NCBI GenBank assembly: GCA_028284075.1
Contig: JANQSL010000171.1
Span: 1 to 64,000, forward strand
DNA from: Candidatus Sumerlaeia bacterium
GTDB taxonomy: Bacteria > Sumerlaeota > Sumerlaeia > SLMS01 > JAHLLQ01
Direction of reading: 5' to 3'
Length of the DNA: 64,000 nt
In this document: positions 1-64,000 of the stretch, piece by piece
Numbering within the stretch: the stretch's first letter is position 1
Layout: each line of letters starts with the position of its first letter
Notes under the pieces: generated by a model
Databases searched by the model: none
Told to the model about the DNA's origin: nothing
What the model saw: only the letters and a program-made list of their open reading frames with translations
Position numbers and translations under genes: made by a program

Positions 1-1
1 A

Positions 2-1474
2 AGCTCGGACAGCAGCCAGGCCTCGGCGACCCCACAGGATGCCACACCTCCCGCGGCTCCCACAGGCCTTGGCGCAAGGGCGGGAGACGGCTCTGTTTCT
101 CTCGTCTGGAACAACAACGGTGAAAGTGACCTGAACGGCTATATCGTCTATCGCTCTACAACAAGTGGCAGCGGCTACTCCGTCATCGCCGGTGTTCTCT
201 CCTCCAGCGACTACACCGACAACACGGCCAGCAACGGAACGACCTATTACTACGTCGTCACTGCCGAAGACAACGTCGGTAATGAGAGCGCCTTCAGCAG
301 CGAGGCATCTGCCACGCCTCAGGACACCACGCCGCCCGCCGCTCCGACGGGACTCGTGGCCACCGCCGGCGATGCCACCGTGTCGCTCGACTGGAACGAC
401 AACGGCGAAGGCGACCTCGCGAGTTACAGCGTGAAGCGCTCCACCACGTCCGGAAGTGGCTACACAACGATCGCCTCCGGCCTCGGCAGCAGCGCCTACA
501 CCGACAATTCCGTCAGTAACGGGACGACCTACTACTACGTTGTCACAGCGACAGACACGAACAGCAATGAAAGCGCGAACGGTGCCGAGGATTCCGCCAC
601 ACCATCCGCTCCGGTCACCATTCCCTATGGCTCGATCGACTTCGACAACTACACGATCGGCAGCTACGGAAGCCAGGATGTGAACTCGAGCTCCTATGAA
701 CTCCTCGACAACGGACACACGATGCGTCTTTACGGCAATACATGGAAGACCATCCCGCTCAACTACACCGTCACGTCGACCACTGTCATCGAGTTCGATT
801 ACAAGTCCGACGGCACCGAGCCGGAAATCGGTGGCGTTGCTTTCGACAACGACACGGCTCTCTCCTCCGGTCAAACGTGGAAGGTCTATGGCACACAGGC
901 GTGGGGTATCACCACATACGACAATTACAACCCCAGCGGCTGGACGTCCTACTCGATCCCCGTTGGCCAAACCCTCTCCGCCGGCAGCTACACCTATCTC
1001 GTTCTCGTCAACGACAAGGACAGCGGATCAGGCACCAACAGCTACATTCGCAACGTCCGCGTTTACGACACACAGTCCGTCGTTGATGATGATGATGGAG
1101 CCCCCGGCTACACCACCACCGGTTCCTGGACGACCTCCGGCTCTTCCGGCTACAACGGCGGAGGCTACCAGTTCGCCAATGCAGGTCAGTCACACACGGC
1201 CATCTGGGATCTCGACATCCCCGTCGCCGGCGACTGGAAGGTCGAAGTGATGTACCGCGCCAGCGGCAACCGGGCGAACAGCGTGGAGTACGATGTCTCC
1301 ACACCCGGCGGAACCCAGACAGTCTACAAAGATCAGACCATTGACAACCTCGTGTGGGTCACTCTCGGCACATACACCTTCAACGGCGGAGACGGCACTG
1401 TTACCCTCGACGCAGCAGGTTCCAGCGGCGGTGCCGTTGTCATCGCCGACGCCATCCGCATCACCAAACAGTAA
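2..1474 (+). CDS. Secreted protein, C-terminal part: tandem fibronectin type III repeats plus golvesin/xanthan-lyase-like C-terminal domain (truncated by window start)
   Basis: The frame of ORF 356..1474 is open back to the window edge. It has two near-identical FnIII repeats (..YRSTTSGSGYSVIA.. / ..KRSTTSGSGYTTIA..) and the C-terminal GSWTTSGSSGYNGGGYQFANAG...WKVEVMYRASGNRANSVEYDV pattern. Confidence 0.75.
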   Translation, partial: SSDSSQASATPQDATPPAAPTGLGARAGDGSVSLVWNNNGESDLNGYIVYRSTTSGSGYSVIAGVLSSSDYTDNTASNGTTYYYVVTAEDNVGNESAFSSEASATPQDTTPPAAPTGLVATAGDATVSLDWNDNGEGDLASYSVKRSTTSGSGYTTIASGLGSSAYTDNSVSNGTTYYYVVTATDTNSNESANGAEDSATPSAPVTIPYGSIDFDNYTIGSYGSQDVNSSSYELLDNGHTMRLYGNTWKTIPLNYTVTSTTVIEFDYKSDGTEPEIGGVAFDNDTALSSGQTWKVYGTQAWGITTYDNYNPSGWTSYSIPVGQTLSAGSYTYLVLVNDKDSGSGTNSYIRNVRVYDTQSVVDDDDGAPGYTTTGSWTTSGSSGYNGGGYQFANAGQSHTAIWDLDIPVAGDWKVEVMYRASGNRANSVEYDVSTPGGTQTVYKDQTIDNLVWVTLGTYTFNGGDGTVTLDAAGSSGGAVVIADAIRITKQ

Positions 1475-1500
1475 ACGAAACCAGCAACTCCGACCAGCCG

Positions 1501-1527
1501 ACCGGCACACCATCATGGTGTGCCGGT
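1501..1527 (+). terminator. Perfect 13-bp-arm hairpin downstream of the FnIII protein
   Basis: ACCGGCACACCAT-C-ATGGTGTGCCGGT, 27 bp after the stop codon. The U-tract is weak. Confidence 0.55.
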
Positions 1528-1686
1528 TGCTCCTTAAAGTGACTGACGTGCCTTCCTTGAACGAGTCCGGGTAATATGTTGGTTTCGGCCTCTATGATGC
1601 TGTTCTGCTCTCACAAGCCTTTTCTCTCTTGAGGCCCGATGAGGTCCTGATCGTATCTGACGACACCCAGTCTCGGATGCGATGTC

Positions 1687-3393
1687 ATGCTCAAATCCTT
1701 TTCCGTACAGCTCGCCTCGGTCGCCCGGAACCGGCGTGGGCGCCGCAATCTCCGTGTGTTGGCCAGCTTCTTTCTGTTGTTGGCGACCATGGTCACCATT
1801 TACTCAATCACTTTCCACCTGCTCATGCAGATGGAAGGGCAGGAGCACTCGTGGATCACGGGATTCTACTGGACGCTGACTGTGATGTCCACGCTTGGCT
1901 TCGGAGACATCACCTTCCAGTCGGATATCGGCCGCCTGTTCTCGATGGTGGTGCTGATCTCCGGCACCATTTTCATGCTGGTTCTCCTGCCCTTCACGTT
2001 TATTGAGTTTTTCTACGACCCGTGGATGAAGGCTCAGGCCGAGACACGGGCGCCGCGCCGGCTTCCGCCGGGAACGCGCGACCACGTCCTGCTGACCAGC
2101 CACGACTCGGTGGCCACGGCTCTGATCCGGCGCCTTCAGCAGTACAAGTATCCCTATGCCCTTGTGGTACCGGACGTTGATGAGGCCTTGAACCTGCACG
2201 ATCTGGGGCTGAACGTGATGGTCGGCGATCTGGACAGCCCGGAAACCTGGAAGAACGCGCGGGCAAGTGATGCCGCATTGCTCGCGAGTACTTCGAGCGA
2301 CGTCACGAACACGAACGTGGCCTTTACCGTGCGTGGTCTGGCGGATAAGCTCCCCATCATCACATCGGCATTCGATGCCTCCTCGGTGGATGTTCTCAAG
2401 CTTGCGGGTAGCAGTTATGTGCTGCGCCTGGAAGAGATGATCGGCCAGTCATTCGCCCGGCGAACGCTGGGGGGAGACGCGAAGTCTCACATGATCGGGA
2501 AGTTCGACGAGTTGCTGATCGCCGAAGCGACCGCGCACGACACGCCTTTGGTGGGAAAGACCCTTCGGGAAAGCGGACTGCGTCAGAATCTGGGCATCAC
2601 CGTGGTGGGTGTCTGGGAGCGAGGACGTTTCGAGCCGGCGCGGGCCGAAACCATGATCAACAACCACACGGTTCTCGTGCTGGCTGGCTCGAAGGAACAC
2701 ATGACGCGTTACGATGAGCTCTTCTGCATCTACAACGTGTCGTCCGAACCCGTGGTGATTGTGGGCGGGGGCCGTGTGGGGCGAGCCACCGCCCGTGCCC
2801 TCGCGCGACGGAACGTGGATTATCGGATTGTCGAACCACGGGCCGAGCGGGTTTCCGATCCGGAGAAGTGCGTGATCGGTAGTGCGGCAGACCTGGAAGT
2901 GCTTGAGAAAGCCGGCATCCGCAAGACGTCCACGGTTATTATCACACCCCACGATGACGACCTTAATGTGTACCTGACAATCTACTGTCGGCAGCTTCGT
3001 CCGGATGTCCAGATTCTGAGCCGCGCCACGCACGAACGGAATGTGGCGAAGATGCATCGTGCCGGAGCGGACAGTGTGTTGTCCTACGCTTCGATCGGCA
3101 CCAGTGTGGTGATGAATCTGTTACAGCGCAGTACGATCCTGATGGTTGCCGAGGGATTGAATCTGTTCAAAGTCCGGGTGCCCGGCGAGTTCGCAGGCAA
3201 AACCATCGGGGAGACCTCGATCCGTGAAACCACGGGGTGCAGCGTCGTTGCCATCCGGACAGAACGCGGCATGGAGGTGGTCCCCAGCCCTTCGGCAGTC
3301 CTGTCGCCGGACGCTGACATCGTGCTGATTGGCACCACCGAGGCGGAAGAACATTTTCTCAAACTCTACGGTAAAGGCGGCCCGGATCAATAA
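1687..3393 (+). CDS. Potassium channel protein with two RCK (TrkA-N/TrkA-C) modules
   Basis: Two TM segments flank the pore motif TLTVMSTLGFGDITF; duplicated TrkA-N/TrkA-C-like regions follow (VIVGGGRVGRATARALARR). Confidence 0.85.
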   Translation: MLKSFSVQLASVARNRRGRRNLRVLASFFLLLATMVTIYSITFHLLMQMEGQEHSWITGFYWTLTVMSTLGFGDITFQSDIGRLFSMVVLISGTIFMLVLLPFTFIEFFYDPWMKAQAETRAPRRLPPGTRDHVLLTSHDSVATALIRRLQQYKYPYALVVPDVDEALNLHDLGLNVMVGDLDSPETWKNARASDAALLASTSSDVTNTNVAFTVRGLADKLPIITSAFDASSVDVLKLAGSSYVLRLEEMIGQSFARRTLGGDAKSHMIGKFDELLIAEATAHDTPLVGKTLRESGLRQNLGITVVGVWERGRFEPARAETMINNHTVLVLAGSKEHMTRYDELFCIYNVSSEPVVIVGGGRVGRATARALARRNVDYRIVEPRAERVSDPEKCVIGSAADLEVLEKAGIRKTSTVIITPHDDDLNVYLTIYCRQLRPDVQILSRATHERNVAKMHRAGADSVLSYASIGTSVVMNLLQRSTILMVAEGLNLFKVRVPGEFAGKTIGETSIRETTGCSVVAIRTERGMEVVPSPSAVLSPDADIVLIGTTEAEEHFLKLYGKGGPDQ

Positions 3394-3609
3394 GGAGACA
3401 CCCGAAGGCCCTGCAACCCTCGACCAAAAGGCCACAACACTAGCATAAACAACGGGACCGCGAAAGGGGGCAGGACAGGGGCGCCAAGATACCGGATTCC
3501 ATAACAAGCCGAACGGCGCCCGGAAGACGTGGGCGGTTTCTGCAGGGTAGTTCATGGATGCAGAAGCTGAGGAGTCACAAGGAGAAGGCAAAGCTCAGGA
3601 ACGAAACAC

Positions 3610-3704
3610 GTGCTGAACGTGCATTATCGGATTGTAAGTCCGGCTTCTTTAGAAGATACGATTTGTTTTGGGAGCAGAGGGTCCTGAATTCGAGTCTTGG
3701 CAGA
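3610..3704 (+). repeat. tRNA-like repeat copy A (degenerate)
   Basis: Aligns over ~90 bp with 49791..49882 with one indel. Shared blocks: tgctgaRcgtg, ttgYaagtccgg, and a 17-bp identity TTTGGGAGCAGAGGGTC (3667..3683). Confidence 0.6.
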
Positions 3705-3770
3705 TTGTGGCCGGAGTTTGAAAGGGATGAAGAACCGGGCTGGAAGTGGCTTTTTCGGACGCGGCCCCAC

Positions 3771-4814
3771 CTAGACCATGAACAGACCTTCGATACGGTC
3801 CAGCGGCGAAGTCTGTACATCGGGTGCGTTGCCACTGATAATTTGCCGACACACATTGAGTCCGTTGTGCCGGAACCATTCCACATTCTCATTACGCGAG
3901 AGGCTGTCAATCGGTGGAACGATAATTTCGCCGGCCATTTCGATAATTCCAACGCCCTCCGACTTGATATGGCGAATGCTTTCAGGAGTGCGGAAGTCGG
4001 GATGACGAAGAAAGAGAAAACACGTCATTTGTGATTCTGAAAGCCTCATCAGATAATTGCAGGTGCACTTGCCAGGGTCTCGAGCTTTCCAGCGACCAAT
4101 GATTTCACTCGAAACCCTCAATGCTTCCTCGAGTCCACCCTCGACAATCAATACAGGACAGTACCATTGCAGGCGGCTGACACTGATGTCATCCCTGTCG
4201 CTCAGGCAAACACGAGGTACGGATTCCATTGGCAGATCAAGTCGCCGGAAGAGTTGAACATGATGGTGTCCGAGGACGGAGGCTCCGGCCCATTCCACGT
4301 CGCTGTTGGACGCGGCCAGCCAGCCTGGAGCGGAGTGCAGGAAAGCGGCGGTCTCCCTCAGGCCCCGCTCACCGATACGCATGGGTTCATGGAAGCGGGT
4401 GTTCATGACAAAGTGCCCCGGGTGGAGAGGGAACGGGGTCAGGTGGGCGAAGAAAGAAGTGCCATGAATCTCAAACTCGAAGGCTCTGAGCCGTTCCTTG
4501 CCGGGAGTGCCAATGTTTTCAAAGCAGAGCGGGCAGGTGAAACGCTCGCCGATTTGTTTTGGATTATAGCTGAGTCGCGAGTAGTTGATTTGCAGACGCA
4601 GCGTGGCCTGACAGTGTTCGTCACGGAACTCCAAATACTCGTTTGGCTGAGTCAGATGGCCGAAGTAACCGGTGGATTCGGACCATCTCTCAAGCTCTCC
4701 AAGGACCTGCCCCAGTGACGCTCCGTCGGTTTGCATTGCCGAGAGACGATTTTGCACCTCGGTCTGATCGATGAGCAAGCCTGTCGGAAGACATTCCCGC
4801 ACTTCGCTCTTCAT
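3771..4814 (-). CDS. GalT-like hexose-1-phosphate uridylyltransferase (HIT-superfamily, DUF4922/GalT2-like)
   Basis: CPLC motif, HPGHFVMNTRFHEP, and SVLGHHHVQLFR (HxHxQ-type active-site region). Located at the end of an operon with galK- and galE-like genes. Confidence 0.6.
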   Translation of the reverse strand: MKSEVRECLPTGLLIDQTEVQNRLSAMQTDGASLGQVLGELERWSESTGYFGHLTQPNEYLEFRDEHCQATLRLQINYSRLSYNPKQIGERFTCPLCFENIGTPGKERLRAFEFEIHGTSFFAHLTPFPLHPGHFVMNTRFHEPMRIGERGLRETAAFLHSAPGWLAASNSDVEWAGASVLGHHHVQLFRRLDLPMESVPRVCLSDRDDISVSRLQWYCPVLIVEGGLEEALRVSSEIIGRWKARDPGKCTCNYLMRLSESQMTCFLFLRHPDFRTPESIRHIKSEGVGIIEMAGEIIVPPIDSLSRNENVEWFRHNGLNVCRQIISGNAPDVQTSPLDRIEGLFMV

Positions 4815-7800
4815 TTTGCTTCCACCTCGGAGAGCCAGAGCAGACCAGGACGTCCAATAACTCCTTTGCCGGCAGGTTGAAAAATCCGAAGAGACATCGC
4901 TTCAACTTCGTCAAACTCGAGCCTGGAGGAAGGAATGCTCTTTTCGTTTTCAGAAGTGCCGACCGTTCGCCAGCGTGTATCATCCGCTTCACGAATCTGA
5001 ACATGTACCATCTGTGAGGTTTGCCAGGCTTCGTTGTCTTTTGCCCAATAAAGGATAACCTCAGACAGACTGGTGGGGGAGGAAAATGTGAATTCCACCC
5101 AGTGAGGAGTGACACCCTCGTCGCTTGCCCATGCCACCTCATTCCACGTTAATGAACTGTCTTCAACAATGCCGTCATTCAGGGGAGACAGGTTGTAGCC
5201 ATAGTAGGTGGAATCGGCTCGAACAAGGACATCTTCCGCCCGCAAAAGGCTGGCGTTTTTTGCAAGGACGATAATTGGAACCGCGACTCGAGTCGATGTG
5301 CGATCATCGGATTCGAAGTCGATAACGATTTCGTCGAGGAGATCCCTTTCAAGTGGACGATCAGTGACTTCCAATTCAATCTTCAATGATCTTCCAGCCT
5401 GTGCCGGAAGTGTGAAGCTGTTAAGAGGCGAAGTCGTGATCCCCTCCGGAAGCTCCAATTCCAGTGAACCGTGCATCACCGAAGACAGATTGTTCCGCAA
5501 CTCGAGATTCAGGACTGACCTCTCGCCCAGGATGATCTCCCGCGGTTGCGGATCGATGCTGATCGCGTTCAGAGTCGGCAGATCGGTGAGAAACCACGGA
5601 CCGGCGTCTTTGCCATCAGGACTGCGGACTTCGACTCGGATGCTGTTTTCACCGCTCCACGAGAGCGGAATCGGGATCGATGCTTCCGGAGCCATTGCGT
5701 ATGGCTTCAGAGTTTCCGTGCCACAGCTCAGACGGACCTCCAGGTCTTTTGCACCATTCTCCGAACGGAAGAGTACCGTCTCTCCGGGAACGATCCCAAC
5801 GGGCATTTGAACGAGAGACCCGCCGCTTCCCGGAAGGCCTTCTTTGCCTGCCTGAAGCGCGCGAAGGATCGATATGGCCCGCAAAAATTCGGGTTGGTAG
5901 AGAGGTTCGAGAGCGGAATATATCTTCTCGGACCATACCTGAATCGTCAGCCAGTCTTCGGCCGTGCTGACCATTGACCATTCCTCTCGCAATGGGTTGT
6001 CAATCATTTCAAAACGCAGGTATTTCTCAGCAAGTTCATCGATGGTTTGATTCTGAAGTTCAATCACCGATTCGAGTGCCTCTTCACTTCGTTCGACAAG
6101 CATCACACAATCCACGGACAGAGGCTCGAGCCGCCATGGAACATTGTTTTTCTCGATGCGCCTCGAGGTGCCTTCCAAAAGATCGATCGCCAGAAACCCG
6201 CTGGTGGAAAGGAGCTCGGGTTCAAGGCTGAATTCTCCTGACTGGAGCACTTCTGACGGATTGTACAAGGTGAAGTAGACGGGAGTGGTAAGATCAGTTT
6301 TTGCGGAGGAAGATCCGCCCCCCCAGCGCTCGATCAGAATGTTCTCGTTTCCGGATCTGGCGAAAGTGATGGGTTCCCATCCGGCCGTGGTCGTTCGCTG
6401 TTGTGGCTGCATGTAACGCAAAAAGACCGGCCGGTCTTCATTGTAGAGATCCGGATCCTGCCAATACGGAGCCTCCGCGGCGTTGTGACTAAAGAATCCC
6501 GGCCAGAAGCCATAATGGAAGCACCGTGCAAAGTAGTCTTCGACTTTCTTGCCGCGAAAGTTGGCGAACCGTACGTTCTGGAGGTAACAATAGGGTTTAT
6601 GATACAGCATCGCTCGCAGGTAATCCATCTCATCAATACGTGGAGGAGCGATAGTCTCTCCCTCACCCCAGCTTGTTTCGATGCCCAGGACGTCCAGAAA
6701 ATGTACGGACCATGCCCACTGATAGAGAGCGGTATTGGCCATCAGAAGATGTCCGTTTTTGCGCAGACGTGCGAGCGCCTCTTCTGCAAGTTCGAAATTG
6801 TGCATCATGATAACCTGGGCGGCACGAGCGGTTGTTGCATCGAAGGTAAGCGGGATACGGCTCAGACGAAGATGCTCCCGCCGGTAGTTGAGATCCTTGG
6901 CATCCCATCCCTCGAAGCTGTCGAGATAGAGCCCTGTAACCGATTCGGGATCGTTTGGCGGGTGTTGATCATACAGTTCCTGATAAGCGAGCCAGTTGCC
7001 ATCGAAACCGTTGTACGGATCGCCATCCGTTCTCGGGAGATCAGGATTGCTGTTTGTAGGCACTCGCGCGCCCACTGCCCACGGAGTCTCCACCCAGGTA
7101 ACCTGCATTTGGTCATCACGTCCCCGGGTTGATGAACTCCGAACGTGAGATCCTTTTCGAGAGTCCATGGACATAATGATTTCAGAGAGAGCCTCCAGAG
7201 TTCGCGGAGTGTCCGGCGCCATGTCCACGTACTGTACTACCGGTTCGCAATAAACGAGAGACTCAATTCCATTGGCGTTGTTGTAGGCGACGGAAACGTT
7301 TGGGTGATATTCGTGAAACTGAAAGGCGAAGTCTTCAACGCGCTGTACCGTATCGAGTTGAGTGAAAGGCATCCATTGCCCCTGCTTTTTCACGCGATGT
7401 TCCCATGAGACCGGATTTGCATCGTACCACTCTCGCAGTGCACCTCTGAATCGACGCTCAGGTTCGAATTCAAAGATGATGAACTCAAAGGGAACCATGT
7501 CGGGAAAGTTGACTGTTTCGCCGGAGATCGTGACATCAATCTCCGCAACAAGAGCATTTCTCTGACCATCCCAGCGGACACGATGAATGCGAGGCCTGTC
7601 CATTGGCAGTCCAAGGCCGAGTCCATAGTTTGAAGTTGTTACTGCCGCGAATGGGAAACGGGACATCGCTCCTCGCGCCCCCGCCGTGGTACCGACAAGT
7701 TCCATCAACTCCGGTTGCCCCTCCACCGGAAGCTCCCGGTGCTGATCACGCAGCCAGGTCACCTGTTTATCCGGTACGGGAATCACGAGAGAGATCGTTA

Positions 7801-8233
7801 TCGGCCGTTCGCCATCATCATTGCTCTCATTGTATACAAATCCGGAGATCCGGGAGACGGAGCCCTGCGGATTCCAGGAGACTTTCACATCGAATTCAGC
7901 ATCGACGAGGATGCTCCGAAGTTCCTCTTCGGCCAAGGCGGGAATTTTCACCACCAAAGCCGGGTCATGGAGTGGACCAAGAAGACCTGATTCGACGGGC
8001 TCGGTTTCGACAATGGAGCCTACGGTGTTGAGTTCGGAGCGATCCGGAATAACCATATCGATCTCGGTACCTGTCCACTCCTGAATTTCAAGAGTGATGG
8101 GACCAACACCGGAAATGGATTTCAAAGCAAGCCGGCCTCCCTCATTTACCAGCTCAAACGCCGTTGCCGATGTCGCAAGCAGCATCGAAGTGACAGCTAT
8201 AAACGAAGCTGTGCTACAGTTACGCCGAACCAT
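4811..8233 (-). CDS. Large secreted putative glycoside hydrolase (family not recognised) with C-terminal discoidin-like region
   Basis: Signal peptide (SFIAVTSMLLATSATA); TIM-barrel-like LYLDSFEGWDAK; C-terminal F5/8-like SLTWNEVAWASDEGVTPHWVEFTFSSPTSLSEVILYWAKD. Overlaps the GalT-like start by 4 bp. Confidence 0.5.
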   Translation of the reverse strand: MVRRNCSTASFIAVTSMLLATSATAFELVNEGGRLALKSISGVGPITLEIQEWTGTEIDMVIPDRSELNTVGSIVETEPVESGLLGPLHDPALVVKIPALAEEELRSILVDAEFDVKVSWNPQGSVSRISGFVYNESNDDGERPITISLVIPVPDKQVTWLRDQHRELPVEGQPELMELVGTTAGARGAMSRFPFAAVTTSNYGLGLGLPMDRPRIHRVRWDGQRNALVAEIDVTISGETVNFPDMVPFEFIIFEFEPERRFRGALREWYDANPVSWEHRVKKQGQWMPFTQLDTVQRVEDFAFQFHEYHPNVSVAYNNANGIESLVYCEPVVQYVDMAPDTPRTLEALSEIIMSMDSRKGSHVRSSSTRGRDDQMQVTWVETPWAVGARVPTNSNPDLPRTDGDPYNGFDGNWLAYQELYDQHPPNDPESVTGLYLDSFEGWDAKDLNYRREHLRLSRIPLTFDATTARAAQVIMMHNFELAEEALARLRKNGHLLMANTALYQWAWSVHFLDVLGIETSWGEGETIAPPRIDEMDYLRAMLYHKPYCYLQNVRFANFRGKKVEDYFARCFHYGFWPGFFSHNAAEAPYWQDPDLYNEDRPVFLRYMQPQQRTTTAGWEPITFARSGNENILIERWGGGSSSAKTDLTTPVYFTLYNPSEVLQSGEFSLEPELLSTSGFLAIDLLEGTSRRIEKNNVPWRLEPLSVDCVMLVERSEEALESVIELQNQTIDELAEKYLRFEMIDNPLREEWSMVSTAEDWLTIQVWSEKIYSALEPLYQPEFLRAISILRALQAGKEGLPGSGGSLVQMPVGIVPGETVLFRSENGAKDLEVRLSCGTETLKPYAMAPEASIPIPLSWSGENSIRVEVRSPDGKDAGPWFLTDLPTLNAISIDPQPREIILGERSVLNLELRNNLSSVMHGSLELELPEGITTSPLNSFTLPAQAGRSLKIELEVTDRPLERDLLDEIVIDFESDDRTSTRVAVPIIVLAKNASLLRAEDVLVRADSTYYGYNLSPLNDGIVEDSSLTWNEVAWASDEGVTPHWVEFTFSSPTSLSEVILYWAKDNEAWQTSQMVHVQIREADDTRWRTVGTSENEKSIPSSRLEFDEVEAMSLRIFQPAGKGVIGRPGLLWLSEVEAK

Positions 8234-8271
8234 TCTGTTGTACTCCGTGATGTAGTCCGATTGCCGGGACC

Positions 8272-9381
8272 CTAGCTGACTGCCTCCGCTATTCCCGAGC
8301 GATCTATTTTGACTCCGGAACCGGGATGTACAATCCAGGCTCGGAGACCCGCTTTTTGATAGAGGTCAAGAATGTCTTTCCCGTCGCTCTTGCAAAGAAG
8401 GAAGAAGGAACCGCCACATCCAGATCCATTGATTTTTCCTCCGAGGGCTCCAGCTTCGAGGCCAAGCTGGATCAGTCTGTCGATCTCCGGCAGAGACACT
8501 TCGATGTTTCTCGACAGGTACTCGTGATGGCTTGTGAGAAGCGATCCGATGTCTCCTGTCGCGACGGAGCCGCTGTTGAGAACTCTGCGTGCCTGTTCCG
8601 TGAGATATCTGTTTTCAAGGGTTGCCCGTGCCATCAACGCCTCCTCTGCAGACAGATTGCAGGCGATGCCGGCCGGGAGTGAACGGACCGTCGGAGACAA
8701 ATCTTTGTAGGGAATTCCAAGATTCTCCAGAACACGGCGTTTCGAGCCCAGAACTCCGTTTGTGTCCTTCGGAATTCCAGAGTCGACAAGGACGAATGTT
8801 CCGCCCGTGAATTCAAGGCGCTCATGATGATATGGTGGCTTGCAATCCAGCCAGATTGTGCCGCCGAGGGCCGCAGCGAAGTGGTCCATCATTCCGCCGG
8901 GTGAATTGAATTCAACAACTTCTGACTGATGTGCAAGCCTCGCGATTGCGGTGGGATTGTCGATTCTCGAGTCATGTGCGGCAGCCAGCAAAAACGCCAC
9001 CCATGCAACCTGCAATGCCGATGAACTGGATGCACCACTGTTGAGCGGAATATCGCCTTTTACGGTAACGTCATATCCCGTGTTCCAGAGGACTCCGGCT
9101 CGCGCCAATACATTGACTCCGGCAGCCAGATAGTCACGATCGTGTAGATATGTATTGTTTTTTGTCGTCGACAGCTCACGGAACTCGGAGATGTCCGGGA
9201 GAGAGATACGGAAAAAATCGTGCTCATTCGGAATGGCGTGAACGGAAACCCGCAGGTCGATGGCTGCCGCAATAACCGGTAGTCCAAGGTAATCCTGGTG
9301 TTCTCCGAAAAGGCAAATTCGACCCGGCGACGAGGTTGTAATTGTTGGGGCTCCGGCGGAGGAACCGTTCATCGGAGGCAT
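8272..9381 (-). CDS. GHMP-family sugar kinase, galactokinase-like
   Basis: SPGRICLFGEHQDYLG and PLNSGASSSSALQVA (GHMP motifs). Confidence 0.75.
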   Translation of the reverse strand: MPPMNGSSAGAPTITTSSPGRICLFGEHQDYLGLPVIAAAIDLRVSVHAIPNEHDFFRISLPDISEFRELSTTKNNTYLHDRDYLAAGVNVLARAGVLWNTGYDVTVKGDIPLNSGASSSSALQVAWVAFLLAAAHDSRIDNPTAIARLAHQSEVVEFNSPGGMMDHFAAALGGTIWLDCKPPYHHERLEFTGGTFVLVDSGIPKDTNGVLGSKRRVLENLGIPYKDLSPTVRSLPAGIACNLSAEEALMARATLENRYLTEQARRVLNSGSVATGDIGSLLTSHHEYLSRNIEVSLPEIDRLIQLGLEAGALGGKINGSGCGGSFFLLCKSDGKDILDLYQKAGLRAWIVHPGSGVKIDRSGIAEAVS

Positions 9382-10478
9382 GGAGACAACTCCGAAAGTT
9401 CAATGGGGCGGCCTTCCTCGATTGAGCGTTCCGCCGCCAGAGCCACCAGCAGGGAGTCGCGGCCGATCCTGCCGTTTGCGAACGGCTCCTTTCGTTCACG
9501 AACGCAATCGAGGAAATCACGGCGTTGAGCCTGGCATCCAATATGGCCCATGCCCTCGTTGTCGGAAATCATGTCGAGATCGAGGAAATGGAAGGGTTCG
9601 CCAATGCCGCCGATTCCCAAGCGTTGGTCCTGGTAGGCACAGAACTGTCTGCCACTCTCGGCAATTCCCCCAATTTCAAGTCCCTCGGGCATGACATTCT
9701 CAGGCCTGAGGTACATGCAAAGGATCAAGCTCGCTCGTGCTCCGTTTTCATATTCCACCGCGACAACTGCATGATCGACAGTATTGATTTTATCAATGAC
9801 GCGAGGCTCATCAGGACAGTAGGAGCAGTCGATCAAGGAGCCTGATTTCCAGACGTGTTGTCCTCCGGTCGCAAAGACTCGAATCGGATCTGAGCCGATT
9901 ACCCAATTGAAGATGTCAAAGTGGTGACAGTCTTTCTCAACAAGAGTCCCGCCGGTCTGCTCCTGCGCATGGAACCAGTCACGCTGCGGGAAGCATTGGC
10001 GCAGTTCTTTGCACCACATCAGTCGAACGCCGTGTCCGGGCTCCGATCCATACTTCGCCATTGCTCGGTAAAGTGTCGAGTAGCGATAAACAAGTCCGAT
10101 TTGTAGCAATCTGTTTCGCTCTTTTGCATGTCGGATAATTGCATCTGCATCTTCGAGAGTTGTCGATACGGGTTTCTCAAGAAGGAGGTCACAACCGGCG
10201 TCGAGAGCCGCCTCTGCGACTTCGCGATGGAGGAGATCCGGGACCGCAACAATGCATGCATCGACCTTTTCCCGCTTGAGAAGTTCACGATGATTTGTAT
10301 ACACTGCAGGTGCTCTATCGTTTCGCCAATCGATCTGGTGAGCTGTGTACCGCTCCTCTCGAGGTTCCGCTATCGCGACCAGTTCACAGCCATCTATCGC
10401 ATTGAAACCGCGAGCATGGCCGCCACCCATGTCACCCATACCGATTATCGCCAGCCGGACGTTTTGTCGTGTCATCAT
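9369..10478 (-). CDS. Gfo/Idh/MocA-family oxidoreductase
   Basis: N-terminal VRLAIIGMGDMGGGHARGF Rossmann motif; LLEKPVSTTLEDADAIIRHA. Confidence 0.8.
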   Translation of the reverse strand: MMTRQNVRLAIIGMGDMGGGHARGFNAIDGCELVAIAEPREERYTAHQIDWRNDRAPAVYTNHRELLKREKVDACIVAVPDLLHREVAEAALDAGCDLLLEKPVSTTLEDADAIIRHAKERNRLLQIGLVYRYSTLYRAMAKYGSEPGHGVRLMWCKELRQCFPQRDWFHAQEQTGGTLVEKDCHHFDIFNWVIGSDPIRVFATGGQHVWKSGSLIDCSYCPDEPRVIDKINTVDHAVVAVEYENGARASLILCMYLRPENVMPEGLEIGGIAESGRQFCAYQDQRLGIGGIGEPFHFLDLDMISDNEGMGHIGCQAQRRDFLDCVRERKEPFANGRIGRDSLLVALAAERSIEEGRPIELSELSPCLR

Positions 10479-10514
10479 TATCGTCGATACTCGTAAGGTG
10501 TCGCTGTTCGTGTT

Positions 10515-11105
10515 TCAGTTGAAAAAATCAATCCCACCGCCGGAGCGAAGGATATCGCCGTTGGAAATCGTCCCGTTCGTCGGATCGTATTTGCCGTTCT
10601 GCGGGACGGCTGAGTCGTCGTCCGGCAGATATCCGACAAGGTCCCAGTCCGTGTCCGGTCCCATGCAGCGAAGTGACCATCCGGATGAACCGTTGAGGAG
10701 AAAGGTGTTGTCAGCATAGACGAAGTATCTCGGGACAGGACCCATGAAGTCCAGAAAGTTCTTCTGAGGGAAGGGATGGGATTCGGGCCGTGCAGCTTGA
10801 AACGGATCCTGCGGGATGTTTGTCATGTAGGCGATCGGAGTGCTGAGAAGGTAAATTTGCGGCTCGCCGAGTTTGCAGTCAGTCGGGCCGAGACATACCT
10901 GAGTGTTGAAGGGCATATAGCGATTGTGGTCGACAACGTAGGATTCAAGAGCAACGGCAACGCTTCTGAGATCCGCTTCGGCCCGACTCACCTTGGCGCG
11001 CGTTTGCGCTTCCAGAAAGTTGGGGACTGCGATGGCCGCAAGAATGGCAATAATGGCCACGACAATGAGCAGTTCGATCAGAGTAAATGCTTTTGGAAGT
11101 CTCAT
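10515..11105 (-). CDS. Type IV pseudopilin / GspG-like protein (pseudopilin 1)
   Basis: FTLIELLIVVAIIAILAAIAVPNFLEAQTRAKVSRAEADLRS prepilin signal; C-terminal KYDPTNGTISNGDILRSGGG. Confidence 0.85.
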   Translation of the reverse strand: MRLPKAFTLIELLIVVAIIAILAAIAVPNFLEAQTRAKVSRAEADLRSVAVALESYVVDHNRYMPFNTQVCLGPTDCKLGEPQIYLLSTPIAYMTNIPQDPFQAARPESHPFPQKNFLDFMGPVPRYFVYADNTFLLNGSSGWSLRCMGPDTDWDLVGYLPDDDSAVPQNGKYDPTNGTISNGDILRSGGGIDFFN

Positions 11106-11150
11106 GGGTTTCCTCGTTTGCAGGGTGCTGGAGTTTTCTCGCTTCTATTT

Positions 11151-11174
11151 TATTTAGTATTGAATTTAGTAAAT
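11151..11174 (-). promoter_or_regulatory. AT-rich candidate ROK-regulator operator or promoter element, site 1
   Basis: Minus strand ATTTACTAAATTCAATACTAAATA. The core AAATTcAatACTAAATAAA matches 16/19 with the element upstream of the galE-like gene. Lies 46 bp upstream of pseudopilin 1. Confidence 0.35.
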
Positions 11175-11227
11175 CTCCTCATACTCCCCTGCCCTTGTCA
11201 AGAGAGACGTGTGGGCTTTTCTCTGTC

Positions 11228-12442
11228 TTAGATGACCTCTTCCACCTGAACGTGGGAGTTGTGGAAAATCTGGTGGAACACTGACGCTGCGGCGCCCATT
11301 GGGCCAAGGTCGACATCCATCTCACTGAGTTGGATGCGCGTGCTTTCGAAGATGGGGCCAAGGGCGTGTTGCCTGACAATCTCCCTCATCCGTTCGAAGA
11401 AGACGTCGGACGATCTGCAGACACGGCCACTCAGGATGACAGCCTCAAGGTCAAAAAGATTGATGACAGTTGCGATGCCGCGGCCAAGCGCCTGCGAAAA
11501 GCGTTCGAAAATTTCCACTGCTTTCCTGTCTCCCCCTCGTGCGAGTTCCGCGAGCTCCGCCGCGTCCTTGACTCTCACCCCTTTTTCCTTGGCCATACGT
11601 AGCAGTCCCGCCCCGGATCCCGTGTTTTCGAGTGCGTCAGGGTGACCGAGAAATCCGGGGACACCACGCTCGCCGATGGGAACATATCCGAACTCGCCCG
11701 CGAACCCCATTTTCCCGGTAAGGACACGTCCGTCGAGTACCAGACCCATACCAACACCATGCCCGATGTTGATGACCGCAAAGGAACGATAGGATCGGCC
11801 CGCCCCAAACCACAGCGACCCCAGTGCCATCATCCGGGCGTCGTTTTGAACCAGGACGGCAACGCCGAGTGCATCCTCCAGCTCGGTTCGAATTCGTGCA
11901 ATAAGCTCCTGTCCCGGTTTTTCCGCCGACTGCTCTTTCGTAACAAGACCCGGAATCGCAATACCGACGCCGCAAAGCGGAGCTGAACTTTCAGTACCGG
12001 TTTCAAGAATGCGGATGGCAACGTTCTTTGCCCACTTGATATGAGCAGCGGGGGTTTTTGATGCCGGTGTCTTGCGTTCGATGCGCGTCATGACTTCGCC
12101 ACCGAGGTTGAGCATCATCCCAATTGTCGAGCGGCGTCCCATATCGATTCCAATGACTGACGCCGCGGCGGAATTCAAGTGGATGGGAATCGGCCGGCGG
12201 CCTCTCGGAATTGCCCGGGCTTCTTCTTCAAGGACAAGTCCGTCTGCAATGAGCTCGTCGACAAGGCTGGAGACACTTGGGAGGTTGTATCCCAGACTCT
12301 TTGAAATTTCAGCTCGAGACAATGGTCCGTTTCTGCGAACTTCGTTCAGGACCACATGCTTACGGATTCGCCGCTTCTCGACGGAGCGGTCAGCCGGTGT
12401 GGAACTGTTTGGAACAATGACCAGATCGGTGCGTGTGCGCAT
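11228..12442 (-). CDS. ROK-family transcriptional regulator
   Basis: N-terminal wHTH (VLNEVRRNGPLSRAEISKSLGYNLPSVSSLVDELIADGLV) plus ROK kinase-like fold (VIGIDMGRRSTIGMMLNLGG; VINIGHGVGMGLVLDGRVLTG). Confidence 0.88.
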   Translation of the reverse strand: MRTRTDLVIVPNSSTPADRSVEKRRIRKHVVLNEVRRNGPLSRAEISKSLGYNLPSVSSLVDELIADGLVLEEEARAIPRGRRPIPIHLNSAAASVIGIDMGRRSTIGMMLNLGGEVMTRIERKTPASKTPAAHIKWAKNVAIRILETGTESSAPLCGVGIAIPGLVTKEQSAEKPGQELIARIRTELEDALGVAVLVQNDARMMALGSLWFGAGRSYRSFAVINIGHGVGMGLVLDGRVLTGKMGFAGEFGYVPIGERGVPGFLGHPDALENTGSGAGLLRMAKEKGVRVKDAAELAELARGGDRKAVEIFERFSQALGRGIATVINLFDLEAVILSGRVCRSSDVFFERMREIVRQHALGPIFESTRIQLSEMDVDLGPMGAAASVFHQIFHNSHVQVEEVI

Positions 12443-12448
12443 AAGTTA

Positions 12449-13306
12449 CTATCCCTTTATTCCGCTGGTGGCAATACCTTCAATGAAGGCGCGCTGTGCA
12501 AAGAAGAAAACGATGAGAATGGGGATGATGGAAATCATGGCTCCTGCCATCATCAGCGGCCAGTTGCTGCCGTATTGAGTCTGAAGGAAGCTTAGGCCGG
12601 CCGTAAGCGGCATTTTCTCGAGAGTGTCGATGTAGATGAGAGGGTTCAACAGATCATTCCAGCTGTTCATGAACGTAAAGACGCCGAGAGTGGTCAGAGC
12701 GGGGACGGCCAGTGGAACATAGATCCGGAAGAGGATTCCGCCAGGAGTGCAACCATCCACCAGGCCGGCTTCATAGAGATCTCGCGGAACACCGAGAAAA
12801 AACTGCCGCAGGAGAAACACTCCGAATGCGTTGCCAAAGAAGGCGGGAACCCAGAGCGGATAATGAGTGTCTTTCCATCCCAGATGCTGAAAGAGGATAA
12901 AGACAGGAATGATAGTGACCTGATACGGGACCATCAGGGTCGTGACCATGCCTCCAAAAACAACACGACGCCCGGGAAAGGACAGCCTCGCGAGTGCGAA
13001 AGCGGCCATCGAGCACGACAGCAGGACTCCGACAACGTTCAGAATGACCAGCTTGAAGCTGTTGAATAAAAAGGGTCCCATGGGAACCGAGTCGAAGATT
13101 CGCGAATAGTTTTCGATACGAAATGTCTTCGGCAGCAATGTGGGTGGATACTGGAAGGCGCCATCCAGTGTCTTGAGCGAAGTCGATGCCATCCACAGGA
13201 AGGGGAATACCATTGCAACAGCGACAATACTCAACATGATGTAACTGGCAAAGCCGTCGGCTATTCCATTTTGCTCGCGCATCGTGGTCTTCAATAGTGG
13301 ACCCAT
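12449..13306 (-). CDS. Carbohydrate ABC transporter permease (CUT1, MalG-like)
   Basis: EAGLVDGCTPGGILFRIYVPLAVPALTTLGVFTFMNSWNDLLNPLIY (EAA loop) and multiple TM segments. Confidence 0.88.
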   Translation of the reverse strand: MGPLLKTTMREQNGIADGFASYIMLSIVAVAMVFPFLWMASTSLKTLDGAFQYPPTLLPKTFRIENYSRIFDSVPMGPFLFNSFKLVILNVVGVLLSCSMAAFALARLSFPGRRVVFGGMVTTLMVPYQVTIIPVFILFQHLGWKDTHYPLWVPAFFGNAFGVFLLRQFFLGVPRDLYEAGLVDGCTPGGILFRIYVPLAVPALTTLGVFTFMNSWNDLLNPLIYIDTLEKMPLTAGLSFLQTQYGSNWPLMMAGAMISIIPILIVFFFAQRAFIEGIATSGIKG

Positions 13307-14211
13307 TTCTTCTGGAGCCAGAACTGTGAGAGGGTCACTGTGAAAATGATCAGAAACAGAGCCGTGCCGATTACGCTGGCGTACCCCATTTCCAGAAACT
13401 GAAAGGCATGCTTGTACAGGTAGTAAACCAGGGTCATCGTTGAGTTGGCCGGCCGTCCGTCCCGGGCCATGATATAGACCTGGTCAAAAACCTGGAAGCC
13501 TCCAATCAGGCTCAGAATAATCACGAAGAACACGACGGGAGAAATGGCTGGCAGTGTGACATGAAGAAATCGTCGGATAACTCCGGCTCCATCAAGTTCG
13601 GCAGCCTCATGAAGGTGGCGTGGCACCGCCTGAAGAGCGGCGAGAAATATCACCATGTTGTACCCGAGACCCTTCCAGACGCTCATTGCCATAATCGCAG
13701 GCATGGCGGTCCGTGGGCTGTTGAGCCATGACACGGGGTCGGGTGGCTGACGGCCGAACAGCTTCATGCAAGTCTCGATCAGGTAGTTCAATACACCATA
13801 ATTGGGGTCGTAGAACCACGCCCAAACGAGGGCAACGGCGACGGTCGACGTGACAACCGGGGTGAAGAAGATCACTCGGAATATGCCCATTCCACGAAGG
13901 GGTCTGTTGACCAGCATTGCCAGGAGCAGTGACAGCACGACCCCCGTGGGAACCGTTCCAACCACGAAATACGCAGTGTTCGCCAGGGATTTCCAGAACA
14001 GTTCGTCCGCCAGAAGGCGGGTCCAGTTGTCCAATGCGACAAATCTCGGCGTACTGATGTTGTCCCAGCGGTAGAATCCAATCATCCAGGAAAACAGAAT
14101 GGGCCCGGCGGCGAAAAAAACAAGACCAACAAGATAAGGACTCGAAAGCAGAAGGCCCCAGCGTCGTTCCATCCGGCCGAGGGATGAGCCCTTAAGTGCT
14201 GGCGTGTTCAT
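13291..14211 (-). CDS. Carbohydrate ABC transporter permease (CUT1, MalF-like)
   Basis: LHEAAELDGAGVIRRFLHVTLPAISPVVFFV EAA loop; TM segments. Confidence 0.88.
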   Translation of the reverse strand: MNTPALKGSSLGRMERRWGLLLSSPYLVGLVFFAAGPILFSWMIGFYRWDNISTPRFVALDNWTRLLADELFWKSLANTAYFVVGTVPTGVVLSLLLAMLVNRPLRGMGIFRVIFFTPVVTSTVAVALVWAWFYDPNYGVLNYLIETCMKLFGRQPPDPVSWLNSPRTAMPAIMAMSVWKGLGYNMVIFLAALQAVPRHLHEAAELDGAGVIRRFLHVTLPAISPVVFFVIILSLIGGFQVFDQVYIMARDGRPANSTMTLVYYLYKHAFQFLEMGYASVIGTALFLIIFTVTLSQFWLQKKWVHY

Positions 14212-14213
14212 TT

Positions 14214-15536
14214 TCAGGGAACCTGAGCCACAGATCGGTTGCGCAGGACATTATCGACCCGGGCGGCGGCCTCTGTCATCGCTTCCTCAACGCCCTTGCT
14301 GCCAAGCCACAAAAGCTCCATTTCTCCGCGGATCGCATCCTCATATCGTGCAAACCCCTCTGTGAAGGGGAGCACTCGTCCGTGGGACTCAATCTGCCGC
14401 AGAAACGCTTCCTTGTTGGCAGGGTGCTGGTCCAGATAGGTTTCTGAGTATGCCACCTCCTTGAGCGCGGGAATGGAGGTTCCACTTTTTGCGAGTTGTT
14501 CCTGGTAGGTTTTTGAACTCAGGAATCGCACCAGACGCCATGCGGCCTCTTTGTTTTCCGATCCCGAGTAGATCGCGTTGCCGAGGCCGTTTACCGGGGC
14601 GGCGGAAATCTTCCCCTTCGGCAGGGGAGCAACGTCCCAGTCGAAGCCTTCAATTTCCGAGAACAAACGAACCATCCATGAACCTTCAGATGACATTCCG
14701 AGACGCCCCGTCAGGAACATATTGCTGCCGAAGGTCGATGCCTGTGCCGTGTCAGGAGAGACTTTTTCCTTCAGGACAAGGTCTGAGAAGAACCGCATCG
14801 CCTCGACCGCTTCCGGTTCCGCCAGAAGCGAGCGGTTATGATCGGTATTCAGAACTCTGGCGCCGTTCTGCCAGATCCAGGAGATGTAGTGCACCTCCAT
14901 GGACTCGAACGCCGCCAGATAGCCGTAGCTCTCCATCCTGCCGTCACCATTCTCATCAACGGTAAGTGCTCTCGCTTTCTCGATGAAATCCTCCCAGGTC
15001 CAGTCATCATCCGGATAAGGGACGCCGTGCTTGTCGAAGAGTGTTTTGTTATAATAAATACCGATCGTGTTGCAGTCTCGGGGCAATGCCCAAAGGCCGC
15101 TGGAGAAATCGAAGACCTTCACTGTCGGCTCAAAATATTCACCGAGATCGAAGGCGGCAGAGTCTTTCTCCATCCACGGCTGGAGATTTTCGATTTGGTC
15201 TCTGACGACATAGTCGTGGATGTACGTGCCGCCGATCAGAAACACATCCGGGGCGCTTCCCGCCGCCATCTGAGCTTGGAGCTTGTTCCAGTACTCCGCC
15301 CATGAGTTGAACTCGACCCGGACCTTGATGTCCGGGTTTGCCTGTTCAAACTCCCGTATGAGTTCGCGCTCCGCCTTCAATTCCTCGGGCAACCCCCACC
15401 TTGCGAAGCGGATGGTGATTTGTTCGGAGTCACCGGAACCACCACAACCGCTCAGGAGAGCCGCCAGGTGAAGAAACATAAGCACGCTCAGTGTTCCGGC
15501 CCGGAAGCGTGCAGATGGGGCGTGGCATGAAAACAT
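14214..15536 (-). CDS. Extracellular sugar solute-binding lipoprotein (CUT1)
   Basis: Lipobox-like LLSGCGG; ITIRFARWGLPEELKAERELIREFEQANPDIKVRVEFNSWAEYWNKLQAQMAAGSAPDVFLIGG. Confidence 0.88.
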   Translation of the reverse strand: MFSCHAPSARFRAGTLSVLMFLHLAALLSGCGGSGDSEQITIRFARWGLPEELKAERELIREFEQANPDIKVRVEFNSWAEYWNKLQAQMAAGSAPDVFLIGGTYIHDYVVRDQIENLQPWMEKDSAAFDLGEYFEPTVKVFDFSSGLWALPRDCNTIGIYYNKTLFDKHGVPYPDDDWTWEDFIEKARALTVDENGDGRMESYGYLAAFESMEVHYISWIWQNGARVLNTDHNRSLLAEPEAVEAMRFFSDLVLKEKVSPDTAQASTFGSNMFLTGRLGMSSEGSWMVRLFSEIEGFDWDVAPLPKGKISAAPVNGLGNAIYSGSENKEAAWRLVRFLSSKTYQEQLAKSGTSIPALKEVAYSETYLDQHPANKEAFLRQIESHGRVLPFTEGFARYEDAIRGEMELLWLGSKGVEEAMTEAAARVDNVLRNRSVAQVP

Positions 15537-15600
15537 ACGTGGTCAATTCATCCTTTCAGGCACACTGGGAAGGTGGGGGAGTGCGGTGCAATCATATTTT

Positions 15601-16527
15601 TTAATATTTAATAAAATATTCCGGCAGAGCATGAGACGCCCTGTAGTGTCTGTTCAGGTCGGGAAAGAATACTCCGCCCCTCTCTGACGGAGTATAGTGG
15701 GTGACTGCTTCGTTTATACCCGCGCAAGCCCGTGAAAGAAGCTTTCTTTTGAGGCCCGAGTGCGCGGGGGGAACGCATACGTCGAGGATATGGTTGTCTT
15801 CCGGGTGTGAACAAATTGCTCTTCGTGCATCTGTAAGAGAGCCAAACCCCTCGATTTTGCCCTCTCCGGAATCGATAATATGAATCCGAGCCTGTGGTGC
15901 TCCCTGTGCAGATCGGTAAACGAGTCGGAGAAAAGAATGTTCGATGGAAGTGGGGAAACACACACCGCCGGCGAGCCAACTCATCCCGTTTGCGGCGGCA
16001 GAAAGTGCAAATGCATTGAGGGCGGGCCAGTCGCTCCACTTCATCTCTCGTACTGTCGGGTTTTTGTTCCCCCGCTCGACCGGACGAAACTCTCGAACCA
16101 TGGAGCCGGACGAATTTCCAACCGGCAAAAAGCCGACCGATGCATAGAAGCGCTCCTGAAAGCTGTCGGCTTCGGTGTTCAAATACAGAGCTCGGCCATT
16201 ATTCCGCTCAAAGTCCTCCAGTGCGGATTGCATCAAACGGCGTGCAAGACCGCGGCCTCGATGCTCGGGGTGCGTGTAAACGTGCCCCAGCAAGCCAGTG
16301 TGATTTCCCTTCCAGACACAAACGCTGGCAACGGGTTTGCCTTCCACAAGAGCGACATGGAAGCGCCATTGCAAGCCGGCGAAGACTTCACTTCGCCCGA
16401 AAGCGAAGTAGTCCTCGACATGATCAAGCCATGGCCTGCCCTTGTGTCCCAACAAGCCCCTGAGGGATGCCTGTTTGTGAGCATCCAGGCCACTCCAGGT
16501 TGCCAGTTCCGCAGCTTCCTGTCTCAT
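15601..16527 (-). CDS. GNAT-family N-acetyltransferase
   Basis: VCVWKGNHTGLLGHVYTHPEHRGRGLARRLMQSALEDFERNNGRALYLNTEADSFQERFYASVGF. Confidence 0.8.
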   Translation of the reverse strand: MRQEAAELATWSGLDAHKQASLRGLLGHKGRPWLDHVEDYFAFGRSEVFAGLQWRFHVALVEGKPVASVCVWKGNHTGLLGHVYTHPEHRGRGLARRLMQSALEDFERNNGRALYLNTEADSFQERFYASVGFLPVGNSSGSMVREFRPVERGNKNPTVREMKWSDWPALNAFALSAAANGMSWLAGGVCFPTSIEHSFLRLVYRSAQGAPQARIHIIDSGEGKIEGFGSLTDARRAICSHPEDNHILDVCVPPAHSGLKRKLLSRACAGINEAVTHYTPSERGGVFFPDLNRHYRASHALPEYFIKY

Positions 16528-17459
16528 GCCTGGACCTCTACTCCAAAGCTGCGAATGGTGCTGTCCAGTCCCTCGGCCAGTGTTACAAGTGGTTTCCAGC
16601 CGAGTGCTCGAAGCCTTGAGCTGTCTCCACAGGAATGACGCACATCGCCAAGTCTGGGTGTTTCATGGACGATCTTCGATGCGGAACCGGCACATCGGAC
16701 AATTTCAGTGGCGAGGTCGTTCACGGTCATTCGTCCACCCGTTGCCACGTTGAAAAGACCGGTGGCTCGCTTTGCCGCGATGATGTTCGCCCGTACGACA
16801 TCTTCGACGAAAACAAAGTCACGGGTCTGATTGCCGTCGCCATGGATTGTAAGCACCTTGTTGGATTGTGCATGGTTTGTAAAGGTTGCCACAGCTGCTG
16901 CATAGGGTGAGTTCGGATCCTGGCGTGGACCGTAGACGTTGAAGTATCGAAGAACGGTGGTCTTCAGTCCAAAGGACTGATCGAAAAGCATGCAGTAATG
17001 CTCCGCCGCCAGCTTGGAGATGGCATAGGGACTCAGAGGCTGTGGCAAATCCGTCTCGCGATGCAGGGGTCTGTCCACCATACCATAAACGGCGGAGGTC
17101 GACGAGAAGACCACTTTCCTGACAGCCTCCTCCCTCGCCGTCTGGAGAACGTTCAGCGTTCCAAGCACGTTGATGCGTTCCGTTTCCCCGGGTTTGTCCA
17201 TGGATTCCGGAACGCTGACCAATGCCGCCAGGTGGTGTACGTAGTCACAGCCTCTCATGACTTTCCTCACGGTTTCAGCATTTTCAACGGAGCCCTCAAC
17301 GAGTTCGCAGTCCAGTCCTTTCAGGTTCGATGCATGGCCGCTCCGGAAATTATCGAGTACTCGGACTGTTGCTCCCTCCTCCATCCAGCCGCGCACAAGA
17401 TGGCTCCCGATAAACCCTGCTCCTCCAGTCACGAGAACGGTTTGCTTTTGCAATGGCAT
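16524..17459 (-). CDS. NAD-dependent sugar epimerase (UDP-glucose 4-epimerase-like SDR)
   Basis: VLVTGGAGFIGSHLVRGWMEEG; YAISKLAAEHYCMLFDQSFGLKTTVLRYFNVYGPRQDPNSPYAAAV. Confidence 0.82.
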   Translation of the reverse strand: MPLQKQTVLVTGGAGFIGSHLVRGWMEEGATVRVLDNFRSGHASNLKGLDCELVEGSVENAETVRKVMRGCDYVHHLAALVSVPESMDKPGETERINVLGTLNVLQTAREEAVRKVVFSSTSAVYGMVDRPLHRETDLPQPLSPYAISKLAAEHYCMLFDQSFGLKTTVLRYFNVYGPRQDPNSPYAAAVATFTNHAQSNKVLTIHGDGNQTRDFVFVEDVVRANIIAAKRATGLFNVATGGRMTVNDLATEIVRCAGSASKIVHETPRLGDVRHSCGDSSRLRALGWKPLVTLAEGLDSTIRSFGVEVQA

Positions 17460-17475
17460 GCTGCAACCTCATATT

Positions 17476-17497
17476 TATTTAGTTCTAAATTTAAAAT
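17476..17497 (-). promoter_or_regulatory. AT-rich candidate ROK-regulator operator or promoter element, site 2
   Basis: Minus-strand core AAATTTAGAACTAAATAAA just upstream of the galE-like gene; 16/19 match to site 1. Confidence 0.35.
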
Positions 17498-17577
17498 AGA
17501 TCAAAAATCTCTTGCCGGAGGCGGCACAAGCCCTTTTACATGAACTGAAGGTTACCATGGGAGAGAGTCTTTCGATC

Positions 17578-18945
17578 ATGCGGATCATTTGGGGATTCAC
17601 ATTCAGGGCCGCGAGAGCCCTGCTCCCACTCTTCTGTCTCGGCGGAGCACATGCCGAATGGTTGAGCGTTCCATCTGCTCAGCCGCCGGATGCCAATCCT
17701 CTCAAGGGGTTCATGCCTTACCGCGGGAGCTATGATTTTCCCCATTCGATGGAGTATCAGTACTTCGCTTTCGATGACCTGATGCCTTCTTTGGATACCC
17801 CGGACTTCGATACCACCATCGAACCCTTTCTCGAAGAAGTGAGCGGTCGGGGAAATCATGCCGTCTTCCGCATATATCTCGACTATCCGGACGAGCGTTA
17901 CGCGGTCCCTCAATGGCTTCGGGACGCCGGTGTCACGGCAACCTCCTACAGCAGTCATGGTGGCGGCCTCAGCCCGGATTACGATCACCCCGCCCTCCTG
18001 GCAGCCTGCGAATCCCTGATTTCCCTGCTTGGAGCACGCTATGATGGAGATCCGCGGATCGGCTTTCTCCAGGTCGGGCTGCTTGGCCACTGGGGAGAAT
18101 GGCATACTTATCCGAATGGCCATCTTTTTGCCGCGACAGAGACTCAGAATCGGATACTGTCCGCTTTCGACAATGCCTTTAACAGCACATCTCTTCTCGT
18201 TTCACAGGACCTGATGTCTCACGATCCGATGGCGAACATTGATGATCATGACATTGGCTTCCATGACGACGCCTTTACCGAAGGAACTCTGGGTCCGGCA
18301 GACTGGAATTTCTATCCTCGTCTTGTTGACTATGGGTTCGACAAACGCTGGAGATCGATGCCCGTCGGGGGTGAGATCCTGCCAGGATTGCAGAACATTG
18401 TCTGGGACGACCCCTCCGGCGCGCCGCAGGACTATTCTGCCTGCGTGAATGTGACACACGCTTCGTGGCTGCTTAATCAGGCTCCTTTTGACAGCAACTG
18501 GGGTGTCGCGAAACGCGTCCGGGCAATTGAGGGAGGACGCCGTTTGGGCTATGACATTCGGGTCGTGGAAACCCGAATCGGGGCGCTCGATGGAGATCTT
18601 CGAGTCGGTGTTCGTTTTGAGAATACCGGTGTCGCGCCATTCTATTATCCATGGGCCATTGAGGTCGGCGTGTTCGGCCAGGACCGTGAGCTTCTGATTT
18701 CAGAGGAAACGGACTGGGACGTCCGAACCATTCTGCCAGACGGCGGTCCAATCGAGTTTACGGCAACTGTTCCCTTTTCAACCGATTGGACGGATTCGTT
18801 CGCATCTGCGGTCCGCATTGTCAGTCCGCTTGCCAATGGAAAACCCTTTCTTTTTTCAAACCGGAATCGAGAAGAAGACTGGGTGATTCTCGCCGAAATT
18901 TCTCAGTCTCTCGGCAGTGAACTGGAAGTATGGAGTGTCGAATGA
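17578..18945 (+). CDS. Secreted DUF4832-type protein
   Basis: NPLKGFMPYRGSYDF, FLQVGLLGHWGEWHTYP, GYDIRVVETRI. The ORF track opens at 17512 on a TTG; ATG 17578 (before the hydrophobic leader) is preferred. Confidence 0.65.
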   Translation: MRIIWGFTFRAARALLPLFCLGGAHAEWLSVPSAQPPDANPLKGFMPYRGSYDFPHSMEYQYFAFDDLMPSLDTPDFDTTIEPFLEEVSGRGNHAVFRIYLDYPDERYAVPQWLRDAGVTATSYSSHGGGLSPDYDHPALLAACESLISLLGARYDGDPRIGFLQVGLLGHWGEWHTYPNGHLFAATETQNRILSAFDNAFNSTSLLVSQDLMSHDPMANIDDHDIGFHDDAFTEGTLGPADWNFYPRLVDYGFDKRWRSMPVGGEILPGLQNIVWDDPSGAPQDYSACVNVTHASWLLNQAPFDSNWGVAKRVRAIEGGRRLGYDIRVVETRIGALDGDLRVGVRFENTGVAPFYYPWAIEVGVFGQDRELLISEETDWDVRTILPDGGPIEFTATVPFSTDWTDSFASAVRIVSPLANGKPFLFSNRNREEDWVILAEISQSLGSELEVWSVE

Positions 18946-21900
18946 AACGGGTTCCGAATCTGTTTTTCAAGCTCGTGGTCGGTCTTCTGATCTGTCTTCA
19001 TCCAGGAGCCGCACAGTCAACGGATATCACCTACACTTCATCCATGGAGGACTTTCTCAATCCGGAGCGAGGGCTTTATGCCTTCGGGCAAATGCAGGAT
19101 GGTTATTCTTTTTCAAGTCTGCGAAACTCCGGAGCAGCCCTCGTTTACGGAGAGATTTATCTGCCGGAATTTCGAACCTCCGTTATCAGCTCAACCCGGC
19201 TTGAGGAAGTCGACCGGGCTTTTGGCCGTGTCCGAACCGCCGGTGTAAAGGTCATCCCAAGGGTCGTTTATAACAAGGCTATCGGCGCCGAGGATGCACC
19301 TCTTGATATCGTTCAAGCTCACATTGATCAGCTTGCACCGGTTTTCGAATCCAATCGCGATGTGATTGTGTTTATTCAAGCCGGATTCATCGGTTCATGG
19401 GGAGAATGGCACAGTTCAACAAACGACCTGACGTCTCCCGGAAACCGAAGTGCGGTCATCAACACAATGCTGGAAAAGTTTCCGGAAGGCCTTTTCATTC
19501 AGCTTCGACAGCCGATATTCAAATGGGACTGGGCTCAGGGTCGGCAGATACTTCCGGAAGAGGCATTTACCGGAACGGGTATTGCCCGTCTTGGACATCA
19601 CAACGACTGCTTTCTTGCAAGTGAGACTGATTTCGGAACTTATCCCTCCGACAATATCGAGCTCTGGAAAAGCAGGGTCGCCTGGGATACACAGTTTACG
19701 CCGATGGGGGGAGAAACATGCTCTGTCAGCGATTTCTCCAACTGCGGTTTTGCAATTCCTGAAATGGAACGTCTTCATTGGAGTTACCTGAACAAGGACT
19801 ACAACGGGCAGGTCATCTCTGAGCTTGGCCCGTGTTGGGAGGAAATCCGGCGAAGGCTCGGCTATCGATTCGAACTGACCGAAGCATCGCTGCCGGATTC
19901 CATTTCCCCCGGAAGCACGTTCGACCTGACTGTTCGGATCCGTAATTCAGGCTTCGCTCCAGTCTACAATGAACGCCCCGTTTATTTGAGGCTTTTATCA
20001 GACGATTTCGTCCTGTCCGAGGAAAGGATTGCGACGGCCGACCCGCGGCGCTGGCTTCCTGGTGGCGAACACATCGTAACCGCTCAGTTTGTCACTCCTC
20101 CGGGCTTTTCCGGTTCATCTGTCGATCTGGCTTTGTGGCTTCCCGATGAGGCTTCCATTCTCTCGGCTGATTCCCGTTACTCGGTGCGTTTTGCAAACGA
20201 GGCTGTTTGGGATGACACCCTGGGGCATAATCTTTTGGGAAGCGTTACCGTCTCCGCTTCGGGATGCAATTCCGCGCCATCAATCCAAACAGATGGCGAC
20301 ACGAGCGACTGGGGATCCATCCCACCCTTACAGCAGGATGCGATAGGGGACCATGGTTCTTCGGAAGTCGATCTCGTCGCGGTTTCGGCAATCAACGATG
20401 CCGAAAATCTCTACCTTAGAATTCAATCATCCAGCCCTTATCTCTTCACTGACTGGCTGACTTCAGATCATATGGGTATTTTTGTGGATACAGACGCGAA
20501 TGCCGCGACGGGCTATTCATTCGAGGGGATCGGGTCAGAGTTTCTGTTACAGGGTCTGTCACTGTTCGATCAACGTGGAGGCGGATTTAACGAAGGGCTG
20601 CTTTCGGTCTCCGCAGTCGGCGCTCCTCTGGTGGAAACAACAGACGTGGAAATTGCCATACCCCTCGATGCGATGTACGATGACCAGTCCCCATTGTTTC
20701 CCGACCCTCCCTCCACCATTCGCCTTGGACTTTACGGTGACAGCGAAAGTTATGTGACAGAGGAACGCCTCCCGGACTCCGGCGCACTCACGATTAATCT
20801 CGTCGAGCCCGCAACATCAGTCGGGATGGCTTCATTGACGATGCATGCATCCCCCGGGGGACGCATTCTGAGCCCGAACGAGGTACAGACAATTCATGAA
20901 TGTGGGAGTCTTGTTGATATAATCGCGGAACCCGATTCCGGCTATGTCTTCGCAGGCTGGACAGGCAAGGGAGTTACCGATATCGACGATTCCCAGTCTC
21001 TCTCCACAAAAATCGAACTCTCAGGAGACTCCTCTCTGCGGGCCACTTTCGAGCCGCTTGCCGGCAACCTTCTTCACAATGGCGATTTCGGTCATGGACT
21101 GGAAGGCTGGAACACCCTTACAACGAAAGAAGAGAGCACAACGGCCGAAGTGATTTCAAACTCGCTTCAGCTTGAGAGTTTGATCGGAGAGACCGGAGTT
21201 TGGCAGCAGTTTTCGACCGGTGGAGCGGGCAAGGTCGTCAGTGTGATGGGACGTTGGTGGAGTGATCCACCAGCGGAGGAGAGTTTCTCAGCTGAGGTGC
21301 TGGTTATTAACGGAGACCGGCTTCCCGCTTCGATTCCGTCGGAACGGGATGGCGTTGCCGATGCGGTGACCATGTTTCGTCTCGAAGGAAATGCGTCGTA
21401 TTCCGGCTCCTTCGCGGCGGCTGAAGGAATTCCATGGAGGACCTTCTTTGTTGCCGCTTCGGACCATGCAACGGTTCTGCTACGCGTTCTGAATCAAACC
21501 GGACAACCCGGCAGCGTGACATTCGACAATCTTCAGGTGCGCGGTGTCGCACCCGCCGGAACGGTTGAAACTCCACCTTCAGGGTTTGCCGTGAAGACGA
21601 TGTCTTTTCCTCATCTCGGACTTTCGCGCCTGGCCGAGCACCCTGTTACCCACCAACTTTACGCGATCGAGGATTTCGCAAGAACGGAGAACGGCCCTCG
21701 TCTTTATCGAGTCTCCACCGATGCGGAAAATCTTGCGTCCGAGTTCGTAATCGGAGTCAGGCAAACCGGGCTTCCATTCGAGTCCAGACCGAGCAACTGG
21801 GCATCCGGTCTTGCATTTGACAGTTCTGGAAATCTTTATATCTCCAGTCAGAACGGGTTTATTATCAAGGGGATCTGGAATTCTCTCGCCAATACATTCT

Positions 21901-22820
21901 CATGGATTTCGCTTCCCTCGCTGAACTTGATTCCGGAAGTCGGGAACCATGGTGTGGGGGGTCTTGCCATCGACTCTGCAAATCAGCGAATGTTCATCAA
22001 CTCGGGAGCGATCAAGCACGGAACGGGAAACTCTGATCCGGAGCCTGATCTGCCGGGCGGACTGAACACGCGGATCCTCATTTCGGATCTTGAAGGTGGT
22101 AACCTTCGAACGTGGTGCAGAGGGATTCGTCATCACTTTGGCATCACCCTCCGGCAGGACGGGACGCTCTTCGGTGTCGAGAACTCAACGGACTGCCCCA
22201 GTGCCGAGGAATTCAACATGTTGTTGGAAAACGACCATCACGGTCACCCGTTTCGCTTTGGAACCGATCGATCCGGCTCTGACGATGTTTTGGATTTGGC
22301 GGGGGAGGGCTTTGTTTGCGGGGAAACACCGTCGCCGTTCGGCTCCTTCGCATCAGCCATGGCGAATTATGGACCCGATGCCGTTCCTCAGCCGGGTGAG
22401 CGCGGATATTTGGACGGAGGGCTCTTTTACGGACTGAATCCGAATTCCGCTCCGACCGGGATTGATTTTTACGAACCCGATCTAATGGACAGCGGTGCTG
22501 TTCTTTTCCCTGAAGAGTACCATGGGCGTGCATTCATCGCCAGGTTCGGACAGCAGGTTCCCGATATCCCCGACGCCGGATACGACATCGTTTCAGCACG
22601 TGTTGACGAGGCGAATGGCGGGTTTGTCTGCAATGCGTTTCTTACCGGGCTTGCGAGACCCGTTGACCTTGTCTGTGCATCCAACGGCCGGATTTACTTT
22701 CTCGAGTACAGCGGAGTTCGAACCGGAGTCGCTTCCCACGACGGAACGCCATCGAGGCTCATTGAAGTCACCTGGACGGGGCAGGCAGCCAATCCAACCG
22801 ATACATGGATGATGCGGTAG
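18942..22820 (+). CDS. Multidomain secreted protein: DUF4832/DUF4874-like, InlB-B-like repeat and C-terminal six-bladed propeller (glucose/sorbosone dehydrogenase-like)
   Basis: NPERGLYAFGQ, FIGSWGEWHSS; LTMHASPGGRILSP...GYVFAGWTG; GLAFDSSGNLYISSQNG, GIRHHFGITLRQDGTLFGVENSTDC, LENDHHGHPFRFG. Starts with a 4-bp ATGA overlap on the upstream stop. Confidence 0.65.
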   Translation: MKRVPNLFFKLVVGLLICLHPGAAQSTDITYTSSMEDFLNPERGLYAFGQMQDGYSFSSLRNSGAALVYGEIYLPEFRTSVISSTRLEEVDRAFGRVRTAGVKVIPRVVYNKAIGAEDAPLDIVQAHIDQLAPVFESNRDVIVFIQAGFIGSWGEWHSSTNDLTSPGNRSAVINTMLEKFPEGLFIQLRQPIFKWDWAQGRQILPEEAFTGTGIARLGHHNDCFLASETDFGTYPSDNIELWKSRVAWDTQFTPMGGETCSVSDFSNCGFAIPEMERLHWSYLNKDYNGQVISELGPCWEEIRRRLGYRFELTEASLPDSISPGSTFDLTVRIRNSGFAPVYNERPVYLRLLSDDFVLSEERIATADPRRWLPGGEHIVTAQFVTPPGFSGSSVDLALWLPDEASILSADSRYSVRFANEAVWDDTLGHNLLGSVTVSASGCNSAPSIQTDGDTSDWGSIPPLQQDAIGDHGSSEVDLVAVSAINDAENLYLRIQSSSPYLFTDWLTSDHMGIFVDTDANAATGYSFEGIGSEFLLQGLSLFDQRGGGFNEGLLSVSAVGAPLVETTDVEIAIPLDAMYDDQSPLFPDPPSTIRLGLYGDSESYVTEERLPDSGALTINLVEPATSVGMASLTMHASPGGRILSPNEVQTIHECGSLVDIIAEPDSGYVFAGWTGKGVTDIDDSQSLSTKIELSGDSSLRATFEPLAGNLLHNGDFGHGLEGWNTLTTKEESTTAEVISNSLQLESLIGETGVWQQFSTGGAGKVVSVMGRWWSDPPAEESFSAEVLVINGDRLPASIPSERDGVADAVTMFRLEGNASYSGSFAAAEGIPWRTFFVAASDHATVLLRVLNQTGQPGSVTFDNLQVRGVAPAGTVETPPSGFAVKTMSFPHLGLSRLAEHPVTHQLYAIEDFARTENGPRLYRVSTDAENLASEFVIGVRQTGLPFESRPSNWASGLAFDSSGNLYISSQNGFIIKGIWNSLANTFSWISLPSLNLIPEVGNHGVGGLAIDSANQRMFINSGAIKHGTGNSDPEPDLPGGLNTRILISDLEGGNLRTWCRGIRHHFGITLRQDGTLFGVENSTDCPSAEEFNMLLENDHHGHPFRFGTDRSGSDDVLDLAGEGFVCGETPSPFGSFASAMANYGPDAVPQPGERGYLDGGLFYGLNPNSAPTGIDFYEPDLMDSGAVLFPEEYHGRAFIARFGQQVPDIPDAGYDIVSARVDEANGGFVCNAFLTGLARPVDLVCASNGRIYFLEYSGVRTGVASHDGTPSRLIEVTWTGQAANPTDTWMMR

Positions 22821-22834
22821 GGAGCTGCAAGGGC

Positions 22835-25006
22835 CTATTGAAATGAAAGCCAGTTGCCCACGGCTGCGGCCGGTTCTTCCGCCAGGCGATAGACAATGGC
22901 CAGCGGTTGATCAGGTGCGAATTCAGCAGGGTTGGGATCATCGCTTGTGAGGAGGAGTTCGAACTCTGAGCCATTTTCTCCGAAAACGGGAAGGCCCGCA
23001 AGCCCGCTGGAAAGGCCGGAAGGGTGCAGGAGACTGCGCGGAATTGCAAATTCCCACTCCGTTGCCGCCGCATTGCCTGTTGGCGCCACCATCGATGAAC
23101 CGATTGAGCCGTCATTGAAGCCTCCATCTCCCTGAGAGAAAAGTGATGAACCCTGTAGCAGCATCTCCGATCCGAGAATGTCGAGGCCGAACGGATTAAA
23201 ACCCGTTCCCGCCGTTCGATCCGTGTCGAAGTAAGTGTTGTTTCCACTTGCAGGATAGTCGTGCGAATTCCAGGTGACGACTCTCAGGTAGAGATTGGAA
23301 TCGTCATTGGCAACCCAGACTTCTCGAATATCAGAAGGAGCCGAACCGTTATCGTTTTCCGGATCACTCAGACAGAGGGCGGCCGGAGGCCAGTCTGAAA
23401 AGTCGTCGTTGATCGAGATCTCGGCGTACGTGGAGCACGGAGAGGTTGGTGTGGCTGTGAGCAGGACCGAGTTGTTATCCTCCAGCATTGCTGCCGAGCT
23501 GTCCTCGGCACGAACGACAAAGCTGTAGGTCGTGCCATTGTCCAGGCCGGTCACTCTGTATTCGTTGGCGAACGTATTGCCCCCCGCACCGTTTGTATAG
23601 TTTGCGGGAGGCGTTCCGCTGACACGACTGATAACATTCCATCCTGAGGTTCCAACAGGTCCTGGAGACTGGTCACTTGTGTAATAGATGTTGTATCTGA
23701 CCGGGGCCGACTGATCGCGTGCGACGTCCCAGCGAATCGTCACGGCACTGTCCCCTGCTACTGTCTCCTGAACGCCGATCCTGGCAAGGGGCGGGCTGTC
23801 GGATGGCCCCACAAAGGCGGCTTCCGTCGTGTCCCATGACGGTGGACTCGAATCAGGATTGTTTGTATACCACTGAAGTGCATCGATATTGAGTGCAGCA
23901 TTCAGAGCTGCATTTGTCTGATAAAGTGGCCATCCCTGTAACGCCTGCGTCTCAGTGATTTCCTGTTGGCGAATGGCAAGAGGGAGACCCGAGGGTTCAT
24001 CATAGCCCAGAGCGATGACACTGAACCCGTCAAGACGTTGCGCCTCAGCGTTCAGTTTTGGGGCAAAAGTGTGCTTGTTGTCGTTGAAGCCGGGCGATGT
24101 CAGATTTGCTGTACTGCTGTCAGTATAATAGCTTTCAAACATTACCATGTCGATGTCGGGGCGAGGCGTGAACTGATAGTGCTCAAAGTTGGAGTTGAAA
24201 AAGAAGAGCCCGCGGTTCAGGCAGAGAAATGAGTCACTATAGTCCGATCTGATTCTACTGATCAGAGATTCGAAGCCAGGAGCTGTCCACTCATGCTGTG
24301 TACCTCCGAAGGAGTTTGGAGCCGCCGTTTCGACCGTATCCATAAAGAGTCCGTCGCATCCCAGTCCCTTGCCTGTTGACGTGGTCAGCAATTCGTTGAT
24401 TCCCGCCCGGCCGTCTGTGCTTACAGCCATGGTTTGAATGATGTCGTACCAGAGAGGATCGCCGGCATTGACGAAAGCTCCACCAAACACGGCATTTCGA
24501 TCCGGCAGATTGTCTCCGTCTCCGTCGAGATAGAATCGGGCGTAGTTGTTGTTCGTCTGCACTCCCAGCGATGGTGTTCCTCCCATTGTGACAGTCGAGG
24601 CAATGGTCTCTGTCAGTGGATTCGCCCGGGGATCAACGCTGGGACCGGTTCCTCCGTTGGGGAGAATTGTATCACGTGCGCCCGGATCGTTGAAGATGAC
24701 TGATCGATCATCCTCGCCAATGGAGAGGTAACCCAGTACAAGAACATCATCATCTGTTCCGGAGATTTCGTCCGGTCCGGACTGAATAGTCTCCACGTCC
24801 GACCGGGTGATATTGGACAGAGCCTCGATGACTACGAGGCCGAAATTGTCTCGCGCCTGGGCGACCAATGTCGCGTCCCATGATCCGTAGTGGATGTAGT
24901 AACTTTCTCCAGCTGAGAAGCCCGGCTCAGCCGGTAATGGAGCCGCTCCGAGAAGAACTCCGGCAGCGATAAGCAAAGGTCGCGTTGAATGATTGGAAGT
25001 GGGCAT
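22835..25006 (-). CDS. Secreted GH114/TM1410-like endo-alpha-1,4-polygalactosaminidase-related protein with FnIII and C-terminal domain
   Basis: YYIHYGSWDATLVAQARDNFGLVVIEA, VLGYLSIGEDD, GLGCDGLFMDTVETA; FnIII region YRVTGLDNGTTYSFVVRAEDSS. Confidence 0.6.
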   Translation of the reverse strand: MPTSNHSTRPLLIAAGVLLGAAPLPAEPGFSAGESYYIHYGSWDATLVAQARDNFGLVVIEALSNITRSDVETIQSGPDEISGTDDDVLVLGYLSIGEDDRSVIFNDPGARDTILPNGGTGPSVDPRANPLTETIASTVTMGGTPSLGVQTNNNYARFYLDGDGDNLPDRNAVFGGAFVNAGDPLWYDIIQTMAVSTDGRAGINELLTTSTGKGLGCDGLFMDTVETAAPNSFGGTQHEWTAPGFESLISRIRSDYSDSFLCLNRGLFFFNSNFEHYQFTPRPDIDMVMFESYYTDSSTANLTSPGFNDNKHTFAPKLNAEAQRLDGFSVIALGYDEPSGLPLAIRQQEITETQALQGWPLYQTNAALNAALNIDALQWYTNNPDSSPPSWDTTEAAFVGPSDSPPLARIGVQETVAGDSAVTIRWDVARDQSAPVRYNIYYTSDQSPGPVGTSGWNVISRVSGTPPANYTNGAGGNTFANEYRVTGLDNGTTYSFVVRAEDSSAAMLEDNNSVLLTATPTSPCSTYAEISINDDFSDWPPAALCLSDPENDNGSAPSDIREVWVANDDSNLYLRVVTWNSHDYPASGNNTYFDTDRTAGTGFNPFGLDILGSEMLLQGSSLFSQGDGGFNDGSIGSSMVAPTGNAAATEWEFAIPRSLLHPSGLSSGLAGLPVFGENGSEFELLLTSDDPNPAEFAPDQPLAIVYRLAEEPAAAVGNWLSFQ

Positions 25007-25032
25007 TGGAACTACACCGTGGAGAGTTGGAA

Positions 25033-25063
25033 AAGCCCGGGTGCAGGAGAAACACCCGGGCTT
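25033..25063 (-). terminator. Rho-independent terminator
   Basis: AAGCCCGGGTG - 9 nt - CACCCGGGCTT. On the minus strand the stem is followed by TTTTCC. Located just after the stop of the 25106..27107 gene. Confidence 0.75.
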
Positions 25064-25105
25064 GATTACCCTCGGAGGGAGGGCAGGGGGAACCGAAGAA
25101 AGCGT

Positions 25106-27107
25106 TTAGTATTCGAGCAGTTGCCAGTCTGTTACCGAAGAGGGTGCACTAATGCCCGTCAGGTCGAACTCGATCGTATAGTTTCCAAACCCGTTGGCAT
25201 GGCCGGCGGCATAGAGCGGCACGCGAGCTGAGCCACTGAAGGGGGATTGGTATCCGATGTGGCCGTACCACGACGTGGTTGCCCAGTCCGGCAGAGGGTT
25301 GGTCAGATTCGCCGTTGTCAGTGTGATCAACTCCTGAATCCCCACACGCCACTCCAGAGCCCATGTGTTTGAGTCGATAATATAGCTGTTGCTGTTGACC
25401 TTCGCGGTTGTGTCAGTCGCGACAGTACCGTCCGGAATCATGTCGTCAATGTTACCAAAGGCATCCATCACGATCTTGGCCGCATCTCCCGCGCCTGCCG
25501 TACCGGAGAGCGCCGAGAAAGCCACCTCGATGTCTTCAACGTTGAATTTGGTGAACGTGTCGTCACCGGAATCCGCGGTCATTGCCCCCGTATTGGGATC
25601 CCAGACTGTCATACCGAAGTACAGATATGTGCCGTCGCTAATCAGGTAGGCGGCGGAGGTTCCGCCAATGCCTGCGGCGGCCGTGGAGTCGGCTTGAGTG
25701 GAAATCGGCGCTCCTGCATCCGTCAGTCTCTGAGCCCAGTCCTTCCAGTCGTCTCCGGTAATAACCGGATGGCCCCCACTGTTGCTGTAGATGGCGTCAA
25801 AGGTGGAGTCTGTGACATTCGGTGCGTCTATGGCGGCAATTTGAGGAACGACGTAGGTCAGACCCGTGGGTGAACCGCTTCCGGTGGACTCGACGATCTT
25901 GAAGTCGTCGACATAGATAATGCCCGTTTTGGCAACAGCATCCGGGTTCTGGAAGAGAATTTGATAGGAAACCACTTCCGTGAAATTTCCATCTCCGCCA
26001 GCCACTTCACGATCAAAAAAGGCAATCGTGTGATCGTCTGTGAAGCCTGTCGTGTTAAAGACCGGATCGGAGAAATTAATGAAACGCCATGTATCACCAT
26101 CCGATTCGTTAAACCGGATCCAGATGCTGGTATTCTGTGTGCTGGCAAAGGCGGGATCACCGGCAATATCCAGTTGAATCTGGAGATCATTGATATTCCC
26201 GGATCCACTGGGATTGATTTCATTGTACGCTTGAGAAAGGGTCGGTGTCACCGATGGCGTTCTGTCCACATTGGCAAATTCGAAGGCTGTTCCGGACATG
26301 GCCAGATCCACACCCAGAGCAAAACTGCCCTCGTTGGCATTGGCTCCACTGCCGGAGCGCGGCGTGACTGTCACTGTCCCCGAATTGCCGGCAAAGACTC
26401 CCGCGGCGGCGTTCGGATCGCTGTCTGCAAACTCGAAGTCATCGATCTGGACAACCGTGCCACCGCCTCCGAGTTCCTCGAATTCCAGTTTGTCGAGGAA
26501 GATGCTCTGAGCCGAGCCCATTGAGTCTCCGTCCGAGTCCTGGAAAATAATCTGGACGGCGTTCACCTGCTGGAGAATTCCGTCCACAACAGTGCTGTTG
26601 TTAAAATACGCAATGGGATGGTCGATGGTGTATGATGAACCCGCCAGAGCTGAATCCGTGAAATTGATGAACTGAAACTGATCGCCATCATTGTCAAAAA
26701 TCCGCACCCAGATGTTCGTGCCACTTGCTCCAAGGCCAAAGTCGGGATGTCCCTTGATATCCAGACGGACGGCAAAGTCCGCCGCCAGATCCGCGTCGGC
26801 GATGGGCGTGGTTAATATGTAGGGCGACGAGAGAAAGCGCTCGACCGTTACCGCATCGAAAGCCGTTCCGGTAAATTGAATGTCGTTTCGCAGAGAAAAC
26901 GAACCTTCAGACGCGTCTCCGCCGGAGCCTGATCCTGCTGCAATAGTGGCTGTGGTGCCCGCAAAAACCGTGGTGCCGGTCTGTGCAGCGGTGTCATCCG
27001 TCGCAAACTCAAAATCCTCCACAACTGTCTGAGCGGAGACTCCGGCAATTGCCAGAGCAAATCCGAGTAAGCCGGTTGTGGTTTTGGTCACTAAATTCGT
27101 TTTCATG
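25106..27107 (-). CDS. Secreted beta-sandwich/CBM-like protein with two repeated domains
   Basis: Signal peptide MKTNLVTKTTTGLLGFALAIAGVSAQ; internal repeat (VVEDFEFATDDTAAQTGTTVFAG / VQIDDFEFADSDPNAAAGVFAG). Start re-assigned from 27364 to the leader Met, which removes overlap with pseudopilin 2. Confidence 0.65.
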
Positions 27108-27161
27108 ACTGCATGGCCTCCTGTGTCGGTTGTTGCCTGATGCGGTTGGAGTGGTTTGCTC

Positions 27162-27827
27162 TTACTGAAATCCGTTCCTGCCGGCATTGCCCGGTCCGAA
27201 CAGGGTGACATCCCCTGAGCTGATTGTGCCGTTTGTGGGATCGTACGGAAAGCTGGAGTTCTGAGCCCGGTCCGGGCCGAGGCTGCGGAGTTCCCAGAAA
27301 ACAGATTCCGTTGCGTTGACATTGAGCGCTCCGTTCGCCGTCGTGGGATCAATGCGGAGGGCATTCACGCGATAGTCCGTCACAAGCCAGCCCCATGTCA
27401 GGACGCTGTTGCCGATTCCAGGGAATCCTCCGGGCCGCGACGACGCGTAGAAGTAGTTTGGCGTATAGGGCTGAATGAATGTCCCGGACCCTCCCGATGC
27501 GGCGGTTTCAGGCGCAAAAATATCCACAGGGAGCGACGTCATGTAGGAGACGGGGCTTGTGATTCGCCGGGTTCCCGGTACCCCCACCGTGATACCGTCG
27601 CTCAGTCCGTCCCCATAGGGATAGTTGTTATAGTCGACACGGTAGCTCTCCAGAGCTGTTGCCATGCTTCGCATGTCAGCCTTCGTGCGAGAAACCTTCG
27701 AGCGTGTCTGGGCCTCCAGAAAATTCGGAACCGCGATTGCGGCCAGAATAGCGATGATGGCCACGACGATCAGCAGCTCGATGAGTGTGAAGCCCCTTGA
27801 AGGACTTCGGGAAAGGATTTGTGTCAT
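27162..27827 (-). CDS. Type IV pseudopilin / GspG-like protein (pseudopilin 2)
   Basis: GFTLIELLIVVAIIAILAAIAVPNFLEAQTRSKVSRTKADMRSMATALESYRVDYNNYP; C-terminal PYDPTNGTISSGDVTLFGPG. Confidence 0.85.
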   Translation of the reverse strand: MTQILSRSPSRGFTLIELLIVVAIIAILAAIAVPNFLEAQTRSKVSRTKADMRSMATALESYRVDYNNYPYGDGLSDGITVGVPGTRRITSPVSYMTSLPVDIFAPETAASGGSGTFIQPYTPNYFYASSRPGGFPGIGNSVLTWGWLVTDYRVNALRIDPTTANGALNVNATESVFWELRSLGPDRAQNSSFPYDPTNGTISSGDVTLFGPGNAGRNGFQ

Positions 27828-28617
27828 CGGTGAATCCTTATTATTTCAACGATAAATTTAATCAACTATAACCACTCTGACCCGTCAAGGCGTTTTTTGA
27901 TGCGAGACTGTCCGGGAGGAAGAGATGCATTGCAGGTGCGGGATTGTGTTCGAGAGGTCTTGATTACCCTGCGAAAGGGGAAAACTGCTGGTACGACCCA
28001 AAATGTACGCGCCACTCGGCCTCTACTGCAGCGGCCATGATAATCGGTGATTTTGCATCTCGTGTTGAGTTGGAATCGCACGAGGGAAAACACTGACATT
28101 ATAAAGAATGCGTCTATTTTGAGACTCTTTGACGAACCGACTTACCAACAATATCACCATGTTTATTCGCGACACCAACGGCATCTGCAATCTCATTGAA
28201 ACGGTCGTCAGCGTCCTCTGGAAACTGGCCACTGATCGTGTTGGACGGCCGTCACCATTCAGTTCGCTCAGTGCCGGGGCGTCTTCGGAGAATCCGGGCT
28301 TGCATGAATCGAAACTGTGCATTGTTCTGGGCAGAAAGAACGAGAGGACCAGATTCCAGATGAAGCGCACCTGACAACCAGGCTGGTGCGCCACGGCGGT
28401 TTGAGTTGTAATGGCTCGACTTCCGGGATGTTCTCAGGTGTAGGAAAAGGAGTAGTGCGTATATTTTGAGACCTTTGGCTTCGAGGGTGGAAGTGTCCCG
28501 GATTTCGACTGACAAGGAGCGAGTGCTGAAATGTGACCTAAGCGTATACTCGGCGCGTGTTGCCAATTTGCAAATCCGGCACTTATTCGAATTTCTTTTG
28601 TATGGATTGCATTGAAA

Positions 28618-28635
28618 ATCTATCTATAGATAGAT
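28618..28635. promoter_or_regulatory. TetR operator candidate O1 (perfect 18-bp palindrome)
   Basis: ATCTATCTATAGATAGAT, upstream of the TetR gene and next to a TTGACT-N18-TACTCT promoter-like pair. Confidence 0.75.
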
Positions 28636-28702
28636 AAAATATTTTGACTTTAGTGCTCATTGTAATGTACTCTGCTTACAGGCAAATCATTGAGGTCGTG
28701 GA

Positions 28703-29281
28703 ATGGCATCGCATGACTTAAACGATACGGCGCATAGGATTCTTGATGTTGCGGAAGGGTTGACGCAAACACAGGGATTTAATGCTTTTAGCTATAAGGA
28801 TATTCAGGCGGAGCTTGGGATCAAGACGTCCAGCATTCATTACTATTTTCCAACCAAGTCAGATTTGGCGACGGCGATGGTGGATCGTTATATTGAGCGC
28901 TTTTTGGAGGCACTGGAGGAGATAGATCAAAAACACAAAACAGGGTTGGCAAAGCTACAGGCGATGGGGCGGATTTTCGTTGGTGTTGCGGCAGCACAGA
29001 AGCTTTGTCTCTGTGGGATGCTAACCTCTGATGTGCTCTCTCTGCCACAGGACGGGCTGAATGAACTGCGTCGTTTTTACAAGGAAACGGAGCGCTGGAT
29101 TATGAAAGCGATTACGCAGGGCATAAACGATGGAGAGCTAAAGGATTCGACTTCGCTGGAGGATACGGCAGCGCATTTGTTGGCGGCGCTGGAGGGTGGA
29201 ATGTTGGTGGCGCGCGTTCGGAAAGATAGCGGTTATATGCAGGCTGTGCTGGATCAGGCGCTGGATTTTCTTGGAAAATAA
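28703..29281 (+). CDS. TetR/AcrR-family transcriptional regulator
   Basis: RILDVAEGLTQTQGFNAFSYKDIQAELGIKTSSIHYYFPTKSDLATAMVDRY HTH. Confidence 0.92.
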   Translation: MASHDLNDTAHRILDVAEGLTQTQGFNAFSYKDIQAELGIKTSSIHYYFPTKSDLATAMVDRYIERFLEALEEIDQKHKTGLAKLQAMGRIFVGVAAAQKLCLCGMLTSDVLSLPQDGLNELRRFYKETERWIMKAITQGINDGELKDSTSLEDTAAHLLAALEGGMLVARVRKDSGYMQAVLDQALDFLGK

Positions 29282-29316
29282 TTTTTGAAAAAAGCCCTTG
29301 CGTTCGGTTCAGGCAC

Positions 29317-29344
29317 ATTATCTATCTACTTATAGATAGATAAT
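29317..29344. promoter_or_regulatory. TetR operator candidate O2 (12-4-12 perfect inverted repeat)
   Basis: ATTATCTATCTA-CTTA-TAGATAGATAAT, directly upstream of the SDR gene. Confidence 0.8.
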
Positions 29345-29366
29345 GCTGAGGCGAAGGAACAAACCA

Positions 29367-30128
29367 ATGACACAAGACACGGCACTTTTAGTGGGCGGAT
29401 CGAAGGGAATGGCTCTGGACACGGCCAAAAGACTGGCCAAACGCGGGATTGGCTTGATTTTGGTCGCACGGGGCAAAGAGGGCCTCGCAAAGGCCAAGGC
29501 TGAAATTGGTGACAGTGTCCAGGTGGAAACCGTAACGCTGGATCTTTACGACCGGGATGCGGTGGCGGAGTTCTCAAAAACAATCGAAGATGATTCGCGT
29601 CACATTAAATATCTGGTCAATGCCGCGGGGTATTTTAACCCTGTGCCGTTTCTGGATCATAAACCAGAGGATTACAAAGCCTATATGGATATTAATGAGG
29701 CGATATTCTTTATCTCCCAGGCGGCTGCAAAAAATATGAAGAAAAACGGCGGCGGGTCTGTGGTGCATATCGGATCCATGTGGGCGAAGCAGGCGATTAA
29801 AGCCACACCGTCTTCGGCATACTCCATGGCGAAAGCCGGACTTCATGCACTGACGCAACATATGGCGATGGAGCTGGCGGATGATAATATTCGCGTAAAT
29901 GCGGTTTCACCCGCGGTAGTGCTCACAACTATTTACAAGGCTTTCATTGAGGAAAACCAAATTCCGAATGCCCTTGCCGGATTTAATGAATTCCACCCCA
30001 TCGGCCGCATTGGCCAACCTGAAGATGTCGGAGCAGTGATCGACTTTTTGCTGTCTGATGAAGCAGGCTGGATTACTGGCACCGTGATGGATGTTGATGG
30101 TGGCGTGATGGCCGGACGCAACTCATAG
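29367..30128 (+). CDS. SDR-family oxidoreductase
   Basis: ALLVGGSKGMALDTAKRLAKRG; YSMAKAGLHALTQHMAMELADDNIRVNAVSPAVV. ATG 29367 (after AAGGAAC) preferred over 29343. Confidence 0.88.
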   Translation: MTQDTALLVGGSKGMALDTAKRLAKRGIGLILVARGKEGLAKAKAEIGDSVQVETVTLDLYDRDAVAEFSKTIEDDSRHIKYLVNAAGYFNPVPFLDHKPEDYKAYMDINEAIFFISQAAAKNMKKNGGGSVVHIGSMWAKQAIKATPSSAYSMAKAGLHALTQHMAMELADDNIRVNAVSPAVVLTTIYKAFIEENQIPNALAGFNEFHPIGRIGQPEDVGAVIDFLLSDEAGWITGTVMDVDGGVMAGRNS

Positions 30129-30162
30129 AGGATCCTTATCGATAAAGACAGGAAACGAAATC

Positions 30163-31143
30163 ATGCATACAATGGAAAGAAGGAGAGATACCGTGAATGG
30201 ATTCAAAGTCTTTCTAAGCGCATTTATAATGCTGATCGGACTTATATCACAGATACATGCGACAGATAGTTCAGGGCGTGTACGTTATGGCATCGAAAAA
30301 GTGGATGGGCTGGATATCTTCTTCCGTGAGGCGGGTGATCCGTCAAAGCAAGCCGTCGTTTTGCTGCACGGCTTCCCGACCTCATCGCATATGTATCGTG
30401 ATGTTCTGGCAGAGTTGGGTGATGATCATTATCTTGTCGCGCCGGATTATCCTGGCTTTGGTGACAGTGCATTCCCGAATGTCACCGAGTATGTCTATAC
30501 ATTCGATAATATTGCTGAAACGATGGACAGGTTTCTCATTCAGCGCGGTCTGAGTAGCTATGTATTGATGATTCAGGATTACGGCGCACCGATCGGTTTT
30601 CGGATCGCAACCAGGCACCCTGAAAAAGTGGATGGCTTTGTTGTTATGAACGGGAATGCGTATGAAGAGGGGCTCTCACCGGAAGGTTGGGCACCAATCA
30701 TGGAATACTGGAAAAATAAAGAAAACCCGGAGCTTGAGCGGACTCTTGCAGAACAGATCTTTAGCCTTGATGGCCTGAAATGGCAATATACGCACGGCAC
30801 ACGTAACCCGGACGGAATCAACCCTGATAACTGGAATCTCGATTTCATGAAATTCTCTCGCGAAGGCCAGCATCGCATGCAGCTTGATTTGTTCTTTGAC
30901 TATCAAAACAACGTGAAGTTGTATCCGCATTGGCAACAATATCTGCGAGACCACCAGCCGCCGATGCTGATTGTCTGGGGTAAAAATGATGCTTTTTTTC
31001 CCGTGCCAGGCGCCGAAGGCTATAAGCGGGATGTGAAGGATATCGATTATAATATCCTGGATACAGGACATTTTGCGTTGGAGGAAGAGGGCGAGTTCAT
31101 CATCAACAAAATGCGTGTATTCCTGGAAAAGAAAGTGAAATAA
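30163..31143 (+). CDS. Alpha/beta hydrolase (haloalkane dehalogenase/epoxide hydrolase-like), exported
   Basis: VVLLHGFPTSSHMYRDVL, LMIQDYGAPIGFRIA nucleophile region, hydrophobic leader. The true start may be an internal Met. Confidence 0.85.
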   Translation: MHTMERRRDTVNGFKVFLSAFIMLIGLISQIHATDSSGRVRYGIEKVDGLDIFFREAGDPSKQAVVLLHGFPTSSHMYRDVLAELGDDHYLVAPDYPGFGDSAFPNVTEYVYTFDNIAETMDRFLIQRGLSSYVLMIQDYGAPIGFRIATRHPEKVDGFVVMNGNAYEEGLSPEGWAPIMEYWKNKENPELERTLAEQIFSLDGLKWQYTHGTRNPDGINPDNWNLDFMKFSREGQHRMQLDLFFDYQNNVKLYPHWQQYLRDHQPPMLIVWGKNDAFFPVPGAEGYKRDVKDIDYNILDTGHFALEEEGEFIINKMRVFLEKKVK

Positions 31144-31144
31144 A

Positions 31145-32086
31145 ATGCATCGATATCATCTTTTTACACTTCTCGCGTTTCTATCTGTTTCAGCTTCAGC
31201 CCTTGCACAGGACGCGGTCTGGCCAGCACAAACCTACTACCGCACTATTGATGTTGACGGGTATGATATTTTCTATCGCGAGGCTGGAGACCCCGCCAGC
31301 CCGACCATTCTGTTCCTGCACGGATATCCTGCTTCATCACACATGTACCGAAAGCTCATTCCGCTTCTTTCCGGACGGTTTCATGTTGTTGCGCCGGACA
31401 ATCTTGGCTCAGGGCATAGCGACAAGCCTGACCCGAACACGCATCCCTATACGTTCGACAGACTTGCCGATGCGATCGAAGGGTTTGTTGAGGCGAAAAA
31501 ACTCGATCAGTATACTATCTATATGCAGGACTTTGGTGCACCTGTAGGGTTTCGCCTTATGATGCGCCAACCTGATAAAGTGGCGGGTTTGATCACACAA
31601 AACGGCAATGCTTATCTGGATGGATTAACACCGCCGCGTCAGGATTTTTTTAAGAAAGCACATGAAGACCGCTCGCCTGAAATGCAGCGGAAATTGTATG
31701 AATTTACCGGTCTTGTTGGCATCAAAGAGAAGCAGTATCTACGCGATGTGAAAGGCAAAGAGGAAATTATGAGTCCCGATAGCTGGACTTATGATCTGCA
31801 CTTCCTGGAGACGGATGAGTTGCGTCTAATACAGATTCAATTGCTGCAGGATTATTACAACAATCTGCTCGCTTACCCACAGTGGCAGCAATACCTGCGC
31901 GATCACCAGCCACCAACGCTGATTGTCTGGGGCGGTAATGACCCCGCCTTTGTTACGGCGGGTGGAAAAGCATTCCTACGGGATGTGCCCGACGCGGAGT
32001 TCCATTTGCTTGATGCCGGACACTTTGCAATGGAGGAAAAGCCGGTGGAAATCGCAAAACACATTACCAGTTTCATGTTGAAATGA
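31145..32086 (+). CDS. Alpha/beta hydrolase, paralogue of the preceding gene, exported
   Basis: ILFLHGYPASSHMYRKLI, YMQDFGAPVGFRLMMRQP; signal peptide HLFTLLAFLSVSASALAQ. Confidence 0.87.
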   Translation: MHRYHLFTLLAFLSVSASALAQDAVWPAQTYYRTIDVDGYDIFYREAGDPASPTILFLHGYPASSHMYRKLIPLLSGRFHVVAPDNLGSGHSDKPDPNTHPYTFDRLADAIEGFVEAKKLDQYTIYMQDFGAPVGFRLMMRQPDKVAGLITQNGNAYLDGLTPPRQDFFKKAHEDRSPEMQRKLYEFTGLVGIKEKQYLRDVKGKEEIMSPDSWTYDLHFLETDELRLIQIQLLQDYYNNLLAYPQWQQYLRDHQPPTLIVWGGNDPAFVTAGGKAFLRDVPDAEFHLLDAGHFAMEEKPVEIAKHITSFMLK

Positions 32087-32090
32087 CGTA

Positions 32091-32615
32091 ATGGCTGGAA
32101 TCCGTATTCAATATCACACAACACCGTACGCTGAGTTTATGCTTGGGTCGCATGACGGCAAGCTATGCCTGCTTGACTATCGATACAGAAGGACACGGGA
32201 CAGGGTGGATGCTCGGTTACAGCGGATCCTGCGTGCGGAGTATCTTGAGAAGGATTCGAACGTTCTACGACTTGCGAGGGTGCAAATTGATGAATATCTA
32301 GCAGGAAGGCGTCTTCAGTTTGACCTTCCATTCGTTATGGCGGGAAGCGCTTTTCAAAGGCGCGTATGGGAGGCGCTTATGAAAATACCTTATGGCAAAA
32401 CTTTAACCTATCAGGCGCTTGCCGGGCGCATTGGCAATGTCAAGGCGGTGCGCGCCGTGGCAAACGCGAATGGCGCGAATGCCATGTCTTTGATGATACC
32501 ATGTCATCGTATCATTGGGAGTAACGGAAGACTGACCGGTTATGCGGGCAGGCTGGAGACCAAGCAAGCTTTGCTGGATCTGGAACGGAGGACAGTAAAT
32601 GATGCCCATATATGA
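32091..32615 (+). CDS. ogt: Methylated-DNA--[protein]-cysteine S-methyltransferase
   Basis: IPYGKTLTYQALAGRIGNVKAVRAVANANGANAMSLMIPCHRIIGSNGRLTGYAGRLETKQALLDLE (PCHR active site). Confidence 0.92.
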   Translation: MAGIRIQYHTTPYAEFMLGSHDGKLCLLDYRYRRTRDRVDARLQRILRAEYLEKDSNVLRLARVQIDEYLAGRRLQFDLPFVMAGSAFQRRVWEALMKIPYGKTLTYQALAGRIGNVKAVRAVANANGANAMSLMIPCHRIIGSNGRLTGYAGRLETKQALLDLERRTVNDAHI

Positions 32616-32616
32616 T

Positions 32617-32694
32617 GCTTTTGGATAATTCCTGATGTGGCGGCGTTAATCCATCAAGATAACCATTGCCATCTTGCGCGATCAAGCTCTGGTA
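32617..32694 (-). pseudogene. Fragment of an alpha/beta hydrolase gene (inverted relative to its intact homologue at 31145)
   Basis: Minus-strand YQSLIAQDGNGYLDGLTPPHQELSKS vs intact VAGLITQNGNAYLDGLTPPRQDFFKK. DNA-level match includes GATGGATTAAC.CCGCC.C.TCAGGA. Confidence 0.75.
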
Positions 32695-33160
32695 CGACTC
32701 AAAATACAGTCCAATATTGAATTCGTCGGTGATCATGACCTTGCGAGGAAATGTTGGGAGCCTTCCCGATCATATCGATTTCCTATTCTTTTCAGCCAGG
32801 TTCGAAAACGGGACGAAGGAACTCCTCGGAGTGACCGCGCGTAGACGGATCGTATTCAAAGTTTCTTGTCTCCCATGAACGCTAAAGGAGCCGTGGTTGT
32901 TTGCGGAGCCAGAGTGGAAGTTGCTCCGTGAGAGGGTTTGAAACATCATTCTCCGTTTCGTTGGAGGACACATTGAAAAAGAAGCCCGCGGTGGTTCCGT
33001 CAGCAGGCTCATGGGCTGCGGCGTTCAGAGGGTGCCGCACAGCAGTCTGTGTAACTGTTGAGACGGTTTGGTGTGCACAGTTGCCCACTCAATGCTTGAC
33101 TTTCAGATCATAATGCGAAATAGTTTCTCTGAAATTTGAACAGGCCCAAGCTTTCTTGAG

Positions 33161-33185
33161 CAAAAACCTGTATGACAGGTTGTTG
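33161..33185. promoter_or_regulatory. Inverted repeat upstream of the pectate-lyase-like gene (possible operator or hairpin)
   Basis: CAAAAACCTGT-ATG-ACAGGTTGTTG, 11-bp arms with one mismatch, 36 bp before the ATG. Confidence 0.5.
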
Positions 33186-33220
33186 TCGGACCGCCTGAAC
33201 TCTACAGGAGGAAAGTTCAG

Positions 33221-35026
33221 ATGAAAACTGTTACCAGGTGTTTTTCGTTTTTCGCGCTCGTCGCGTTGTTCAGTCTTTTTGTTTCCAATTCTTCAGCTGC
33301 CCCAGGTGATTATTATTCGGTCAAGGATTACGGAGCGGTGGCGGACGGTGTCACAGACGATACCGCCGCTTTTCAGAGCGCGATCGATGCGGCGTTTGTT
33401 GCAGGGGGTGGAGTTGTTTTCGCTCCCGTCGGGACCTACAAGCTGAATTCCCCCATTATTATGAAGGACAATGTCACTCTGAGGGGTGGCGGAAAAACCA
33501 ACACGATTCTCGACTTTAAGACAAACAGCCTGATTGGAATGGTTATCAGGCTCTATGGAGATAACATCGGCCTGGAGAATTTCAAGGCAATATCGGGAAC
33601 GCCCAGTGGGGTGGCGAACTCGGGCGGGCAAGGCATCGGGTACAACACGGCTGCCTTCGACTATCCTCCGGGCCATGGTGCGGAAAACTTTCATATTACC
33701 AACGTTCGAGTGGAGGGTTTCCGTGATCTTCTGATGTTTTTCAACACCGACACGTACTTTTATGGCTGGATTACCGATTCGGAGTTTGTGTGTACAGTTT
33801 TTACGACGGACATCGCGCTCGATCTGCATCCCAGAGACGGCTCTTTTATCTGGATGGATAACGTTTATGTTCTTGGAAAAAACGACGCGGGGATACTGTG
33901 GGAATCCACAACAGCGGGTGCGACGAACAATCTGTATTTTATTGATTCCTATATGGATGATTCGAATATCGGCTTCGGTCTGGTTCAGAGTGGAAATTCC
34001 ACAGTCATAAATGTGCGAGGATCGACCTACGACGCGTGGAAAGCTGTCGGTACGATCGAGCATTTGGAATCGGGCAGTCCCACTTACACGGACCTCACAG
34101 CGTCCGAAAGAATGAGAGTGGGCAAGTTCAGCACGGATTTCAACGATGACGCATACATGGAGTTTTACGTCGATACGAATGACTACACGGCTCACATCGG
34201 GATCAACGACTCGATTGGATTTCCCGAGGATCTGCATCTGGATTTCCTGCAGGTTGTGACTCCACGTCTGCTGGTGGGAAGTGCTCCGGATACCGTCGGG
34301 TTGTCGGCTTCAGGTCTGAGGTTCGGCGGAGATGCAAATCTTACGATCGGCAAAGACAATTATATCTGGCAACCCACAACGAACGGAACCCAGGTCGGCG
34401 TGAAGTACAATGATGGAGTGGCGACTGGAAGCGATTCACGGGTCGAGTATATAGATGGAAGCGGAAATGTCAGGATCGACTTGAACATGATTGATGGTTC
34501 GGGTCATTTCACGGGAGATCTGGATGTGGAGGGTACCGCGACTTTGGAGGGAGACACACTTTGGGCAGGTGGCGGGACAGGGCTTCCTTACGGAGAACTG
34601 TATGCCTACAACCAGGCGGATGAGTTGACGATCTCGGGAACGGGCATGGCGAACAAGATTCAGATAACCACCTTCAGCACAAACGGCGCGGGCAACCTGA
34701 TGACGCCGGAGCACATCAACGACCATATTGTCGTCAACAGATCGGGCGTTTACAAAGTTGAGATCACTCTGACTGTCGAAGGTGTGATTGCAGGAGGAGG
34801 ACTGTACGCTTTCAACCTTTACAGGAACAATGGAACAACACAGTTTCAGAACATCCACGCCAGCCACCAGCTCGCGGGTGGGGAAACAGCCGCAGTTTCT
34901 CTGTCGGGCCTGGTTGATGTGAACGCGGCCGACACTCTTGAAGTTTGGCTTTGGAACGAGAACAACACAAACAACATCATTGTGGACGACATCACAATGT
35001 CGCTGGTGATGGTGGGTGGCACCTGA
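33221..35026 (+). CDS. Secreted pectate-lyase-3/right-handed beta-helix protein with C-terminal C1q/TNF-like or tailspike-like domain
   Basis: YYSVKDYGAVADGVTDDTAAFQSAIDAAFVAGGGVVFAPVGTYKL; C-terminal DHIVVNRSGVYKVEITLTVEGVIAGGGLYAFNLYRNNGTTQFQNIHASHQLAGGETAAVSLSGLVDVNAADTLEVWLWNEN. Confidence 0.75.
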   Translation: MKTVTRCFSFFALVALFSLFVSNSSAAPGDYYSVKDYGAVADGVTDDTAAFQSAIDAAFVAGGGVVFAPVGTYKLNSPIIMKDNVTLRGGGKTNTILDFKTNSLIGMVIRLYGDNIGLENFKAISGTPSGVANSGGQGIGYNTAAFDYPPGHGAENFHITNVRVEGFRDLLMFFNTDTYFYGWITDSEFVCTVFTTDIALDLHPRDGSFIWMDNVYVLGKNDAGILWESTTAGATNNLYFIDSYMDDSNIGFGLVQSGNSTVINVRGSTYDAWKAVGTIEHLESGSPTYTDLTASERMRVGKFSTDFNDDAYMEFYVDTNDYTAHIGINDSIGFPEDLHLDFLQVVTPRLLVGSAPDTVGLSASGLRFGGDANLTIGKDNYIWQPTTNGTQVGVKYNDGVATGSDSRVEYIDGSGNVRIDLNMIDGSGHFTGDLDVEGTATLEGDTLWAGGGTGLPYGELYAYNQADELTISGTGMANKIQITTFSTNGAGNLMTPEHINDHIVVNRSGVYKVEITLTVEGVIAGGGLYAFNLYRNNGTTQFQNIHASHQLAGGETAAVSLSGLVDVNAADTLEVWLWNENNTNNIIVDDITMSLVMVGGT

Positions 35027-35101
35027 TGATGCCAAGGTTCAAACTCATGTTTTGAGAACAGAGGTTTGGAGCTCCGGTTTCAATAAGTTCCGGAAACGTC
35101 C

Positions 35102-38062
35102 CTAGCCGTTTCCTGCGACGATCAGGCGGACGCCTTTCGGTCCGACGACCCTGCCAGGAGGTTCTTTTTCAAGAAAAAGCCGCAGTGTCGGTGTCTCCTC
35201 TTCAGTTGTAAACGTGGCTGACGCATTGCCCCACAGTGTGCGAATTCCTGAGAAGCCACATCCAATCCGGTACCACTCCATGGGAATTCCGGCTCCAACG
35301 ACCAGTGAGTCGTCGAGTTCATAAACAAACATATCAGCAATCGCGTGAATGAGCCCCGATCCGATCCATGTGTGCGGCATGTCGCCGATATAGTTCGGTG
35401 ATCGATAGCCCGGATGGGTAACCTCTCCCATGTGGTTCCAGCCTGCAGGCCGTACGGCATCGTCCAGAAAGTACTCCAGCAAGGCCATCGCCCGCTCCGG
35501 CTGATCGAGCCGCAGATATGCGGCAACGTTTCGAAGTTCATAGGCGGTGTATGATGAGGGCTTGTCGATACGACGCTCTTCGCAGCTCCGCCAGTATCGC
35601 TCGTACGTTCCTTTAAGGAGTTTTGGTGGAAGTGTTTCCGATTCGTGTCCAATCATCAACGCGATCGATGTGGCACTCGGATCGGGATCGCCAAGATCCG
35701 CTGTTGCAGGAAGAAAAGTCAGGTCCTTTTCCTTAGCCACCATGTTCATGGAGCGAATCATTGCCTGGCGCAGCTCCGACGCTTCTCTCCGCAGTTCCAG
35801 GGCGCGTTCAGGAAGTCCGAGGGCCCTCGCAATTGCCGCTCCGTCTTCAAGGCCGATGATCCCCCACATGTTGTCCCAGTGGCTGTGTCGCGCGGGGAAG
35901 TATCCTTCGTGGCTGTTGGACTCAGGAAGTATGCCCTCAAATTCGGTGCCTGCGTATTCAGTCGTCAAACGCTCGCGCCTCAACCGCATCATATAATCCA
36001 GGGCCCGGTCAACTTTCGGCCACACTGCACCGGCAAGGGCCCAGTCTCCCGTCGCAGCTGCATAGTAACGAACCGCGTGGGCGAGTTGGCCGAATGAATC
36101 GTGTTCTTTCCAGTCGTGGGTGTAGTCGGGCATTTCCCCCGTCGTCGGCTTAAGAATGAACGGCACAAATCCATTATCGTGAACATTGTCGGAGAACCAT
36201 TCGAGATAGTCTCGTACCGGCGTGGTCAGACCGAACCGTACCATCGATGTGCTGCTAATGGAACCGTCACGAATCCAGGCAAGTTCGTAGTTGCGGCTGC
36301 CGGGCTGGATTGCCGGACCGTCCGCGTTCAAGAGGAGATAGGCAAGATTCGAGCGAATCAGATTCTCCCAACGCCTGTCTGGAACTTCGATTTCCCAGTT
36401 TTCCGTTTCTTTTCGCCAGAACACGGTCATGAATGCCTTGGCGTCTTCAAAGAATTCCGATGGATTATCGGGTAACAGGGAGGTGTCCTTCTCCATCGGG
36501 CACGAGAGATACACTGAAGCGGATTCATCGGCCGCCAGCCGGAACTCATAAAGGTAGCCTGCACTGAGTATTCCGTTTTCAAAATCCGGAGTGTCTGCTT
36601 CAGCGTCACGCTGCAGAAGACCAAATGTCGGTATCTCACTCTGCCCCTGCAGGACGGCCTGTTCCGGGGCGGGGCTCGGAAACAAAACATCTCGATCCTC
36701 CACTCGCAGAACACCGCTTTCGTCGAGGGAAGCTGAAGCGACATGAGAAGTTCCCCCGTATTGCCAGGGTGGTGAAATCTGCAATGACCGCGTAGCCAGC
36801 ATCAGGCTGATGCTCCGGGTTTTCGGACCGGAATTAAGGATTGTATAACGCACATGGGAGTTATTGAGCGCGTCCACAAGCAACGTTACTTCCAATTCAA
36901 TATTGTCGCTTGTCCAGGTCACGGAAGGAATGGGGGCCCAGTCCTCGACAAGATGTTGCTCAGTCCGGAAGTCGAATGCCGTTTTGAAAGTTCCGTCAAT
37001 TGTCAGGGCGGGCGTTACCGTAAGGGTTTTGGGAAGCAATTCGACGTTGCCATATTCATCGATCAGAGCCTCTTCAAACCTCTGAGGCAGTCCGGCAATT
37101 GTCCAGTAAACCTGTTCCTGTGAAAGCCAGCGCGGGAAGGCTCCATCCGGAGATTCTGCTGCCAGGCTTTCAAAGTGGCGCTGAGGATTCCAGGCAGCGT
37201 TGGCGTTGAGGAGGGTTAGTTCGGCAACCTCGGGAATACGAGTCGGATCCAGAAATCTCACAAGGATTTCCCCCACCTGCTGTGCGTCAAAAAAGATCTC
37301 ATCGGGGTTGGCGGTTCCGAATGCCTGCCCCACGGAAATCCACTCATCGTTTGGCGTGGCGCGAATCGAAAGACTCCAGGAGGAACGATCTCCGTCTCCC
37401 CACAGCAACGCAACTCCTCCGCTCTCGACTGGTTCCGGCAGTGAAACGACGATTTCCGTTCCACTTGTTTTATTCTCAGGGCGCCAGAACGTTTCAGAAT
37501 CGCCGTCCATCAGGTTTTCCGGAGCATGTCCGGGGGCGGAGGTCGTGGCCGAGAAATCGCGCCGATACTCCTCACCAAGCGGGACCGCTTCGTAGACGGA
37601 ATATCCCCATCCCGTACCGCGCCGGACTCCCTGTAGCTTGATGTAGCGTCCCGATTTTGGACCAAAATAGATTGTCTCGGTTCCTCCGCGGCCGTCGCGG
37701 CGAATCGCGGCAGTCTGCCAGTTTTCGCCGTCACCGCTGAGCAGGATATCATAATCGCGCCCGTAGGCGGTCTCCCAGTGGATGCGCAGGCCGACCAGCT
37801 CTTCTGTCTCTCCAAGGTCCAGAGTGAGCCATTGTCTGTCGTCAAATTCGCTGGACCATCGGGTGGACATGTTTCCATCGACTGCCATCATGGCTCCAAG
37901 GGCCTGCTCCTGGGGGTTACTGCTGGTGGCTGTAATTGTGGCAGTCAGCGCTGGTATCGGTATGAGAAGAGCACCTGATATCGTGCCGAAGATCTTTGAT
38001 ATCAGCCATCCAGCAGCAATTTGTGGAAGCCTTTTCATTTCTTGATGGGAAATCGGAAGCAT
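35102..38062 (-). CDS. Secreted glycoside hydrolase-like protein: N-terminal F5/8-type C (discoidin) domains plus (alpha/alpha)6-barrel-like domain
   Basis: NMSTRWSSEFDDRQWLTLDLGETEELVGLRIHWETAYGRDYDILLSGDGENWQ; RNYELAWIRDGSISSTSMVRFG...YFPARHSHWDNMWGIIGLEDGAAIARALG. Confidence 0.65.
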   Translation of the reverse strand: MLPISHQEMKRLPQIAAGWLISKIFGTISGALLIPIPALTATITATSSNPQEQALGAMMAVDGNMSTRWSSEFDDRQWLTLDLGETEELVGLRIHWETAYGRDYDILLSGDGENWQTAAIRRDGRGGTETIYFGPKSGRYIKLQGVRRGTGWGYSVYEAVPLGEEYRRDFSATTSAPGHAPENLMDGDSETFWRPENKTSGTEIVVSLPEPVESGGVALLWGDGDRSSWSLSIRATPNDEWISVGQAFGTANPDEIFFDAQQVGEILVRFLDPTRIPEVAELTLLNANAAWNPQRHFESLAAESPDGAFPRWLSQEQVYWTIAGLPQRFEEALIDEYGNVELLPKTLTVTPALTIDGTFKTAFDFRTEQHLVEDWAPIPSVTWTSDNIELEVTLLVDALNNSHVRYTILNSGPKTRSISLMLATRSLQISPPWQYGGTSHVASASLDESGVLRVEDRDVLFPSPAPEQAVLQGQSEIPTFGLLQRDAEADTPDFENGILSAGYLYEFRLAADESASVYLSCPMEKDTSLLPDNPSEFFEDAKAFMTVFWRKETENWEIEVPDRRWENLIRSNLAYLLLNADGPAIQPGSRNYELAWIRDGSISSTSMVRFGLTTPVRDYLEWFSDNVHDNGFVPFILKPTTGEMPDYTHDWKEHDSFGQLAHAVRYYAAATGDWALAGAVWPKVDRALDYMMRLRRERLTTEYAGTEFEGILPESNSHEGYFPARHSHWDNMWGIIGLEDGAAIARALGLPERALELRREASELRQAMIRSMNMVAKEKDLTFLPATADLGDPDPSATSIALMIGHESETLPPKLLKGTYERYWRSCEERRIDKPSSYTAYELRNVAAYLRLDQPERAMALLEYFLDDAVRPAGWNHMGEVTHPGYRSPNYIGDMPHTWIGSGLIHAIADMFVYELDDSLVVGAGIPMEWYRIGCGFSGIRTLWGNASATFTTEEETPTLRLFLEKEPPGRVVGPKGVRLIVAGNG

Positions 38063-38191
38063 GTCGGAAAACCTTTGGCTTCAAAAATAAGTCAAACAAC
38101 AGCAGTAATTCGTGTATTCAAAAGAGGATGGGTCAACAATAAGATTGACGAGATGGGGTGAAATGGTGAACCGCTACAACCAGCCTTGTTA

Positions 38192-38205
38192 TGAAAGCGC
38201 TTACA
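38192..38205. promoter_or_regulatory. LacI-family/cre-like operator
   Basis: TGAAAGCGCTTACA fits TGWAANCGNTNWCA exactly. Lies in the divergent intergenic region between 35102..38062(-) and 38257(+). Confidence 0.6.
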
Positions 38206-38256
38206 CGGCAGGCTGAAGAGCATCTCAACTTTTCCCAAAGACCGGAGGTAATTCAG

Positions 38257-39459
38257 ATGAAGAGTTCTGTAACGGCGGGTTTCGGTTTCCTGACCCTTGC
38301 GGCCATGGCGATCACGTTGCCGCTGGAAGCCCAAACGACGATCGACAATTTTGAAAGCCATGACTGGGATTATTGGTTTGGAACCGTTGCAAATCCTCCT
38401 GCCAATGCATTCCAGCCGGCAGAGGGGTCTGCGGTGGAATACAGCACCGCCGTCTCTCAAAGTGGCCAGTCTTTGCTCATCAAGGAGACTTGGAGACGGG
38501 CCGGCGCCTGCGTGGATTGTGGAATCTCCGCGGTGAGAGCGGTCCGCAGTAACACTCTTGTTCAGATTCCCGTTGGATCTGTTACCGGTGATGTTACTTT
38601 CGACGTTTACCTTGATGGGGCCAATTTCGGCGCCAATGATGATGGAGGAGGGATGCCGGTCTCCGTTCCGGGCATGAAGGTGGAGCTCGGCACGACAGCT
38701 GGAAATGCGTCCTCCGCCGAAGAGGCAATGACATACCAGGGTTGGAAAACCTACACTGTGGCTCAGGGTGATATTTCCGGTGACGTCAATGAGCTTCGGT
38801 TCATTTTTGTCATGGACTTTCCATTCGGATCGGCTCAGTCGGATGGCGACTGGTCAATCTACGTGGATGACATGCGAATCAATGGTGTGTTGGTTGACGG
38901 CTTTGAACGCACACCGGTCTACGGTTCTGAAGTCGAAGCGTCGGGGGTCGGTTTTGAGCAGCCACCGGACCCCGCACTGGCTGACCCCTTCTCAGCGACC
39001 GACAACGGAATCGGCAGTTCCATGGTTCCCACCCTCGCCGGAGGCCCGACGGCCAACGAGGGAAGTTTTGCCTATGTGTTGAACTGGAACACGGAAACCG
39101 ATGGTACAGTGGGTATCACCGCGAATCATTCAAATGACGTTCGGGATGTGTCAGCGGCAGGGAGCATCAGTGTTGATGTCTATGTTCCCTCACCGCAGAG
39201 TATTCCGACTTTCAGTCTGAATCTGGCCGACTCATCCGGTGGGACGGAGTCGTTTGCCGGCACGGCCGTCTCGTCAACCGATGCATGGGAAACCGTCATC
39301 TTTAATCTTGCAGGGCTCAGTACTGTCGACCCGGGCGACATTCAGCTCATCAATGTCACTGCCACCAGTGCCGGAACCGACGGAACTCTCTACTTTGACA
39401 ACATGGTTGCCGCGGGAAGCGTCGTCTCAGAAGTGCGTGACTGGCAGGCCTACGAATAA
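38257..39459 (+). CDS. Secreted CBM-like protein
   Basis: Leader MKSSVTAGFGFLTLAAMAITLPLEAQ; GGAGG Shine-Dalgarno upstream of ATG 38257; jelly-roll-like repeats. Confidence 0.55.
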   Translation: MKSSVTAGFGFLTLAAMAITLPLEAQTTIDNFESHDWDYWFGTVANPPANAFQPAEGSAVEYSTAVSQSGQSLLIKETWRRAGACVDCGISAVRAVRSNTLVQIPVGSVTGDVTFDVYLDGANFGANDDGGGMPVSVPGMKVELGTTAGNASSAEEAMTYQGWKTYTVAQGDISGDVNELRFIFVMDFPFGSAQSDGDWSIYVDDMRINGVLVDGFERTPVYGSEVEASGVGFEQPPDPALADPFSATDNGIGSSMVPTLAGGPTANEGSFAYVLNWNTETDGTVGITANHSNDVRDVSAAGSISVDVYVPSPQSIPTFSLNLADSSGGTESFAGTAVSSTDAWETVIFNLAGLSTVDPGDIQLINVTATSAGTDGTLYFDNMVAAGSVVSEVRDWQAYE

Positions 39460-39526
39460 CTGACAAACCGACCGCGGCGGAAGAGAACAGGCAATGAAGG
39501 TAACGGGTGAGTCTGAAAGGAATCGA

Positions 39527-41767
39527 ATGATTTCCAAAGTTCGTTTATTCCTGTTTCTCACCGTTGCCTTTGTTCCCGGACTTCTTTCGGCCGAGAGTGA
39601 AGAAATCACTGTCTGGGCAATGGGGGAGGAGGGTAACCGGATTTCGGTTCTTGCTCAAGCGTTCGAAAGTGAAAACCCTGGTGTCAGAGTTGTTACTCAG
39701 GCCATTCCCTGGAACGGTGCGCATGACAGACTGCTTACTGCAGTGGCAGGAGGACTGACACCGGATGTCGTCCAACTCGGAACAACCTGGATTCCGGAGT
39801 TCGCTGAAATCGATGCATTACTGCCACTCGATTCGTTGATCGGGGAAGGCGAAATCGGTGCAGAGCGTTTCTATCCCGGATCATGGAAAACGGCCCTTTA
39901 TGATGACAGGGTCGTTTCCATTCCCTGGTACGTTGACACACGTGTTTACTTCTATCGGTCTGACCTTCTGGAAGATGCCGGGATCGGAGAGTTTCCCCGC
40001 ACATGGCAAGGCCTGGAAGAGCTCGGGGAGGCTCTGACACGTGATGTGGATGGAGACGGAACCTTCGACAACCATGCCTACGATCTGCTTGCCCGCGACT
40101 ATGGTCTCTCAGTGGCACTGTTCCGACAGGCGGGCGCTTCGATTTTCGGGCCGGATGGAAAAAGCTCTGTTGCATCCGTCGAAGGCATTGAGAGTTTGAG
40201 TTTTTTCCGTTCACTGGTGAGTCGCGGTTATGCACCGGGACCGTCCGGAAGGCAGATTGATCCGATTCAGGACCTGCGGACGGGGTATGTGGCGAGCTGG
40301 ATATCAGGTCCGTGGATGGTTGAACTTCTGCGTACCCAGGCGCCTGATCTCAATGGCAAATGGATGGTTGCCGGGATGCCGCGGGGGAGGCATGAGTCAT
40401 CGTTTCTTGGCGGTTGCAATTTGGCGGTCTTCCGAAACTCAACCCGTCCGAATCTGGCACAAAGGTTTGTCGTCTTCTGTTCCCGACCGGACATTCAGCA
40501 ATTGTGGTTCTCCGCGACAGGTAATTTGCCTGCGGTGCGCGATGCGTGGAACGCTGAAGAACTTGAGAATGATCCGATTTGGCGGGTTTTCAAGAATCAA
40601 CTCGAATCAGCGGAACCTCCGCCGCCTCTTGTCTCATGGGCCGCAATGGAAAGCGCGATCGAGAATTCCGTTGAAGATATGGTGATCAATGAACGCAACC
40701 CGGCGGAAACGGCGCGTGAACTGGCTTCAAGACTGGATTCACTTTATCCGAAAGGCCGTCGCGGCAAGGGTAACCTCTCTGGCCATGGCACGTTGGTGTT
40801 GGGAGGGTTCTTCGTCTTTTTTGCGGTGATTGTCGCTTTGTGGGTTCTTGCTCCGGCTCTGCTTGACAGAACATCGAGCTGGAGACGAGTCGGAGTTTCA
40901 GCGATGTTTCTCGCACCGGCAGCACTACACTTGATTGTGTTCATGCTGGTGCCATTGATGATCTCCCTCGCACTCAGCTTCACGAACTATGACATTTACT
41001 CCATTGGCGATTGGAGAACGACATCCTTTGTTGGTTTCGAAAACTACCAAAGGCTTGTCGGAGATGCTCGTTTCTGGACGTCGTTTCTCAATACCGTCTA
41101 TTTCCTTGCTGTGGCGGGGCCATTAACCATTATTGCGGCACTCACGGCAGCGATTATTCTCAATCGAAGGTTTTCATCACGGGTTCGGACATTCTTTCGT
41201 TCGTCTCTTTTTCTTCCGGTGGTTACTCCTCTTGTCGCGGTGGCGGTTGTATGGAGGTGGCTTCTTGCACCGCAGAGCGGCCTGATCAATCTCGGACTGG
41301 AATGGATCGGCATCGAAGGGCGTGCGTGGCTGACGGATCCGGTTTGGGCAATGCCATCGTTGATTTTGATGGCGGTGTGGAAAAACGCCGGCTACAGTAT
41401 GGTGATTTTCCTCGCCGGACTCCAGACGATTCCCCGCACCTTTTATGAGGCGGCTGAGGTCGATGGCGCCGGACCGATGCGTCGCTTCGTCAGCATCACT
41501 ATTCCGCTTTTACGCCCCACTCTCCTCTTCGTCGTTGTCGTGACAACGATAGGTTACATGCAGCTCTTCGCCGAACCGTATGTCATGACGGCGGGTGGTG
41601 GACCGAGCGACCGGACACTATCGATCGTTCTGTATCTTTATCAGGAAGGCTTCAAGTTTTTCAATCTCGGCTATGCTTCGGCCGTTGCTTACACACTCTG
41701 TCTTGTCGTGGCGGTCGTGAGCTTCCTCCAGATGATTCTCGCGGGTTCCCGCGAAGGGAGAATATAA
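39527..41767 (+). CDS. Fused CUT1 solute-binding protein plus MalF-like permease
   Basis: Single frame: N-terminal SBP (EEITVWAMGEEGNRISVLAQAFESENPGVRVVTQAIPWNGAHDRLLTAVAGGLTPDVVQLGT) then 7+ TM permease with EAA loop (FYEAAEVDGAGPMRRFVSITIPLLRPTLLFV). An alternative start is at 39494. Confidence 0.88.
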   Translation: MISKVRLFLFLTVAFVPGLLSAESEEITVWAMGEEGNRISVLAQAFESENPGVRVVTQAIPWNGAHDRLLTAVAGGLTPDVVQLGTTWIPEFAEIDALLPLDSLIGEGEIGAERFYPGSWKTALYDDRVVSIPWYVDTRVYFYRSDLLEDAGIGEFPRTWQGLEELGEALTRDVDGDGTFDNHAYDLLARDYGLSVALFRQAGASIFGPDGKSSVASVEGIESLSFFRSLVSRGYAPGPSGRQIDPIQDLRTGYVASWISGPWMVELLRTQAPDLNGKWMVAGMPRGRHESSFLGGCNLAVFRNSTRPNLAQRFVVFCSRPDIQQLWFSATGNLPAVRDAWNAEELENDPIWRVFKNQLESAEPPPPLVSWAAMESAIENSVEDMVINERNPAETARELASRLDSLYPKGRRGKGNLSGHGTLVLGGFFVFFAVIVALWVLAPALLDRTSSWRRVGVSAMFLAPAALHLIVFMLVPLMISLALSFTNYDIYSIGDWRTTSFVGFENYQRLVGDARFWTSFLNTVYFLAVAGPLTIIAALTAAIILNRRFSSRVRTFFRSSLFLPVVTPLVAVAVVWRWLLAPQSGLINLGLEWIGIEGRAWLTDPVWAMPSLILMAVWKNAGYSMVIFLAGLQTIPRTFYEAAEVDGAGPMRRFVSITIPLLRPTLLFVVVVTTIGYMQLFAEPYVMTAGGGPSDRTLSIVLYLYQEGFKFFNLGYASAVAYTLCLVVAVVSFLQMILAGSREGRI

Positions 41768-41772
41768 ACGCG

Positions 41773-42678
41773 ATGGCTGGTGCAGGAATTCGTTTTTCTC
41801 CAACGGCTGAGATCGACGGCAGGAAGGGCACTTTACAACAAGTGCCGAGTGCCCGGGGCAGAGGGTTTGTCCGCTCGATTCCTGGCCTGCTGTTTCTTCT
41901 TCTCGCGGCCGGGGCGGCACTGATCCCTTTTTTGTGGATGATCAGCACCGCTTTCAAGCGGCCGGAAGTCATCTATCAGATTCCTCCTGTTTGGATTCCA
42001 GTCGAGCCGACTCTGCGTCATTTTCAAAACCTTTTCGGACAACTGTCCTTTGCAAGGAACCTCTTCAATTCCACCGTGGTCACCTTCGGAATCACGGCAC
42101 TCAGTCTTCTGTTGAACTCAATGGCAGGGTACGCATTCGCCAAACACCGGTTTCCCGGAATGGAGAGATTGTTCGGAGTCTTTCTGATCACACTGATGGT
42201 TCCCGCACAAGTTACGGCGATACCCGTGTTTCTGCTGCTCAAGAAGCTGGGTTTGCTCAATACTCTGGCGGGACTGATTATTCCTGCAGCCTCCTCGGTT
42301 TTTGGAATTTTTCTCATGCGACAGTTCATGACTTCGATCCCCGATGCACTGATCGAGTCGGGCCGGGTCGACGGTTGCAGGGAATGGGGCATCTTCTGGT
42401 CAATTGTGCTGCCGCAATGCCGCCCCGCGCTTGCGGCACTCGGCATCTTCACATTTCTTGCCGCTTGGTCTGACTTTTTCTTTCCTTTGATCGTTCTGTT
42501 TGATCAGCGAAAGTACACCCTGCCCGTCGCTCTCGCGACACTCAATGGTCAGCACACAACAGACTGGGGAATGTTAATGGCCGGTTCACTGGTAGTCATT
42601 ACTCCCATCGTTCTGCTGTTCATCGCACTTCAACGCAAATTCGTGGAGGGCATCGCTCTCACGGGATTGAAAGGATAA
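41773..42678 (+). CDS. Carbohydrate ABC transporter permease (CUT1, MalG-like)
   Basis: IESGRVDGCREWGIFWSIVLPQCRPALAALGIFTFLAAWSDFFFPLIV. Confidence 0.88.
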   Translation: MAGAGIRFSPTAEIDGRKGTLQQVPSARGRGFVRSIPGLLFLLLAAGAALIPFLWMISTAFKRPEVIYQIPPVWIPVEPTLRHFQNLFGQLSFARNLFNSTVVTFGITALSLLLNSMAGYAFAKHRFPGMERLFGVFLITLMVPAQVTAIPVFLLLKKLGLLNTLAGLIIPAASSVFGIFLMRQFMTSIPDALIESGRVDGCREWGIFWSIVLPQCRPALAALGIFTFLAAWSDFFFPLIVLFDQRKYTLPVALATLNGQHTTDWGMLMAGSLVVITPIVLLFIALQRKFVEGIALTGLKG

Positions 42679-42681
42679 GCA

Positions 42682-45171
42682 ATGCACCGTCATTCTTCAA
42701 ACGGAGCAAACTCACGACTTTTTGAAACAGAGTACGGTTATTTTGATGTTCGGAATGATTCTTATGTCATCAAGCGCCCTGACACTCCGCGTCCGTGGGT
42801 GAATGTCGTGGCGAACGAACGCTATGGCACGGTAATCAGTCAGGCTGGAGGAGGATTTTCCTGGATCGATCATTCAACGCTTTCGGTTCTGACACGCTGG
42901 CGTCAGGACCTGGTGCGGGACGACTGGGGAAAGTGGCTGTACATACGCGACGATGAAAGCGGAAATCTTTGGAGTGCGGCTCCTCAGCCCGTACTTTCCC
43001 CATATGATTCCTATGAATGCCGTCACGGGCTTGGTTATAGTGTGTTGTCAGCACGGATTCATGGCATACAGAGCGAATGGACAATTGTGGTTCCTCCCGA
43101 TGCAACATTCGAACTCTGGTATCTCAGGCTCACGAATCTCGATAACAAAGTACGCAACCTGACTGCATGCTCACACTTTATGTGGAATCTCGGTGCCGCC
43201 CCCGACAATCACAGGGAGTTCCATCGGCTCTTTCTTCACAACGACTTCGATAAACAAGCTGGCATTATCCGCGCAAACAAGGTTTTGTGGGAAGTTCCCA
43301 CAGAGAAGCACGGTCATTGGAACACACACTATCCCTATGCGGCTTTCCATGCAGTCTGGAATGAGGCGGGGGAAGCACCCGCCACACTCTTCGCATGTGG
43401 CGATCACGAGTCATTCACTGGTCGCCATGGGACATGGAAGGCGCCGAGATGGCTGAGTGAGCAAGGTGGGCGGGAAACCACCGGATTTGGGCGACACGGC
43501 GACGCAATTGCGGCGCTGGCATCCGGCGTTACTCTCGAGCCGGGAGAAACACGGGAGTTGGCATTCGCCCTTGGGGCTGTTCTCGAGCACGAGCCGGACG
43601 TTCAGACGGCGCTCGCTCCCTATCGAACACAGGACAGTCGTCACAGGGTTCTTGAAAGTGTCAGGGTTTTCTGGCATGATCGCCGGGAGGGGGTGCAGGT
43701 TGAAACGCCTGACGATGCATTCAATCTGCTCGTGAACACCTGGACTCCTTATCAGGCAATGGCGGGAAGGGTTTTTGGTCGCACCGGCTATTGGCAACAG
43801 TCCGGTGCCTACGGTTTCCGCGATCAACTGCAGGACAGCCATGTCTTTCTGCCCTGTGATCCGGAGAGAATGAAATCAACGCTGCTTCTTCATGCCCATC
43901 ATCAGTTTGCAAACGGAACTGTCTATCATTGGTGGCACCCTCTTTCCGAAGTGGGTCTGCAAACGGAAATGACCGACGATCTTCTGTGGCTTGCTTTCAT
44001 GACGACCGCCTATCTGAAGGAGACCGGTGACTGGGCCGTTTTGGCGGAAGAAGCTCCGTTTGTTGATTGTCAGAAACCGGCTCCGCTCTTCGAACACTGC
44101 CGACTTGCAATCACAAAGGTTCTTGAACGCTTTAGTGACCGAGGTCTTCCCCTGATTGGGGCCGGTGACTGGAACGATGGCATGAGCGCCTGCGGTCTCT
44201 CGTGGAGAGGTGAATCAGTGTGGCTGGGCCACTTTCTCCACGCTGTGCTTGCAGACTGGGTTCGAATTGCCCGTTACGAAAACAAGGAGTCGTTGGCGGA
44301 GGAGTGGGAGAAGCGGCGGGCGGCTTTACAAGACGCTCTGAATACCGTTGGATGGGATGGTGCCTGGTACTGGCGTGCTTCGCTGGATGATGGTTCGCTT
44401 CTGGGCAGCTCCCGGCGCCGTGAGGGTCGTATTTTTCTCAATGCGCAGACGTGGTCGGTTCTTGCGGGCGTTGCCGATGATGATCGTTCAGCTCTTGTCA
44501 TGGATGCGGTGGAGGAGTATCTCCTGCATGATTTTGGCCCCTCTCTCTTTTCTCCCGCATACCGCAGCCCGGATCCCCGGATTGGTTATCTGACCCGGTA
44601 CACTCCCGGCGTGCGGGAAAACGGTGGCGTTTACAGCCATGCCGCAATGTGGGCAATCCAGGCGGCTTGCCGTGTGAAACGTCCGCAGCTTGCATGGAAA
44701 ATGTTTTCACGCCTCGCTCCACCGTTTCGTGGAATGAATCCAGAACATTACTGCGTCGAACCGTACGTCATGCCGGGAAATGTCGATGGGCCGGATTCAC
44801 CACATTATGGACGTGGCGGATGGTCATGGTACACAGGATCCGCTGCATGGATGCGCCGTATAAGTCTTGAAGCCATTCTTGGCGTTCAGCCCGGCTGGGA
44901 TGGTTTGAAAATTGAGCCGTGTTTGCCGCCCCACTGGCCGGAAGCAAGGCTTCACCGGCGGTACCGGGGAGATCTCCTCGATATCACGATTCGGAATCCC
45001 GATCTCTGCGGGTGCGGAGCGGTGCAGATCATCGTTGATGGCGAGGAGCTTGAGCCGGGTCGAAGCATAACTTCTTCCGGCAGTGGACAAACAAGACGGA
45101 TTGAAGTCTGCGTGCGTGCCACCGAAGCAACGGCGGTCGGAGCGGGCAGCAACGAAGGGAAAATGTTGTGA
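42682..45171 (+). CDS. GH94 glycoside phosphorylase (cellobiose/beta-glucan disaccharide phosphorylase-like)
   Basis: ETEYGYFDVRNDSYVIKRPDTPRPWVNVVANERYGTVISQAGGGFSW, YECRHGLGY, GDWNDGMS, GGVYSHAAMWAI. Confidence 0.88.
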   Translation: MHRHSSNGANSRLFETEYGYFDVRNDSYVIKRPDTPRPWVNVVANERYGTVISQAGGGFSWIDHSTLSVLTRWRQDLVRDDWGKWLYIRDDESGNLWSAAPQPVLSPYDSYECRHGLGYSVLSARIHGIQSEWTIVVPPDATFELWYLRLTNLDNKVRNLTACSHFMWNLGAAPDNHREFHRLFLHNDFDKQAGIIRANKVLWEVPTEKHGHWNTHYPYAAFHAVWNEAGEAPATLFACGDHESFTGRHGTWKAPRWLSEQGGRETTGFGRHGDAIAALASGVTLEPGETRELAFALGAVLEHEPDVQTALAPYRTQDSRHRVLESVRVFWHDRREGVQVETPDDAFNLLVNTWTPYQAMAGRVFGRTGYWQQSGAYGFRDQLQDSHVFLPCDPERMKSTLLLHAHHQFANGTVYHWWHPLSEVGLQTEMTDDLLWLAFMTTAYLKETGDWAVLAEEAPFVDCQKPAPLFEHCRLAITKVLERFSDRGLPLIGAGDWNDGMSACGLSWRGESVWLGHFLHAVLADWVRIARYENKESLAEEWEKRRAALQDALNTVGWDGAWYWRASLDDGSLLGSSRRREGRIFLNAQTWSVLAGVADDDRSALVMDAVEEYLLHDFGPSLFSPAYRSPDPRIGYLTRYTPGVRENGGVYSHAAMWAIQAACRVKRPQLAWKMFSRLAPPFRGMNPEHYCVEPYVMPGNVDGPDSPHYGRGGWSWYTGSAAWMRRISLEAILGVQPGWDGLKIEPCLPPHWPEARLHRRYRGDLLDITIRNPDLCGCGAVQIIVDGEELEPGRSITSSGSGQTRRIEVCVRATEATAVGAGSNEGKML

Positions 45172-46289
45172 GTAAAAAGAAAACCACGGAAACAAACGGT
45201 CAGCCACGAGCCAAAAGCGGAGCATCAATTTTCGATGTGGCGGCCCGAGCCGGTGTCTCAATAGCAACCGTTTCTCGTGTCATCAATGGACGAAACCGCG
45301 TTGCGCCAGAGACGATACGAAAGGTCGAGGCTGCGATGCATGCACTCCAGTTTCGACCTAACCGGCAGGCTCGCGCCCTGACGTTGCGCAAGACAGACAC
45401 AATCGGTCTGGTTCTTCCGGATCTTTACGGGGAGTTCTACGGTGAACTGATGCGTGGTGTCGATCAGGCGGCGCGCGAGGCGGGAGTGCACGTTCTGATC
45501 ACAAGGGCTGTCAGTCCCGAGGAAGAACGTGCCACAGTGGAGGAACTCCTGCAGGGAGGCGCTGTCGATGGATTGATTTTTCTGGTGTCGCAATTCGAGG
45601 ACAACGCACTTTCGGATCTGGCACGTTTTCAGGATTCGCTTCTCATTCTGGACCGCGATGTGGGGAACATCGAACTGGATAACGTGTTGGTTGATAATCG
45701 CGATGCCGGTCGTGAGGCAACTCTCCATCTGATTCGAGATGCCGGAGCAGAGAGTCTTGCTTTCATTGGAGGGCCGGAAGGCAATGTGGACACCGACAAT
45801 CGGCTCGCGGGGTTTCGGGATGCCTGCCATGAATTGGGAATCGATTCCTCTCCCGAACATATTCACTACAGTGATTATTCGTATGAGATGGGTCTCGCCA
45901 TCGGTGAGTCCTATTCTTCTCTGATTGAAGACGATGGCGGACGCTGGGGGTTCATCGCCGCGAATGACAATCTCGCCCGTGGCGTTATGGAAGCACTTGT
46001 TACCAAAGGCGCGGCCATTCCGCACGATGCCGCAATCATCGGATTCGATGATACGGAACTCGCTCGTGTCGTGCGTCCCCGGCTGACCTCAATGCGCGTG
46101 CCTCTTCAGGAGATCGGACGGACATGCGTTCGATTGCTTGTCGATCGCCTCAGAGGTCTCCGTACCGAACCCGCAAAGATGGTCTTCAAGGCGAGGCTCG
46201 CGCAGCGTGCATCGACCACCATTGACAGTGACCCTCTACAAAACACTCAGGAGAATGAAAATGCATCGTCCTCACAGGAACAGAACTGA
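45168..46289 (+). CDS. LacI-family transcriptional regulator
   Basis: SIFDVAARAGVSIATVSRVINGRNRVAPETIRKVEAAMHALQFRPNRQARALTLRKTDTIGLVLPD. Confidence 0.95.
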   Translation: MSKKKTTETNGQPRAKSGASIFDVAARAGVSIATVSRVINGRNRVAPETIRKVEAAMHALQFRPNRQARALTLRKTDTIGLVLPDLYGEFYGELMRGVDQAAREAGVHVLITRAVSPEEERATVEELLQGGAVDGLIFLVSQFEDNALSDLARFQDSLLILDRDVGNIELDNVLVDNRDAGREATLHLIRDAGAESLAFIGGPEGNVDTDNRLAGFRDACHELGIDSSPEHIHYSDYSYEMGLAIGESYSSLIEDDGGRWGFIAANDNLARGVMEALVTKGAAIPHDAAIIGFDDTELARVVRPRLTSMRVPLQEIGRTCVRLLVDRLRGLRTEPAKMVFKARLAQRASTTIDSDPLQNTQENENASSSQEQN

Positions 46290-46917
46290 AGAACGCGCTT
46301 TTACACTCATCGAATTGTTGATCGTTGTTGCAATCATAGCAATTCTTGCGGCGATAGCCGTTCCGAATTTCCTCGAGGCGCAGACACGCAGTAAAGTCAG
46401 CCGCGTCAAGGCGGACATGCGCTCTATTGCAACAGCGGTTGAAGCCTACTCCATCGACAATAACAGCTATCCTCTTTCACAGGAGCTTCTGTCGACCTAT
46501 CCGAACAGCCCATTTAATACTGCCTTTTTCGGATTTGGATTCATGGCGTATGCCGGCCGCCTTTCAACACCGATTTCCTATATCACGCAAGTTCCTCGCG
46601 ACATCTTCAACGAGGGAAACGCTCCCAATCGTCCGGACGGTTTTTCCTTCTTTGAGTATTGGTCCGAGGAAGACAATCTCATATTCGGGATCAACGATAT
46701 TAATGGCTACCGCCGGGAGTTCCTTCCGGACTCGACTCGTTATCTCCTCTGGTCCTGGGGACCCGATCGAGTCGCATTCGACCCCACTTTACCGGTAGGG
46801 CTTCTACAGGACCAGGTGACAATCTACAATTACTACGATCCAACCAATGGCACCGTCAGTTATGGTAACATCCTTCGCCCTGGCCCCGGCGGTGGACTCA
46901 AGCAGGGGTCAACCTGA
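46261..46917 (+). CDS. Type IV pseudopilin / GspG-like protein (pseudopilin 3)
   Basis: AFTLIELLIVVAIIAILAAIAVPNFLEAQTRSKVSRVKADMRS; C-terminal YYDPTNGTVSYGNILRPGPGGG. Start moved from 46138 to 46261 (AGGAG upstream); overlaps the lacI 3' end by 29 bp. Confidence 0.82.
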   Translation: MHRPHRNRTEERAFTLIELLIVVAIIAILAAIAVPNFLEAQTRSKVSRVKADMRSIATAVEAYSIDNNSYPLSQELLSTYPNSPFNTAFFGFGFMAYAGRLSTPISYITQVPRDIFNEGNAPNRPDGFSFFEYWSEEDNLIFGINDINGYRREFLPDSTRYLLWSWGPDRVAFDPTLPVGLLQDQVTIYNYYDPTNGTVSYGNILRPGPGGGLKQGST

Positions 46918-48308
46918 TGAGACTTCTGCTTTGTGGACTGATTGTCTCTTCGGCAGCAACAGGCTGGAGCCAGGAACTTCAAACGTCTGTCACGAGAGAT
47001 CATCCTGTTTCCCATCAGGAAATCTCTCCCCAGGACGATGAGCTTCTTGAGGAGATCTCGTATGCCAGCTTTCGGTTTTTCGTGGATGAGGCAAATCCCT
47101 CCACAGCCCTGGTGCCCGATAATGTGCAAAATCCCAACATCAGCAGCATTGCGGCTCAGGGTTATGCATTTTCGGCCTGGGTTATTGGTGCTGAACGCGG
47201 ATGGATCGCCCACGGTGAGGCTGAAGCGCTGTCGCTGAAGGCTCTCGGCACACTTGAGAGTACCGATGCCACGCGCTATGGGATGTTCGCCCATTTCCTT
47301 GATACGCGAACCGGTCAGATTTCCGAGGAGGGATACGAGAGTGGAGCGTCGACAATCGACAGCGCACTCCTTGCTGCCGGAATGCTGACGGCCGGCGAGT
47401 ACTTCGGTGGTGAAGTCAAAGCGCGGGCGGACCAGTTGTTTGCTGATATGGACTGGGCGGCGTTCCGCGATCCCGACAAGAACAACCAGGTGAGGATGCT
47501 TTGGAATCCGGCGGATCCTCACGACTTTTCCGCAGGCGGAGAGTTCGCACAGCCAACGTGGGACTGGTATACTGATGAAACGCTTCTGATTGTGCTGCTG
47601 GGAATATCAGCCCCTGATCCTGGCAAACGGCTCGATCCCGGAGAAGCCATGACCAACTGGAATCGGCCTGTTGGTTCGTATGGGCAGCACAGTTACATTT
47701 ACTCCTGGCCGGGTACTCTTTTCACGTACACCTTTGCGCAGTGCTATTTTGACTTCCGCATTCTCGGTGAAGACGTTCTCGGAGTAAACTGGTGGGAAAA
47801 CACGTTGTCCGCCGTCAGGGCAAATCGCGACTGGTGCAGGGACAACGCAGGCAGCTATACAACCTACGGACCGAACAGGTGGGGGGTTACCGCCTGCAGT
47901 GGTCCGCAGTTTACTTACGTGGTTCCAGGTCATCAGCCCCGCGGACCGCAGGGCGATGATCCTGCGGGGGGAACCCTCGCGCCCTATGGTGCCGGTATGG
48001 CGGTGCTTTGGGAACCCGCGGATGCGATCGCGGCACTTCGACACATGAAATCCTTCGTTGTTGGAGGGGCTGATGTCTGGGTATCGGTCGATAGCGGCGG
48101 CTATGGTTTCAGAGACGCCTTCAATATCGATGAGAACTGGGCCTCTCCCGATATACTCGGTATCGCTCAGGGGCCTATGCTGCTTTGTATTGAAAACCTT
48201 CGGAGTGAGCTCCTTTTCAGGACGCTTATCCGGAACCAGCACATTCGCCACGGATTGAAATCCGCCGGCTTTGATGTTCCCTGTCTCGACAGCTGGCGTA
48301 TTGAGTAA
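46917..48308 (+). CDS. Glycoamylase-fold protein (PF10091-type; GH144-related possible)
   Basis: ISYASFRFFVDEANPSTALVPDNVQNPNISSIAAQGYAFSAWVIGAERGWI; TWDWYTDETLLIVLLGI; AFNIDENWASPDILGIAQGPMLLCIEN. Confidence 0.8.
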   Translation: MRLLLCGLIVSSAATGWSQELQTSVTRDHPVSHQEISPQDDELLEEISYASFRFFVDEANPSTALVPDNVQNPNISSIAAQGYAFSAWVIGAERGWIAHGEAEALSLKALGTLESTDATRYGMFAHFLDTRTGQISEEGYESGASTIDSALLAAGMLTAGEYFGGEVKARADQLFADMDWAAFRDPDKNNQVRMLWNPADPHDFSAGGEFAQPTWDWYTDETLLIVLLGISAPDPGKRLDPGEAMTNWNRPVGSYGQHSYIYSWPGTLFTYTFAQCYFDFRILGEDVLGVNWWENTLSAVRANRDWCRDNAGSYTTYGPNRWGVTACSGPQFTYVVPGHQPRGPQGDDPAGGTLAPYGAGMAVLWEPADAIAALRHMKSFVVGGADVWVSVDSGGYGFRDAFNIDENWASPDILGIAQGPMLLCIENLRSELLFRTLIRNQHIRHGLKSAGFDVPCLDSWRIE

Positions 48309-48329
48309 ACCTTCAGGAGATCCCAATCG

Positions 48330-49679
48330 ATGCTCAAATATCGCTTTCCGGACGGCTTTACATGGGGAGTTTCTTCTTCCAGCTATCAAATCGAAGGAGC
48401 GGCGTCCCAGGATGGGCGTGGGCCTTCCATATGGGATTCGTTTTGTCGCGAGCCGAATCGGATTGCACGAGACGAGAACGGAAGTGTCGCCTGTGATCAC
48501 TACAATCGCATGGAAAGCGACATCGAGCTGATTGCGAAAACGATCAATGCGAATGCCTATCGATTCTCCATTGCCTGGCCGCGCGTCCTCCCCGAAGGGG
48601 AGGGACACGTCAACCCCGCCGGTATCGGCTTCTATGATCGTCTTGTGGACAAATTGCTGGAACAGGGAATCAAACCCGTTTGCACCTGCTATCACTGGGA
48701 TCTGCCGCTGGCGCTTCAGAAAAAACACGGTGGATGGCAGTCGAGGCGAGTGGCGGAGCTTTTTGCAGAGTACTGTGAAATACTGGGAACACACCTTGGC
48801 GACAGAGTTGACACATGGTGTACTCTTAATGAACCGGAAGTTGTACTGACGGCTGGATATCGAACCGGCGTTCATGCACCCGGACTCATGCTTGATGAAA
48901 AGGGGGTTCGGCAGGTTACACATCATCTGCTGCTTGCCCACGGGCTTGGCACACAGGCGTTGCGAAAATCCATTACCAGACAGGGTGCACGAATCGGACT
49001 CGTTCACAACAGCACCAGTTATTCGCCACTGACCGAGTCTGCAGAGGACATCTCGGCAACCCGCGAGGTTTTTCATTGCGAAAACAGCTGGTTGCTAAGT
49101 CCGGTGTCTCATGGTGTTTACCCTGCGGAGCTATGGCGAGAGCTCGATAAGAATGTTCCCGAGACTGAAGACGGAGATCTCGCGGTCATTGCCACCTCGA
49201 CCGACTACCTGGGTATTAATACATACTTCTCCACGGCCATGGTGTCGGGAGAAAGAGGCGAGATCCCGTTCGAGAAGCATTATCCCCGAACCCTTATGAA
49301 CTGGCCTGTGACACCGGATACGCTCTATTGGACAACACGGTTTGTTCACGAGCTCTACGGAGGGAAGAAACCGTTGATGATTACGGAGAGTGGTTCGGCC
49401 TGGCCCGACAAGCCGCAGAGCGACAATGGAACCTCCGTCGTCAACGATCTCGCGAGAATCGTATACCTGCGAGAGCACCTTAAGGGAATCCACCGCGCAA
49501 TCGAGGAAGGCCTTCCTTTGGAAGGATACTTTGTCTGGTCGATTATGGATAATTTCGAATGGAGTGCCGGGTACGAGAAGCGGTTTGGTTTGATTTACAT
49601 CGACTACGAAAATCAGAAACGAATCCCTAAAGCGAGTGCGGAATGGTACCGCAACGTTATCAAATGGAATGGATTCTGA
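48330..49679 (+). CDS. GH1 beta-glucosidase
   Basis: FPDGFTWGVSSSSYQIEGAASQDGRGPSIWDSF, WCTLNEPEV, ITESGSAWPDK (NEP/TENG-type catalytic motifs). Confidence 0.93.
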   Translation: MLKYRFPDGFTWGVSSSSYQIEGAASQDGRGPSIWDSFCREPNRIARDENGSVACDHYNRMESDIELIAKTINANAYRFSIAWPRVLPEGEGHVNPAGIGFYDRLVDKLLEQGIKPVCTCYHWDLPLALQKKHGGWQSRRVAELFAEYCEILGTHLGDRVDTWCTLNEPEVVLTAGYRTGVHAPGLMLDEKGVRQVTHHLLLAHGLGTQALRKSITRQGARIGLVHNSTSYSPLTESAEDISATREVFHCENSWLLSPVSHGVYPAELWRELDKNVPETEDGDLAVIATSTDYLGINTYFSTAMVSGERGEIPFEKHYPRTLMNWPVTPDTLYWTTRFVHELYGGKKPLMITESGSAWPDKPQSDNGTSVVNDLARIVYLREHLKGIHRAIEEGLPLEGYFVWSIMDNFEWSAGYEKRFGLIYIDYENQKRIPKASAEWYRNVIKWNGF

Positions 49680-49790
49680 GAATAGCGTGGCGTAACGACG
49701 TGCTTCCCCGCATGGAATCGGCCGAACGTGTTCATTGGGGCCAGGAAAAAGGCGCCAAATATGAATTATGTGGCCAGTGCACTCCCGACG

Positions 49791-49882
49791 TGTGCTGAGC
49801 GTGTACTGCCGATTTGCAAGTCCGGTTTTTCAGTAAAATTTTTCTGCTTTGGGAGCAGAGGGTCGTCGGTTCGATCCCGACC
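49791..49882 (+). repeat. tRNA-like repeat copy B containing a tRNA-Pro(UGG)-like 3' half
   Basis: TCTGC-TTTGGGA-GCAGA anticodon arm, GGGTC variable, GTCGG-TTCGATC-CCGAC T arm. No matching tRNA 5' half (no D arm or acceptor 5' strand) is found upstream. Confidence 0.65.
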
Positions 49883-49977
49883 AGTGCTCATCAACAAACA
49901 AGAATCCGCTGGCAACCGTTAGAGTCAGCCGATCACTCAGCTGCGCCAATAGCCATAACCCTGTTTTGCGATACACT

Positions 49978-51036
49978 TCACCCCATGAATTGTCGAAAAC
50001 GATCTTTGTCGAGGGATTTCATGTACGCTTCCTCAGCGGTAATGATGCCTTCCTGCAGATAAACCTGGATGACATCGTCCATGAGTTGCATACCCATGTT
50101 ACGTCCGGAAAGAATGACCTGTTGGAGCTGATTGGTTCTGCCTTCACGAATATAGTTTGATGCCGCACGGGTTTGTACAAGGATTTCGTTCGCGGCGCGC
50201 CGACCTTTGCCGTCGGCAGTCTTGAGTAGAATTTGGGCACAAACCGACCTCAGGGACACTGCAAGAGTTGCGCGAATGGCCGTCTGTTGGTCCGTCGGGA
50301 ACACGTCAATAATACGGTCCACGGTCTTGATGGCACTGTTCGTGTGGAGTGTGCCGAATACCAAAGTTCCCATTTCCGCCGCCGTGACCGCGAGACTGAT
50401 CGTTTCCAGGTCGCGCATTTCCCCCACAAGAACAACGTCGGCGTCCTGGCGGCTTGCGGACTTCAAGCCCTCTGAGAAGGAAGGACAATCGACATGGACT
50501 TCACGTTGAACGATTGTCGATTTCTTCATCTGGTGAACGAACTCGATGGGTTCTTCGATTGTTAGGATATACTTTGCAAAGTTCTCGTTGATGTGGTTGA
50601 TAATAGCGGCAAGAGTCGTGGATTTGCCACTGCCAGTTGGCCCCGTGACCAACACCATTCCGGACGAATATTCAGCGAAGGATGCCAGCACTCTCGGCAG
50701 CTTGAGTTCCCCCAGCGTCTGAATGATCGAAGGAATTGTGCGGAAAACCGCGCCATAACCTGCGTTCTGGCGGTTCAAGTTGCATCGAAAGCGAGCTTTG
50801 TCACCGAACGCATAGGCCAGGTCCATGTCTCCCGAGGCATCGAACTCTCTCCAGCGCTCGCTGTCGCAAATCTCCTGTAACATCGTGGAAAGCTGTTCGC
50901 CATCCAGTGCGGGCCAGCCATCCACCGGGACGACGCGGCCATGCAGCCGCAGCCGGGGCGGGTTGCCTTCCGCCAGATGCAGATCAGAGGCACCGGTTTC
51001 CAGCATGTAGTCGAATAGAGGGTCGAGCCGCGCCAT
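49978..51036 (-). CDS. Type IV pilus retraction ATPase PilT/PilU-like
   Basis: VLVTGPTGSGKSTTLAAIINHIN Walker A; TIVQREVHVD, VLVGEMRDLETISLAVTAAEMGTLVFGTLHTNSA. Confidence 0.92.
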   Translation of the reverse strand: MARLDPLFDYMLETGASDLHLAEGNPPRLRLHGRVVPVDGWPALDGEQLSTMLQEICDSERWREFDASGDMDLAYAFGDKARFRCNLNRQNAGYGAVFRTIPSIIQTLGELKLPRVLASFAEYSSGMVLVTGPTGSGKSTTLAAIINHINENFAKYILTIEEPIEFVHQMKKSTIVQREVHVDCPSFSEGLKSASRQDADVVLVGEMRDLETISLAVTAAEMGTLVFGTLHTNSAIKTVDRIIDVFPTDQQTAIRATLAVSLRSVCAQILLKTADGKGRRAANEILVQTRAASNYIREGRTNQLQQVILSGRNMGMQLMDDVIQVYLQEGIITAEEAYMKSLDKDRFRQFMG

Positions 51037-52571
51037 CAGTGAGATCCTCCCTGACTGCGAAGCGCCTCGAACGCCGATTTGTTTTCCGCGTTTCTCCAGG
51101 CGTCCTCACCGGAAACCACACCGCTACGGGCCAGTTCCATCAAGGCATCGTCCATCGTCTGCATACCCTGGCGTTTGCCTGCCTGCATTGCGTTCACAAG
51201 CTGGTGCAGTTTGCCTTCCTTGATGAGCGAGGAAACACCGGAGGTCGTTACCAGGAGTTCCGCGGCAAGGACCATTCCCTCACCATCCGCCCGCGGCAGA
51301 AGACGCTGACTGACAATGCCGCGGATGGACTCGCTGATCATCAAAGTGATCTGTTCCTGCTGCTTGATGGGGAAGACGTCGAGAACACGGCTGATAGTGC
51401 GTGCCGCACTCCCCGTGTGAAGGGTGCCGAACACAAGGTGACCGGTTTCCGCTGCTGAAATCGCAATGGACATCGTGTCCATGTCACGAAGTTCACCCAC
51501 GAGAATAATATCCGGGTCCTCACGGAGCGCGGCTCGCAGCGCCTTGCTGAAAGATTCTGTATGAGGACCAACCTCGCGTTGTGTAACCTGACACGCGATA
51601 GGTTCGTGAACGTATTCAATCGGATCTTCGATCGTGACAATATGATCTTCACGAGAGCGATTCACCAGATCCACCATCGAGGCGACGGTTGTTGTCTTTC
51701 CGGATCGTGTCGGGCCGGTGACCAGGACCAGACCCTGATAATACTCTGTCAGGTTCTTGACGGTGGCGGGAAGTCCCAGTTGCTCAAGGGAGGGGATTTC
51801 CTGGCTAATGACACGATACACACCATCCCAACCCAGTCTCTGGCGGAAGATGTTGCAACGAAACCGGCCGCTCTTTCCGAGATCGAGACCGAAATCGAGA
51901 TTCTGATCTTTGAGCAATTGTGTGGTCTGTGAACCCGAAAGAAGGGAGAAGTTCAGCAGTTCCGACTCTTCCGCCGACAGTGGCGCCATTTCCATGTAGC
52001 GCAGTCGGCCGTGCATGCGAACGAAAGGCGGCTGTCCGACTGAAAGATGCAGATCGGAAGCACCCCAATGACGTGCAAGTCGCAGGAAATCCTTGAGCCG
52101 CGTGGGTCCGCCCGCTTCCGGCTCTTCCGAAGCTCCAACGCGACCCATTGCTGTTTGCTTAGCCGCACCATAGGAGACGCTGGACTGTTGCGGTGTTTTT
52201 TTCTCGAGCTTCGCTGTGGGAGCGGTTGGAGGGTCGACAGCAACGGGAGCCGTTGCCGGAACCGGATCAGGCGCCGGCGCCATTGGAGGCGGCACCACGG
52301 GCGGCGGAGCGATTGAGGGAGCAGGATCTGTTGGCATCTCAGTTTGCGGGGGAGGCGGCGATTCGGGTTCGGCCACATCATCCGCCATCGCGCCGACGGC
52401 CTCGGCGAGCTGCTCTGCCTGCTCCGCCGTGAGGAAGTGTTTGCGGACCAGCAACTCACGAGGGTCCTGGCCGGGGAACGCTTCCAGTTCTTCGCAGACG
52501 TGTTTGTACTGCTTCTTGGTGATGAGTCGATTCTCGAGCGCTATGTCGAGGAAGGGGCTGTTGGAAGTCAC
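51036..52571 (-). CDS. PilT/PilU-like ATPase with N-terminal extension and Pro-rich linker
   Basis: VLVTGPTRSGKTTTVASMVDLVN; ILVGELRDMDTMSIAISAAETGHLVFGTLHTGSAA. N-terminal ~60 aa domain, then PPPPQTEMPTDPAPSIAPPPVVPPPMAPAPDPVPA. Confidence 0.88.
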   Translation of the reverse strand: MTSNSPFLDIALENRLITKKQYKHVCEELEAFPGQDPRELLVRKHFLTAEQAEQLAEAVGAMADDVAEPESPPPPQTEMPTDPAPSIAPPPVVPPPMAPAPDPVPATAPVAVDPPTAPTAKLEKKTPQQSSVSYGAAKQTAMGRVGASEEPEAGGPTRLKDFLRLARHWGASDLHLSVGQPPFVRMHGRLRYMEMAPLSAEESELLNFSLLSGSQTTQLLKDQNLDFGLDLGKSGRFRCNIFRQRLGWDGVYRVISQEIPSLEQLGLPATVKNLTEYYQGLVLVTGPTRSGKTTTVASMVDLVNRSREDHIVTIEDPIEYVHEPIACQVTQREVGPHTESFSKALRAALREDPDIILVGELRDMDTMSIAISAAETGHLVFGTLHTGSAARTISRVLDVFPIKQQEQITLMISESIRGIVSQRLLPRADGEGMVLAAELLVTTSGVSSLIKEGKLHQLVNAMQAGKRQGMQTMDDALMELARSGVVSGEDAWRNAENKSAFEALRSQGGSH

Positions 52572-52647
52572 ACGCTCACCCGGTCAGATTGATCGGTCTG
52601 TAGTATCGTGTAAATTCTGCTTCCGAGAGCACAGGCGGACCGCTCTC

Positions 52648-54096
52648 TCAGGAAACGGCGCTTTGTTTTCTGCGGTGCTGATCCACCGCCACGCAAAACG
52701 CCTTGTAGAATTCCTTGATTGCTTTCATTTCCCAGTCCGCAAGAAGGCCTGCGTCGTAACTTTTGCGTACGTCCGTGAACATACTCACAAGTTGCTGACG
52801 CATCTTCTCAAGCTGGTCCGGCGTGAGTTCCTTCATGTCGCTCAGACACAACTCCACACGACGGTCTTCCGGCGATATTTCACCGGATTCGTTCTGTTTG
52901 TCGTCAGCCGCTTCCGGAGCCAGAGGCTGATCCGTCATCCCGGCGATCAGGTTCTTTGCATCCGGCGACTGTGGGCCCAGTGCCTCGACAAGGTCCGCGG
53001 CGGACACACCCTGGGTGGGAAGATCGGCAAAGCCCTCTCCCAGTCGCTCGTCAGCTTCGGAAAGCCACGATTCGAAGTCGTCCACTCCATCGACTTCGTC
53101 ATCGGTTCCCTGGACGGGGTTTTCATCTTCGTCAAGGCTCTCGCCAAGCTCCTCGGCGAGTTTGTGGAGGGCTCCCTGGAGGACTTTCAACTTGGGGCTG
53201 TTGGGCATGCAGTTCAGGGCCCCGTCGACAGCCAGCTGAGCGCGGTGTGGTTCGCGCGCCTCCAGAAGCAGCTCGGCGGCGCGTTCATAAGACTGGCTTG
53301 CCGGACCCTTCTTGGCCTGCGACATCAGCAACTCGCCCTGGAGGTAGTGGGTCATGCCGTTCTGATCGTCCAGCTCCAGCATTGACGTGACGGTTTCCTG
53401 GGCGCCCCGCACCTGACCATACTGCATGTAGAAGTCGACGACCCATTTGAGCTGTTCCGCGGCTGCATCGGGCCGTCCCATGCGCGAGAACAGATAAGCA
53501 AGTTCCTTCCGGGCCTTAACCGCACCGGGCTGAAGAATAATCAGAATGTTATAGATAGAAAGAGTCTTTTCAAGCTCTCCGCGAACGGCATAGGATTCGG
53601 CTGCGAGCATGTACTCGCGGAAGGCGTCATCCTTCCGGTTCAGTTCGAGATAAAGCGCGGCCAGTTTTGACCGGGTGATCTCATCCCGGGGATCGAGTTG
53701 AACCGCCTGCTCCAGGTAGGGAAGGGCGTCTTCATGCATTCCCTTGTTGATGTACATCTCACCGCGGAACAGCAGGTCGTTGGACTTGTCGTCCTCACCG
53801 AAGAGGTTCTTGGTCACCTCGTCGAGACCGCAGTCGTAATACATCGCAACGAGCTCGATCAGTAACCCGCCTTCGTAGGCGTCACACTGTGAATACTGGC
53901 ACTTGAAGGTACGCTCCGATGTGTCGATAATCATCGACTTGCGAACCAGGTCTTTATGAACCGGGCAGTGGATTCGGACGATACTGCCCTCTTGGTAGAT
54001 GGAAGACTCTGTAAACCCCATCCGCTTGAGAACGACAAACGGGTCCAGAGACGCGTTGAAGGAATAATCCGAGTCTTTGAGTTCGAATCGAGCCAT
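52648..54096 (-). CDS. TPR protein with N-terminal CHC2-type (DnaG-like) zinc finger
   Basis: IHCPVHKDLVRKSMIIDTSERTFKCQYSQCDAYEGGLLIELVAMYY; downstream TPRs (EDALPYLEQAVQLDPRDEITRSKLAALYLELN). Start re-assigned to MARFELKDS. Confidence 0.65.
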   Translation of the reverse strand: MARFELKDSDYSFNASLDPFVVLKRMGFTESSIYQEGSIVRIHCPVHKDLVRKSMIIDTSERTFKCQYSQCDAYEGGLLIELVAMYYDCGLDEVTKNLFGEDDKSNDLLFRGEMYINKGMHEDALPYLEQAVQLDPRDEITRSKLAALYLELNRKDDAFREYMLAAESYAVRGELEKTLSIYNILIILQPGAVKARKELAYLFSRMGRPDAAAEQLKWVVDFYMQYGQVRGAQETVTSMLELDDQNGMTHYLQGELLMSQAKKGPASQSYERAAELLLEAREPHRAQLAVDGALNCMPNSPKLKVLQGALHKLAEELGESLDEDENPVQGTDDEVDGVDDFESWLSEADERLGEGFADLPTQGVSAADLVEALGPQSPDAKNLIAGMTDQPLAPEAADDKQNESGEISPEDRRVELCLSDMKELTPDQLEKMRQQLVSMFTDVRKSYDAGLLADWEMKAIKEFYKAFCVAVDQHRRKQSAVS

Positions 54097-54326
54097 ACGG
54101 AAATGGCAGCCCCGATCGCCAACAGGCCGATATCGTCCCGCCGATAATGTCACAGCAGGCTTACTACCGAGCCTTGGCGACGTCTTGAGGCAGCGGCAAG
54201 CCTTTTCACCCGCTGCCGAAGCACCGAATCCTGCCGTTTCTGCACTTGCGCTGGCCCCCGGCATGGCTGCCAGGCACGGTTTCCGCAAATTACGGGATTC
54301 AATCGCCCTGCCTGAGGCAATGCACC

Positions 54327-56132
54327 ATGACATGCCCCGACCTTCGCTCTTTTCTGGATCACCTTCGCCATCGAGGCGAGCTTGTGGAGATTACGGCTCC
54401 TGTCGACGCTGATCAGGAGATTGCGGAGATTCACCGTCGAGTCATTTCAGCCCGAGGACCGGCGCTGCTTTTCACGAATGTGAAAGGAGCTCGGTTTCCG
54501 GTGGTCACCAATCTGTTTGGCTCGACAGAGCGGACCTTCGCAGCCTTCGGAGAGAGACCGGGTAATTTTGTCCGAGACGCCGCGGACTTTGCGGTTCACT
54601 CGATGCCGCCAACTCCGGGCAAACTGTGGGATGCCCGGGACCTCATTCGGCAGGGGCTTTCCATCGGAATGCGCCGCATGGCGGAGGCTCCCATTGCAGA
54701 TGTGATGGAGGAACCTCGCCTCAACAACGTTCCAATGCTCAAGCTCTGGCCGGAAGATGGTGGTCATTTCATGACCCTGCCGCTGGTGCTCACGGAAAGC
54801 CCGGAAGACGGGCGTCCCAATCTCGGGATGTATCGCATTCAGCGTTACGACAACCGTCGTACCGGTATTCACTGGCAGATTCACAAGGGTGGCGGTTATC
54901 ATTATTCGGAAGCGGAAGCGCGGAATGAGCCATTGCCCGTGACCATTCTTGCAGGCGGCCCCCCTGCTTTGATGCTTGGGGCAATCGCTCCGTTGCCGGA
55001 AGGCGTACCTGAGTTGCTGCTGTCATCGCTGTTGCTTGGAAAGCGCCTTCCGGTTCTGCGCAGGAAGTCATGGCCTCATCCTATTCCCGCCGACTGCGAA
55101 TTTGCCTTTCTCGGCCATGTTCCTCCACATAAACGCCGTGACGAAGGCCCCTTTGGCGATCACTACGGGTACTACAGCCTGAAACATCCTTACCCCGTGT
55201 TTCATTGCCGGCGCGTCATGCGCCGCCGCGATGCCATCTGGCCCGCGACGGTTGTCGGAAAACCCCGGCAGGAGGATTTCTTCATCGGCGACTATCTTCA
55301 GGACCTTTTGAGTCCGCTTTTCCCGCTGGTGATGCCTTCCGTGCGTGCATTGTGGTCCTATGGCGAAACAGGCTTTCATTCGCTGGCGGCAGCCGTTGTT
55401 CATGATCGTTACCCCCGCGAGGCCATGGCTTCCGCCTTCCGCATTCTGGGGGAGGGGCAGCTGTCTCTGACGAAGTTTTTGCTGGTTCTCGACAAACCCT
55501 TGAATTTGCAAGACTTTCCAGGTGTGCTTCAGCATGTCCTTGAGCGTGTGAATTGGGAGACGGATCTTTTTATTTTCTCCAACATCGCCATGGATACACT
55601 CGATTACGCGGGACCGGAGGTGAACAAGGGCAGCAAGGGAGTCATCCTCGCTCTTGGCGAGTCCGTTCGCGAGTTATCCGGGGAATTCAGAGGCAGTGCG
55701 CCTTCTGGTGTGGAGAACGTTCGTGTCTTTTGTCCTGGCTGTTTGGTTGTGGACGGTCCGAGTTACGAGGTGGACGCGGAGTTTCCAAAGAAACTTGCTC
55801 AGTCCGGTTCGCTCAAGAACTGGCCGTTGATCGTCCTTTGTGACCGCCCGTCGCAGGCGGCGGCCAGTACCATTAACTTTCTCTGGACGACCTTCACCCG
55901 TTTCAATCCCGCAACGGACCTGTATGGTTCGGAGGAGCGTATCGTTCAGGGTCATATTGCCTACAGCGGTCCGGTAGTCCTGGATGCACGCGTCAAGCCC
56001 TGGTATCCGAAGGAAGTGTTCGCGGCACCGGACGTGGCGAACCTGGTGAGCCGCCGTTGGAACGAATACTTTCCCGGCGGCAACGTGGAGATGGGTTCCA
56101 GCGATTTGGGAGATTTGACGCCGGACAGTTAG
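54327..56132 (+). CDS. UbiD-family decarboxylase
   Basis: DLRSFLDHLRHRGELVEITAPVDADQEIAEIHRRV...GPALLFTNVKG, FPVVTNLFGS, GPFGDHYGYYS. Start moved to ATG 54327. Confidence 0.9.
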   Translation: MTCPDLRSFLDHLRHRGELVEITAPVDADQEIAEIHRRVISARGPALLFTNVKGARFPVVTNLFGSTERTFAAFGERPGNFVRDAADFAVHSMPPTPGKLWDARDLIRQGLSIGMRRMAEAPIADVMEEPRLNNVPMLKLWPEDGGHFMTLPLVLTESPEDGRPNLGMYRIQRYDNRRTGIHWQIHKGGGYHYSEAEARNEPLPVTILAGGPPALMLGAIAPLPEGVPELLLSSLLLGKRLPVLRRKSWPHPIPADCEFAFLGHVPPHKRRDEGPFGDHYGYYSLKHPYPVFHCRRVMRRRDAIWPATVVGKPRQEDFFIGDYLQDLLSPLFPLVMPSVRALWSYGETGFHSLAAAVVHDRYPREAMASAFRILGEGQLSLTKFLLVLDKPLNLQDFPGVLQHVLERVNWETDLFIFSNIAMDTLDYAGPEVNKGSKGVILALGESVRELSGEFRGSAPSGVENVRVFCPGCLVVDGPSYEVDAEFPKKLAQSGSLKNWPLIVLCDRPSQAAASTINFLWTTFTRFNPATDLYGSEERIVQGHIAYSGPVVLDARVKPWYPKEVFAAPDVANLVSRRWNEYFPGGNVEMGSSDLGDLTPDS

Positions 56133-56199
56133 AAGTAACGCGGTTTGTCTGGAGTCTTCTCGTAAAGTCGGACGGCAATTGACAGAGTGTGGAAAAACA

Positions 56200-56221
56200 G
56201 GCGGCTTCTTGCGAAGCCGCC
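56200..56221 (-). terminator. Rho-independent terminator for the minus-strand gene
   Basis: GGCGGCTTC-TTGC-GAAGCCGCC, followed on the minus strand by TGTTTTTCC. Confidence 0.7.
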
Positions 56222-56255
56222 CGAATTGCAATCCGTATCGGACTTGCGAGAGTTT

Positions 56256-56960
56256 CTATTCGGAATCCTTGCGCGTTTGTTCCCCGCCAATATCTTTGGT
56301 CGTGTCTTCCAGCTTCTGTGTATCCGCGTGCTCGACAACTTTCTTCGAGGTGGAATGAGCAAAGAGTCCATTGCCATTCCCATTGCGTGCTTTCGCTCTC
56401 CAGTCGGATTCGAGCGCCTCTTCCAGTTTTGGAAAGAAACGAACCACGAGCACGTTGGAGCAGTTGATAATTGTCCAGCCGCCCTCTTCGTTCTCGGCAT
56501 AAATCGGACGGCCTGCGAAGAGCAGTTTTTGTGCGTGTGGCTTGTCGGGCGGCGCTCCGATGATTTCAGTGTATCGCAGATAAACGATTTCGCCGCTCTT
56601 GAGCCAGAGTTTCGCGAATCCCGGACACCAGTCGCCACGCTTTGTGTCCATGCGCTGCTCCGCCAGCCCCGGTCCTTCATCGCGAATGCGGGACTTCCAG
56701 TCCGACTCGCTCATGACGCGCATTTCTTTGGTGCCTGCGGGCGGTTTCCACCTCGGAACACTGCCGTTGATGAAATCCATGCGCTCGACGCTTGCCGCAG
56801 GGATCGTAAAGGTTGAGTCCTCCGCGTTAATTGTCAGCCTCGATCCGGAGCTGAGACGCGTCGGGCCGGCGACTTCGACGACTTCCTTCGCTTCCTCATC
56901 CGTGCAGGTGAACTTGAGTTCCGTGCCGCTGACCAGCCGCACCTTGATATCGAGAGCCAT
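56256..56960 (-). CDS. Conserved hypothetical protein
   Basis: 234-aa ORF with a terminator downstream; no family recognised. Confidence 0.6.
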   Translation of the reverse strand: MALDIKVRLVSGTELKFTCTDEEAKEVVEVAGPTRLSSGSRLTINAEDSTFTIPAASVERMDFINGSVPRWKPPAGTKEMRVMSESDWKSRIRDEGPGLAEQRMDTKRGDWCPGFAKLWLKSGEIVYLRYTEIIGAPPDKPHAQKLLFAGRPIYAENEEGGWTIINCSNVLVVRFFPKLEEALESDWRAKARNGNGNGLFAHSTSKKVVEHADTQKLEDTTKDIGGEQTRKDSE

Positions 56961-57037
56961 CGGCGTACCTCGTGGCGATGAAGGGGTGACGATTCCTGCA
57001 GATCATCCTACAGCATTTTCCCGTCCGCGAGCGAAAA

Positions 57038-58591
57038 TCACGAGGCTCGCACATAGCGGGCGATGAAGAATCCGTCAGTTTGATGTACGGACGGAAGGAG
57101 TGTTACCGTGTGCTTTGGGGAGAGCGTTCCGGGGAAAAGAGACGCTTGGTTGAGACGGAAGGGTCTAAACCCCATTTTTTCAATGATTTGGAGTTGGTCA
57201 AAGGTTTCTTCCGGCTCAAAGCTGCAAACAGCGTAGACAAGCGCTCCGCCTTTCTTGACGAGCGGAGCGTAAGTCTCGATGCACTCACGCTGGAGCGCTG
57301 CTGTTTCCTTCAAACGGTCTGCGAGGGAGCCTCGCAGCATCAATTCCGGTGATCGGCGCAGTGTTCCGAAACCAAGACAGGGTGCATCGATCAGAACGCT
57401 ATCGTAAGGGCTTTTGTCTCTCGATGTGCCTGGTTTTTGGAGCCGAATGCAGGATGTTCCCGCTCGGCCAAGGCGTTTGCGCAGGCCTTCAAGACGTTCC
57501 TCCGACGCATCATGAGCGAAGACTTCGCCCTGGTTGTGCATCAGTGTGGCCATGTGCAGCGATTTGCCGCCACCGCCCGCGCACGCATCGAGAACCCGCC
57601 AGCCGGGCTGCGGGGAGAGGGCGAGGGAAACGAGCTGACTACCCTCATCCTGTACCTCAAACCAGCCGTCGTTGTACGACGCAAGCGGACGCAGGTTTGC
57701 TTTTTTGAGAACTCGCACTCCGTCCCGCGACCATTTCGATGCCTCACATGGAATCTGGTTCTCGTTAAAGGCACCGACGACATGACGTCGTTTCGTTTTC
57801 AGGCGATTGACACGGACGTCCAGGGGTGCTGGTCGACCCATGCTCTCAAACAGCGCGGTTGCTTTGTCAGGGCCGAATCGTTGAGCCCATCGTTCCACGA
57901 GATCGCGTGCAATGGACCATCTGGCGGATTCCCGCACGACTCCCGGCGCCATTGTGAGATCCGGATCCCGGCTGAGGCGAATGGCAAACTCCTGCAGGTC
58001 GGCGGCATCTTCATGGTTCTCACCACCGCTCGCACGCAGCGCTGCAATAACGAGCCGCACGGCATCGTCCGGTTTGGCACCGCAGTCTTCCATAAGCCAG
58101 CGGATCATCGCGAAGAGTGCCTCACGTTCCGATGGTATTGCTTCGGGGACGGCCTGGGCTTCTTCCCATTCAAAGGCCGGAACTTTGCGATCTGCCCACT
58201 GAAGAAGCGTCAGCAGTCGGATCCGAGCCCGCAGCATTGCGGATGCGGAAGCTGCCAGGAACCGTCCGGGGCTTCCCGATATCCTGGCCTGCGTCCGCAG
58301 GAATCTGCCGATGACATCCATTGGCGGGTAAGGTTGAACGATGAGTTCCCTATACAACTGGGAGAGCCAGCCTCGAAGCTGATCATGGCGCGGGGATTCT
58401 GGAATCAGACGGTGGGCGTCCATTCGTCGGGCGGTTTGACCTGTTCGATGTCGTGTCGGAACGATTTCGGAAACCATTGGAAGGACCAGAGTCGGGACAC
58501 TATCGAAGAATCTCGTTAACTTCCCGGACGCGTCATTTGTACCACATGGAGTTGGGGGCTTTCCGGTGGCTTGATCACGTTTAATCAACAA
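57038..58591 (-). CDS. RsmB/NOL1/NOP2/Sun-family RNA (cytosine-C5)-methyltransferase
   Basis: VRVNRLKTKRRHVVGAFNE, WFEVQDEGSQLVSLALSPQPGWRVLDACAGGGGKSLHMATLM, VLIDAPCLGFGTLRRSPE, LVYAVCSFEPEET. Confidence 0.88.
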   Translation of the reverse strand: MLIKRDQATGKPPTPCGTNDASGKLTRFFDSVPTLVLPMVSEIVPTRHRTGQTARRMDAHRLIPESPRHDQLRGWLSQLYRELIVQPYPPMDVIGRFLRTQARISGSPGRFLAASASAMLRARIRLLTLLQWADRKVPAFEWEEAQAVPEAIPSEREALFAMIRWLMEDCGAKPDDAVRLVIAALRASGGENHEDAADLQEFAIRLSRDPDLTMAPGVVRESARWSIARDLVERWAQRFGPDKATALFESMGRPAPLDVRVNRLKTKRRHVVGAFNENQIPCEASKWSRDGVRVLKKANLRPLASYNDGWFEVQDEGSQLVSLALSPQPGWRVLDACAGGGGKSLHMATLMHNQGEVFAHDASEERLEGLRKRLGRAGTSCIRLQKPGTSRDKSPYDSVLIDAPCLGFGTLRRSPELMLRGSLADRLKETAALQRECIETYAPLVKKGGALVYAVCSFEPEETFDQLQIIEKMGFRPFRLNQASLFPGTLSPKHTVTLLPSVHQTDGFFIARYVRAS

Positions 58592-58691
58592 ACCTCTGAG
58601 AACACCCGGGTTGAGCTTGCTTTCGTAAAAGTGGCCTCGCTATTGGTCCCGCCGCTCGGCGGTTCCGATGCCGGGTTACCGGAGTCTCGCC

Positions 58692-59567
58692 ATGTCCGAC
58701 CAGATTATCTATCTCGACGGCCGGTACGTTACCCGCGCTGAGGCGAAAATCAGTGTTTTCGATCATGCGGTTCTCTATGGGGACGGTGTTTTTGAGGGTA
58801 TCCGGCTTTACGGCGGCAACGTCTTCCGCCTGGAGGAGCACCTCGAGCGGCTCTGGGATTCGGCCCATGCCATCATGCTGGACATTCCCATGTCTCGTCA
58901 GGAGATGGCTGAGGCGGTTTGTGAGACATGCCGGCGCAATGAATTGAAGGACGGTTACGTTCGCCTTGTTGTCACGCGGGGCGAAGGTGACCTCGGACTT
59001 TCACCGAATCTTTGTCCGAAAGCGGGGGTTTTTATTATCGCCGCGAAAATCCGTCTCTATCCCGAGGAGTATTACGAGAACGGTCTGCCAATCATCACCG
59101 CTCCGACCAGGCGGCTTCCGCCGGACGCGTTTTCTCCCAGAATCAAGAGCTTGAATTACCTCAACAACATCGTTGCCAAGATCAATGCAATCAACGGCAA
59201 GGTGCTCGAAGCACTGATGCTCAATCAGGACGGGTTCGTTGTGGAGGCCACCGGCGACAATGTTTTCCTGGTGAAGAAGGGTGAGCTCATCACGCCACCA
59301 ACATGGCTTGGTCCGTTGAAGGGGGTTACCCGGGACGCGGTTATGGAGCTGGCGGCAGATGAGGGAATCATGGTTCGCGAAGAGCCGTTTACGCTCTATG
59401 AGGTTTATACCGCAGATGAGGCGTTTCTCACGGGAACCGCTGCGGAAGTTATCGCGGTTTCTTCCGTCGACGGACGCCGCATCGGTGATGGCAAGCCAGG
59501 AGCCATTACACGTCGACTGCTGACCAGGTTCCGGGAGATCGTGACGGAACAGGGTGTAAGAATTTAG
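58692..59567 (+). CDS. ilvE: Branched-chain amino acid aminotransferase (class IV PLP)
   Basis: IIYLDGRYVTRAEAKISVFDHAVLYGDGVFEGIRLYGGNVFRLEEHLERL; SLNYLNNIVAKINA; FLTGTAAEVIAVSSVDGRRIGDGKPG. Confidence 0.88.
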   Translation: MSDQIIYLDGRYVTRAEAKISVFDHAVLYGDGVFEGIRLYGGNVFRLEEHLERLWDSAHAIMLDIPMSRQEMAEAVCETCRRNELKDGYVRLVVTRGEGDLGLSPNLCPKAGVFIIAAKIRLYPEEYYENGLPIITAPTRRLPPDAFSPRIKSLNYLNNIVAKINAINGKVLEALMLNQDGFVVEATGDNVFLVKKGELITPPTWLGPLKGVTRDAVMELAADEGIMVREEPFTLYEVYTADEAFLTGTAAEVIAVSSVDGRRIGDGKPGAITRRLLTRFREIVTEQGVRI

Positions 59568-60256
59568 GAACCCGGAGTCGGAGCGGGGTTCGCCGGGCGA
59601 AGAGAGCGCATCTCCGTCAGGACTTCCGAGTATTGTTCAAGGTCGGCCAGGTTGGTCCATTCCTGCGAATCCTCCAGGCGATCATAAAGCTCCTCACCAC
59701 CATTTTCATAGCTGATGTAAGACCATTCTTTCGTGCACACACTGTGCGAATTCCGCGCACGGCTCGTGACAGCAATGTTTTCCCACTCCGCCTCAGGGTT
59801 CTCCAGCAACCCGACGAGACTTCTGCTGTCGGTTTTTGTTTCAGGCAGCCCACAGAGGTCGAGGATCGTTGCATGAAGATCCGTAAGGCTCATCACCGCA
59901 TCCGCCTGCGATCGATAGTTTGCCAGACCTCCCTTGCATAAACTCCTGTCGTGGTCGGGAGAAGGTCCGTCAGGAGCGATTGCCGTGACGGGCCGCAGAG
60001 TGGCGACGGACAGTGGGCATTTGTGAAGAGCACGCCACGTTGAGCGAGACGATCAATGTTCGGTGTTTTGACGTCAGGGTGTCCGTCCATGCAGCCGGCC
60101 CAGGTGTTCAGGTCGTCCGCAATAATCACGAGAGTGTTCCAGTGCTTCGTGAGGGGCGACACCTTGCGCAAAGGTGGAAGCTCCGGTATTTGGAGAGGAG
60201 CAACCGGTCACGGCAGCCAGTGCAAGACCCGCGATGAGCTGGCGTTTCCGGGTCAT
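59564..60256 (-). pseudogene. Sulfatase pseudogene (frameshifted, internal deletion)
   Basis: Three frames: lipoprotein leader (60256 frame), N-terminal NTLVIIADDLNTWAGCMDGHPDVKTPNIDRLAQRGVLFTNAHCPSPLCGPSRQSLLT (60171 frame), C-terminal SLTDLHATILDLCGLPETKTDSRSLVGLLENP (59896 frame). The central domain is missing. Confidence 0.82.
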
Positions 60257-63200
60257 TGTTCCTGTGCCATCGCGATTGATTTGACCTGACGAAGATCGAC
60301 TTTGCCTGTTCCCAGAAGAGGGATTTTTTCCACATGAACAAAATCCTTTGTCCGGGGTAGCCAGAGATTCGGGATTGAACCGTCCGATGCAACCTGCCCG
60401 GCGGCTTTCCTCGCATCTTCCTCGGAAACGGTATGGAGAACCACGAGTCGCTCGCCTTTTTTATCGTCCGGAACACCTGTCACCGCGAAGACCTGCTCCG
60501 ATGCATCGATGGCGGTTTGCAAAGCCTCCTCCACTCGAATGTGAGGAACCATTTCGCCGCCGATTTTGCTGAATCGTGACAGGCGGTCCGTGATTTCGAT
60601 GAAGCCGCCCGCATCAATGCGCGCGATATCGCCTGTCGTGTACCATCCTTTGCGGAGGACCTCGCCCGTTTTTTCCGGCATTCCAAGATAGCCCTGCATG
60701 ACATTGGGGCCGCGTACCAGCAGCAGGCCCTCCTTTTCGGGTTCCAGATCCCGGTGAGTCTCAGGGTCGACGATTCGAAGTGTGATGCCCGGCAGTGGCT
60801 GGCCTATCGTGCCTGGCTTTTGTCCTCGCTGGTAAATGCCCGGAGCACGGAAATCAGGCACGTTGAGGGAAACGATAGGCGAGCATTCCGTCGCTCCGTA
60901 GCCTTCCATGGGCTTGACGCCAAACTTTTCCTCGAAGGCACGGGCGATGGCCGGCCTGAGCTTTTCGGCGCCTGTCAATACAGCCTGCAGGGATCCAAAC
61001 TGGCGGGCTTCCACGCGGCGTGTGTAAGTTTGCAGAAAGGTTGGCGTCGCGACGAGGAACGTCACGCGGTTGCTTTCGACAACCTGGCCGATGCCCGCCG
61101 GGTCGACAGGGTTCGGCCAGTAGGCGACACGGATTCCGGCGGCGTGGGGCAGAAACAGTGTCGCGGTTGTTCCGAAGGAATGGAAGAAGGGAAGAATGCC
61201 GAGAATGCAGTCTCCGCGGTTGAGCGCGAACACTTCAGAGACGCCTCGCATGTTCGAGGAAATATTCCAGTGGGAGAGCATGACACCTTTTGGGACGCCG
61301 GTGCTTCCGCTGGAGAAGATGATGGTTGCCAGATCGTCAACGCTTCGCCCTGCGGGCGCGCCCATCATGTGTTCCAGATAGGGGAGAGGAATGAAGAGAG
61401 CTCTTACCGCTCCCATAAACTTCTCGAAACCGGTGAGGCTTTCAAACAGATCTTCAACGAACAGGGGGTCACCCGGGATTTCCACCTTCAATTTGTCGAG
61501 AAATTGTCGGGAGGTAATGACCCTTTTGATCCCGCACTGATCCATGATTGTTCTCATAACGTCGGAAGACGCCGTGTAGTTGAGATTCACCGGCGGTTTT
61601 CCACACGACAAAGCGGCATGATTCACAACAGCTCCGGCAATGGACGGCGGGAGACAGATTCCGGCCATCTGCTCGTTGGCGAGCGTTTCCCGCAGCCGTA
61701 TGCCGAGTGCAGTGACCGCACCCACAAACTCCAGGCGTTTGATTCCCTCCGGCTTGAGTGCATCGCTCATGCATTTCTCGAAAGGCCTTCTTCGAGCTGA
61801 CAGGAATGCTTCGTGATGCAGGGGCCGCGCCGCCGACTTGCGATGCGACCAGGCCTCCGATACAAGCCGTGCAACGGCTTTCCTGACGTCCGGAGCCTGG
61901 CTTTTCCGCGGGAGCGGTTTGCCAAAAGAGATTGTGACATGCTCCGGGATGCGCGCCGGCAGCTTCTGCAGCCAGCGGTCAGGCCGATAGCTCAGAAGTG
62001 TTCCGCGGACACGATCAAGACACATGGGAATGATCGGAGCTTCACCCGCATCTCTCATGATGCGCTCAAGCCCTTTGCGAAAAGGAAGTAACTGGCCCGT
62101 GCGTGAAATCTGACCTTCCGCAAAAATCAAAACCAGGTCACCGTGTGCAATCGCCTCCGATGCCTCTTTCATCGCGCGAATGACCTCCCTCGGAGGCATA
62201 CGATCGGAGATGGGTATGGCATGGGAAAGCTTTGCAAAGGGCTTGATCAGGGGCTTGTTGTAGATGCCTTCGAACATGATGGGCCGTACGGGCCGGTCCA
62301 TCGCGGCAATGACGAGCAAGCCGTCCATATAGCTCATATGGTTGCAGACAATCAGCCCGCCTCCCTGTTCCGGCACATGTTCGCGGCCGGTGACGCGCAG
62401 CCGGTAAACCGTATGAGTTGCGATGAAGAGAATCAGTCGAAGTGATGCGCCAGGGAGTGTCCATAGAGCAAAGAGGCCCATCACCAGGGTGAAAAGTCCC
62501 AGAGACAGAAACATTTGTTGGGCGGTGAAACCAAGAACACTGGTCAGAAGAAAGTAAACGGGGCCGCCGGAGATGAAGATTCCCGAGTACATCAGAAAAT
62601 TCACGGTCCCGAGAACGCCGCCACGCGTCTCAGGTCTGGCTTTGTGCTGCACGAATGCTTTCAACGGAATAACGAAGAAACCCGAGAACAGACCGACCAG
62701 ACTGACGTTGAGTCCCATCCAGAGCTCTGATGCCGGCATAAGATAGACCAGCATCGACAAACTGCCCATGAAGAAGGCCCCCAGCGGCACAAGACCCAAC
62801 TCGATCTTGTCACCGGAGAGCTTCCCCGCGAGCCAGCTCCCCAACCCCACACCAACTCCGACATAGATAAAGAAACGGCTTGTTCCGAAACCGGAGAGGC
62901 CGAGTGTGTCTTCGGCAAGTTTCATGGCCGTTTGCAGTGCCAGCGCCGCCAGCGCCCACCAGAGAACGATACCAACGACGGCTTGTAACATCCCCCGCGT
63001 TGCGAGAATTTCTGCGACGTTACGACGTGAATCCCGCACAGGGAACGGCGTGATTCGACGCTCCGGGCTTGCGGCGGGAACCTTGTTGATTCCGAAGCTC
63101 ACAACAAGGCCCGCGATTCCGATAACCAGCAGAATTGCCAGAGGGACTCGAATGCCGAGGCCGTTTGCCTCGATCGCCGCCCCCCCCGCACTGGTTCCTA

Positions 63201-63690
63201 TGATGGCGCCAAGAAAAGTGAGTCCGTCGATCCAGCCATTCGCCCAGGAAAGACGGCGTTCCGGCATGAGTTCCGGGATAAGTCCATAAGTCGCCGGGCC
63301 GAAAAGGGCCATCCGGCAACCAAGGCACGTTAGAATTCCCAACGCCACGTACCAGGGATTGATAACAAGGGAAAGCAGCAGTCCGCCACCGATGACTGCG
63401 ACTTCCGCGACCTTGGTTCCGACAACGACCGACCGTTTTGAGAATCGGTCCGCCAGCTGTCCCGCCATCAGCGACAGGAAAATCCAGGGTGCGGTGTAGA
63501 AGACCGCGACCAACGACCGATAATCATCGGGCGCCGCCCCCGCGGCAAGGGCCGCCTGGCTGGCGAGTAGCCACGCGACCAGACGGAAAGCATTGTCGGC
63601 GAAGGTACCTTGCAGGACAACGCCCGCGAGTGCGCGGAAGGACAGGTCATCCGGTTTTGCGGGTTCAATGGAGGGTGAGATCTGACCCAT
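60253..63690 (-). CDS. MFS transporter / phospholipid acyltransferase / acyl-ACP synthetase fusion (LplT-Aas-like)
   Basis: N-terminal MFS (LplT-like), PlsC-like NHMSYMDGLL...FAEGQISRTG, and AMP-ligase IIFSSGSTGVPKGVMLSHWN / GYGATECSPIVSLN / GWYTTGDIARID. Start re-assigned to MGQISPSIEP. Confidence 0.88.
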   Translation of the reverse strand: MGQISPSIEPAKPDDLSFRALAGVVLQGTFADNAFRLVAWLLASQAALAAGAAPDDYRSLVAVFYTAPWIFLSLMAGQLADRFSKRSVVVGTKVAEVAVIGGGLLLSLVINPWYVALGILTCLGCRMALFGPATYGLIPELMPERRLSWANGWIDGLTFLGAIIGTSAGGAAIEANGLGIRVPLAILLVIGIAGLVVSFGINKVPAASPERRITPFPVRDSRRNVAEILATRGMLQAVVGIVLWWALAALALQTAMKLAEDTLGLSGFGTSRFFIYVGVGVGLGSWLAGKLSGDKIELGLVPLGAFFMGSLSMLVYLMPASELWMGLNVSLVGLFSGFFVIPLKAFVQHKARPETRGGVLGTVNFLMYSGIFISGGPVYFLLTSVLGFTAQQMFLSLGLFTLVMGLFALWTLPGASLRLILFIATHTVYRLRVTGREHVPEQGGGLIVCNHMSYMDGLLVIAAMDRPVRPIMFEGIYNKPLIKPFAKLSHAIPISDRMPPREVIRAMKEASEAIAHGDLVLIFAEGQISRTGQLLPFRKGLERIMRDAGEAPIIPMCLDRVRGTLLSYRPDRWLQKLPARIPEHVTISFGKPLPRKSQAPDVRKAVARLVSEAWSHRKSAARPLHHEAFLSARRRPFEKCMSDALKPEGIKRLEFVGAVTALGIRLRETLANEQMAGICLPPSIAGAVVNHAALSCGKPPVNLNYTASSDVMRTIMDQCGIKRVITSRQFLDKLKVEIPGDPLFVEDLFESLTGFEKFMGAVRALFIPLPYLEHMMGAPAGRSVDDLATIIFSSGSTGVPKGVMLSHWNISSNMRGVSEVFALNRGDCILGILPFFHSFGTTATLFLPHAAGIRVAYWPNPVDPAGIGQVVESNRVTFLVATPTFLQTYTRRVEARQFGSLQAVLTGAEKLRPAIARAFEEKFGVKPMEGYGATECSPIVSLNVPDFRAPGIYQRGQKPGTIGQPLPGITLRIVDPETHRDLEPEKEGLLLVRGPNVMQGYLGMPEKTGEVLRKGWYTTGDIARIDAGGFIEITDRLSRFSKIGGEMVPHIRVEEALQTAIDASEQVFAVTGVPDDKKGERLVVLHTVSEEDARKAAGQVASDGSIPNLWLPRTKDFVHVEKIPLLGTGKVDLRQVKSIAMAQEQ

Positions 63691-63915
63691 TTGGTTACCA
63701 GCTGATTCCTTATGATAGCAGTGGGGTGAGCGAATTTCACTCTTCGCGAGCGAGTTTCCATTTTGAGACGAGCAGTTCGTCAACGGTTGTTTATTATTTT
63801 TTGGCAAAAATCCGTCACTTCAACATCAAGCCGGCTGATTTGGGACAGGGCTGATGCCGTCATCCTTGACGTCAGGCAGTCTCTGATTCTTAGTGGTCGA
63901 TACGGTCACGAACTT

Positions 63916-64000
63916 ATGTCTGAACTCGATCCCTACAGCCCCTACGAAGCTAACAGCGTGATTAGCACGGCGGAAGAGATGTTTCTGCTGATGTCCCGTT
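63916..64000 (+). CDS. N-terminus of an unidentified protein (truncated by window end)
   Basis: ATG at 63916 opens MSELDPYSPYEANSVISTAEEMFLLMSR, running off the window. Confidence 0.5.
   Translation, partial: MSELDPYSPYEANSVISTAEEMFLLMSR

What the first reader, a model, noticed from the sequence alone, without database searches (positions are those of the whole stretch)
39527..41767. Solute-binding protein fused in-frame to a MalF-like permease (CUT1 class)
A 747-757 aa single ORF contains a full SBP with signal sequence, then a TM segment and a complete permease with EAA loop. MalG follows in the operon. SBP-permease fusions are known in OpuA/GlnPQ-type importers but are atypical in CUT1 sugar importers, and here the SBP precedes the permease. 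The other CUT1 system in this window has separate genes.
Basis: partly seen in the sequence, partly recalled or inferred. Interest (0 to 1): 0.62.

Follow-up and report, generated by a model that had tools for sequence, protein, structure and literature searches.

The report
Sugar importer with built-in binding protein
One gene really does encode both the sugar-catching protein and part of the membrane channel of a sugar importer, probably for beta-1,2-glucan fragments, but this kind of fusion is already published for another sugar importer and turns out to be common in bacteria.

Summary
The fusion is real. ORF 39527-41767 (+) is one stop-free frame of 746 aa: signal sequence, SBP_bac_1 domain, 13-aa flexible linker, an extra transmembrane helix (TM0), then a complete six-helix MalF-type permease with EAA loop. 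MalG follows. Orthologues in five other genomes carry the same in-frame fusion, so a missed stop is excluded. The neighbourhood and the binding domain suggest the substrate: the closest solved relative is the Listeria beta-1,2-glucooligosaccharide-binding protein, and the operon adds GH94, LacI, GH144-like and GH1 genes. It is most likely a sophorooligosaccharide CUT1 importer with one tethered binding domain per complex, powered by the genome's single MalK-type ATPase. TM0 solves the topology: it brings the chain back to the cytoplasm before the permease starts; OpuA also has an anchoring helix. Verdict: sound observation, new member of a known kind. The modestly new part is the breadth of the architecture and the substrate assignment.

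The parts
39527..41767 (+). SBP-permease fusion (MalE-MalF type), 746 aa
   Evidence: Open frame; SBP_bac_1 + BPD_transp_1; AlphaFold mean pLDDT 88
39527..39595 (+). signal sequence, residues 1-23 (MISKVRLFLFLTVAFVPGLLSAE), no lipobox Cys
   Evidence: Hydropathy peak 2-20; cleavage site inferred from the sequence
39596..40744 (+). solute-binding domain, about residues 24-406
   Evidence: Pfam; best PDB matches 5ysb by sequence (3.2e-78) and 5ysf by fold (4.2e-30)
40745..40783 (+). flexible periplasmic linker, residues 407-419
   Evidence: No secondary structure at 407-419; pLDDT under 50 at 412-425
40784..40861 (+). extra transmembrane helix TM0, residues 420-445, followed by an Arg-containing cytoplasmic loop
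   Evidence: Helix 420-445; hydropathy 2.83; a hydrophobic segment lies at this place in nearly all fused homologues, weaker in a few
40877..41746 (+). MalF-type permease domain, TM1-TM6, residues 451-740
   Evidence: Helices 451-483, 514-546, 551-579, 605-634, 650-678, 714-740; EAA loop EAAEVDGAGPMRRFVSITIP (sequence)
41773..42678 (+). MalG-type permease, 301 aa
   Evidence: BPD_transp_1 2.3e-16; 53% identical to the MalG of L021
42682..45171 (+). GH94 phosphorylase, probably 1,2-beta-oligoglucan phosphorylase
   Evidence: Glyco_hydro_94 2.5e-112; [quoted passage not shown]
45168..46289 (+). LacI-family regulator
   Evidence: Pfam LacI + Peripla_BP_3
46917..48308 (+). GH144-like endo-beta-1,2-glucanase
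   Evidence: PF10091 3.8e-44; matches 5gzh Endo-beta-1,2-glucanase, 8.1e-31
48330..49679 (+). GH1 beta-glucosidase
   Evidence: Glyco_hydro_1 1.2e-146, PDB beta-glucosidases

Best explanation
A CUT1-family ABC importer for linear beta-1,2-glucooligosaccharides (sophorooligosaccharides) whose single binding domain is tethered to the MalF-type subunit. The signal sequence exports the binding domain. A linker of about 13 residues and the extra helix TM0 hold it next to its docking site, and TM0 returns the chain to the cytoplasm so that TM1 of the permease starts on the correct side. MalG completes the channel and the shared MalK-type ATPase encoded elsewhere in the genome drives it. Imported oligosaccharides are phosphorolysed by GH94 and hydrolysed by GH1; the GH144-like enzyme makes them from beta-1,2-glucan. 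Shown: the single chain, the domains, the recurrence, the predicted helices, the gene neighbourhood, the single MalK gene in the draft genome. Inferred: substrate, orientation in the membrane, stoichiometry, use of the shared ATPase, transport.
For: One frame with both domains. In-frame orthologues at 44-50% identity in L103, L104, L105, L021 and L022. Binding domain closest to Lin1841 of Listeria innocua, solved with sophorotriose to sophoropentaose, by sequence and by fold. GH94, LacI, GH144-like and GH1 conserved beside the fusion in L105, the first three in L103, and GH94 with or without GH144-like genes beside it in L021, L177, L180, L181, L182. The published Listeria, Streptomyces and Ignavibacterium beta-1,2-glucan clusters hold overlapping sets of these gene types. 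TM0 and the disordered linker in the model and TM0-like segments in the homologues. OpuA uses an anchoring helix and an 11-aa linker (PMC11065425). MalE fused to MalF is transport-competent (PMC7756565). One MalK-type ATPase found in the genome.
Against: No binding or transport was measured. The ligand residues of Lin1841 could not be checked because the paper is not held. The GH94 matches also include cellobiose phosphorylases at lower score. The genome is a draft of about 90% completeness, so a second MalK gene could be missing.
Confidence: 0.8

Rival explanations
1. Assembly or sequencing error: a stop or frameshift between separate malE and malF genes was lost.
For: The genome is a draft of 275 contigs, and in other lineages such as L023 and L024 the homologous system has separate genes.
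Against: Five other genomes carry the same in-frame fusion with a linker and TM0. An ordinary malE gene would not leave an extra TM helix in the junction.
Confidence: 0.01
2. The fused chain is made but is cut, or an internal start gives a separate permease, so that binding protein and permease work as two proteins.
For: An in-frame ATG at residue 460 has GGAG eight bases upstream, and the linker is disordered, so it could be cleaved.
Against: That Met is not conserved in the orthologues, and starting there would cut off the N-terminal part of TM1. The TM0-like segment at the junction of nearly all homologues makes sense only for a tethered chain.
Confidence: 0.07
3. The architecture is as described but the substrate is another beta-glucoside (cellobiose, laminaribiose or gentiobiose).
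For: Beta-glycoside-binding proteins such as 7c69 are also matched, at lower score; GH1 and GH94 act on many beta-glucosides.
Against: [quoted passage not shown]
Confidence: 0.12

Closest known systems
MalE-MalF fusion maltose/maltodextrin transporter (Licht et al. 2019, Res Microbiol 170:1-12; from Bdellovibrio bacteriovorus by own memory)
   Same: CUT1 importer with a single solute-binding domain fused to the MalF subunit; fused form reported transport-competent
   Different: Substrate predicted here is beta-1,2-glucooligosaccharide. The paper is not held, so linker and TM0 could not be compared
Listeria innocua Lin1839-Lin1841 beta-1,2-glucan cluster
   Same: Homologous binding protein, GH94 phosphorylase, beta-glucosidase, ABC importer, same presumed substrate
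   Different: Binding protein is a separate protein there; beta-glucosidase is GH3 instead of GH1
Ignavibacterium album IALB_1177-1187 beta-1,2-glucan cluster
   Same: GH144, GH94 of the synthase type, binding-protein homologue, putative ABC importer (PMC8861115)
   Different: Contains a GH35 glycosyltransferase; whether its binding protein is fused was not stated in the passages read
OpuA and GlnPQ
   Same: Covalently tethered binding domain; [quoted passage not shown]
   Different: Different importer families with homodimeric permeases and hence two or more binding domains per complex (own knowledge); heterodimeric MalFG gives one here

Membership tests
CUT1 sugar ABC importer | Two different permease subunits of MalF and MalG type, each with BPD_transp_1 and EAA loop | tested here: met
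   EAA loops EAAEVDGAGPMRRFVSITIP and ESGRVDGCREWGIFWSIVLP read from the sequence
CUT1 sugar ABC importer | Binding protein of the SBP_bac_1/SBP_bac_8 type | tested here: met
   fold match to CUT1 binding proteins
CUT1 sugar ABC importer | MalK-type ATPase with C-terminal OB domain that serves the importer | tested here: inconclusive
   None in the operon; one in the genome, 369 aa. That it serves this importer is inferred
MalE-MalF fusion importers (Licht et al. 2019) | Single binding domain fused in-frame to the MalF subunit | tested here: met
MalE-MalF fusion importers (Licht et al. 2019) | Fused protein works in transport | not testable with these tools
   Needs an experiment
Beta-1,2-glucan utilisation locus | GH94 phosphorylase, Lin1841-type binding protein and beta-1,2-glucanase-like gene in one cluster | tested here: met
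Beta-1,2-glucan utilisation locus | Sophorooligosaccharide-binding residues conserved | not tested
   The Lin1841 structure paper is not held
OpuA/GlnPQ type importers | Homodimeric permease with one or more binding domains on each chain | tested here: not met
   A separate MalG gene follows; only one binding domain in the operon

The most novel reading that the evidence does not exclude
Tethered CUT1 importers (binding domain, TM0, permease) are a large, mostly unrecognised transporter class that arose several times, is concentrated in particular bacterial lineages and includes further rearrangements (binding domains split by inserts, MalF-MalG fusions), so that some lineages rely less on freely diffusing sugar-binding proteins.
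Probability: 0.3. Interest if true: 0.45.

Novelty: new member of a known kind. Interest (0 to 1): 0.27.

Why it matters
Textbook sugar importers use a diffusible binding protein made in excess. A tethered one fixes the ratio at one per channel and trades scavenging capacity for local concentration. The same kind of beta-1,2-glucan importer exists in split form (Listeria, Bacillaceae) and fused form (this genome), which gives a natural pair for testing what tethering does. Otherwise the finding mainly adds a substrate and lineages to a published architecture.

Tried and rejected
Missed stop or assembly error: rejected by orthologues. Internal start at residue 460: not conserved, rejected. Chance ORF: rejected by domain matches. 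I suspect Sumerlaeota because one held relative (G015) is a single 3,289,105-base contig, but the two papers opened on that phylum gave nothing to confirm it, and a term search in them found no mention of fused transporters. Literature searches for CUT1 fusions in such phyla found nothing further. The Lin1841 binding paper is not held, and the Licht paper was seen only as a citation. Promoter and terminator scan no better than shuffled sequence. Plasmid search gave, where annotated, mostly separate binding-protein and permease genes among the listed hits.

Full report
Observation. The frame 39494/39527-41767 on the + strand is open and codes for 746 residues from the ATG at 39527. AAAGGAATCG lies just before that ATG and the signal sequence follows directly, so I take it as the start. 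Pfam finds SBP_bac_1 at 41-324 and BPD_transp_1 at 539-735. NCBIfam finds MalE/GanS-like and UgpA/MalF-like stretches in the same order, all below the curated cut-offs, so no named equivalog applies. MalG begins 5 bases after the stop. The other CUT1 system of the window, at 12449-15536, has separate genes.

Is the fusion real? Orthologues at 44-50% identity carry the same fusion in-frame: L103 (same family), L104 and L105 (same order), and L021 and L022, which are named Clostridia metagenome-assembled genomes. All join binding domain to permease through a short linker and an extra hydrophobic helix. A lost stop codon in one assembly cannot explain this.

Anatomy. AlphaFold2 on an alignment of 29 rows gives mean pLDDT 88. 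Residues 24-406 form the binding domain, 407-419 is a linker without predicted secondary structure, 420-445 is TM0, and the permease has helices 451-483, 514-546, 551-579, 605-634, 650-678 and 714-740. Confidence is low around the linker and the first half of TM0, and pTM is 0.64, so the relative placement of the two halves is not fixed by the model. Hydropathy and charge agree: the loops after TM0 and TM2 and the C-terminus are basic, and the EAA loop EAAEVDGAGPMRRFVSITIP lies on the same side (orientation is inferred). TM0 is therefore what the topology requires: the binding domain is outside, TM1 of a CUT1 permease must start inside. In the single-frame fusions that I read, the junction holds a hydrophobic stretch, generally followed by basic residues; it is weaker in a few (best 19-residue average 1.2 to 3.3). 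OpuA has the same kind of device, an anchoring helix and a linker of 11 residues, which puts its binding domain at about 4 mM apparent concentration (PMC11065425).

Substrate. The closest solved relative of the binding domain is Lin1841 of Listeria innocua (3.2e-78), the beta-1,2-glucooligosaccharide-binding protein solved with sophorotriose to sophoropentaose, which is also the best match of the model (5ysf, 4.2e-30). [quoted passage not shown] The neighbourhood is conserved: L105 has GH94, LacI, GH144-like and GH1, L103 the first three; L021 and L177 have GH94, a GH144-like gene and, in L021, a protein I read by eye as GH35; more distant fused relatives L180 and L182 have GH94 and GH144-like genes, L181 has GH94. 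Published beta-1,2-glucan clusters of Listeria, Streptomyces griseus (with a GH1 enzyme) and Ignavibacterium (with GH35 and GH144) have overlapping ingredients (PMC12369401, PMC8861115). In Bacillaceae (L023, L024) the homologous binding protein and permease are separate genes.

ATPase. The operon has none. The genome has one gene with OB_MalK and TOBE_2, 369 aa, UgpC/MalK-like, against 12 SBP_bac_1 and 33 BPD_transp_1 matches (the latter include other importer families). A shared ATPase is the simplest reading; the genome is about 90% complete.

How common? In the 40 held genomes of the phylum, 22 have at least one stop-free frame with both domains (counted, for G015). In 346 other genomes of the sample, 25 do (counted, for G067), in about 20 family-level groups. 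Both are lower bounds, since one search scored at most two candidates per genome and used a strict E-value. The window's own genome has a second, distant fusion, L101. A permease tree of 58 fused and 50 separate rows needs 10 changes of state, and well-supported branches force at least 4, so the fusion was gained or lost several times. This is a quick tree with long branches and uneven sampling of separate rows, so the number is rough. The query sits with fused rows from other groups.

Known or new? Licht et al. [quoted passage not shown] it is cited in PMC9045158 and in PMC7756565, which states that MalE fused to MalF is transport-competent. The paper itself was seen only as a citation; that its source is Bdellovibrio is from memory. 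The architecture is therefore known. New here, as far as I could search, are the beta-1,2-glucan substrate for a fused form, the recurrent TM0, and the breadth of occurrence. I did not find a published survey of it, which is weak evidence because most subscription papers are not held.

Verdict. Observation confirmed; interpretation partly supported; ordinary enough to score low, with a useful functional assignment.

Noticed in passing
L102:6156-8066 (-) = G000:C191, outside the window: MalF and MalG are fused in one 636-aa ORF with two BPD_transp_1 domains beside a separate binding protein; conserved in the genus (83% identity) and in two other genomes of the family.
   Followed up: partly
L109:4924-7872 (-), L110:2606-5428 (+): Fusions with open frames of 940-1084 aa in which the binding domain is matched in two separated pieces, as if split by an insert of about 100 aa or more; in L109 a 588-aa MalG with an N-terminal extension of about 360 aa follows.
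   Followed up: partly
L184:796-1905 = G000:C10: The only MalK-type ATPase found in the genome, for some ten CUT1 systems, suggesting one shared ATPase.
   Followed up: partly
window 38191-39459 (+): 422-aa protein directly before the fusion; no Pfam or NCBIfam match, but a homologue lies beside the fusion in L103.
   Followed up: no
window 35102-38062 (-): 986-aa protein with F5/8 type C domains and a weak oligosaccharide-amylase-like stretch, divergent from the operon; homologue (44%) near the fusion in L103.
   Followed up: no
window 46138-46917 (+): Pilin/pseudopilin-like protein (prepilin N-terminal domain) inside the sugar operon; homologues lie near several other fusions (L103, L105, L108, L115, L178), which may only reflect an abundant family.
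   Followed up: no
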